A stretch of DNA of 33,264 bases. Origin: Actinomycetes bacterium. GTDB lineage: Bacteria > Actinomycetota > Aquicultoria > Aquicultorales > Aquicultoraceae. The notes under the pieces are model-generated. The model made no database searches, was not told the origin of the DNA, and worked only from the letters and a program-made list of their open reading frames with translations. Positions 1 to 33,264 of the stretch are shown here, in pieces. The translations under genes and the position numbers were made by a program. The DNA lies in the NCBI GenBank assembly GCA_021794835.1, contig JAJYQA010000002.1:1-33264 (forward strand). The letters run 5' to 3'. The number at the start of each line of letters is the position of its first letter. The stretch's first letter is position 1.

Positions 1-111
1 CTCTGCCGGCACTTACCGGGCCTCATGGCAGTCGTCCCTGGGTTGCTGCTCTGCGCGGTATTGCTGGATTGGGGGCACTCGCATAAGCACGAGACGAGAT
101 GTTCCTACTAA
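1..111 (+). other. possible 3' end of an unidentified reading frame
   Basis: Frame 1 is open from the window edge to a TAA at 109-111. It encodes a hydrophobic stretch followed by a His-rich, charged tail ending in ETRCSY. I recognise no family, and the frame may be open by chance because the stretch is short and relatively GC-rich. Confidence 0.15.
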
Positions 112-141
112 ACGTTGACAGTAACATAAGCAGTTATCCTG

Positions 142-170
142 TTGGATAACGGTTGGATTTAGGTTATACT
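142..170 (+). promoter_or_regulatory. candidate sigma-70-type promoter of the TPR gene
   Basis: TTGGAT at 142-147 and TATACT at 165-170 are separated by 17 bases, which is the preferred spacing. The TPR gene start lies about 80 bases downstream. Seen in sequence only. Confidence 0.5.
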
Positions 171-186
171 TAATATTAATCCGATA

Positions 187-211
187 TGGCTACAAATCTA
201 TTTTGTAGCCA
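187..211 (+). promoter_or_regulatory. 5'-UTR hairpin before the TPR gene
   Basis: A perfect 10-bp inverted repeat (TGGCTACAAA at 187-196, its complement at 202-211) encloses a 5-base loop. It lies between the candidate promoter and the ribosome site. No poly-T tract follows, so it is more likely an mRNA leader structure or protein site than a terminator. Confidence 0.4.
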
Positions 212-253
212 ACTTTGGGAAATAAAGCACAAGTCAGAAGAGGTGAATTCCTG

Positions 254-778
254 ATGAAAAAAAAGGTTACAGTTATAGCGATTGTCGTAGCCGTTATCAT
301 TGGGTTGCTGATTGCGAGATCAAAGGCCTTGGATTATTATAAAACGCAAACGTCAAAAGCAGTTGCCGCACGTAACTACGCAAAAGCTGTGAACGATTAT
401 AGTATGGTACTACTCTTGAACCCAAGGAGCTCATCTGACTATGCTATTATGGGGATGCTCTACTATAACAACGGCAACACCGATAAGGCAATCGAGGCGT
501 TAACCGAAGCTGTAAAGCTGGATAAGGGAAATTCGGATGCCCACAAAGGCCTTGGGTTGATAAAGCAGGACGACAGCGATTTCAAAGGCTCGATTAAGGA
601 ACTTACCCTGGCCATAAAGAATAATCCAAAGGATGTGGAGTCGTATCTGGCGCGCTCGCGTGCTTATAGGATGATGGGGGATAAAGACAAAGCGGTTGCA
701 GACCTTAAACAGGTCCTGAAAATCAATCCAAAGAATATGGCGGCAACCAATGATCTACAGTTTCTGCAGCAACAATAA
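254..778 (+). CDS. membrane-anchored TPR-repeat protein
   Basis: A 174-residue protein with a basic N-terminus and one strongly hydrophobic segment at about residues 4-21, so it is probably anchored in the membrane with an external repeat domain. The rest is a run of about four tetratricopeptide repeats at residues 35-170, with typical A/G-Y and P-x-(N/D) spacing such as NYAKAVNDYSMVLLLNP and GDKDKAVADLKQVLKINP. TPR proteins are scaffolds for protein-protein contacts; no enzymatic domain is visible and the partner is unknown. I chose the ATG at 254 because AGAGGTGA lies 8 bases upstream; an in-frame TTG at 215 lacks a ribosome site. Its neighbours do not reveal a pathway. Confidence 0.8.
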   Translation: MKKKVTVIAIVVAVIIGLLIARSKALDYYKTQTSKAVAARNYAKAVNDYSMVLLLNPRSSSDYAIMGMLYYNNGNTDKAIEALTEAVKLDKGNSDAHKGLGLIKQDDSDFKGSIKELTLAIKNNPKDVESYLARSRAYRMMGDKDKAVADLKQVLKINPKNMAATNDLQFLQQQ

Positions 779-1036
779 CCTGCAGTGAAAAATTCAAATC
801 TATATCCGCACGAGCACGGTAGTTCACCAAATCCCATTCTTTGGTTAGCCTTAAAGAAACTGACAAACTTGCGCATTTTCCATTTTTATACCTGCAAATA
901 AGACGGATTTTTGCTAATATAGAAACCATTAACTTTATAGCCGGTATTTGTTGCTTAATACTTATAATTGGGTATTTTTGGAGACATCTACGTTAAAAGA
1001 GCAGGCATAAAACAGCGAATTAGAAAGGAGGAGCTT

Positions 1037-1717
1037 ATGGTTTTTACTGAAGATCAAAGGCGCGAGATTGACCAGTTGTTAAGTACCAACCTAGACCAGT
1101 CGGTTACCGTCGTATACTTTACTCAGGATGAACCAAGCATAGAATTGCCCGTTTCGGTAGAGGTAACTCCTTGTGAGTATTGCAAGGAAACCGAGGATAT
1201 GCTTAAAGAGCTAACCGGCATATCGGATAAGCTCAACATCGAAGTTTATGATTTCGTAAAGGACAAGGACAAGGTTGAGCAGTATGGAATTGAAGGGGTA
1301 CCTTCACTTGCCTTAGTAGGAGATAAGGACTACGGCATTAGGTATTACGGCATTCCATCAGGGTACGAATTTTCAGCCCTTTTGGATGGGCTTATAAATG
1401 TCTCGAAAAGGCATTCAAAACTAAGCGATAGCACACGGAAAGCGCTTGCCGATATCCAAGAACCCGTTCACATACGTGTTTTTGTCACACCGACATGACC
1501 CTATTGCCCGAGAGCAGCCAGTTTGGCTTACCAAATGGCAATGGAAAACGACAAAATCAAGGCAGAAGTCTTCGAGGCGTCCGAGTTTCCGGATCTTTCG
1601 ATGCGTTATTCTGTGATGGCAGTGCCCAAGACTGTAATTAACGAGAAAACCTCGGTCGAAGGCGCGGTTCCTGAGGCTTCTCTGCTTGCGGAGATCAAAA
1701 GCGCAATTGGCATATAA
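1037..1717 (+). CDS. protein disulfide oxidoreductase (glutaredoxin-like), probable selenoprotein
   Basis: Tandem thioredoxin-fold protein of the PDO family (thermophile protein disulfide oxidoreductase). Such proteins exchange disulfides in the cytoplasm through two CxxC sites. The first site is Cys46-Glu-Tyr-Cys49, followed by the cis-Pro loop in GVPSL. The second should be CPYC, but codon 154 is TGA (1496-1498), giving T-[TGA]-P-Y-C157-P-R. The same frame then continues through a normal second domain with a cis-Pro motif AVPK to a TAA at 1715. Total length is 226 codons, the usual family size. Known biology: bacterial UGA can be read as selenocysteine when a SECIS hairpin follows, and one is present here. 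I therefore infer Sec154 in a U-P-Y-C site. The start at ATG 1037 follows AAAGGAGGAG. Alternatives are a nonsense mutation of TGC or TGT, or a sequencing error. No selenocysteine machinery gene is in the window. Confidence 0.82.
1499..1545 (+). promoter_or_regulatory. candidate bacterial SECIS element
   Basis: Immediately after the in-frame TGA, bases 1501-1508 can pair with 1537-1544 (seven Watson-Crick pairs and one G-U wobble). An apical stem pairs AGCCA 1516-1520 with TGGCT 1524-1528 around the loop GTT (1521-1523). The loop opens with G, and the distance from TGA to the loop is 22 bases. Both fit the published bacterial SECIS pattern (loop 16-37 nt after UGA, G among its first bases). 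Folding was done by eye. Confidence 0.65.
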
Positions 1718-1730
1718 AGAGGTTGGATTC

Positions 1731-1753
1731 GGATTTCGCGAAACCCGAAATCC
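1731..1753 (+). repeat. hairpin downstream of the PDO gene
   Basis: GGATTTCG at 1731-1738 pairs with CGAAATCC at 1746-1753 around a 7-base loop, 13 bases after the PDO stop. No T tract follows. It may protect the mRNA 3' end or work together with the next hairpin. Confidence 0.4.
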
Positions 1754-1775
1754 GGGGTATAAAAAGTTTATAACT

Positions 1776-1810
1776 AATTATATGGGTCGGTTTAACCGAC
1801 CCATATAATT
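1776..1810 (+). terminator. long near-perfect palindrome, probable bidirectional terminator
   Basis: Bases 1776-1792 are the exact complement of 1794-1810, giving a 15-17 bp stem with A/T-rich ends and a GC core (GGGTCGG). It sits between the PDO stop and the next gene. T-rich flanks are modest, so termination is plausible but not certain. Confidence 0.55.
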
Positions 1811-1874
1811 TGGGTGCAAACTAAAACTGATTTTTGCTAAGCAGATTATCGCTGTATCCAAGAAAGGAGCCAAA

Positions 1875-2573
1875 ATGGCGGTTGCAAAAGATCCGATTTA
1901 CGATCTTACGCCCCTTATACCTGAAGATATGAAAGACGCGATACCAGTTTATGCCGATGCGATAGAAGCACTTCACCAGCTTAAAGTTCCGTTTGTGGTC
2001 GTCGGCGGAATCGCGATGCTGCAATACGGGCGTACGAGAATAACTAAAGACATAGATTTTTTAGTCTTTAAAGAAGACGCAATAAGGCTGATGGATATGC
2101 TGCCTTTACTGGGCTACAAAACCCAGAGGACTGATGACAACTGGGTCTACCATGCGTTTAAAGATGGACAAATTATGGATATCCTGTTTGCGCTAGGCAA
2201 GGGCTTTCTGGGAGATCCTGAGGGAGTGGTCTTGACTGACGAGCTTCTAGCCAGGGGCAGGTCGGCTAGGCTTGACGGATCGGTCTTTTTGGTTGCGTCA
2301 CCAGAGGATATCATCCATTCAAAGCTGCTGGTCTCGTGGAAATCAACCAGGCAGGAGGATTTTCAAGACGCGCTTTTAATTATCAGAAACGCTAAAAGTC
2401 TCGACTGGAATTACCTCTTCGGTAAGATCTCAAGATACCCGATCAGGGCTCTTGCTCTGCTTAGCTATGCCGTCTCGTGCCAGATTACCGAAGATGAGAT
2501 GCCAATTGAGCTTACAACGGAGATTGAGAATATGGGTAGGCTCCTATTCTGGCGGTTGGAGAGTGCTGCCTGA
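1875..2573 (+). CDS. nucleotidyltransferase-fold protein (AbiEii/DUF6036-like)
   Basis: A 232-residue protein with the polymerase-beta-type nucleotidyltransferase signature: VVVGGIAML followed ten residues later by KDIDFLV (about residues 41-62). This is the G-G...D-x-D arrangement that binds the nucleotide and two metal ions. The rest resembles stand-alone nucleotidyltransferases such as AbiEii or DUF6036 proteins, including the later SPEDIIHSKLL segment typical of that group. Members transfer nucleotides to proteins or tRNA and some are toxins of toxin-antitoxin systems. No antitoxin-like partner gene is adjacent, so a toxin role is not supported. The ATG at 1875 follows AAAGGAGCC. Hairpins upstream suggest separate transcription from the PDO gene. 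Confidence 0.7.
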   Translation: MAVAKDPIYDLTPLIPEDMKDAIPVYADAIEALHQLKVPFVVVGGIAMLQYGRTRITKDIDFLVFKEDAIRLMDMLPLLGYKTQRTDDNWVYHAFKDGQIMDILFALGKGFLGDPEGVVLTDELLARGRSARLDGSVFLVASPEDIIHSKLLVSWKSTRQEDFQDALLIIRNAKSLDWNYLFGKISRYPIRALALLSYAVSCQITEDEMPIELTTEIENMGRLLFWRLESAA

Positions 2574-2751
2574 TTTTATATATCCGCCGGTCGCGTAAAA
2601 ATAATAGCATATGGCTGGTAGCCCACGGTTAATAGCCGGTAAGAGATTTGGGTAGGAAATCTCCATATCATCTGGTAAATTATTAATATTGGCTGGTGGG
2701 ATTACCTTTTCTTTTAAAAGCGAGGGGATTTAAATAGAGCAGCCCTTAAAC

Positions 2752-4140
2752 ATGGAAAACCTAGTACCTATATTTAAGCACCCGATTGTGCTGCAACTGA
2801 GCCACCTTTTTGAGAAGGCCGGTAGGAAGCTGTACCTGGTTGGGGGGACGGTTCGCGATACCTTACTCGGTGAGTTTCATGAGGATATGGACTTTGCGAC
2901 CGATGCAAAACCAGATGATATAGTTGCTATTGTAAAGTCCTGGGCAGATAATCTATGGCTGGTTGGCATAAGGTTTGGTACGGTGGGCTTAAGTAAGGGG
3001 CATCTAAAAATTGAGATTACCACGCTTCGAAGTGAGGTTTATATCGGCAAGACCCGCCATCCCGAGGTTACTTTTGGTACCGATATATATTACGATTTAT
3101 CCCGGCGCGATTTTACAATCAACGCTATGGCAATCGAGTTGTCGCAAGAGCGACTTATTGATCCGTTTAATGGCCAGAATGACCTTATAAAGCGGGTTCT
3201 TAAAACGCCGATGGGCCCCGAGCAGAGTTTTACCGACGATCCCTTACGAATGATGAGAGCAGTTCGCTTTGTATCTACAATGGGAATGCATCTCTCACCA
3301 GAGGTTGAAGAGGCAATATCGATCTATAAAGGCGAACTTGCCAGGATATCGGCCGAGCGCATACGGGATGAGTTCTCAAAGATACTTACCGGGCGTAAAC
3401 CGGCAAAGGCCCTTCACTTGCTTCTTAGCACTAGTCTAAGCGGGGGGTTTGTCCCCGAGCTATCAAAGCTAAAAATTACTCAAGACCCGGAGTATCATCA
3501 TAAGGATATACTCGAACACACATTTACCGTCGTCGAGCGCGTAGAGCCGGATCTTGTTTTGCGCCTTGCCGCGCTTTTCCACGATATAGGAAAGCCTGAG
3601 ACTAAAGGCATAGTCGAGGGCAAAGTCACCTTCTACAACCACGATGCAGCGGGCGCATCTATTGCTAGAAAAAGGCTGCGCGCGTTAAGGTACCCCAGAG
3701 TTATCGTTGATGATGTGACCAACCTTATTTATCTACACATGCGGGTTTACACGTATAGAATGGGTTGGACGGATAAGGCTGTAAGACGATATATTCGAGA
3801 TGCCGGCGGGCTGCGGGATAAACTTAGTGCATTAATCCGCGCGGACTGTACGACCAAGAACCCTCGTAAGATGCGCGCGTCTTTACAGGTCCTTGATGAT
3901 CTGGAAGAGAGAATCGTCCGCCTTGAAGAAGCAGAGGAGACGGCCAAGATAAGATCGCCAATCGACGGGCATGAAGTTATGCAATACCTCGGACTAGCCC
4001 CGGGGCCGCTGGTTGGGGAGGCTCTCCACCTACTACTTGATGCGAAGCTAGAGGGTGAAATCTCAACAAAAGAAGAAGCATATACTCTTCTTAATAAATG
4101 GGCGATAAAAAAAGGAATTAAGCCTTTAATAGAGAATTAA
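2752..4140 (+). CDS. cca: CCA tRNA nucleotidyltransferase with HD domain
   Basis: A 462-residue class II tRNA nucleotidyltransferase or close poly(A)-polymerase relative. These enzymes add or repair the 3' CCA end of tRNA. The catalytic head is visible at residues 27-50 (LVGGTVRDTLLGE, then EDMDFAT, giving G-G...D-x-D). The RRDFTINAMA motif and the ERxRDE-type helix (AERIRDEFSKIL) follow. An HD phosphohydrolase domain comes after, with HHKDILEHT and LFHDIGKP, as in HD-containing bacterial CCA enzymes. The tRNA-Val gene in this window does not encode CCA, which agrees with a need for this enzyme. The ATG at 2752 lacks a strong ribosome site but matches the family N-terminus. An A-adding-only enzyme cannot be ruled out. 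Confidence 0.9.
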   Translation: MENLVPIFKHPIVLQLSHLFEKAGRKLYLVGGTVRDTLLGEFHEDMDFATDAKPDDIVAIVKSWADNLWLVGIRFGTVGLSKGHLKIEITTLRSEVYIGKTRHPEVTFGTDIYYDLSRRDFTINAMAIELSQERLIDPFNGQNDLIKRVLKTPMGPEQSFTDDPLRMMRAVRFVSTMGMHLSPEVEEAISIYKGELARISAERIRDEFSKILTGRKPAKALHLLLSTSLSGGFVPELSKLKITQDPEYHHKDILEHTFTVVERVEPDLVLRLAALFHDIGKPETKGIVEGKVTFYNHDAAGASIARKRLRALRYPRVIVDDVTNLIYLHMRVYTYRMGWTDKAVRRYIRDAGGLRDKLSALIRADCTTKNPRKMRASLQVLDDLEERIVRLEEAEETAKIRSPIDGHEVMQYLGLAPGPLVGEALHLLLDAKLEGEISTKEEAYTLLNKWAIKKGIKPLIEN

Positions 4141-4168
4141 TTTCTTATCATAGACGATGGAGACGTAT

Positions 4169-4903
4169 ATGAAAGTCGGTTTAGTAGCTGATATTCATAG
4201 TAACGCAGAAGCACTTGCAAGCGTTCTTGATCGCCTGGGCGATGTCGAGGAAATCTGGTGTCTTGGGGATATTGTTGGCTATGGCCCTGAACCCGCGCGC
4301 TGTATTGACTTAGTGCGTGAGCGCAGGCATGTATGCGTTGTCGGTAACCATGATCTATGCGTATTAAATGCAATCGATGTGAGCGAGTTTAATGCCGAGG
4401 CAATTGAGTCCTGTATGTGGAATAAGGGCCGTATAAGTGATGGTCAGCTTGCCTTTTTAAGGTCCCTTCCGGTAACCGCCAAGCCCATCCCGGGTGTTGT
4501 ACTTGCCCACGGAAGTCCGCAAAAAGATATTTGGGAGTATGTTTTATCCTCCTGGCAGGCCGATGAAATACTTTCAAACACAGAGGCCTCGGTAATTTTT
4601 GTTGGGCACTCACACATTCCTCTGGCGTTTATGAAAGCGGGGAAAGCCCCGGTTGAGTATATTCACCTAGTCGATGGGCAGGCTCTTCAGCTAAACGAAG
4701 AAGGGGTTAAGTATTTGATTAACCCGGGAAGTGTTGGTCAGCCCCGGGACGGTGACCCGATGGCAAGCTATATGATATTTGATACGGAAGCTTACCGGAT
4801 TGAGTTTCATCGTGTTTCTTATCCCGTTGAGATAACGCAGGAAAAGATGCTTCTTGCGGGACTCCCGACTTTTCTCTCCGATAGATTGAAGGTGGGAATA
4901 TAG
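4169..4903 (+). CDS. metallophosphoesterase (YfcE/MJ0936-like)
   Basis: A 244-residue calcineurin-like phosphoesterase. The dinuclear-metal motifs are in order: D-x-H in LVADIHSN (residues 7-14), GDxxGYG in CLGDIVGYGPEP, GNHD in VVGNHDLC, and GHSHIP near residue 150. This is the small bacterial group that hydrolyses phosphodiesters; the substrate cannot be read from sequence. I chose the ATG at 4169, giving MKVGLVADIHSN, because GGAG lies 6 bases upstream, whereas the in-frame ATG at 4157 has no ribosome site. It begins about 30 bases after cca and probably shares its transcript. It ends directly against the convergent gene at 4904. Confidence 0.85.
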   Translation: MKVGLVADIHSNAEALASVLDRLGDVEEIWCLGDIVGYGPEPARCIDLVRERRHVCVVGNHDLCVLNAIDVSEFNAEAIESCMWNKGRISDGQLAFLRSLPVTAKPIPGVVLAHGSPQKDIWEYVLSSWQADEILSNTEASVIFVGHSHIPLAFMKAGKAPVEYIHLVDGQALQLNEEGVKYLINPGSVGQPRDGDPMASYMIFDTEAYRIEFHRVSYPVEITQEKMLLAGLPTFLSDRLKVGI

Positions 4904-6079
4904 CTACAATCCTATCCTGCCTAAATAGATGTCCCATGTGCTTACTGGCTCAGACATTATAGTTACTTTACATGGCAGCCGTTTATTAAGGGATTTCTCA
5001 AGGTCGTCCATGCTATAGTCTACTTTCTTACTTCTGAAGGGGAATTTACTTGTACCAAAGGTCAGGCCCAGGTACACATGCTTGATTTTCTTGCCACGAC
5101 CCTCACGCCTTTTTACTTCGCTTGCTATCCTACTTATAGCCGCATCCTTTGATGCATACGGATCAACATCCATGGATATAAACAAAGACGTTTCCCTGAT
5201 ACCGATCTCCCCGTAATTGGTTAAGGGAATCGGGCGTCTCCTAAAAGTCGCGGTTGTCTTGTTATGGACATTCCTTCGATTCCGCTCAGGACAAGCCTTT
5301 TTGGCTATATCAAGAATCGCCTGCCTCGCTAGCCCCGCCATCCCACTTGGGTTTTTGACGGGAAGCCCATCGCGTGGGAAGCGTGCGATCACACTCCCAT
5401 TTTTCTCACGGTTTAAGACCTTTTGGAGTTTCCCGAGCGGGACAGTATCTCTGGTATACCAGTGGCTGGCGCTAGGCTGGCCCGCATAATAAATGGTAGG
5501 GACAAGAAGTATATCTGGCTCAAGCGGGAGTGTGCCGATGTGGTGCCCGCCATCAAACACCACGCAGCGGATAACTCCGGCATTGCGTAGTCGCTCGGTC
5601 TCTTTTAATCCCCAGGAGTTTGCCCTTGCAGTATCCGAGGCTGTGGCTTCAACAATTGCGTTGATTTTGCCTTTGACCGCAAGATCATCAACAGCCTGAA
5701 TAACCCTTCTTCTTTCTTTATATGCTTTTCCCTCTACATCGTCCGGCTCGATTATCGCGACGATGAAGTAATTTTTTGTGTCAATGGGCCTCTTATAAGC
5801 TTTATTTGCGATCTCAATTCCGGTGAATACCTTGATCTTACCTGCCTCGAGAAGCTTAAGCTTTGGATAGGTAAGGTTGGACACGGAATTTAAGCTTTGC
5901 CCACCCGGTATATCCACAACATCAAAGTGGGAAAGGATAAAATTTGAGATGGCCATCTCAATATTTATAAACGGTGGGTCATTTGCCCAAGGTGGGTTTT
6001 GGAGGGCGAGGGCAATTATGACGACGGGGATAAGAATAATAACGATGATTATGCCAGTGACGGCTCGCTTTTTGCTCAT
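4904..6079 (-). CDS. membrane-anchored protein of unknown function
   Basis: A 391-residue protein with one N-terminal hydrophobic segment (about residues 8-27) and then a soluble domain, so probably exported and tethered. I do not recognise a family. The segment VVFDGGHHIGTLPLEPDILLVPTIYY and the later SLFISMDVDPYASKDAA look like ordered alpha/beta structure, but no catalytic motif is certain. A short out-of-character stretch, KKACPERNRRN at about residue 262, is encoded by an apparent interspersed repeat (5272-5295). The gene converges on the metallophosphoesterase with adjacent stop codons and diverges from the deacetylase at 6253. Confidence 0.6.
   Translation of the reverse strand: MSKKRAVTGIIIVIILIPVVIIALALQNPPWANDPPFINIEMAISNFILSHFDVVDIPGGQSLNSVSNLTYPKLKLLEAGKIKVFTGIEIANKAYKRPIDTKNYFIVAIIEPDDVEGKAYKERRRVIQAVDDLAVKGKINAIVEATASDTARANSWGLKETERLRNAGVIRCVVFDGGHHIGTLPLEPDILLVPTIYYAGQPSASHWYTRDTVPLGKLQKVLNREKNGSVIARFPRDGLPVKNPSGMAGLARQAILDIAKKACPERNRRNVHNKTTATFRRRPIPLTNYGEIGIRETSLFISMDVDPYASKDAAISRIASEVKRREGRGKKIKHVYLGLTFGTSKFPFRSKKVDYSMDDLEKSLNKRLPCKVTIMSEPVSTWDIYLGRIGL
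5272..5295. repeat. short interspersed repeat inside a coding region
   Basis: The minus-strand core TCCTGAGCGGAATCGAAGGA closely resembles the TCCTGAGC...TCGAAGGA elements I recall from many environmental genomes, where they add runs like PE(R/P)xxE to proteins. It has TCCT/AGGA ends. Only one copy lies in this window, so identification rests on memory of the motif. Confidence 0.45.
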
Positions 6080-6201
6080 TTTTTAATTATAGGGTTTCGA
6101 CCGTCTCTGTAAAGATCAAGTTCTTTTTGACTCTGACGCCTCAGAGTATAAGCAGTTTACTTTTATCTTATAAAATTTATACTTAGTACACCTACAGCTG
6201 G

Positions 6202-6207
6202 TATAAT
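6202..6207 (+). promoter_or_regulatory. candidate -10 box of the deacetylase gene
   Basis: A perfect TATAAT lies 46 bases before the GTG start. The -35 region is weak (TTATAC about 18 bases upstream). The interval also separates divergent genes. Confidence 0.4.
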
Positions 6208-6252
6208 TGCTATGTAGGTAGCCTTTAAGTTTTGAAGTTTAAGGGGAGTAAG

Positions 6253-7149
6253 GTGAAATTTCTTAGAAGGGTTTCTAATTCTGGTATTGTGCTGGCGGTC
6301 TTGGCTATCAGCCTTGTTTTGTCTTTTATAGCTATTATAGTTATAGTTGATGCAGCTAGAACTACTATAGACCAAAGCAACAGTAAATTGCACAGCTTAG
6401 AAACTCTGTTAAAGATTGAACGGCGTGAAAAGGCGGAAAATAGGGCAACAATTAGCGAACTGCAAAATGAGGTAAAGAACCTCAGAGAACATAATGAGGG
6501 CCCACTACCCGGAATTGTCCTTGCAAGGGGGGATACGAGGACAAAAGACGTAGCGATTACAATAGACGATGGTTTTTCACCTGCAATGGTTACGCTAGCC
6601 CTAAAAACCATAGAAGATGACCACATAAAGGCTACTTTTTTCCCTATAGGCCGGATAGTATCAGCTAATCCCGCCCCTTTCAAAAGAGCAGTACAGGATG
6701 GTGTTGAGCTTGGTAACCATACCTATAATCATGCCTGGCTTACTCAACTTAATGCAGACCAAATAGAGGGCGAGCTTGATTCTTGGCAGAAAGCAGTAAA
6801 CGAAGCAATGGGATTTGCCTACCCAACACACTGGTTTCGTCCCCCGGGAATGGCTGGATTTACCGACGGGGTTGGAAAAACGCTCTACCGTTCTATCCTT
6901 GCTAAGCATAATTTAAATACCGCACTTTGGAGTCTTGATACCTACTCTGCTATTTACAAACACCGAGGATTAAATGTGCCACCAGAAGTAGTTGCTCGCT
7001 ACATCGTGGACAATACGCAAGGAGGTACCATAATATTGATGCATTTTGTTCGGCCAGATATTGGAGCTCTCCCGCTTGTTGTCCAGGGACTTAAAGCAAG
7101 GGGATTTACCTTTGTCACTCTCTCTGGAATGCCCCAACAGAAAGGATGA
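6253..7149 (+). CDS. polysaccharide deacetylase (NodB-like, carbohydrate esterase 4)
   Basis: A 298-residue exported protein: one N-terminal membrane segment (residues 11-33), a charged coiled-coil linker (about 40-80), then a NodB-homology domain. CE4 motifs are visible: TIDDG (catalytic base and metal Asp), HTYNH (metal His pair), RPPGM, and a C-terminal ILMHF with the late His. Such enzymes remove acetyl groups from peptidoglycan or other amino sugars outside the membrane. I chose the GTG at 6253 because AAGGGGAG ends 4 bases before it; a TTG at 6232 has no ribosome site. It stands alone, divergent from the unknown membrane-anchored gene. Confidence 0.88.
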   Translation: MKFLRRVSNSGIVLAVLAISLVLSFIAIIVIVDAARTTIDQSNSKLHSLETLLKIERREKAENRATISELQNEVKNLREHNEGPLPGIVLARGDTRTKDVAITIDDGFSPAMVTLALKTIEDDHIKATFFPIGRIVSANPAPFKRAVQDGVELGNHTYNHAWLTQLNADQIEGELDSWQKAVNEAMGFAYPTHWFRPPGMAGFTDGVGKTLYRSILAKHNLNTALWSLDTYSAIYKHRGLNVPPEVVARYIVDNTQGGTIILMHFVRPDIGALPLVVQGLKARGFTFVTLSGMPQQKG

Positions 7150-7315
7150 ATAAAGCATAAAGATTTCGGTGGTACTTAGTGCTTTGTGCACAGAGGCTTC
7201 GGCCCTTAATGTGGTTGAGCGAGAGTATAAACCTATTCCTATCACCCCAGTTGCAAATACATCTTTAGCGTAAGGGCCAGCGAATAATAGAGCAGTAAGA
7301 ACACTTGGGTCAAGC

Positions 7316-7353
7316 TGCAAAAGGCCTAGAACCAATATCCCTAGTTCTAGGCC
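7316..7353 (-). terminator. rho-independent terminator of tRNA-Val
   Basis: Read on the minus strand, GGCCTAGAAC and GTTCTAGGCC form a 10-bp stem with an 11-base loop (7323-7353), followed by TTTT. It lies 10 bases beyond the tRNA 3' end. Confidence 0.8.
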
Positions 7354-7362
7354 TCTGAGCTG

Positions 7363-7434
7363 TGGGCGTTACTGGATTTGAACCAGTGACCTCTGCCGTG
7401 TGAAGGCAGCGCTCTCCCGCTGAGCCAAACGCCC
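7363..7434 (-). tRNA. tRNA-Val (anticodon CAC)
   Basis: A 72-base cloverleaf on the minus strand: acceptor GGGCGTT with AACGCCC, D-stem GCTC/GAGC, anticodon stem CTGCC/GGCAG around TTCACAC (anticodon CAC, reading GUG), T-arm ACTGG-TTCAAAT-CCAGT, discriminator A. The 3' CCA is not encoded, so it must be added by the CCA enzyme. It has its own promoter-like sequence and terminator. Confidence 0.95.
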
Positions 7435-7455
7435 ATCAATAAAGAACTTTATTTT

Positions 7456-7483
7456 ATTATCCCAAAATTAATAAAAATTTCAA
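7456..7483 (-). promoter_or_regulatory. candidate promoter of tRNA-Val
   Basis: On the minus strand TTGAAA (7483-7478) and GATAAT (7461-7456) are separated by 16 bases, in very A/T-rich sequence about 22 bases before the tRNA. Confidence 0.5.
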
Positions 7484-7489
7484 ATCCAA

Positions 7490-7515
7490 AAAAATCTTAA
7501 CGAAAAATCTTAACG
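7490..7515. repeat. tandem 13-bp repeat with adjoining palindrome
   Basis: AAAAATCTTAACG occurs twice back to back (7490-7502, 7503-7515), running into the palindrome TTAACGTTAA. It lies just upstream of the tRNA-Val promoter and could be a protein-binding site. Confidence 0.45.
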
Positions 7516-7588
7516 TTAACATGGCATATATTAGCAAAGAAACTTTTGAGTTAGAAGAGACAGAGGACTTGATTTAGCGGCTAAATAT

Positions 7589-7611
7589 GGCAAGGGGTGT
7601 GGCCCCTTGCC
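7589..7611 (-). terminator. hairpin downstream of the two small peptide genes
   Basis: GGCAAGGGG (7589-7597) and CCCCTTGCC (7603-7611) form a perfect 9-bp stem with a 5-base loop, about 33 bases beyond the stop of the second peptide gene on the minus strand. The following minus-strand sequence is ATATTTAG, a weak T tract. Confidence 0.5.
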
Positions 7612-7643
7612 GCGGTTACCTTATCTACGGTTTTGTTACAATG

Positions 7644-7715
7644 CTAGCCTAATCCTAGCAAATGCATAAGCGCACATACTACAGTGCTGAGAAACCCGGT
7701 TAACGCTGGTAGCAT
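7644..7715 (-). CDS. 23-residue hydrophobic peptide (second of a tandem pair)
   Basis: This short frame encodes a 23-residue peptide beginning MLPALTGFLST and ending HLLGLG. It has no Asp, Glu, Lys or Arg, so it is probably a membrane-inserting helix. AAAGGAGG lies 7 bases before the ATG, an almost ideal ribosome site, which is the main evidence for translation. The gene just upstream encodes a peptide of identical length with 10 of 23 identical positions, so the two look like paralogues. I recognise no family. Possible roles include a type I toxin-like peptide, a signalling or lytic peptide, or a membrane-complex subunit. No antisense RNA could be established. Confidence 0.6.
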   Translation of the reverse strand: MLPALTGFLSTVVCALMHLLGLG

Positions 7716-7730
7716 CGTTTTGCCTCCTTT

Positions 7731-7802
7731 CTATAACGAGCCTAGTAATTGTAGAACTACGCCTACTAAGGTGCCGACTAGCCCCAACAACGCTGATAGC
7801 AT
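7731..7802 (-). CDS. 23-residue hydrophobic peptide (first of a tandem pair)
   Basis: This frame encodes a 23-residue peptide beginning MLSALLGLVGTLVG and ending QLLGSL, with no charged side chains. AAAGGGGGTGG upstream of the ATG is a strong ribosome site. It aligns without gaps to the peptide encoded 15 bases downstream: M-L-x-A-L-x-G at the start, T at 11, V at 13 and L-L-G at 19-21 are shared. The two probably form one transcript on the minus strand; a perfect TATAAT (minus strand, about 7844-7839) lies upstream. Function unknown. Composition suggests a single transmembrane or surface-active helix. Confidence 0.6.
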   Translation of the reverse strand: MLSALLGLVGTLVGVVLQLLGSL

Positions 7803-8029
7803 TGCCCCACCCCCTTTCCGTTACCATACGCTATGTTTGTATTATACCGCCTATATATCAATCTTATGTATAATAAGTATAAACGAATTATTTGTAAAAA
7901 AATAGCTAAGTTGCCATTTTTCAGAAAAATCACGATATTTTTGTAACCGCGGGCTTAAAGAGCTGTGCCATTTTCTTCAGTCTGGGTAAAAATAAATGCA
8001 GAGACTGTAAATGTAAGGAGGCGAATACC

Positions 8030-8692
8030 ATGGCCGAGGCAGAACGTAGGCAAGAAGCCCGTGCTGTGCCAGAGGAAATGATGACTACCGTAACCCCGAT
8101 GGCACGCGGAGCCTATATCCCAGCTTGGTATAGCCGTATTAGCTGGGGCGGTGCACTTGTTGGTGTCTTTGTTGCATTAGCAGCTGAGCTACTGCTTAGC
8201 GCACTTGGTATTCTTATCGGCCTTAGCGTGGCAACAATAACATCCGCCGCAGCATTGGGTACCGTTAGCGCAGCTGTATTTATCTGGACCGTGTTTAGTG
8301 TGCTCGTTGCTCTATTTATCGGTGGCTGGGTAGCATCTAGGGTTGCAAATGCCAGGTTCGCAAGTGATGGCCTGTGGACAGGCCTCACGGTTTGGTCGGT
8401 AGCTCTAGTAGTTGGTATTTTCTTGGGCGCACTGGGTATCACAGGTCTTCTTGGCTTTGCCGGAAGTGCGGTTAGCGCATTGCGTGGCATAATTCCAACC
8501 GGTATAGCTATTACGCCGGCTGAAATCAGTGCTGCAGTAGGTACGCTAACCCGGTCTGCGGGATACTTCCTGCTTGGCGCGCTTCTGAGCCTTGCAACAG
8601 CACTGTTGGGTGGCTGGTTTGGCTCCGAAAGAATAAGCAGGAGTCAGGCAATAAGGGAAGAAGCTGTGCGTGAGCATAAAGCAGCAGCGTAA
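8030..8692 (+). CDS. integral membrane protein of unknown function
   Basis: A 220-residue protein with a short acidic/basic N-terminal tail (about 35 residues) and then four to five hydrophobic segments rich in Ala, Gly, Leu and Val (about residues 40-70, 75-105, 125-150, 160-205). It ends with a charged cytoplasmic tail. A glycine-rich GGWVASR loop and a GGWFGSER motif near the end repeat a G-G-W pattern, which suggests an internal duplication. It is similar in style to small YrzE/TIGR04086-type membrane proteins, but I cannot assign a function. The ATG follows AAGGAGGCGAATACC. A strong terminator directly downstream makes it a single-gene transcript. Confidence 0.7.
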   Translation: MAEAERRQEARAVPEEMMTTVTPMARGAYIPAWYSRISWGGALVGVFVALAAELLLSALGILIGLSVATITSAAALGTVSAAVFIWTVFSVLVALFIGGWVASRVANARFASDGLWTGLTVWSVALVVGIFLGALGITGLLGFAGSAVSALRGIIPTGIAITPAEISAAVGTLTRSAGYFLLGALLSLATALLGGWFGSERISRSQAIREEAVREHKAAA

Positions 8693-8725
8693 AGTGCAAT
8701 TAAAGTTAATATAAACACAACGTGG

Positions 8726-8759
8726 GGAGGGTGCTAAGAATCTTAACACCCTCTCTTTT
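8726..8759 (+). terminator. rho-independent terminator after the membrane protein
   Basis: GGAGGGTG (8726-8733) pairs with CACCCTC (8747-8753), with extra CTTA/TAAG pairing inside, followed by TCTTTT. Confidence 0.8.
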
Positions 8760-8861
8760 GGTGTCCTTAGGCTCGCAGCTCAGTTAGAAAAAACGCAAAA
8801 CGGTTATATTAATGGCGTGTTTTTTAGTGGGACATCAATCGCACGGTAAAACCTAATCGGG

Positions 8862-8920
8862 TGATAGAGGTAAATCTATCTACCATGTCGGCGTCTCCGC
8901 AATGCAGACGGCAGTCAGGT
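8862..8920 (+). promoter_or_regulatory. structured leader before the sugar operon, class not recognised
   Basis: GATAGA and TCTATC form a hairpin extended by GGT/ACC, followed by CGTCT/AGACG around a 9-base loop. The leader is about 210 bases long between the upstream terminator and the Rpe-like gene. I compared it by memory with cobalamin, lysine and cyclic-di-GMP riboswitches and none fits. Confidence 0.3.
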
Positions 8921-8970
8921 TAATCTAAATTGGGAATTTAAGACGGAATAATTTTTAGAAAGGGGGGCGC

Positions 8971-9630
8971 ATGAGGCTGGTCCCAGTTATACTTTCAAAC
9001 AACATTGATGGCTTCCGGCAAAAGATCGCCCAGGCCGAGTCGTTTACTAATTACGCTCAGATCGACTTCACGGACGGAAAATTTGTGCCGTCTACAACGA
9101 TCCCTCCAGCCGAGGCCGCAACAGTTAAGACCAGGCTCAAGCTGGAGGCCCATCTTATGGTAAAAGATCCGATAGCTTATCTTGAGGCCCTTGAGGGTAT
9201 GCCTTTTGTGAAAGCATTTTTTCACTATGAGGCAGTTGAAAATCACCGCTCGTTAATTGATAGAATAAGGGATATGGATATGCAGGTAGGGCTTGCAATA
9301 AACCCGCATACTACCATCGATGACTTCTCAGACCTTTTGGAAGGGTTGAATTCGGTGTTGTTTTTAACCGTTGATCCGGCTATCTACGGCTCGCCGTTCC
9401 ATGTCGAGGTTTTGGAGAAGTATTTGCAGTTTAAGGATGCATATCCCAATATAGAAGCGGGTTTTGACGGTGGGATTGTGCTTGACAACCTTGATATTAT
9501 AATGGGTGTCACACCAGATTTTGTTTGCGTTGGGCACGCGATCTTCGGATCGCCTCGGCCGGATATGGCTTTCATGGAATTTGAAAGGCTTATTAGGGGA
9601 GGCGGTGCTGGCCTTAGGGCAGCAGAGTAG
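8971..9630 (+). CDS. ribulose-phosphate 3-epimerase-like protein
   Basis: A 219-residue (beta/alpha)8-barrel of the Rpe family, which interconverts ribulose and xylulose 5-phosphates. Family landmarks are present: N-terminal PVILSNN (for PSILSAD), QIDFTDGKFVPS (for HxDVMDGxFVPN), EAHLMV with the metal His61, and AGFDGGI with Asp166. The first metal-binding His is replaced by Gln30, and the usual TVNPGFGGQ phosphate loop reads TVDPAIYGS. It may therefore use another sugar phosphate or be a divergent epimerase. The ATG follows AAAGGGGGG. It is the first gene of an apparent operon with the HAD-GH65 fusion, which suggests a role in carbohydrate phosphate metabolism. Confidence 0.7.
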   Translation: MRLVPVILSNNIDGFRQKIAQAESFTNYAQIDFTDGKFVPSTTIPPAEAATVKTRLKLEAHLMVKDPIAYLEALEGMPFVKAFFHYEAVENHRSLIDRIRDMDMQVGLAINPHTTIDDFSDLLEGLNSVLFLTVDPAIYGSPFHVEVLEKYLQFKDAYPNIEAGFDGGIVLDNLDIIMGVTPDFVCVGHAIFGSPRPDMAFMEFERLIRGGGAGLRAAE

Positions 9631-9688
9631 TAAATAATTTATCGATTAAGCCGATGGTTAATAAGTAGAAAGAACAGGAGCAGATAAT

Positions 9689-12600
9689 TTGATCGATTGC
9701 CTAGTTGGCTTTCCGGCGATAAGGAAGCACCCTTACAAGATCATTGCTTTTGATTGGGATGGCACGGCGGTTGAGAACCGCCGTGTTGATGCCACGGCAG
9801 TTGCGCACGTTCTTGAAGATTTGATGAAATTTGGCGTCTACATCGTAGTTATAACCGGCACAAATTTCGGCAACATAGATAGACAGTTTTCCTCGCTTAT
9901 AACCGGTCCCTACAAACAGAATCTTTTTATCTGCACCGACCGGGGCTCGGAGGTTACCGGATTTGATAAAAACTCAAATCCAGTAACTCTATATAAAAGA
10001 GTTGCCACCGAGAAAGAAAACGCACTTTTGGACAGCGTGGCCGAGGCGGTTAAGCATGACATTGAGGCCCATTCCAACGCCAATATAGAAATTGTCTATA
10101 ATCGCTTGAACCGTAGGAAAATTGATCTTATTCCCGAGTGGGAAAATCCCCCGAAGTCACAAATTGGCGAGCTTTTGGTAAAGACAGAGGAGCGACTTAA
10201 TAAAGGTGGGTTTACCGGCGGTATAAAGGCAGCATTTGATTTAGCCACAAGGTATGCGTATGAGCTTGGCCTCCCCGATGCGCGAATTACCAGCGACGTT
10301 AAGCACATGGAGGTCGGGCTTACTGATAAGTCAGATTCGATTAAGTGGGTCATAAGCGAGCTATCCAGTAAAAAGAATATCCCCTTCCGGGACACTCTCG
10401 TTCTTGGAGACGAATTTGGTCCAATAGCTGGATTTGAGGGAAGCGACTTTAGAACCTATCTACCCGACGCGCCGGGAGTAACCTACGTCTCTGTTGGCAA
10501 AGAGCCAAACGGGGTTCCCCCGGGTGTCATTCATGTCGGCGGCGGCCCCACCTGCTTTGTAAAGATGATGGGAGAGCAGGTTAAGCTATATAAGAAACTT
10601 TCCCCAACTATAGACCCCACCTTTCTTCTAATCGAAGAGGGATATGAACCACTTCGCGAGAGGGAGGCTGAATCGCTTTTCACCATTGGAAACGGTTATC
10701 TTGGCACCCGTGGCTCGCTTGAGGAGCGTACGCCCGAGTCAGAGCCAATGACGCTTTTGGCTGGTGTATATGATAGACCCAAGGCTAACGCGCTTGAGGA
10801 GCTCTCCATCATGCCGGACTGGGTGATGGCCCGTGTCTACGTTGATGGAAGAGTACTCACACTTGGGGATGAACGAAGCATCCTTGAGCACCGCCGGACC
10901 CTTGACATGAGAAAAGGGATGTTGCTCCGCGAGTGGCGACATCGCTCTGAAGATGGGCGAATCACATCCATTAAGTTTCTGCGCTTTGCCCTGCTCGCAG
11001 AGCCTCATATAATGGCTATGCGGATAACTGTTGTTCCTGAAAATTATCGGGGCGAGATCCGAGTGGAAACCGGTCTGGTGGTCAGCCGTAAGTCCGGGCT
11101 TACCCCCGAGTTAGCCGATATGCGCACAATTAAGGACGGTGAGGGCGTTCTTCTCTCATTAAAAACAAAGTTTACCAGGTATACGATTGCCCAGGCTCAA
11201 TTAAGTCGGGTTGCACCGGGCCTTGTAAAGCAGCACTACCGTACCTATATAGATAAGAGTGGCGTTGGTGAGGACTGGAGATGGCAGGCCGACCCGGGCC
11301 AGGTTATAGAGGTAGAAAAGTTTGTCTCGATATACACGTCAAGAGACCTACCTAATCCGGTTAAAGCCGCAAGCGTGAGCGTCTATGACTATGCCGCACG
11401 GGGTTTGGACGCGCTTCTTCTTGAGCAGATAGATGCTTGGGAGGATCGATGGGATGCGGCAGCAATTAAGATAGTAGGTGATCCTGAGGCCCAGCTCTGG
11501 GTAAACTTTGTCGCCTATCATCTGATAACGGCAGGCAATCCTTTTGATGAACGGGTCTCAATAAGCGCAAGAACACTAACCGGCAGCATCTATAAAGGGC
11601 ATATCTTCTGGGATGCCGATATGTTTATGCTCCCCTTTTTTATATACACGCACCCGCCGACCGCGCGGGCGATGCTTATGTATCGCTACCATACATTGTC
11701 TGAGGCTCGCAAGGAGGCAATAGGTCTAAGCCTGCGGGGCGCGCTCTTTGCCTGGGAGTCCGCGACAACCGGTGCTGAGATGACGCCCGAGTACGTGGTT
11801 GCGCCGACCGGAGAGGTCATTCTTATTCTTACCGGCAAAATGGAGCAGCATATAAACACTGCAATTGCCTACGGCGTGTGGCAGTATTGGGTCTCGACTA
11901 ACGACGTGGATTTCCTTATTCAAGCAGGTGCAGAACTTTTAATTGAAACTGCACGCTTCTGGGCAAGCCGCGTAGAGAAAGATGATGAGGGCATATACCA
12001 TATTTTAAATGTTGAGGGTCCGGATGAGTACCACGAGATTGTAAACGACAACATGTACACGAACTTGATGGCGGCCTGGAACATTGACCGTGCGGCCGAT
12101 GCTGTGCGCTACCTGCGAGAAGTTTACCCAGAGGCGTGGGCAAGATTAAAAGACAAGATTGATTTTGATTATCTAGAATTGGACAGGTGGGAGGATGTCT
12201 CAAGTCATATGTACCGGGATATGACCGACAGCGACATTATCGAGCAGTTTGACGGCTACTTCGGCCTGCATGACATTAACGTCTACGATTACGAGCAGCG
12301 CACCACGTCGCTTGATACCATCCTTGGCAGAGATGTAACTGCTGCGTCGAAGTTGGTCAAGCAGGCCGACGTGGTTATGCTTCTGTATCTCCTAGAAAAC
12401 GAGTTTAGCGAAGAGGTAATTAAGGAAAATTTTGAGTATTATGAGAGACGCACAGGTCACGGAAGCTCGCTCTCGCCCAGCATGTACGGTCTTGTTTCAG
12501 CCCGACTTGGGCTTAGTGCACTGGCCATGCGTTACTTCCGTCAGGCCGGTACGATTGATCTGTCAAACAACATGGGCAACGCTGCAGGAGGGGTTCATGC

Positions 12601-12910
12601 TGCCGCCCTCGGCGGTCTATGGCAGCAAATTATAATGGGCTTTGCCGGCGTGAGAGTAAAAAGAGATGGCCTGTTTATATATCCTAAGCTTCCAGAACAG
12701 TGGCAGCGTCTTACATTTGCACTTTTATTACGGGGAAATCGCTTAAAATTTGATATAGAGAGTGGCAAGCAAATCACGCTGGTTGTTGGAGAGACCGGCG
12801 AGGCTAACGTCGGGATATTTGGCAGAGCCCTGCAAACGCTAGCGCCGGGGGCGACCTATAGGGCCGGTTGGGATGGCTCTACCTGGCTGGAGTTTGCTAA
12901 AATAGGTTAA
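9689..12910 (+). CDS. HAD phosphatase/phosphomutase - GH65 disaccharide phosphorylase fusion
   Basis: A 1073-residue two-domain protein. Residues 1 to about 300 are a HAD-superfamily domain: Asp22 and Asp24 in FDWDGT, ITGTN as motif II, LGDEFG as motif IV. From about residue 315 a full glycoside hydrolase family 65 protein follows: GYEPLREREAES, FTIGNGYLGTRGS, a phosphate-loop region, and EGPDEYHE with the likely general acid Glu780. GH65 enzymes phosphorolyse maltose, trehalose, kojibiose or nigerose to beta-glucose 1-phosphate. The HAD domain could convert the product (beta-phosphoglucomutase) or dephosphorylate a sugar phosphate such as trehalose 6-phosphate. The TTG start at 9689 has AGGAG 8 bases upstream. 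It lies 58 bases after the epimerase-like gene and 11 before the stress protein. Disaccharide specificity is not readable. Confidence 0.88.
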   Translation: MIDCLVGFPAIRKHPYKIIAFDWDGTAVENRRVDATAVAHVLEDLMKFGVYIVVITGTNFGNIDRQFSSLITGPYKQNLFICTDRGSEVTGFDKNSNPVTLYKRVATEKENALLDSVAEAVKHDIEAHSNANIEIVYNRLNRRKIDLIPEWENPPKSQIGELLVKTEERLNKGGFTGGIKAAFDLATRYAYELGLPDARITSDVKHMEVGLTDKSDSIKWVISELSSKKNIPFRDTLVLGDEFGPIAGFEGSDFRTYLPDAPGVTYVSVGKEPNGVPPGVIHVGGGPTCFVKMMGEQVKLYKKLSPTIDPTFLLIEEGYEPLREREAESLFTIGNGYLGTRGSLEERTPESEPMTLLAGVYDRPKANALEELSIMPDWVMARVYVDGRVLTLGDERSILEHRRTLDMRKGMLLREWRHRSEDGRITSIKFLRFALLAEPHIMAMRITVVPENYRGEIRVETGLVVSRKSGLTPELADMRTIKDGEGVLLSLKTKFTRYTIAQAQLSRVAPGLVKQHYRTYIDKSGVGEDWRWQADPGQVIEVEKFVSIYTSRDLPNPVKAASVSVYDYAARGLDALLLEQIDAWEDRWDAAAIKIVGDPEAQLWVNFVAYHLITAGNPFDERVSISARTLTGSIYKGHIFWDADMFMLPFFIYTHPPTARAMLMYRYHTLSEARKEAIGLSLRGALFAWESATTGAEMTPEYVVAPTGEVILILTGKMEQHINTAIAYGVWQYWVSTNDVDFLIQAGAELLIETARFWASRVEKDDEGIYHILNVEGPDEYHEIVNDNMYTNLMAAWNIDRAADAVRYLREVYPEAWARLKDKIDFDYLELDRWEDVSSHMYRDMTDSDIIEQFDGYFGLHDINVYDYEQRTTSLDTILGRDVTAASKLVKQADVVMLLYLLENEFSEEVIKENFEYYERRTGHGSSLSPSMYGLVSARLGLSALAMRYFRQAGTIDLSNNMGNAAGGVHAAALGGLWQQIIMGFAGVRVKRDGLFIYPKLPEQWQRLTFALLLRGNRLKFDIESGKQITLVVGETGEANVGIFGRALQTLAPGATYRAGWDGSTWLEFAKIG

Positions 12911-12921
12911 AAAGGTGCAGC

Positions 12922-13764
12922 ATGAAAAACAGACCGGCAGTCATAATACCGCTTGATGGATCGGAGACCGCCACAAAAGCATTTGGGGCAGCCGAGGCCA
13001 TGACAAAAATCATGGAGGCCATGCTCTATATTGTTCACGTAACCGAAGAGCAGCTTCCGGAAGAGGAGCTTTTAAAGAAGCTCCGAATCAGCCAGATCGA
13101 AGTGAGGGATTTCGCGGTACGCCAAATTATCGGGAAAGACGCTGTCGGCGAAATCTTAAGATTCGCCGCAAGTATTGATACCCAGATGATAGTTATGTCA
13201 AGCCACGGCCTATCTTACAATCCGAAACGGCTTTTGGGCAACATCACGATGGGGATTGTGCAGCGCGCTATTAATCCGGTGATGGTCATCCGCCCCGATA
13301 TGGAAAACCTGCCGGGGCCGGATTGGAAGCCGCAAAAGATGCTGGTGCCGCAGGACGGTACGCCAACTGCTGCGGCGGTTATGACGCAGGTCTATCGTCT
13401 TGCAGAGTTAACTGGAGCAGATATCGATGTCCTAAGTATCGGCGTTGTCGGACGGCGACCGCCAACCGAGGCAGGTGCAATACCCGCTCCGAGGTACTTA
13501 GACCATCCACGTTACGACTGGACCGCCTGGGCCGGTGAATTTATAGAGAGGTTTTATGCCCAGCGCCCGCCCGGCGTGGAGCTGAGGCTCTACGAGCGTG
13601 AAGGCGAGCTGGCCAATGTCATGATAGGGTTTGCGACTGAAAATAATGATGATCTTATCGCCTTGGGTTGGCACGGCCACTTAGAGTCCGGACGCGCTGA
13701 GACGGTAAAAAAGCTGTTAAGGGAAACGGACAGACCAGTGTTACTGATTTGGTCTAGAGAATAA
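12922..13764 (+). CDS. tandem universal stress protein (two UspA domains)
   Basis: A 280-residue cytoplasmic protein with two UspA folds. The first (residues 5-132) starts VIIPLDGSETA and ends with the typical VMSSHG...G(9)-type tail (GNITMGIVQRAINPVMVIRP). The second (about 140-280) starts MLVPQDGTPTA and ends ALGWHGHL...RPVLLIW. The nucleotide-loop residues are less canonical in domain 2. Such proteins bind ATP or AMP and help survive starvation or energy stress; the mechanism is not specific. The ATG follows AAAAAGGTGCAGC, 11 bases after the HAD-GH65 stop, so it is very likely co-transcribed with the sugar genes. Confidence 0.85.
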   Translation: MKNRPAVIIPLDGSETATKAFGAAEAMTKIMEAMLYIVHVTEEQLPEEELLKKLRISQIEVRDFAVRQIIGKDAVGEILRFAASIDTQMIVMSSHGLSYNPKRLLGNITMGIVQRAINPVMVIRPDMENLPGPDWKPQKMLVPQDGTPTAAAVMTQVYRLAELTGADIDVLSIGVVGRRPPTEAGAIPAPRYLDHPRYDWTAWAGEFIERFYAQRPPGVELRLYEREGELANVMIGFATENNDDLIALGWHGHLESGRAETVKKLLRETDRPVLLIWSRE

Positions 13765-13787
13765 AGACCGGTGAATAGGTGAGACCT

Positions 13788-14420
13788 ATGGATAAAAAGA
13801 AAATCTATGACATAAGCGTTCCTCTTCGCCCGGGTATGCCAGTTTGGCCGGGGGACCCCGGCTTTAAGCGTACCCTTTTTGCCTCCTTTGAAAAAGTCGG
13901 CTACGATGTGTCCATGATTACGATGGGAAGTCATACTGGCACGCACGTTGATGCACCGGCCCATTTTATAGAAGGTGGTGCAACCGTGGACGCACTTTCT
14001 TTTGATGTCTTAGTTGGACAAGCAATCGTCTTTGAACTTGCTGTAGAAGAAGAGATTACCCGGTCAGACCTGGAAGTACTTGATTTTAATGACAACACCA
14101 GGGTCTTGTTTAAAACAAGAAACTCGTCGCTTTGGGAGCTCAGCGAGTTCACCCCCGATTTCGTCTCCTTTGCCCCCGACGCCGCTCAGTACCTTGTCGA
14201 TAAAGGAATAAAGCTGGTGGGGATCGATTACCTCTCGGTAGGAAGTTTTTATGAAGGCGGCGAGTATGTGCACCGCATCTTTCTTGGAAATGGGGTTGTA
14301 GTTATTGAGAGCATAAACCTCTCGGATGTGTCGCCCGGCGATTATGAGCTAATGTGCCTTCCTTTAAGAATTATCGGGGGCGAAGGTGCCCCGGCCAGGG
14401 TGCTGCTGAAAGAAGTCTAA
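13788..14420 (+). CDS. cyclase-family metal-dependent hydrolase (kynurenine formamidase-like)
   Basis: A 210-residue protein of the cyclase/KynB family. The zinc-binding signature H-x-G-T-H-x-D-A-P-x-H-F is clear at about residues 45-60 (SHTGTHVDAPAHF), and YDISVPLRPGMPVWPGDP is the classic family start. Members hydrolyse N-formylkynurenine, isatin or other amide or lactone substrates. No tryptophan-degradation genes are nearby, so the substrate is unknown. The ATG at 13788 follows AGGTGA with a 5-base gap; an upstream in-frame GTG (13779) overlaps that ribosome site and is less likely. It is the last gene of the plus-strand group that begins at 8971 and converges with pstA. Confidence 0.85.
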   Translation: MDKKKIYDISVPLRPGMPVWPGDPGFKRTLFASFEKVGYDVSMITMGSHTGTHVDAPAHFIEGGATVDALSFDVLVGQAIVFELAVEEEITRSDLEVLDFNDNTRVLFKTRNSSLWELSEFTPDFVSFAPDAAQYLVDKGIKLVGIDYLSVGSFYEGGEYVHRIFLGNGVVVIESINLSDVSPGDYELMCLPLRIIGGEGAPARVLLKEV

Positions 14421-14436
14421 TCCCGCATCAAAGATT

Positions 14437-15315
14437 TTAAGCGTTCTTACTGCGCAAGGCAAATCTTGCTATCAAATTTAAAGCTATAACGAGTACGATG
14501 AGGATAAGTGCAGCAGCCCAGGCCTGTGCATGCTGCGCCTTGTAAGGGGACATAGTATAATTAAAGATCTGCAATGGAAGGGCGGCTATGGGTTCGGTAA
14601 TCGATCTGGACCAGTAACTATTACCGAATGCCGTAAATAACAAGGGTGCTGTTTCACCTGCGACGCGCGCCACTCCGAGCATAACGCCGGTTATAATTCC
14701 CTTTGCTGCTGCCGGCAGGACAATCTGCAGGACTGTCCGCCATTTTGGGAAGCCAAGAGCGTAGGCCGCTTCCCGAAGACTGTACGGAACCAGGTTAAGC
14801 ATTTCCTCAGTTGCCCGAATTACAGTGGGAATCATAATGATAGCCAGCGCAACACCGCCGGCTATCGCGGAGAAGTTTCCCATCGCCAGTACCAGGGCTG
14901 TGTAGACGACAATGCCGACAATGATCGATGGGATTCCCATTAAAACATCCGTTGTAAAACGGACGGCGTTTGCGAGCCAGCTATGGCGGTCGTACTCACT
15001 AAGGTAGATGGCAGAAAGAATCCCGACCGGAATCCCGATGATGCTTGAAACAAAAATAAGGATTAAGGTGCCGACTATCGCATTGGCCACCCCACCTCCA
15101 ACTTCGCCAAACGGTTTAGGTAATTCGGTAAAGAAACTTAAGTTGATTGCAGTGGCTCCTTTTAGCACGACATAACCTAGGACCATAAACAATGGAGTTA
15201 CTGCAATGAGCGTCGCTAAAATTAGCAACCCGGACATAACCCAGTCCTTATACCGGCGGACAGCGTAGTTGCTTGGCAAATCTATTGTAACGGCGTTATC
15301 GGCTGGATCCATCAT
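14437..15315 (-). CDS. pstA: phosphate ABC transporter permease PstA
   Basis: A 292-residue inner-membrane permease with about six transmembrane segments. The EAA loop that contacts the ATPase is visible as REAAYALGFPKWRTVLQIVLP. PstA and PstC form the channel of the high-affinity phosphate importer. The start ATG overlaps the pstC stop by four bases (ATGA), so the two are translationally coupled. No pstB follows here; the ATPase gene lies at 24.4 kb on the other strand. The gene ends convergent to the cyclase gene with only 16 bases between. Confidence 0.93.
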   Translation of the reverse strand: MMDPADNAVTIDLPSNYAVRRYKDWVMSGLLILATLIAVTPLFMVLGYVVLKGATAINLSFFTELPKPFGEVGGGVANAIVGTLILIFVSSIIGIPVGILSAIYLSEYDRHSWLANAVRFTTDVLMGIPSIIVGIVVYTALVLAMGNFSAIAGGVALAIIMIPTVIRATEEMLNLVPYSLREAAYALGFPKWRTVLQIVLPAAAKGIITGVMLGVARVAGETAPLLFTAFGNSYWSRSITEPIAALPLQIFNYTMSPYKAQHAQAWAAALILIVLVIALNLIARFALRSKNA

Positions 15316-16256
15316 ACTACGTGCCCTCCCTTTGTGTTTCTAGATACCGACCATACAAGTAGCCTAGCCAGGGTATTAAAGATCAATGAAATACCGAATA
15401 GGATCAAGCCAATCTCCACAAGTGAACTCCGGTAGAGTGGATAGGTGGCTTCCGTGAACTCATTGGCGATTACACTAGCTAGAGTATTTGCAAGGGCAAA
15501 AAACGAGGTATGGATGTATGAACTGTTTCCAATCACCATCGTTACCGCCATGGTTTCACCCAGGGCGCGCCCTAACCCAAGCATTATACTACCCACGATG
15601 CCTGACTTAGCGTGGGAGATAACGGCTGTCCTAATCATCTCCCATCTGGTGGCTCCCAGGGCAAGTGCCGCCTCGCGCTGGGTATTTGGTACGGCTGCCA
15701 TTACATCTCTTGAAATTGCGGCAATTGTCGGCAAAATCATGATTGCCAGGATGAGACCACCGGCTAGCAGGCCAACTCCCAAGGGTGGTCCCTGAAAGAG
15801 GGGTAGGGAACCAAACATATGGTTTAACAAGGGCTCGGCAGTATTTTGCAGCCATGGTGCGAGCACAAAAATTCCCCACAGACCATAAACGACACTTGGA
15901 ATAGCGGCCAGCAGCTCGGCGAGGAACGAGACGACGGTTTTAATTGAAGACGGCGCCATCTCATTTAGAAAAATTGCTAATCCTAAGCCTGTCGGTACCG
16001 CCAATATCAGAGCTAAGAGCGATGTAACGAGTGTTCCGTAGATAAATGGTAAAGCCCCAAATTGCTCCTTTAAGTTTGGATCCCATATTTTACTGGTAAT
16101 AAAAGACCAGCCAAACTTTGCTATTGATAGCTTGGATGCTGCAATCATCTGCCAGGCAATAAATATCATCAGCGTTAATACCAGTACTGCCATTGTAAGG
16201 GCCAGTATTTTAAGTGTGTGGTCTCCAATCGAAAGTCGCGTCCTGCTTCTTAGCAC
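15312..16256 (-). CDS. pstC: phosphate ABC transporter permease PstC
   Basis: A 314-residue permease, partner of PstA. It has a first transmembrane segment at about residues 16-38, a periplasm-facing domain with the FIYGT region, five more membrane segments, and the EAA loop REAALALGATRWEMIRTAVI. LGRALGETMAVTMVIGN is a strong PstC signature. It starts at GTG 16256 with AAAGGA upstream. A 13-bp hairpin separates it from pstS, a layout that lets the binding protein be made in excess of the permeases. Confidence 0.93.
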   Translation of the reverse strand: MLRSRTRLSIGDHTLKILALTMAVLVLTLMIFIAWQMIAASKLSIAKFGWSFITSKIWDPNLKEQFGALPFIYGTLVTSLLALILAVPTGLGLAIFLNEMAPSSIKTVVSFLAELLAAIPSVVYGLWGIFVLAPWLQNTAEPLLNHMFGSLPLFQGPPLGVGLLAGGLILAIMILPTIAAISRDVMAAVPNTQREAALALGATRWEMIRTAVISHAKSGIVGSIMLGLGRALGETMAVTMVIGNSSYIHTSFFALANTLASVIANEFTEATYPLYRSSLVEIGLILFGISLIFNTLARLLVWSVSRNTKGGHVV

Positions 16257-16329
16257 TTTATCATTCCTTTCTCAGTAGCTAAGCTTGATTAGTATGCCCA
16301 TACATACTTCACTGTATTTTTTAACGCCA

Positions 16330-16360
16330 TGAAACAACCCAGAGAAACTGGGTTGTTTCA
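16330..16360 (-). terminator. pstS-pstC intergenic hairpin (attenuator or processing site)
   Basis: A perfect 13-bp stem (16330-16342 with 16348-16360) and a 5-base loop. No T tract follows immediately on the minus strand, so partial termination or protection of the pstS mRNA end is more likely than full termination. Confidence 0.65.
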
Positions 16361-16413
16361 CATTGTCAATATTTACAGGCAGAATCAGAGATTATTCTAT
16401 CTGTAAAGGAAGC

Positions 16414-17511
16414 TTAACTTCCGTAAGTTACCGTTCCCAGCATTTTATCGATACGACCTACCATGCTTTGTGGCAGTTTAGCGTAATCAAGGCTCTCTGA
16501 GTAATTCTGGCCGTCGTGGACCATCCACTTAAGCAGCTCAACCAGAGCCTTCCCCTTAGTTTTGTCTTTCTGGTGCTGGTACAGGAGAACCCAGCTAAAC
16601 CCAGAGATCGGGTAAACCTTTTCGCCTGGTGCATTGACGATCATTACTCGCATATCGTCCGGAATAGTTGCCCCAGCGGCTGACTCAGAAGCGCCTTCTA
16701 AGCTAGGCGATACCCACTTGCCATCCTTATTTTTCATCTGGGCATAGGTAATATTGTTCTGGATTGCGTAAGCCAACTCAATATATCCTATTGTACCGGG
16801 TGTCTGCTGGATTGCTTGCGCTACACCGGGATTTCCCTTTCCACCAACGCCGCCTGGCCAGTTAACCGAGGTACCACTGCCGATCTTTTCCTTCCACTCG
16901 GGGCTGATGCTGCTTAAGTAAGTGGTAACTATGTAGTTGGTTCCACTACCATCCGAGCGGTGGGCAGTATTAATAGCTAAATCTGGAAATTTTACGCCTG
17001 GGTTGTCCGCCGCGATACGCGGGTCGTTCCAGTTCTTGATTTTTCCTAAGAAGATATCGGCAAGTACATCCGGTGCAATTTTAATTTTTTTTGGGACACC
17101 AGGTACGTTGTAGGCAATTGCCACCGCTCCCAAAGTTATCGGAATGTGAAGGATTTTGCCTCCCTTGGCTGCCGCCATTTGTTCATCCTTCATGGGGGCG
17201 TCTGATGCCCCAAAGTCGATCGTCATATCCGACAACTGCTGGATACCGGCGCCACTTCCTACTCCTTGATAGTTAACATTGATATTTGGGTTAACTTTTG
17301 GATACTCAGCGAACATTTTAGTAAAGAGGGGCAAGTCAAATGTAGATCCGGCACCGTTAAGCATTACCTGCTTCCCGGATGCTGTACCCACGCTATTTCC
17401 TGTATTGGTCCCGGTACTGCCGCAGCCGGATACAGCAATGGTCATGACAATGGCTAACAAAGCTAGTGCGCCAATCAAGACCTTATTGCGTTTTGCTAAT
17501 TTCGCTAGCAC
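16414..17511 (-). CDS. pstS: phosphate-binding lipoprotein PstS (copy 1)
   Basis: A 365-residue substrate-binding lipoprotein. The signal peptide ends in the lipobox AVSGC with Cys30 as the lipidated residue. The mature domain opens with the PstS motif GAGSTFDLPLFTKMF and contains NYQGVGSGAGIQQL, FGASDAPM and HRSDGSGT, the residues that wrap phosphate. It delivers phosphate to PstC-PstA from outside the membrane. The start is GTG at 17511, nine bases after AAAGGAGG. It heads the pstS-pstC-pstA transcript and has a clear 11-bp repeat array upstream (17646-17684), so control by the adjacent PhoB/PhoR pair is likely. Confidence 0.93.
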   Translation of the reverse strand: MLAKLAKRNKVLIGALALLAIVMTIAVSGCGSTGTNTGNSVGTASGKQVMLNGAGSTFDLPLFTKMFAEYPKVNPNINVNYQGVGSGAGIQQLSDMTIDFGASDAPMKDEQMAAAKGGKILHIPITLGAVAIAYNVPGVPKKIKIAPDVLADIFLGKIKNWNDPRIAADNPGVKFPDLAINTAHRSDGSGTNYIVTTYLSSISPEWKEKIGSGTSVNWPGGVGGKGNPGVAQAIQQTPGTIGYIELAYAIQNNITYAQMKNKDGKWVSPSLEGASESAAGATIPDDMRVMIVNAPGEKVYPISGFSWVLLYQHQKDKTKGKALVELLKWMVHDGQNYSESLDYAKLPQSMVGRIDKMLGTVTYGS

Positions 17512-17574
17512 AGATTTTTTCCTCCTTTATCTCTTAAAAATTGTTTTGAGAAATTTTTACAAGTTCTCTACAAG

Positions 17575-17588
17575 GGGCTGGCCAGCCC
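17575..17588. repeat. perfect 14-bp palindrome in the pstS leader
   Basis: GGGCTGGCCAGCCC reads the same on both strands, 64 bases before the pstS start. It could be an mRNA hairpin or a dimeric-repressor site. Confidence 0.4.
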
Positions 17589-17645
17589 AAATCTATATAC
17601 ATATCAACGTGTTAAATAGAGGATAGGGCTTATTTGGGCCTGCGT

Positions 17646-17684
17646 GGTGAAAAAGATGTAACCATTTTGTAAAAAAAATGTTAA
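17646..17684 (-). promoter_or_regulatory. PhoP/PhoB box array upstream of pstS
   Basis: On the minus strand TTAACA (17684-17679), TTTACA (17673-17668), GTTACA (17662-17657) and TTCACC (17651-17646) recur at exactly 11-base steps. Direct repeats of TTNACA with 5-base spacers are the known PhoP box of Gram-positive bacteria. The array overlaps the last codons of phoR. A -10-like TATCCT follows at 17625-17620. Confidence 0.75.
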
Positions 17685-19048
17685 ATCGAAAAACGCACGG
17701 TAAACGTGCTACCGATGCCGAGGGAGCTATCAACATCGATTGTCGCATTATGGTTTTCGGCGATGTGCTTGACGATTGAAAGCCCAAGGCCAGTGCCGCC
17801 AGTCTCGCGACTCCGGGCTTTATCCACGCGGTAGAATCGCTCAAAAATCCGGGGGATTTCGCGTTTGGCCATGCCTATCCCGTCATCGGCGATGACTAGA
17901 TCGATATAGTTTCCATTACTCGCCAGCTTAACCTCAATCCTGCCGCCGGAGGGCGTATATCTTATAGCGTTATCGATTAGGTTTCTAATAAGAGTCGATA
18001 ATTGCTCTTTGTCCCCAAAGATCGGGGGGATATTTTCGGGGACGTGCTCGTTAAGCTCAAGTTTCTTACTTGCCGCAAGCTGGGTGAAGCTTGATGTAAC
18101 TTCATGCACAAGCTCTCCCAAATCCGTCGGGGTCTTCTCAGCTATGCCCCGTGGAGACTCGATCTTTGAGAGGTCGATTAGCTCGCGCACCAGGTTGATT
18201 AGCGTGCTTAGCTCTTTATCCAGCCTTTTGATAAATATCCGGCTCGATACCGGGTCGGTATCGATGCTGCGAAGAAGTGTCTCGGAGAGAAGCTTCAAGC
18301 CGGTAAGCGGGGTTTTTAGCTCGTGCGATACATTTGCCAAAAAATCTTTACGCAACCTTTCAGTCTGCTTTTGTCTGGTAATATCCCTTATTACAACAAG
18401 CGTTTGCTTTTCACCATCGCTGTTGGTTATCGGAAGTATTCGGATTCTAAGTTGCCGGAAAGGGTCTTGGAAGTTTAGCTCATCGACGACTTCCCGTTCG
18501 GATTTCATAGAATCAATTATGGCGTGATCCAGATCAAAACTTCTAATCGAGTAGATTACTGGCCTGCCGACAATTTCGGAGGCGGGAACCTGGAATATTC
18601 TTTCAATCGACGGGTTTGTAAGTATGACCTCGCCGTCTTTGCTTAGGAGCAAAATTCCCTCGGCCATGTTATCTAGGATGAGTTCGGCCTTAGTTTTTTC
18701 CGAGCGAAGCTCGTCAATTCGCTCCTTTAGTTTCTCCGCAAGGTTATTTAGCGACTTTGAAAGTTCACCTATCTCGTCTTCACCCATGGGCGGAAGCCTA
18801 TGCTCAAGATCATCGTTTGCTATTTGCTCGGCCATCTTTGTCATCTGCTTAAGCGGCGAGGTAAACGAGCGCACTATCGCGTGGCTGATGAAGATTACCA
18901 GTACCAGCGCGCTGACCGCCATGGTCAACATAACGAGACTAAACTCATCTAATGAGTGGATGAAAATTTTTAGGATAAGACCCGCTATTAAAAGCACCGC
19001 CATAGCAAGGAGCGCGTAGCTCGGGATGAGTTTTTTTCCTATTCGCAT
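17681..19048 (-). CDS. phoR: phosphate sensor histidine kinase PhoR
   Basis: A 455-residue membrane sensor kinase. Two membrane segments (about residues 9-28 and 37-58) have almost no external loop between them. A HAMP linker (about 60-112) follows, then a PAS domain (about 120-230), HisKA with the phospho-accepting His242 in VSHELKTPL, and a HATPase domain with N, G1 (ADDGIGM), F and G2 (GGTGLGLSIV) boxes. Lack of a sensor loop fits PhoR, which senses through the Pst-PhoU complex. It overlaps the response regulator by about 10 bases and was assigned as PhoR from that pairing and the pst context. Confidence 0.9.
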   Translation of the reverse strand: MRIGKKLIPSYALLAMAVLLIAGLILKIFIHSLDEFSLVMLTMAVSALVLVIFISHAIVRSFTSPLKQMTKMAEQIANDDLEHRLPPMGEDEIGELSKSLNNLAEKLKERIDELRSEKTKAELILDNMAEGILLLSKDGEVILTNPSIERIFQVPASEIVGRPVIYSIRSFDLDHAIIDSMKSEREVVDELNFQDPFRQLRIRILPITNSDGEKQTLVVIRDITRQKQTERLRKDFLANVSHELKTPLTGLKLLSETLLRSIDTDPVSSRIFIKRLDKELSTLINLVRELIDLSKIESPRGIAEKTPTDLGELVHEVTSSFTQLAASKKLELNEHVPENIPPIFGDKEQLSTLIRNLIDNAIRYTPSGGRIEVKLASNGNYIDLVIADDGIGMAKREIPRIFERFYRVDKARSRETGGTGLGLSIVKHIAENHNATIDVDSSLGIGSTFTVRFSI

Positions 19049-19737
19049 GCAGTCTTCCCCTCGGCCTGAAATTTATAGCCGAGACCGTGTACGGTGTGGA
19101 TATAGGAGAACTTAGAATGCTCTTCGATATTGGTACGAATCCGTCTTATATGAACATCGATAGTACGGCTTGAAGCGTAAAATTCGTATCCCCAAACCCG
19201 CTCAGCCAGGTCTTGTCTCGTAAATAATACACCGGGCTCGGATGCAAGAACGGTGAGAAGTTGAAACTCCTTCAAACGCAGGCGAATTTCCTTTCCATCG
19301 ACCTTAACGGTATGTTTGGTTAGATCAAGCTTGAGATCACCAATCTCGAACATGGACGGTTTATCGGTCTTTTTAAGTATGCGTTTCAGGTTTGCATTTA
19401 TGCGGGCAACCAGCTCTTCGATGCTAAATGGTTTTGTAATATAATCATCCGCACCTACGCTAAAGCCCTTAAGCTTACTGCGCTGATCCTCAAGGGCGGT
19501 GATCATGATGATTGGGATGTTGTCGTCAAATTCTCTGACCCGTTTGCTGACTTCAAAGCCGTCCATCTCGGGGAGCAGGAGGTCAAGTAAGATAAGGTCA
19601 GGATTATTTTCTTTTACCGCTTCCAGTCCCTGTATGCCATTTTCTGAGGCTGTAACGCTAAAGCCCGCCCCTTTAAGGCTGTATTCCAGGGTTTCTCTAA
19701 TTAACGGGTCGTCTTCAATCACGAGAATCTTGGCCAT
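19039..19737 (-). CDS. phoB: phosphate response regulator (PhoB/PhoP, OmpR family)
   Basis: A 232-residue two-domain regulator. The receiver domain has the acidic pair Asp9-Asp10, the phosphorylated Asp52 in LLDLLLPEMDG, the Thr in MITALED and the Lys in ITKPFS. The C-terminal winged helix (about 125-228) shows the OmpR-type recognition region SRTIDVHIRRIRTNIE. It probably binds the 11-bp repeats found near pstS and other genes here. The ATG lies about 15 bases after AAAGGAG, a long spacing. Naming as PhoB or PhoP depends on lineage; the function is inferred from the pst neighbourhood. Confidence 0.9.
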   Translation of the reverse strand: MAKILVIEDDPLIRETLEYSLKGAGFSVTASENGIQGLEAVKENNPDLILLDLLLPEMDGFEVSKRVREFDDNIPIIMITALEDQRSKLKGFSVGADDYITKPFSIEELVARINANLKRILKKTDKPSMFEIGDLKLDLTKHTVKVDGKEIRLRLKEFQLLTVLASEPGVLFTRQDLAERVWGYEFYASSRTIDVHIRRIRTNIEEHSKFSYIHTVHGLGYKFQAEGKTACE

Positions 19738-19762
19738 AAGTTGCTCTATTTGCTCCTTTGTT

Positions 19763-19775
19763 TTACCTGCCTATA
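19763..19775 (-). promoter_or_regulatory. shared 13-base promoter-region element before phoB
   Basis: Minus-strand TATAGGCAGGTAA lies 26 bases before the phoB start. The identical 13-mer lies before the second pstS (20914-20926). It may contain a -10 box. Confidence 0.4.
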
Positions 19776-19875
19776 GAGTAGGTTAATTATAGCAATTTGA
19801 CAATACACGTCATTATGAGGATGAAGCGATGTGACAACCATTAAACCATAAGTCAAAGACGCTGATCATTTTACA

Positions 19876-20847
19876 TTACTTGATCTCTTTAAGACTCTTA
19901 TCGTAGTCCTTTTTATTAAGTGGAAAATAACCTGCTTTTGAGACCAGCTCTGAATTAGTTAGGTAGAATTCTACGAATGCCTTTACCTCTGGCCTATCCA
20001 GTGCTTTCTTGTTTAGATAAATAAGGAGCGGTCTGGAGAGTGGCTTATAAGTACCGTCGTTAATTGTTTGTTCGCTTGGCTTGACCGGGCCGGTCCCACC
20101 GTCAACTGCGAGAAGACCCAGTTCGCTCTCGTTTTGTTTATAGTATGCGTACCCCAGGAAACCAAGAGCACCCTTATTTCCCTCAACACCCTGACCCACA
20201 ACATTATAATCCTCGCAAACATTGTAGTCGGTGCGAATTGCCTTTTCCTTGCCGTTGATTGTTTCGGTAAAGTAATCAAATGTACCGTGCGCGCTGCTCG
20301 GTCCGTACAGCACGAGTTTTTGATCCGGCCAATCAGCCCTAATCTGCTTCCAATTGTTGATCGTGCTGCCCGGTTCCCAAATTCTCTTGAGTTCTTCGGT
20401 GGTGATAGATTTTGCCCAGGTATTGCTCTTACTGACAATAATCGAGACGCCGTCCTTGCCGACAGGGATTTCCATATACTCAATTCCGTTTTTTTCTGCA
20501 TCGGCCATTTCGGTTGCCTGGATTAGCCGGGAGGCATCGCTGATGTCGGTTTTGCCCGCGGTAAACTTCTTAAACCCGGCGACGGTACCGGAACCTCCAA
20601 CCGTGATGATGATGTTAGGATTTTCCTTCATAAACTCCTCGGCCATTGCTTCACTAATCGGCAGCACCGTACCTGAACCATCAATCTTTATGGTTCCAGA
20701 GAGTTCCAATTTTTTAGTAGTGGAGTTTGATGCCGAGCTTGAAGTCTTAGAACCCCCACAACCAACTACTGTAAGGCCGAGTATAGCTAACAATGCGATA
20801 ACGACTGAAACTTTTCTTGCTTTTGCCGTACGCGAAACGTAATCCAT
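19876..20847 (-). CDS. pstS: phosphate-binding lipoprotein PstS (copy 2, SphX-like)
   Basis: A 323-residue second phosphate-binding lipoprotein. The lipobox is LTVVGC with Cys30 lipidated, followed by a Ser-rich linker. The binding domain has IDGSGTVLPISEAMAEEF, VGGSGTVAGFKKF, ISDASR and GPSSAHGTFDYF, the arrangement of SphX-type proteins. It clearly differs from copy 1 in sequence. It may bind phosphate with different affinity or serve sensing. ATG 20847 follows GAGGAGGTTAA. It is monocistronic, upstream of phoB-phoR on the same strand, and shares a 13-base promoter element with phoB. Confidence 0.9.
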   Translation of the reverse strand: MDYVSRTAKARKVSVVIALLAILGLTVVGCGGSKTSSSASNSTTKKLELSGTIKIDGSGTVLPISEAMAEEFMKENPNIIITVGGSGTVAGFKKFTAGKTDISDASRLIQATEMADAEKNGIEYMEIPVGKDGVSIIVSKSNTWAKSITTEELKRIWEPGSTINNWKQIRADWPDQKLVLYGPSSAHGTFDYFTETINGKEKAIRTDYNVCEDYNVVGQGVEGNKGALGFLGYAYYKQNESELGLLAVDGGTGPVKPSEQTINDGTYKPLSRPLLIYLNKKALDRPEVKAFVEFYLTNSELVSKAGYFPLNKKDYDKSLKEIK

Positions 20848-20913
20848 TTAACCTCCTCAGTTTTAAACCATAGTGCCTCTGTATAGCGTAAATCATTTTA
20901 GCTTTTCTATATG

Positions 20914-20926
20914 TTACCTGCCTATA
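20914..20926 (-). promoter_or_regulatory. shared 13-base promoter-region element before the second pstS
   Basis: Minus-strand TATAGGCAGGTAA, identical to the copy before phoB, 67 bases before the gene start. Confidence 0.4.
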
Positions 20927-20977
20927 AAGCAAGGCGATAGTTACACTTTTTACAAATTTATCGGCAGCTAACCAAAA

Positions 20978-21018
20978 CGGTATGAGGATTGGTTCTTAAG
21001 TTTTCTCTAGCCATACCG
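20978..21018. other. inverted repeat in the 465-base gap between pstS2 and the HD-GYP gene
   Basis: CGGTATG (20978-20984) and CATACCG (21012-21018) can pair around about 27 bases. The gap (20848-21312) also holds the promoter element of pstS2 and a repeat array at 21149-21198. I see no coding frame or recognised RNA in it. Confidence 0.3.
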
Positions 21019-21148
21019 GATAAATAAACTGCTTGTCCTGGCCCTGGGCAATATCTCACTTGCAGGTAGTTGACCATTACATCCAACTTGTTTAAAGAAA
21101 CTTATGCGGTTGCTTGGTAATTAGTATCGTGTTTTTGGATACGGAAAT

Positions 21149-21198
21149 GTTTAAATCTCGGTTTAATCTTCGTTAAATAATTGTTAAGCGTTGTTAGA
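21149..21198 (+). promoter_or_regulatory. PhoP-box-like repeat array upstream of the HD-GYP gene
   Basis: GTTTAA, GTTTAA, GTTAAA, GTTAAG and GTTAGA start at 21149, 21161, 21172, 21183 and 21193, steps of 12, 11, 11 and 10 bases. The units are TTWAA rather than the TTNACA seen before pstS, so the match is weaker. Confidence 0.45.
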
Positions 21199-21312
21199 AC
21201 TCGCCTAAAAGGAGATTGTCTGGCCTTAGATAATTCTCAAGCTTAGCTGCCAATATTTCGATATATCCTACATATTAATATGAAACTACCAGAATTATAA
21301 GGGGATTTACGC

Positions 21313-22764
21313 TTGTCGGTACGCTTAAAACTGTATACTACGATTGTTATATTATCTGTTCTTGTAGCGATCACTGGCGCTATTGGTTTAGTAAGCCTGA
21401 ACGAGTATCAGGACAAGGCCGAGAAGCTGGAATCAGCTGTTAAAATGGTGAACAAGCTCCAGGAACAAAGGGTCCTATTTCACCAGCTCAACCGAGACCT
21501 TTATAGCTTTCTCGGAACAGGGGATGACAAATACGCGATGTTCGTGTTCTTAAAGGTCAACAACCTTGAGAGCGATCTCAATCAACTGGCCAAGAACTCA
21601 GAGTTCTCCGAATCCAGAGAGGGTCTAGCAGTAACTATCCAGAGTCTTGAAAAGCTAAAGCAAAAAGTTTATAAAACCCTGAAGGCTTTTCATAACCAAG
21701 ACTATGCGACTGCAAAGGCCGAGACCAATGACATCAACGATCTTAGCACCCTGCTGTCAAACAGGCTTGCAAACTCTTCGTTACTCATAGAAAACAAATC
21801 AACAAATCTTTATGCAGAGAGCCAAAGGGCGCATGGCCGATATAGCTACATGTTAATACTGGCGATTATTATCATCATTTTCTTGGGTATCGTGCTCGGT
21901 TATATATTGATTAGAGGCGTCGCTTCGGCCACAAAAGAGCTTCACAGCGCAGCCATGGAATTTGCCGGCGGCAACAGGCGCAGAAGAATCACCAAGCGTA
22001 TGTCGGGCGAGTTTGCCGTGCTTTGTGAGTCATTCAACCACATGGCACAGCAAATCCAGCAATCTGAGTTGAAGATGAGACAATGGAACGATGAGTTAGA
22101 AAAGGAAGTTGATGCAAGAACCAAGGAACTAAAAGAAGCTAACCGGTATATAGAGAACCTCTATATCGAAACGATAACGGCACTTATTGAGGCCATAGAA
22201 GCAAAGGATAGCTATACCCGAGGTCACTCAGAGAATGTTGCTAAGTACGCGCTGGCAATCGGCAAAAAGATGGGTTTGACTAACTCTGAAATTGAGGAGT
22301 TGCAGATAGCTGCTCTTTTACACGATGTAGGCAAGATCGGGATCAGGGAAGAGATTTTGAATAAGCCTTCGAAACTAGATGATCAAGAATATAGACACAT
22401 TAAGAGGCACCCCAGTATTTCATACCAGATTATTGGTCGCATACCTGGCATAGGACAGGTAGCTGAAATAGTGCTTTATCACCACGAGAGATACGACGGT
22501 CACGGCTACCCTAAAGGTTTAAAGGGAGACAAAATACCTCTAGGCGCACGAATATTAGCCGTCGCAGATACGTTTGATGCTATGACCTCAAACAGGAGTT
22601 ATCGCAATGCTTTGCCTTTGGATGTAGTAAGGCAAGAGCTATTGAGGAACTCGGGCGCTCAATTCGACCCGAAAATCCTTGAGATTTTCATCGAGATCTT
22701 TGACAGTCTTGATTTAAAATCTTCGCCACCGGAGAACCTCTCTGCTAATAGCTCATCTGCCTAA
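21313..22764 (+). CDS. membrane sensor HD-GYP phosphodiesterase
   Basis: A 483-residue protein. A membrane segment at about residues 8-28, a four-helix external sensor with coiled-coil character (30-175), a second membrane segment (about 177-200), a HAMP linker (200-252), a helical spacer, then an HD-GYP domain from about 285. Catalytic motifs are complete: HSENV, LHDVGKIGI, RHP, HHERYDGHGYP (the GYP signature) and ADTFDAM. HD-GYP proteins degrade cyclic-di-GMP to pGpG or GMP. The TTG start at 21313 has AAGGGGA upstream. It lies inside the phosphate island behind a Pho-box-like array, suggesting a link between phosphate state and cyclic-di-GMP, which is inference. Confidence 0.88.
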   Translation: MSVRLKLYTTIVILSVLVAITGAIGLVSLNEYQDKAEKLESAVKMVNKLQEQRVLFHQLNRDLYSFLGTGDDKYAMFVFLKVNNLESDLNQLAKNSEFSESREGLAVTIQSLEKLKQKVYKTLKAFHNQDYATAKAETNDINDLSTLLSNRLANSSLLIENKSTNLYAESQRAHGRYSYMLILAIIIIIFLGIVLGYILIRGVASATKELHSAAMEFAGGNRRRRITKRMSGEFAVLCESFNHMAQQIQQSELKMRQWNDELEKEVDARTKELKEANRYIENLYIETITALIEAIEAKDSYTRGHSENVAKYALAIGKKMGLTNSEIEELQIAALLHDVGKIGIREEILNKPSKLDDQEYRHIKRHPSISYQIIGRIPGIGQVAEIVLYHHERYDGHGYPKGLKGDKIPLGARILAVADTFDAMTSNRSYRNALPLDVVRQELLRNSGAQFDPKILEIFIEIFDSLDLKSSPPENLSANSSSA

Positions 22765-22843
22765 CCGGCATGTGAAGTTAAGGGCCCGGTCCTATAAAAC
22801 CGCCAAGTTTTAATATCACGGCCGTTTGCAAATTTTTAAGCGA

Positions 22844-22882
22844 TTAACAAATTTATAACAAATAGTTTTCATGCTTTTAACC
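22844..22882 (+). promoter_or_regulatory. PhoP-box-like repeat array upstream of arsC
   Basis: TTAACA, ATAACA, TTTTCA and TTAACC begin at 22844, 22855, 22866 and 22877, exactly 11 bases apart. A -10-like TAAGAT follows at 22903, the same 20-base gap as at pstS. Confidence 0.5.
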
Positions 22883-22914
22883 AACACCTTCGCCCTGATC
22901 GTTAAGATGGTAGG

Positions 22915-22996
22915 TGACAAGACGCATGCAGAAGCCTCCTTAAATCACTTCTGCACACATCCGGGAAAACGGCCTATCTCTCGCAGGCCGTTTTTC
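22915..22996 (+). ncRNA. candidate small RNA or attenuated leader ending in a terminator
   Basis: Downstream of the repeat array lie a hairpin with an 8-bp stem (TGCAGAAG / CTTCTGCA) and a strong rho-independent terminator, with no convincing coding frame. The result would be a transcript of about 80 bases. It could be a small RNA, or a leader whose terminator controls arsC about 100 bases further on. Both ends are inferred. Confidence 0.3.
22966..22996 (+). terminator. rho-independent terminator
   Basis: AAAACGGCCT (22966-22975) and AGGCCGTTTT (22985-22994) form a 10-bp stem with a 9-base loop and a run of five T. Confidence 0.8.
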
Positions 22997-23099
22997 TCTC
23001 TGGGGATGATTGCTATTGGTTTGTGTTATTCTAAGAGACGCCTGCGATTGGATGACATATGCAGCAGGCGAGACTGTGGACATAAGGATTGGGGATATC

Positions 23100-23533
23100 A
23101 TGCAGAACAAAAACCATAAAACGAGGATTCTTTTCTTGTGCACCGGCAATTCGGCCCGTAGCCAGATGGCCGAAGGCTGGGCAAGGTATCTAAAGGGCGA
23201 TGTGATTGAGCCATATTCGGCCGGTATTGAGGCTCACGGAGTTAATCCCTATGCCATAGCTGTTATGAAGGAGGCCGGTGTTGATATCTTGGGGCAGCGG
23301 TCCAAGCTTGTGGAAGAAATCATCGATACCGAGCTTGATTACGTAGTGACCCTTTGCGGCCATACCGATGAAACTGCCCTATTTTCTCAGGCAAGACAAA
23401 AAGAATTCACGTAGGGTTCGACGACCCGGCCAAAGCTACCGGGGATGAAGAGGCTATCTTAATGGCGTTTCGCAGGGTGCGGGGCGAGATTAAGACATTT
23501 GTTGAGGGTCTACCGGACTCGCTTGAGAGGTAA
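23100..23533 (+). pseudogene. arsC: arsenate reductase ArsC (low-molecular-weight phosphatase type), frameshifted
   Basis: Thioredoxin-coupled ArsC reduces arsenate to arsenite using three cysteines. The first part is intact: phosphatase loop LCTGNSARS with Cys14, and TLCGH with Cys86. After DE at codon 91 the frame breaks. Reading one base back from 23372 restores [15 protein letters not shown], with the third redox cysteine, and then [23 protein letters not shown] to a TAA at 23531. A single A missing from GAAAAC explains this. Without the shift the product stops at 23414 and lacks the third cysteine. It could be a real pseudogene, a homopolymer sequencing error, or less likely slippage (no canonical slippery heptamer). 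The ATG at 23100 follows AAGGATTGGGG. Confidence 0.85.
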
Positions 23534-23536
23534 CAC

Positions 23537-24037
23537 CTATTCCTTTGCTTTGTCGGGTGAGTAGATGATGGCCAGAGTGCGTACAGCCGCAACAGCTAAC
23601 ATTACACCGCCCATAGCAAGAATTTTCATCGGCTCAAAATTAGACTCCGAGAAGCGTATCCAGACTTCCTTGAAGGTGAAGACCAGCGTGGCATCCGCAA
23701 TGTACGTAATTTTTACTCGCTCCTCCTTGAAGTAATCAAGAAGAACTCGAAAGAGTTCCACAAATATAAAAATCACCATTACGTCGTTTAAGAGATTACG
23801 GAATACTAAAGAGAAATCTTTGGTAAGAGTAGATGGTAGGCGGATGAATACCTGGGCGGTGCCGGTTAAAAGGGCGATAAGAACAGCGATAATAAGGGCA
23901 TCGATTATAATATTGCTTACCGATCGGTAAGATTTAACCAGCACGCTCTTACGGCAATCGGTCAAAAATATCTTTCTTAAAATGACACTTCCTATCCTTA
24001 TATCTCTCTTATCAAAAATTCTATCTGTAATTGCCAT
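23537..24037 (-). CDS. psiE: PsiE-family phosphate-starvation-inducible membrane protein
   Basis: A 166-residue protein with four hydrophobic segments (about residues 43-65, 80-105, 112-130, 138-160). It resembles the PsiE family: the IIIDALIIAVLIALLTG helix, the LLNDVMVIFIFVELFRVLLDYF segment and the final AAVRTLAIIY are typical. PsiE is induced by phosphate starvation in enterobacteria; its biochemical role is unknown. AGAAGGG lies before ATG 24037. Its place beside pstB and arsC supports phosphate-linked expression. It ends four bases from the arsC remnant, convergent. Confidence 0.75.
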   Translation of the reverse strand: MAITDRIFDKRDIRIGSVILRKIFLTDCRKSVLVKSYRSVSNIIIDALIIAVLIALLTGTAQVFIRLPSTLTKDFSLVFRNLLNDVMVIFIFVELFRVLLDYFKEERVKITYIADATLVFTFKEVWIRFSESNFEPMKILAMGGVMLAVAAVRTLAIIYSPDKAKE

Positions 24038-24080
24038 TTTCCCTTCTTTTAGCTAGGCCAGTTAAACCTTTTAATGGCAC

Positions 24081-24108
24081 GGCAGGGGTTTATGGAGGAA
24101 CCCCTGCC
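24081..24108. repeat. 10-bp-stem hairpin between psiE and pstB
   Basis: GGCAGGGGTT (24081-24090) and AACCCCTGCC (24099-24108) enclose an 8-base loop in the divergent psiE-pstB interval. It would lie in the psiE 5' leader. No T run follows. Confidence 0.5.
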
Positions 24109-24188
24109 CGCGTATTGTGCATTAAAACCCTATACAGCTAATTTAGTAGTTAAAAGGGTTTACGTGGTTAAAGACACGAAAATTATTC

Positions 24189-24237
24189 GTTAGAAATTTG
24201 TTAAATCTTACTTATAAAGGATTTTATTGCTTATACT
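24189..24237 (+). promoter_or_regulatory. PhoP-box-like repeats and -10 box of pstB
   Basis: GTTAGA, GTTAAA and CTTATA start at 24189, 24200 and 24211 (11-base steps), with a weaker upstream GTTAAA at 24167. TATACT at 24232-24237 could be the -10 box. Confidence 0.5.
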
Positions 24238-24405
24238 GTAGGTGTAACGCGGTACCCGTATTCGTTGACGCCGATCACTATAGTAATCTACATCGGCATG
24301 TGGCAATATGGGCAAGAGTTGCTTACAATAGGTAAATAATTGATAATAAGTCTGGGTGGTATATATCGTATGGAACGTATTTTGGATGTAAGGGAGACCC
24401 ATGGT

Positions 24406-25230
24406 ATGTCGGGCGATATCATAAGAACCGAACCCGTGGGGATTTCGTTCCCACGGGATAAGGTAAAAATTAAATTTAAAAATGTCTCATTTTATTACGG
24501 CTCATTTAAAGCCATCGATGATGTCTCTTTTGAGCTTCCCAAAAATCGCGTAACTGCTTTCATTGGTCCATCTGGTTGTGGCAAGTCAACTGTTCTTCGC
24601 ATCATCAACCGTACTAACGAGATAGCGATGAGCACCCGCCTAGAAGGTGAAGTGTTTATCGATGGAGTCAATGTTTACAAAAATGGTACCGACCCGGTGC
24701 TACTTCGTAAGCGTGTCGGCATGGTTTTTCAAAAGCCGAATCCTTTTCCAAAGAGTATTTATGAAAACCTTGCGCTTGGCCCAAAAATCCATGGGACAAA
24801 GAAGAAAAGCGATCTTGATGACTTAGTTGAGGAGACTCTTAGAAAAGCCGCGCTCTGGGATGAGGTTAAGACCACGCTTCATAAATCAGCAATACAGCTC
24901 TCCGGCGGCCAGCAGCAACGGCTATGCATCGCAAGGGCACTGACCATTAAGCCCGAAGTTCTTCTTATGGATGAACCATGCTCGGCACTTGACCCGATAT
25001 CCACCCAAAAAATCGAGGACTTAATCGATACATTAAAGAGCGACTACACTATAGTCATGGTTACTCATAATATGCAGCAGGCGGCGCGTGTTTCTGATTA
25101 CACTGCATTTTTCTTGGTCGAGGAGACTGGCGCTCCAGGACGACTAATCGAGTTTGCCGATACATCAACTGTATTTACTAGGCCAACAAATAAAAAGACC
25201 GAAGATTATATAACCGGGCGTTTCGGCTAA
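24406..25230 (+). CDS. pstB: phosphate ABC transporter ATPase PstB
   Basis: A 274-residue ABC ATPase that powers PstC-PstA. Walker A is GPSGCGKST, the Q-loop is in [10 protein letters not shown] (a PstB hallmark), the signature is LSGGQQQR, Walker B is [12 protein letters not shown], and the switch His is in VTHNMQQA. I chose ATG 24406 because AGGGAG lies 9 bases upstream; ATG 24370 and TTG 24340 are in-frame alternatives that would add 12 or 22 residues. The gene starts a transcript with phoU, apart from pstCA, but it is the only pstB in the window. Confidence 0.93.
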
Positions 25231-25260
25231 GAGATGCCCGATAGAAGGGGTGCTCCATAA

Positions 25261-25893
25261 GTGAGGAAGGGCTTTCATGAAGAGCTCAGTGACCTTCATA
25301 ATTCAGTTTTTAAGATGGGCTGCCTCGTAGAGGAGGCAGTTAAAGATGCCGTCATTTCAATTGGTGATTCTAACCCTGTGCTGGTCGAGAAGGTTATCGC
25401 GGGGGACAATAAAGTCGATCGTATCTTTGACGCAATCGAGAACAACTGCTTCATGATGCTTGCGACTCAGCAGCCAGTTGCAAGGGATCTTCGCCTTATT
25501 GCCTGCAGTATTAGGGTTATAAGTGACCTTGAACGAATGGGGGACCTTGCAATTAACATAGTAAAGTACTCTCCCGGCGCGCACAACGGCGAGCCGCTTT
25601 TGGCCTCAGACATACTTATAGGAATGGGAAACGAGGTCTCGGTTATGATTGCCGAGACTTTGAAGGGGTTTATAGGTCTAGATGTAGATATTGCCGAGCG
25701 AATTGAAGAACTCGACGAAAAAGTAGATGTTATGTACTTAAAGCTATTTGAGCAGCTCTTTGATTGCGGGGGACTAAACGACCTGCGCTCGGCAATTAAG
25801 TCTGCCTTTGTCGGTCGCTATCTTGAGCGCATTGCAGACCACTGCGTAACTATCGCAGAGCGAGTCAACTTCCTTGTCCAGGGGATGGCCTAG
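25261..25893 (+). CDS. phoU: phosphate signalling protein PhoU
   Basis: A 210-residue cytoplasmic protein of two PhoU three-helix bundles. Each carries the metal-binding E/DxxxD pattern, visible as DLERMGDLAINI in the first half and RYLERIADHCVTIAE in the second. PhoU links Pst activity to PhoR and keeps the kinase off when phosphate is plentiful. The GTG start at 25261 has AAGGGGTG upstream and lies 30 bases after pstB. A palindromic terminator follows. Confidence 0.93.
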   Translation: MRKGFHEELSDLHNSVFKMGCLVEEAVKDAVISIGDSNPVLVEKVIAGDNKVDRIFDAIENNCFMMLATQQPVARDLRLIACSIRVISDLERMGDLAINIVKYSPGAHNGEPLLASDILIGMGNEVSVMIAETLKGFIGLDVDIAERIEELDEKVDVMYLKLFEQLFDCGGLNDLRSAIKSAFVGRYLERIADHCVTIAERVNFLVQGMA

Positions 25894-25900
25894 AAAATTT

Positions 25901-25937
25901 CGACATTCGAAATTCGAATGTCGATTTAAAAACTTTT
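25901..25937. terminator. terminator after phoU, possibly bidirectional
   Basis: CGACATTCGAA (25901-25911) and TTCGAATGTCG (25913-25923) form a near-perfect palindrome. It is followed by ATTTAAAAACTTTTT on the plus strand and lies between convergent genes. Confidence 0.65.
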
Positions 25938-25939
25938 TA

Positions 25940-26146
25940 TTATGCCGTTCGTCTGAACATTGGATTTATTGCGCGCTTGCAGCTGCAGCAGAGCGTGTCT
26001 TCAGGATCCCTATATTTCGATAATTTGCAGCCACACCGTCCGCAAAATGCTAACTCCTCGATACGTTTCGGCCCTGCCAGAACCTCTTCCAGAGTCTTGC
26101 CGTTTAGACCGCTAAATGAAATACCGCGAATAATAGAACCCTTCAT
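25940..26146 (-). CDS. small zinc-ribbon protein
   Basis: A 68-residue protein with two cysteine knuckles, CGRCGC at about residues 35-40 and CCSC at about 53-56. This spacing is typical of a zinc ribbon that binds one metal ion. It could bind nucleic acid or another protein; no specific family is recognised. I start at ATG 26146 (MKGSIIRG), ten bases after AAAGG; an in-frame TTG at 26155 is too close to that ribosome site. It follows phoU on the opposite strand. Confidence 0.65.
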   Translation of the reverse strand: MKGSIIRGISFSGLNGKTLEEVLAGPKRIEELAFCGRCGCKLSKYRDPEDTLCCSCKRAINPMFRRTA

Positions 26147-26292
26147 TTGGATCAATCCTTTCTAGATATTGAAACTGCACACTTTTATTAGATCTGGGGC
26201 TCGGTTCTTTCCGTGTTTTTTCCCGAAAAATGTTCCCCTAAACCTGGTTATTAAGAGTTTTTTTAGTTGCCCAAAGGGCTATTGTTTGCTAG

Positions 26293-26373
26293 CTGGCAAA
26301 ACATCTAGCTATCTAATCCAAAATAGCGATGTTTTAAGTTGCCAGTGCTGCAGCTTTGCAGTGCCGCAAAGCT
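26293..26373. other. long imperfect hairpin plus second hairpin next to the STAS gene
   Basis: CTGGCAA/TTGCCAG, AACATC/GATGTT and GCTAT/ATAGC nest into one hairpin (26293-26345) with a 5-base bulge. AGCTTTGC/GCAAAGCT (26352-26373) forms a second that touches the STAS stop codon. Neither has a poly-T tail. This could be the mRNA 3' end of the STAS gene or a separate RNA. Confidence 0.4.
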
Positions 26374-26711
26374 TACATGAATACCTTATCCAACCCCGTG
26401 ACCTCAAAAATTCTTTTAATGTTTGGTTTTGCGCTTCTAACCTTAACCGACGATATACCGCCTAGGCGTTTCCTTAGTCTGATAAGTAGCCGCAAGAAGT
26501 AGCTGTCGGCGAAGTTAAGCCCGCCAAGGTCGAAGATAATCCTGCTTACGCCATCTAGATTTTTCACGAGAGCCTGCCTAAGTTTGGAACTGCCGAAAAG
26601 GTCAGCCTCTCCGGAAAGTGTGACGTAGAGGGTACCGTCATGCTGCTCGATACTAAACACAATATTTGCCTCGGTTAAGTTGTTTTTGCGTCTCGGTAAA
26701 CTTTCACCCAT
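26373..26711 (-). CDS. STAS-domain protein (anti-sigma-factor antagonist type)
   Basis: A 112-residue single STAS domain, the SpoIIAA/RsbV fold. The central strand and phosphorylation loop read IIFDLGGLNFADSYFLRLLIRL, where the usual motif is DLSGVxFxDSSGL; the Asp-Ser pair is kept (ADS). STAS antagonists bind anti-sigma kinases and free an alternative sigma factor. No kinase, phosphatase or sigma gene is adjacent, so the partner lies elsewhere. The start ATG 26711 has only a weak ribosome site (GTGAG). Confidence 0.75.
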   Translation of the reverse strand: MGESLPRRKNNLTEANIVFSIEQHDGTLYVTLSGEADLFGSSKLRQALVKNLDGVSRIIFDLGGLNFADSYFLRLLIRLRKRLGGISSVKVRSAKPNIKRIFEVTGLDKVFM

Positions 26712-26853
26712 AATTTCTCACGCCTAAGCTAGTATATGCCCATTTTTCTTGTGCGTTGCTGCTAGCTGGGCAATCCATTGAAGCTTGTCGCGAGACAAAT
26801 ATAAAGCTATACTGGTCAACAGCGCGTTTTTTTAAAACGGCAGGTGATATTTA

Positions 26854-27666
26854 TTGAGTGAAATTAGGGTCGGCGGCCAAGCTTTTGGCGACGGCGTTTT
26901 GATGAGATCAAAAAAATACTGGGCACTGGTTCGGGAAGACGGCTCAACTGAGTTTGGTTCCGTGACGTCATGGCTTGACCATCATCCCAAGTGGAACATA
27001 TTCTTTATCCGCTCAATTATCTCGTTTATCGAGATGATAAAGTTTGGATTTAAAACCTACACGAAGATGCCAGCTGCCAATAACCGCAAACTGCTCTTCT
27101 GGATGGGTATCTATGTTGCGGTAACGCTGCCGCTATCCATCTTGCTGAGAACCTGGATTGGTGATGGTATTCTAGTAAACACGGCGTTTCAATTCTTCTG
27201 CTTTATGGCGGCCCTTTGGGCGCTGAGCCGGGGAATGAGCGGCAGAGTCTGGTCGTTCCACGGCGCGGAGCACAAAGCTGTAAATGCGTACGAAGAGGGC
27301 AAAGACCTAAACAATCCCGCGGCTATCCAGAGCTGCTCAAGAGTGCACCCAAGATGTGGGACGAACCTCGTGTTCATACTCTTAGTTTTGATGGCGCTTT
27401 ACTTTCCTTATCCGGAAGCCAAGCTAAACGTTCTTTTCACGGGCTTTTACACGTTGTTTTCGCTGGCAATATCGCTTGAGCTCTTTCGCCAGCTGGTGAG
27501 ATTCCCGAAGTCCATCATAACAAGGATTGTGCTCTTTGGCGGACGTCTCCTGCAAAAGTTTGTAACCACCAGGGAGCCTGATGATGGGCAGGTAGCTATA
27601 GCATCTAAAGCACTTCAGTTGGTTTTAGCTCTTGAGTCGATGGATGAGGCTAAAGCAAGGAGCTAA
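26854..27666 (+). CDS. DUF1385/YqhQ family membrane protein
   Basis: A 270-residue membrane protein of the DUF1385 family. The family hallmark HGAEHKAVNAYEEG...HPRCGTN at about residues 139-170 is intact, with conserved His, Cys and acidic residues that suggest metal binding. About four to five hydrophobic segments flank it (about 49-70, 85-105, 110-130, 172-190, 195-215). Biochemical function is not established for the family. The TTG start at 26854 follows AGGTGA. A perfect terminator lies about 35 bases after the stop. Confidence 0.85.
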   Translation: MSEIRVGGQAFGDGVLMRSKKYWALVREDGSTEFGSVTSWLDHHPKWNIFFIRSIISFIEMIKFGFKTYTKMPAANNRKLLFWMGIYVAVTLPLSILLRTWIGDGILVNTAFQFFCFMAALWALSRGMSGRVWSFHGAEHKAVNAYEEGKDLNNPAAIQSCSRVHPRCGTNLVFILLVLMALYFPYPEAKLNVLFTGFYTLFSLAISLELFRQLVRFPKSIITRIVLFGGRLLQKFVTTREPDDGQVAIASKALQLVLALESMDEAKARS

Positions 27667-27700
27667 GCAATCAGGTTAATATAGAAATAAAGTGAAAATA

Positions 27701-27730
27701 AAGTCGGTTGGCTAGCCAACCGACTTTTTG
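27701..27730 (+). terminator. rho-independent terminator
   Basis: A perfect palindrome at 27701-27726 (core GTCGGTTGGCTAGCCAACCGAC) is followed by further T residues (five T in all); it terminates the YqhQ gene. Confidence 0.85.
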
Positions 27731-27798
27731 GTTAGAAGCAGAATTCCAGTAGTGCACTTCGTAGCTAAAATTGGTAGAATGATATGGGAGGGGTGTCT

Positions 27799-28155
27799 AT
27801 GAGGGATATTAAATTTAGGGCACTTGATGGGTTTGGTAATTGGAGGTTCTCTGACGATATTGGTCTAGATACGCTCTTCAACAGGCTAGAGTATGAACTC
27901 CTGGAGGAAACTCTAGGCCAATTCACGGGCATTAAAGATATCAACGGAGCAGAGGTCTGGGAGGGTGATATTCTAAAAGCCACTCAGGAGACGCCAACGT
28001 TTGACAGCAGGATAAAAGGCACTGTCGAATATTTAGGCGAGCATGCTTGTTGGGTCTTGATGATCAAGAGTCACGTTGAATTTATGCCCCTTCATCAACT
28101 CTTTGATCTTGAGAAGATTGGTAATATCTACGAGAACCCTGAGCTGAGACCCTAG
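27799..28155 (+). CDS. YopX-family protein (phage-type)
   Basis: A 118-residue YopX-like protein. Family marks are the opening RDIKFRALDGFGNW, the central QFTGIKDINGAEVWEGDIL and the C-terminal IGNIYENPEL. YopX proteins are common in phages and prophages; their function is unknown. The first in-frame ATG at 27784 lacks a ribosome site; ATG 27799 follows GGGAGGGG. No other phage gene is nearby, so it looks like a lone acquired gene. Confidence 0.85.
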   Translation: MRDIKFRALDGFGNWRFSDDIGLDTLFNRLEYELLEETLGQFTGIKDINGAEVWEGDILKATQETPTFDSRIKGTVEYLGEHACWVLMIKSHVEFMPLHQLFDLEKIGNIYENPELRP

Positions 28156-28241
28156 GCTAAGGAGACGCCTTGCCAGTAGGTCTTAGATAATTCGCGCCCT
28201 AAGATCTCAGCTAACAAGGCTCTCACTACGGCTGTAAATTG

Positions 28242-28688
28242 CTAAGCTGCCTCTGGGTGAGCACCAGATATTTTAACCAATCCCAGGGATCGTAGTATGG
28301 TTGCTATATCAAGATAGGTTGTGTAGTTGACGATTTTACCTTTGCTTATTCTAAAAACAAGGCAAGAGTCTATATTTATTTTGTTACCGGTAGGTTCATA
28401 ACCTAGAAATTGTCCGGTTTGCGTCCCAGTCTCGTTAAATTCCAGAACGGCGATGTCGCCATCGATATGAAGGTCATTAATCTTTATTTGAGCATCCGGG
28501 AATCCGCTAAAGAGGTCTTGGAACCTGTCGTAAACATAATTCCATCCTTTAAGTGCTTCCCTAACCGGCCCCTGATAAAGGATGGCATCTTCAGAATACA
28601 TGGATTTCATACGGTCCATATCTTTGGCATTCCACGCGTCTACCCATTGCTCGACCATATTTTGGATTTGGATATCACTCTTTTTCAT
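28242..28688 (-). CDS. SnoaL-like (NTF2-fold) protein
   Basis: A 148-residue protein with the SnoaL-like ester-cyclase pattern: VDAWNAKDMDRMKSMYSEDAILY at the start, F-x-G-F-P-D-A-x-I-x-I in the middle, E-x-x-x-T-G-T-Q-T-G-x-F-L-G, then FRISKGKIV and YLD. This small cone fold binds ligands or catalyses cyclisation; many members have no known substrate. ATG 28688 follows AAAGGAG. It lies downstream of and on the same strand as DUF1641 but about 100 bases away. Confidence 0.75.
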   Translation of the reverse strand: MKKSDIQIQNMVEQWVDAWNAKDMDRMKSMYSEDAILYQGPVREALKGWNYVYDRFQDLFSGFPDAQIKINDLHIDGDIAVLEFNETGTQTGQFLGYEPTGNKINIDSCLVFRISKGKIVNYTTYLDIATILRSLGLVKISGAHPEAA

Positions 28689-28788
28689 GAATACTCCTTT
28701 CAATAGTCTGGTCTCTTATCTCATGCGGATATACCCCATTATATTTTCCCAAAACTAAAATCGTATAGGAGTATTTGTTTGGTTGAAT

Positions 28789-29346
28789 TTATAGCTTTTC
28801 TAGCAGACCGGGGAGGTGCCTGGAGAGGGCCAGAATGAACTTTAAGCTCTCCTGTACCTGCGGGTCGCGAAGCTCCCTTAAAAGGGCGATTAAGCTGATC
28901 TGCCGGGTGTCTTTTCTTGCCTCAAGCGCTGATTCGCGAACTACCTCCAGCATTTGATCTCCAGTCATTGCAAGCGATAATACCGGCGAAAGAGAGCGTG
29001 TCACCAGAGAAGTGGTTAAGGATTGCATTATGGCATTAGCGAAACCACCAATCTCCACCAGAGTTGCGAGAGTTCCCCCTTCTTCCAGCGTTTTTATAGC
29101 TCCAAGAGACCGCTCAAGACTTCCAGCTGCCTGGGCTGTGCTGGCTAACAAGTTTTTTACTTCATCATTGTTGATTACATCGATCAATTCGGACAACTGC
29201 GCCACTGTTGTTGTCAATCGTTGGATGATCTCTGGCGTCAAGGAATCCAATCCCGCAGTTAATAATCCAACTGCCTCCTCGACCCGACTAGATGGGGTAG
29301 CTGATGTTTCCTGATCAGACTTTTTCTCGCTATTGTCTTCGGGCAT
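28789..29346 (-). CDS. DUF1641 protein of a sulfur-oxidoreductase cluster
   Basis: A 185-residue, mostly helical protein of the DUF1641 family, which commonly sits beside sulfide:quinone-oxidoreductase-like or heterodisulfide-reductase genes. The acidic N-terminal 20 residues look disordered; the rest forms amphipathic helices with ALARHLP-like C-terminal repeats. Function is unknown; a scaffold or partner role for the flavoprotein is inferred from context. I chose ATG 29346, seven bases after GGAGGT. The gene overlaps the end of the SQR-like coding region by no bases but follows it directly. Confidence 0.75.
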   Translation of the reverse strand: MPEDNSEKKSDQETSATPSSRVEEAVGLLTAGLDSLTPEIIQRLTTTVAQLSELIDVINNDEVKNLLASTAQAAGSLERSLGAIKTLEEGGTLATLVEIGGFANAIMQSLTTSLVTRSLSPVLSLAMTGDQMLEVVRESALEARKDTRQISLIALLRELRDPQVQESLKFILALSRHLPGLLEKL

Positions 29347-29357
29347 GCGCATACCTC

Positions 29358-30500
29358 CTATAACAGGCCCCGGGCAGATAACCAATACATCTCGTTAAAG
29401 GCCAATTTAAACCAATGAATCATTTCGGTAGGCCGCGTTGGCGCTGGGGGCTTAGTATAACTAAAGACGATATATGTAGCTTTGTCAAGCCCGGCCTCCA
29501 CAAAACAGAATACCTTGCCATCATAGAAATAATTTGGCGCCAATCCCCCTAACTCGGCAATCACGTTCTCTGCTACTACATCAGCCTCATAGTGAGCAGT
29601 TGAGCCAGCTTTGGAAATAGGCAGATTAGTTGCGTCACCTACAACATAGATATTCGAGTGGTCATCTGCTTTTAAGGTATAGCGGTTTGTAGGGATAAAC
29701 CCATCCTCGTCACCTAAACCTGACTCTCGCACCACTTGCGCTCCCCGGTGAGCCGGAATAGAGATGAGGATATCAAAAGGAACCTGGCTGCCTTCCAGGG
29801 TATTTATCACTTTTTTCTGTGGATCTACCGACTCTATATTAAAGAAAGTTTCTGAGTTGATTCCCCGCGCCTCAAACTCCGGCGCAGCCCAGTTAGCTAC
29901 GGGCTCCAGGGAATGCAGCCTTCCGATAGGGTAGGTGTAGGTCAGGTTCACTTTATCCCGTATGCCTACCCCCCGGTATAAGTCATCCAGTAAAAAGGTA
30001 ATCTCCAGTGGAGCCACCGGACACTTGTGTGGTACGTCAACCGTTAAAACAATGCTGCCGCCGGTAAAGTTTATAAGCTTGTCCCGCAGCTTCTCTGCAC
30101 CATCTGCCGTATAGAAGTTATCTGCCGCCTCGGCCAATCCAGGAACGGTTGTAAAGTCAGGGTAGGATCCAGTTGCAATTACCAGAATATCGTACAGTAG
30201 CGATTTGCCGCTCGCAGTGGTAACCGTGTTTGTACTGGGGTCGATTTTGGCAGCTGGATCAACAAGCAAATTTATTTCTGGCACAAGCAAGCTCTTCTGC
30301 GGCCGGGTATAATCCTTAATCCGCGCGTGGTTGATCGCTACAAATAGAAAAGCTGGCTGGTAAACATGATCTGCTGCAGCAGTAACCTGAGTTACGTTTA
30401 CCTCACCGTGGTTAATCTCCTCTCGCAAAGTTCGGGCAAGGTGGTTGGCGACCATGGTCCCACCGGTGCCACCACCCACAATTACAACGCTTTTACTCAA
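29358..30500 (-). CDS. SQR-like FAD-dependent pyridine nucleotide-disulfide oxidoreductase
   Basis: A 380-residue flavoprotein of the sulfide:quinone oxidoreductase family. The N-terminal Rossmann motif is VVIVGGGTGGTMVANHLA, a second FAD motif is ATGSYPD near residue 110, and VGDATN near 288 binds the flavin. Cys160 in HKCPVAPLE matches a conserved SQR cysteine, and Cys332 in FCFVEAG could be its partner. The third cysteine found in classic SQRs near 128 is absent. It may oxidise sulfide or a persulfide and pass electrons to quinone. The C-terminal amphipathic segment (WFKLAFNEMYW) suits membrane association. It lies in a run with TusA and DsrE. Confidence 0.85.
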   Translation of the reverse strand: MSKSVVIVGGGTGGTMVANHLARTLREEINHGEVNVTQVTAAADHVYQPAFLFVAINHARIKDYTRPQKSLLVPEINLLVDPAAKIDPSTNTVTTASGKSLLYDILVIATGSYPDFTTVPGLAEAADNFYTADGAEKLRDKLINFTGGSIVLTVDVPHKCPVAPLEITFLLDDLYRGVGIRDKVNLTYTYPIGRLHSLEPVANWAAPEFEARGINSETFFNIESVDPQKKVINTLEGSQVPFDILISIPAHRGAQVVRESGLGDEDGFIPTNRYTLKADDHSNIYVVGDATNLPISKAGSTAHYEADVVAENVIAELGGLAPNYFYDGKVFCFVEAGLDKATYIVFSYTKPPAPTRPTEMIHWFKLAFNEMYWLSARGLL

Positions 30501-30512
30501 CCATCTCTCCTC

Positions 30513-30746
30513 CTACTTAACCTTCTTGACGGCAATACGCCAGTACCCGCCGGCTTCGTCCTTCTCGCTATAAACAAGCTCGTGGCCTACTTTCTTGACC
30601 CATTCTGGAATATCCTTTGCCGAGCCCTGATCAGATGACAGTACCTCGATAGTCTGACCTACCTCGGCTGTCCTAATGGTCTTAATGAGCTCCATTAGCG
30701 GACCCGGGCAGTAAGAGCCGCGTGCATCTACAACTTTATCGGGCAT
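30513..30746 (-). CDS. TusA-like sulfur carrier
   Basis: A 77-residue TusA family protein. The signature CPGPL contains the sulfur-carrying Cys13 (SYCPGPLMEL). TusA-like proteins receive persulfide sulfur and deliver it to other proteins. It sits between DsrE and the flavoprotein, as in sulfur-trafficking clusters, so I infer a carrier role for that module rather than tRNA thiolation. A strong ribosome site lies upstream. Confidence 0.9.
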   Translation of the reverse strand: MPDKVVDARGSYCPGPLMELIKTIRTAEVGQTIEVLSSDQGSAKDIPEWVKKVGHELVYSEKDEAGGYWRIAVKKVK

Positions 30747-30798
30747 AATGTTGCCTCCTTTGCTTTACGTTGCCTTAGCTTTCGCTAATACGTGTCGG

Positions 30799-31197
30799 CT
30801 ATACCGTTACGATTTGAGCCCCTTCGGCCATGCCGAAGAAAGCAACCACACCCACAACGTCTTCGATCATGTCCAAAAAGTCTTCACGTTTCCAACCCAT
30901 AAGGTCTGCAGCTAAGGCACAGATATATACCTTAAGCTCTCCCAGCTCTTTGGCATCTTCGAGCATCTTATAGTACAAGTCGACCTTTTTCTCTAGGATT
31001 ACCTTTCCCATCTCGGTAAATACAAAATCCTGCTTCTCGACAGTATCTTTACGAAACATTTTTGTAGCGCCCATTGTGACAAAGATGTTGACGTCCATAC
31101 CTGATGTAGCAGCAACACTACCCATCATGGCGGCGGCGTGTAACTTCTCTAGCTCTGGAGACATCAGCACGAGGGCTAACTTCGGTGCATTTGCCAT
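30799..31197 (-). CDS. DsrE-family sulfur-transfer protein
   Basis: A 132-residue DsrE/DsrF/TusD-like protein. The family's beta-alpha fold is recognisable in KLALVLMSPEL, NIFVTMGAT and VYICALAADLMGW. The single conserved Cys in ICALAA is the expected persulfide site. GMAEGAQIVTV forms the final strand. I chose ATG 31197 (MANAPK), with GGGAGGGGG upstream; an earlier in-frame start would add seven residues encoded by that ribosome site. It is the first gene of the sulfur cluster DsrE-TusA-SQR-DUF1641. Confidence 0.85.
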   Translation of the reverse strand: MANAPKLALVLMSPELEKLHAAAMMGSVAATSGMDVNIFVTMGATKMFRKDTVEKQDFVFTEMGKVILEKKVDLYYKMLEDAKELGELKVYICALAADLMGWKREDFLDMIEDVVGVVAFFGMAEGAQIVTV

Positions 31198-31327
31198 TAC
31201 TTTTCCCCCTCCCAACACCTAGGCTTACTGCCTTGCCGGTTATGAATCAGCTGCGCCCACATCTCGATATTTTTAATTTACTAATACGTGTAACAGTAAC
31301 TTATATACCCAATAGAAGCACTGTTGC

Positions 31328-31420
31328 TACAAGACCCTTACCGAAGGCGTGAAAGTTGAATTTGAGGTCCAGATGGAGGCTAAAGGTGCTCGTGCGTCCA
31401 ATGTCACCGTTATCAGGTAG
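31328..31420 (+). pseudogene. C-terminal remnant of a cold-shock protein gene
   Basis: Thirty codons read YKTLTEGVKVEFEVQMEAKG and continue to SNVTVIR before TAG. This is the C-terminal half of CspA-type cold-shock proteins (usual form ...TLTEGQKVEFEV...NV). The N-terminal RNA-binding motifs (KWFN, GFGFI, VHF) are missing and a stop lies at 31313-31315 in the same frame, so it is a decayed fragment. A hairpin with a T-rich tail follows, probably the old terminator. Confidence 0.8.
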
Positions 31421-31440
31421 CAAATAGTTCAGCATTAAGT

Positions 31441-31470
31441 ATCTGCTAGAAATAGCAGGTATTTTATTTG
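31441..31470 (+). terminator. terminator behind the cold-shock remnant
   Basis: ATCTGCTA (31441-31448) and TAGCAGGT (31453-31460) pair with a GAAA tetraloop, followed by ATTTTATTTG. Confidence 0.6.
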
Positions 31471-31524
31471 TAAATTTATTGGTAAAGGGACACCTACTAC
31501 TCCCAACCATAAAAGATACTGGTG

Positions 31525-31533
31525 TGGTATAAT
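31525..31533 (+). promoter_or_regulatory. extended -10 promoter
   Basis: TGGTATAAT matches the extended -10 consensus TGnTATAAT exactly. It lies 148 bases before the small gene at 31682. Confidence 0.6.
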
Positions 31534-31540
31534 AATGATA

Positions 31541-31606
31541 TAGGTGCTTCGTTGGAAAGCTACGACGGATATGGGGCTCTTAGGTAAAGGAGCCACGCCC
31601 TTTTTT
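31541..31606 (+). promoter_or_regulatory. structured leader with hairpin and poly-T tract
   Basis: Just after the extended -10 site, GGCTC (31575-31579) and GAGCC (31590-31594) form a hairpin, then ACGCCC and TTTTTT. TCGT/ACGA can pair upstream. This may be a transcription attenuator or riboswitch for the small gene. I could not match it to a known class. Confidence 0.35.
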
Positions 31607-31681
31607 CATAGAACCATCTGGATTAACACTAACGTTCTCGCAGTTTAGAGAATCCGACCAGCCTATAGAAAGGAGTTGCAG

Positions 31682-31843
31682 ATGAGGATCACTCATGAAA
31701 ACGGCAAGAAATATCGCGCTTACAGCCCCGAGGAGTTCTTTAAATCCCCTGAAAATCCACAAACGCTCTTTAGCCTGAACAAATCTACGCTTGAGCATCA
31801 CAGCGAAAGAGTATTACGTGAAAAAACCCCTAAGGAAAACTAG
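31682..31843 (+). CDS. small protein of unknown function (53 residues)
   Basis: ATG follows AGAAAGGAGTTGCAG. The product starts MRITHENGKKYRAYSPEEFF and ends REKTPKEN: charged, hydrophilic, without cysteines or a membrane segment. It has no family I know. The ribosome site, sensible composition and upstream promoter support a real gene. A 14-bp hairpin follows. Confidence 0.5.
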   Translation: MRITHENGKKYRAYSPEEFFKSPENPQTLFSLNKSTLEHHSERVLREKTPKEN

Positions 31844-31847
31844 CGGA

Positions 31848-31973
31848 ATGGCGGAAACCATAAAGCCCCGTCATTCAACGGGGCTTTATGGAGCTGCCCT
31901 AAGTGGACGGTATTCAAACTATGAGTTGCTGGAGGAGCTGGCAAAGTTCATCTTTGAATTGTCTTTCGAATAA
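31848..31973 (+). CDS. possible 41-residue small protein
   Basis: The frame from ATG 31848 runs across the hairpin and ends ELLEELAKFIFELSFE, an amphipathic helix that looks coding-like. AAGGA lies 11 or more bases upstream, an imperfect ribosome site. It may be translated after the 53-residue gene or be chance. Confidence 0.25.
   Translation: MAETIKPRHSTGLYGAALSGRYSNYELLEELAKFIFELSFE
31858..31891. terminator. strong hairpin after the 53-residue gene
   Basis: CCATAAAGCCCCGT (31858-31871) and ACGGGGCTTTATGG (31878-31891) form a perfect 14-bp stem with a 6-base loop. No T run follows, so termination is uncertain. Confidence 0.5.
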
Positions 31974-32083
31974 TAGCAGAATTGATTAAGGAGGCCGAGA
32001 GGTGTGTCGAGATGCAGTTCCGGCAAAGGCAGGGTAAAGGAAATTAGGAGTATTGCATTTGGCATGGACTTAAACACAAAGCC

Positions 32084-33025
32084 TTATTCAACCGGCAGCC
32101 TTTTTAATATTGCTTCTGGTCCCTGAGGAGCAAACACAACTATTTGAACAAGCTCCGTATCCCCAATGTTCTCGTGATAATGCTCGGTACCGGGAGCAAT
32201 GTATATCGCATCACCTGGACCGAGATCGTATCTCTTTTGAGCAATAGTAATCGCAGTTCTCCCCTTTACTATATAGACTATCTCCTCGACATCCCTGGTA
32301 TGGGGGTCGGTCTTACCACCAACAGGAAATGTGATCTCGACGAGACTTGAATTTCTGGTACCTGATTCAGCATCGATTAATACTTTTGTACGTCCATCCT
32401 CAGGACCTCTAAGAATTGACACAGCATCTGTTCTAGATATACTAATCATGTTACCCCTTTCAAAGGTATAGGGCTTAAATCTTAGCTGATCTTTACTCTC
32501 AATAAGTTCTTTAAGTTTAGTGGCGGCAATTTTGCGCATGCTGAATTTGTTTTTCTCTTCTCGGTCCATTTCACCAAAAGTGATATCGTAACCCTCGGGC
32601 ATAAAAATAGCATCCCAGCCAAAACCGTTTTCACCGCGGGGGTTTACAATATGCCCTTTAATCTTGCCTTCAAAAAAGTAAATCTCTTCTGAGTTTTTAG
32701 CATACCCAATAACCACTATGGCTTCGGCCTTATTGTTGCCAAGTTTTTCAGCAATCTTCGCCAAGGCTTCATTGCCAAGAGATTTTTCAAACCATTTGAT
32801 GAGTGGGCCTGGGAGACCATTTAAGCATTCAAGGCAAAGAGAGGTGTCTTCCACAATAAGCTCGGCTCGTGCATGCTTTAGAGCTTCCAGAAGTTTGGCT
32901 TTAATAATTTTTCTAGGATCAATACCCTGAAGCTCCGGTAAGTCGATATCGAGCTGTTCTACTTCAGGGATTATTGATTTAATTTCTGAAAACTTTTCTT
33001 GGTTGCTGGTGATAAAATAAAGCAT
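32084..33025 (-). CDS. HAM1/RdgB-like NTP pyrophosphatase - cupin fusion
   Basis: A 313-residue fusion. Residues 1 to about 185 are a HAM1 (RdgB/ITPase) domain that hydrolyses non-canonical purine nucleoside triphosphates such as ITP or [14 protein letters not shown] (TxNxxK), [31 protein letters not shown] and [11 protein letters not shown] (in place of SHR). Residues about 200-313 are a cupin: [20 protein letters not shown] is motif 1 and [18 protein letters not shown] is motif 2, with His and Glu ligands. Cupins bind a metal and a small ligand. No frameshift separates the parts, so it is one polypeptide. The start ATG 33025 has only AGGA upstream. The fusion suggests control by, or further processing of, a nucleotide-derived ligand; this is inference. 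Confidence 0.85.
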
Positions 33026-33183
33026 GGTTGTATCCTATCAAAAAACAACTAAAGAGTCACTTCCTCGATTGACCCCTGATAAATGGACATGGTTAAGTTT
33101 CTAGAGCAGACAGCGGAGAAGCAATTATAGTCTTTCCTTGGTACTGTAAATTCTTAGTAGGCAAGTGTGGGCTTGCAAAATAG

Positions 33184-33240
33184 ATCAAGACCTCACATTA
33201 TCTCGTTTAGAACCAGTAAACATGATAAGGAGGTCTTGAT
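33184..33240 (+). promoter_or_regulatory. hairpin sequestering the ribosome site of the last gene
   Basis: ATCAAGACCTC (33184-33194) is the exact complement of GAGGTCTTGAT (33230-33240). The second arm contains part of the AAGGAGG ribosome site and ends at the ATG. The loop is 35 bases. It would hinder translation until opened. Confidence 0.6.
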
Positions 33241-33264
33241 ATGCACCATAGTATCAATTCTATT
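33241..33264 (+). CDS. start of a gene cut by the window edge
   Basis: ATG at 33241 follows AAGGAGG at a 7-base gap and opens MHHSINSI. Too short to identify. A ribosome site inside a hairpin is common for transposases, but this is only a hint. Confidence 0.45.

Follow-up and report, generated by a model that had tools for sequence, protein, structure and literature searches.

Protein disulfide oxidoreductases (PDOs) of Pyrococcus furiosus, P. horikoshii, Aquifex aeolicus, and Aeropyrum pernix (structures 1A8L, 1J08, 2AYT, and 2HLS, respectively) are built from two thioredoxin-fold domains, and the C-terminal active site of 1A8L reads VTPTCPYCP. The N-terminal domain of AhpF has the same double thioredoxin fold and is fused to a flavoprotein. 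A selenocysteine (Sec)-containing form of such proteins has already been catalogued. Reviews of 2026 and 2022 list the family TIGR02187 with a UxxC motif as a "homolog of AhpF N-terminal domain (Grx-like domain protein)", give ABB15282.1 as an example, credit the family to work from 2004, and regard its function as largely uncharacterised (PMC13188914, PMC9312934). Two such proteins, from Carboxydothermus hydrogenoformans and Symbiobacterium thermophilum, appear in a paper of 2006 (PMC1794560). The 2026 review files the family as predicted with high confidence and adds Asgard archaea to it (PMC13188914).

Here, a PDO gene with an internal TGA is examined in a stretch of 33,264 nucleotides (the window) that opens contig JAJYQA010000002.1 of the Actinomycetes bacterium assembly GCA_021794835.1 (family Aquicultoraceae). 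A sequence-only reading of this DNA had suggested a Sec residue in the C-terminal active site and had not been aware that any PDO with a U-x-x-C site was described; as a claim of novelty, the second of these statements does not stand against the TIGR02187 entries in the three papers cited above. The window PDO is an additional member of an already catalogued selenoprotein family, with which it shares the family model and the UxxC motif, and it differs from the catalogued members in that it and its relatives come from new genomes.

The gene and its product

The PDO gene occupies positions 1037-1717 of the forward strand and comprises 226 codons followed by TAA (1715-1717). Its ATG at 1037 lies five bases past a Shine-Dalgarno-like GGAGG (1027-1031, forward strand), and a search near the gene for promoter or terminator patterns returned none above chance. 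The frame is interrupted once, by a TGA at 1496-1498 (forward strand) that forms codon 154, in the context ...FVTPT-U-PYCPRA... when read through. Re-examination of these three bases in the window returned TGA rather than TGC or TGT, and the presence of this TGA within the PDO frame is confirmed as real, with chance ruled out. The genome carries a single PDO copy. Elsewhere in the window, ORF translations point to what is apparently a phosphate-uptake cluster at 14437-25893, with two PstS-like proteins, PstC/PstA-like permeases, a response regulator, a sensor kinase, and PstB- and PhoU-like proteins. At 23100-23600, an arsenate-reductase-like gene (PF01451) shows an apparent frameshift after ...VTLCGHTDE, reflecting either a sequencing error or a broken gene.

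The read-through product matches the NCBIfam model TIGR02187 (short name PDO_seleno_TRX) with 267.4 bits, over a cut-off of 185, and the match runs from residue 5 to residue 222 (model positions 2-208 of 209) and thus spans the TGA. The earlier description of an unbroken frame of 226 codons with family-like sequence downstream is borne out by this match. An AlphaFold2 model of the protein (mean pLDDT 91.8) superimposes on the crystal structures from Aquifex, Pyrococcus, and Aeropyrum with TM scores of 0.86-0.90 (0.90 for the P. furiosus PDO), at 33-36% sequence identity to 1A8L, 1J08, 2AYT, and 2HLS, and sequence search agrees with structure in pointing to PDOs. The N-terminal domain of AhpF fits less closely (TM 0.74-0.83). 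Profile and model together thus predict that the product is a two-domain PDO, with a CxxC-type site in each thioredoxin-fold domain: CEYC at residues 46-49 (1172-1183, forward strand; alignment A1) and UPYC at residues 154-157. In the model, U154 lies between a strand (residues 144-150) and a helix (residues 157-170), at the thioredoxin active-site place, where the nucleophilic Cys of this fold normally stands; 1A8L has Cys where the window gene has UGA. Cys157 (1505-1507, forward strand), the likely resolving residue of the UPYC site, and Pro197 (1625-1627, forward strand) are both invariant in alignment A1, and Pro197 is presumed, from what is established for the thioredoxin fold, to be the cis-proline opposite the C-terminal active site.

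Conservation of the TGA and selection beyond it

Close homologues were sought in a sample of 397 genomes of the phylum, among which six more genomes of the window's family were found to carry the PDO gene (67-90% identity). In all seven genes, the window's included, the single internal stop is TGA, never TAA or TAG, and it falls at the same codon. Five distant homologues (33-40% identity) also have TGA in the residue-154 column of alignment A1, so that this column holds TGA in 12 of 15 homologues and the redox Cys in the other three (L024, L025, and L026). The proposed placement of the TGA at the first Cys of a CPYC-type site is confirmed by the alignment as well as by direct reading, and the look at related genomes proposed with it likewise turned up orthologues with UGA at the same place. 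A class-level search around one distant relative returned no further UGA members. A separate scan with the motif VTPTCPxCP fetched 80 Cys homologues, mostly from other phyla; having queried the Cys motif, it is uninformative on how frequent the Sec form is in those phyla.

Against the nearest relative (G002), dN/dS was 0.07 before the TGA and 0.08 after it, and in two other comparisons with estimable dS it was 0.07 and 0.12 after the TGA. The downstream values (0.07-0.12 where dS was measurable) are similar to those upstream and are low, indicating that the part beyond the TGA has been kept as protein. Another possibility is that the UGA is programmed for dual output, with Sec read-through giving the full protein and termination under selenium shortage giving a functional N-terminal domain. 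In its favour, Sec insertion has to compete with termination at UGA, and the UGA is placed after a complete first domain. However, no sign of selection for the short form was seen, and that form would stop just inside the second domain, past the strand at 144-150. Dual output is improbable, and it could coexist with a Sec-containing PDO.

Near the PDO gene, four relatives encode a thioredoxin-like protein with an in-frame TGA in FWTY[T/S]-U-INCIRT, a UxxC site; the TGA lies just before position 16243 (L070), 9308 (L071), and 10254 (L074) on the forward strand and just after 2421 (L073) on the reverse strand. Its sequence suggests that this is likely a second selenoprotein. The matching region in the window's genome would fall beyond the start of the contig.

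A SECIS-like hairpin downstream of the UGA

A SECIS-like apical hairpin, AGCC-AGUUU-GGCU, is formed by positions 1516-1528 (forward strand), within a more extended fold at 1501-1544 (forward strand; minimum free energy of -16.2 kcal/mol for 54 nt). The consensus among the close genomes is RGYC-AGUUU-GGCY. Its outer pair varies: most relatives have G-C, one has G-U, and the window has A-U. The loop starts about 21-22 nt past the UGA, and its first two positions include a G, with U coming next. PMC13188914 describes a consensus model of the bacterial SECIS, which was applied here as a loop of 3-9 nt, an upper stem of at least 4 bp, a G in the first two loop positions, a distance of 16-37 nt from the UGA, and an energy of at most -7.5. 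All 12 UGA members satisfy the stem, loop, and spacing constraints, their 54-nt folds after the UGA range from -12.9 to -23.9, and in the distant UGA members the hairpins are stronger and almost identically placed. A loose form of the pattern was also passed by 56 of the 80 Cys homologues, with weaker stems; the hairpins of the 12 UGA members are stronger than those of the 80 Cys homologues (p=5e-5).

Compared with synonymous codon shuffles, the fold after the TGA in the window's genome was not significantly more stable (p=0.08), and the invariance of synonymous codons proved better evidence for a SECIS than this single-sequence folding energy. The seven close genomes share 60 conserved residues for which the code offers at least four codons. 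Just two of these are encoded by one codon throughout, and these two are neighbours, codons 162-163 (AGT TTG), in and next to the hairpin loop. As so many Cys homologues pass it, the SECIS pattern by itself is weak evidence, and it is the invariant loop codons that carry weight.

Selenocysteine machinery and an apparent assembly gap

The window's assembly (G000; 2.04 Mb in 44 contigs, 97.8% complete) yielded no match to selA, none over the cut-off to selB or selD, and no true tRNA-Sec. The best tRNA-Sec match (47 bits) is actually a tRNA-Ser(UGA). The genes are present in its nearest relatives: of the two genomes of the same genus, G001 has selB, selD, tRNA-Sec, and a selA-like ORF, and G002 has selB and a selA-like ORF on a 3.6-kb contig, with no selD found over the cut-off. 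In the relatives that were read, selD, the selA-like ORF, and selB are clustered near hypA, hypB, and tatC, with tRNA-Sec adjoining selB in G001 and G007; G001 possesses the complete set, hypA, hypB, and tatC included. selB and selD were assigned by search matches, and selA, hypA, hypB, and tatC were named by sequence and position only. Full-length selD matches in relatives (L053-L060) contain one TGA each, and selD is apparently itself a selenoprotein gene there.

The window's genome also encodes two FdhA proteins (about 900 bits each; G000:C31:49966-51972, locus L076, and G000:C34:57071-59077), the frames of which are intact but for one TGA each. In the one that was read, the TGA stands at HCARL-U-HSPT, the position usual for formate dehydrogenases.

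One explanation of these observations is that the lineage truly lost Sec decoding, so that the TGA terminates translation and what remains is either a product with one domain or a pseudogene of recent origin. The absence of selA, selB, selD, and tRNA-Sec from an assembly of this completeness speaks for such a loss. However, the missing block extends to the neighbours of the cluster, as TatC, HypA, HypB, an HD protein, and Asp23 have no orthologue-like match in the assembly either. An amidohydrolase farther from the cluster does have a match (76%), on the 4.46-kb contig C21, and this contig starts inside the DUF72-like gene that, in G007, separates the amidohydrolase from the sel cluster. Moreover, the PDO and both FdhA frames are intact save for one TGA each, and dN/dS of the PDO after the TGA, against G002, is 0.08. 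A true loss with termination at the TGA is therefore very unlikely. Equally doubtful is that the sel cluster is genuinely lost while the UGAs of the PDO and FdhA genes are conserved, which would imply a very recent loss or another route by which UGA is read. Because selB is present in both genomes of the same genus, the whole neighbourhood is missing, C21 breaks at its edge, and two FdhA genes carry single in-frame TGAs, the absence of the cluster looks like an assembly gap. An absence of Sec machinery, which the sequence-only reading had named as a refutation, thus literally holds for the assembly, with a gap as its best explanation.

Metagenome assemblies carry errors at a general rate, and nothing else favours the view that the TGA is a sequencing or assembly error, or is read as another residue through a change of code. 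This view is scarcely credible, given that the same TGA recurs in 12 genomes that differ greatly in base composition and that TGA terminates three of the 28 window ORFs checked as well as the TGA-bearing PDO genes L028 and L030, each of which must therefore use TGA in two senses.

Proposed mechanism

We conclude with high confidence that the TGA at 1496-1498 specifies Sec as the leading residue of the C-terminal active site, because it is conserved and followed by a region under purifying selection and by a SECIS-like hairpin whose loop is invariant, and because the nearest relatives have Sec genes and the window's genome has other genes with in-frame TGA. These lines of evidence also uphold the Sec assignment of the sequence-only reading. 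The frame, family, conservation, selection, and hairpin on which this explanation is based were computed. The gene thus very probably encodes a two-domain PDO whose N-terminal site is of the Cys-Cys type and whose C-terminal site is of the Sec-Cys type, the UGA being read by SelB; Sec insertion, the direction of the redox reaction, and the redox partner are the inferred parts of this account. The protein is presumably cytosolic. SelB and Sec-tRNA(Sec) would decode the UGA, steered by the hairpin downstream. By analogy with the family, Sec154 would be the probable nucleophile, attacking or exchanging with substrate disulfides, and Cys157 would resolve the intermediate. The N-terminal C46EYC49 site probably relays electrons between Sec154 and a flavoenzyme of the thioredoxin reductase type. 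A thioredoxin reductase gene (386 bits) is present in the genome, on a different contig from the PDO gene. In two distant genomes (L025 and L026), a Cys-type PDO is fused behind a thioredoxin-reductase-like FAD domain, resembling the NCBIfam family AhpF_homolog, whereas the window PDO, with its CxxC and UxxC sites, stands alone, unlike the flavoprotein-fused domain of AhpF.

Implications

The finding leaves concepts unchanged and extends a selenoprotein family with sparse documentation to new genomes. Annotation that treats TGA only as a stop would truncate these genes. Natural Sec/Cys pairs of the protein are now to hand for biochemistry. Close relatives with the gene have it in the Sec form as a rule, and this form is met again in other parts of the phylum.
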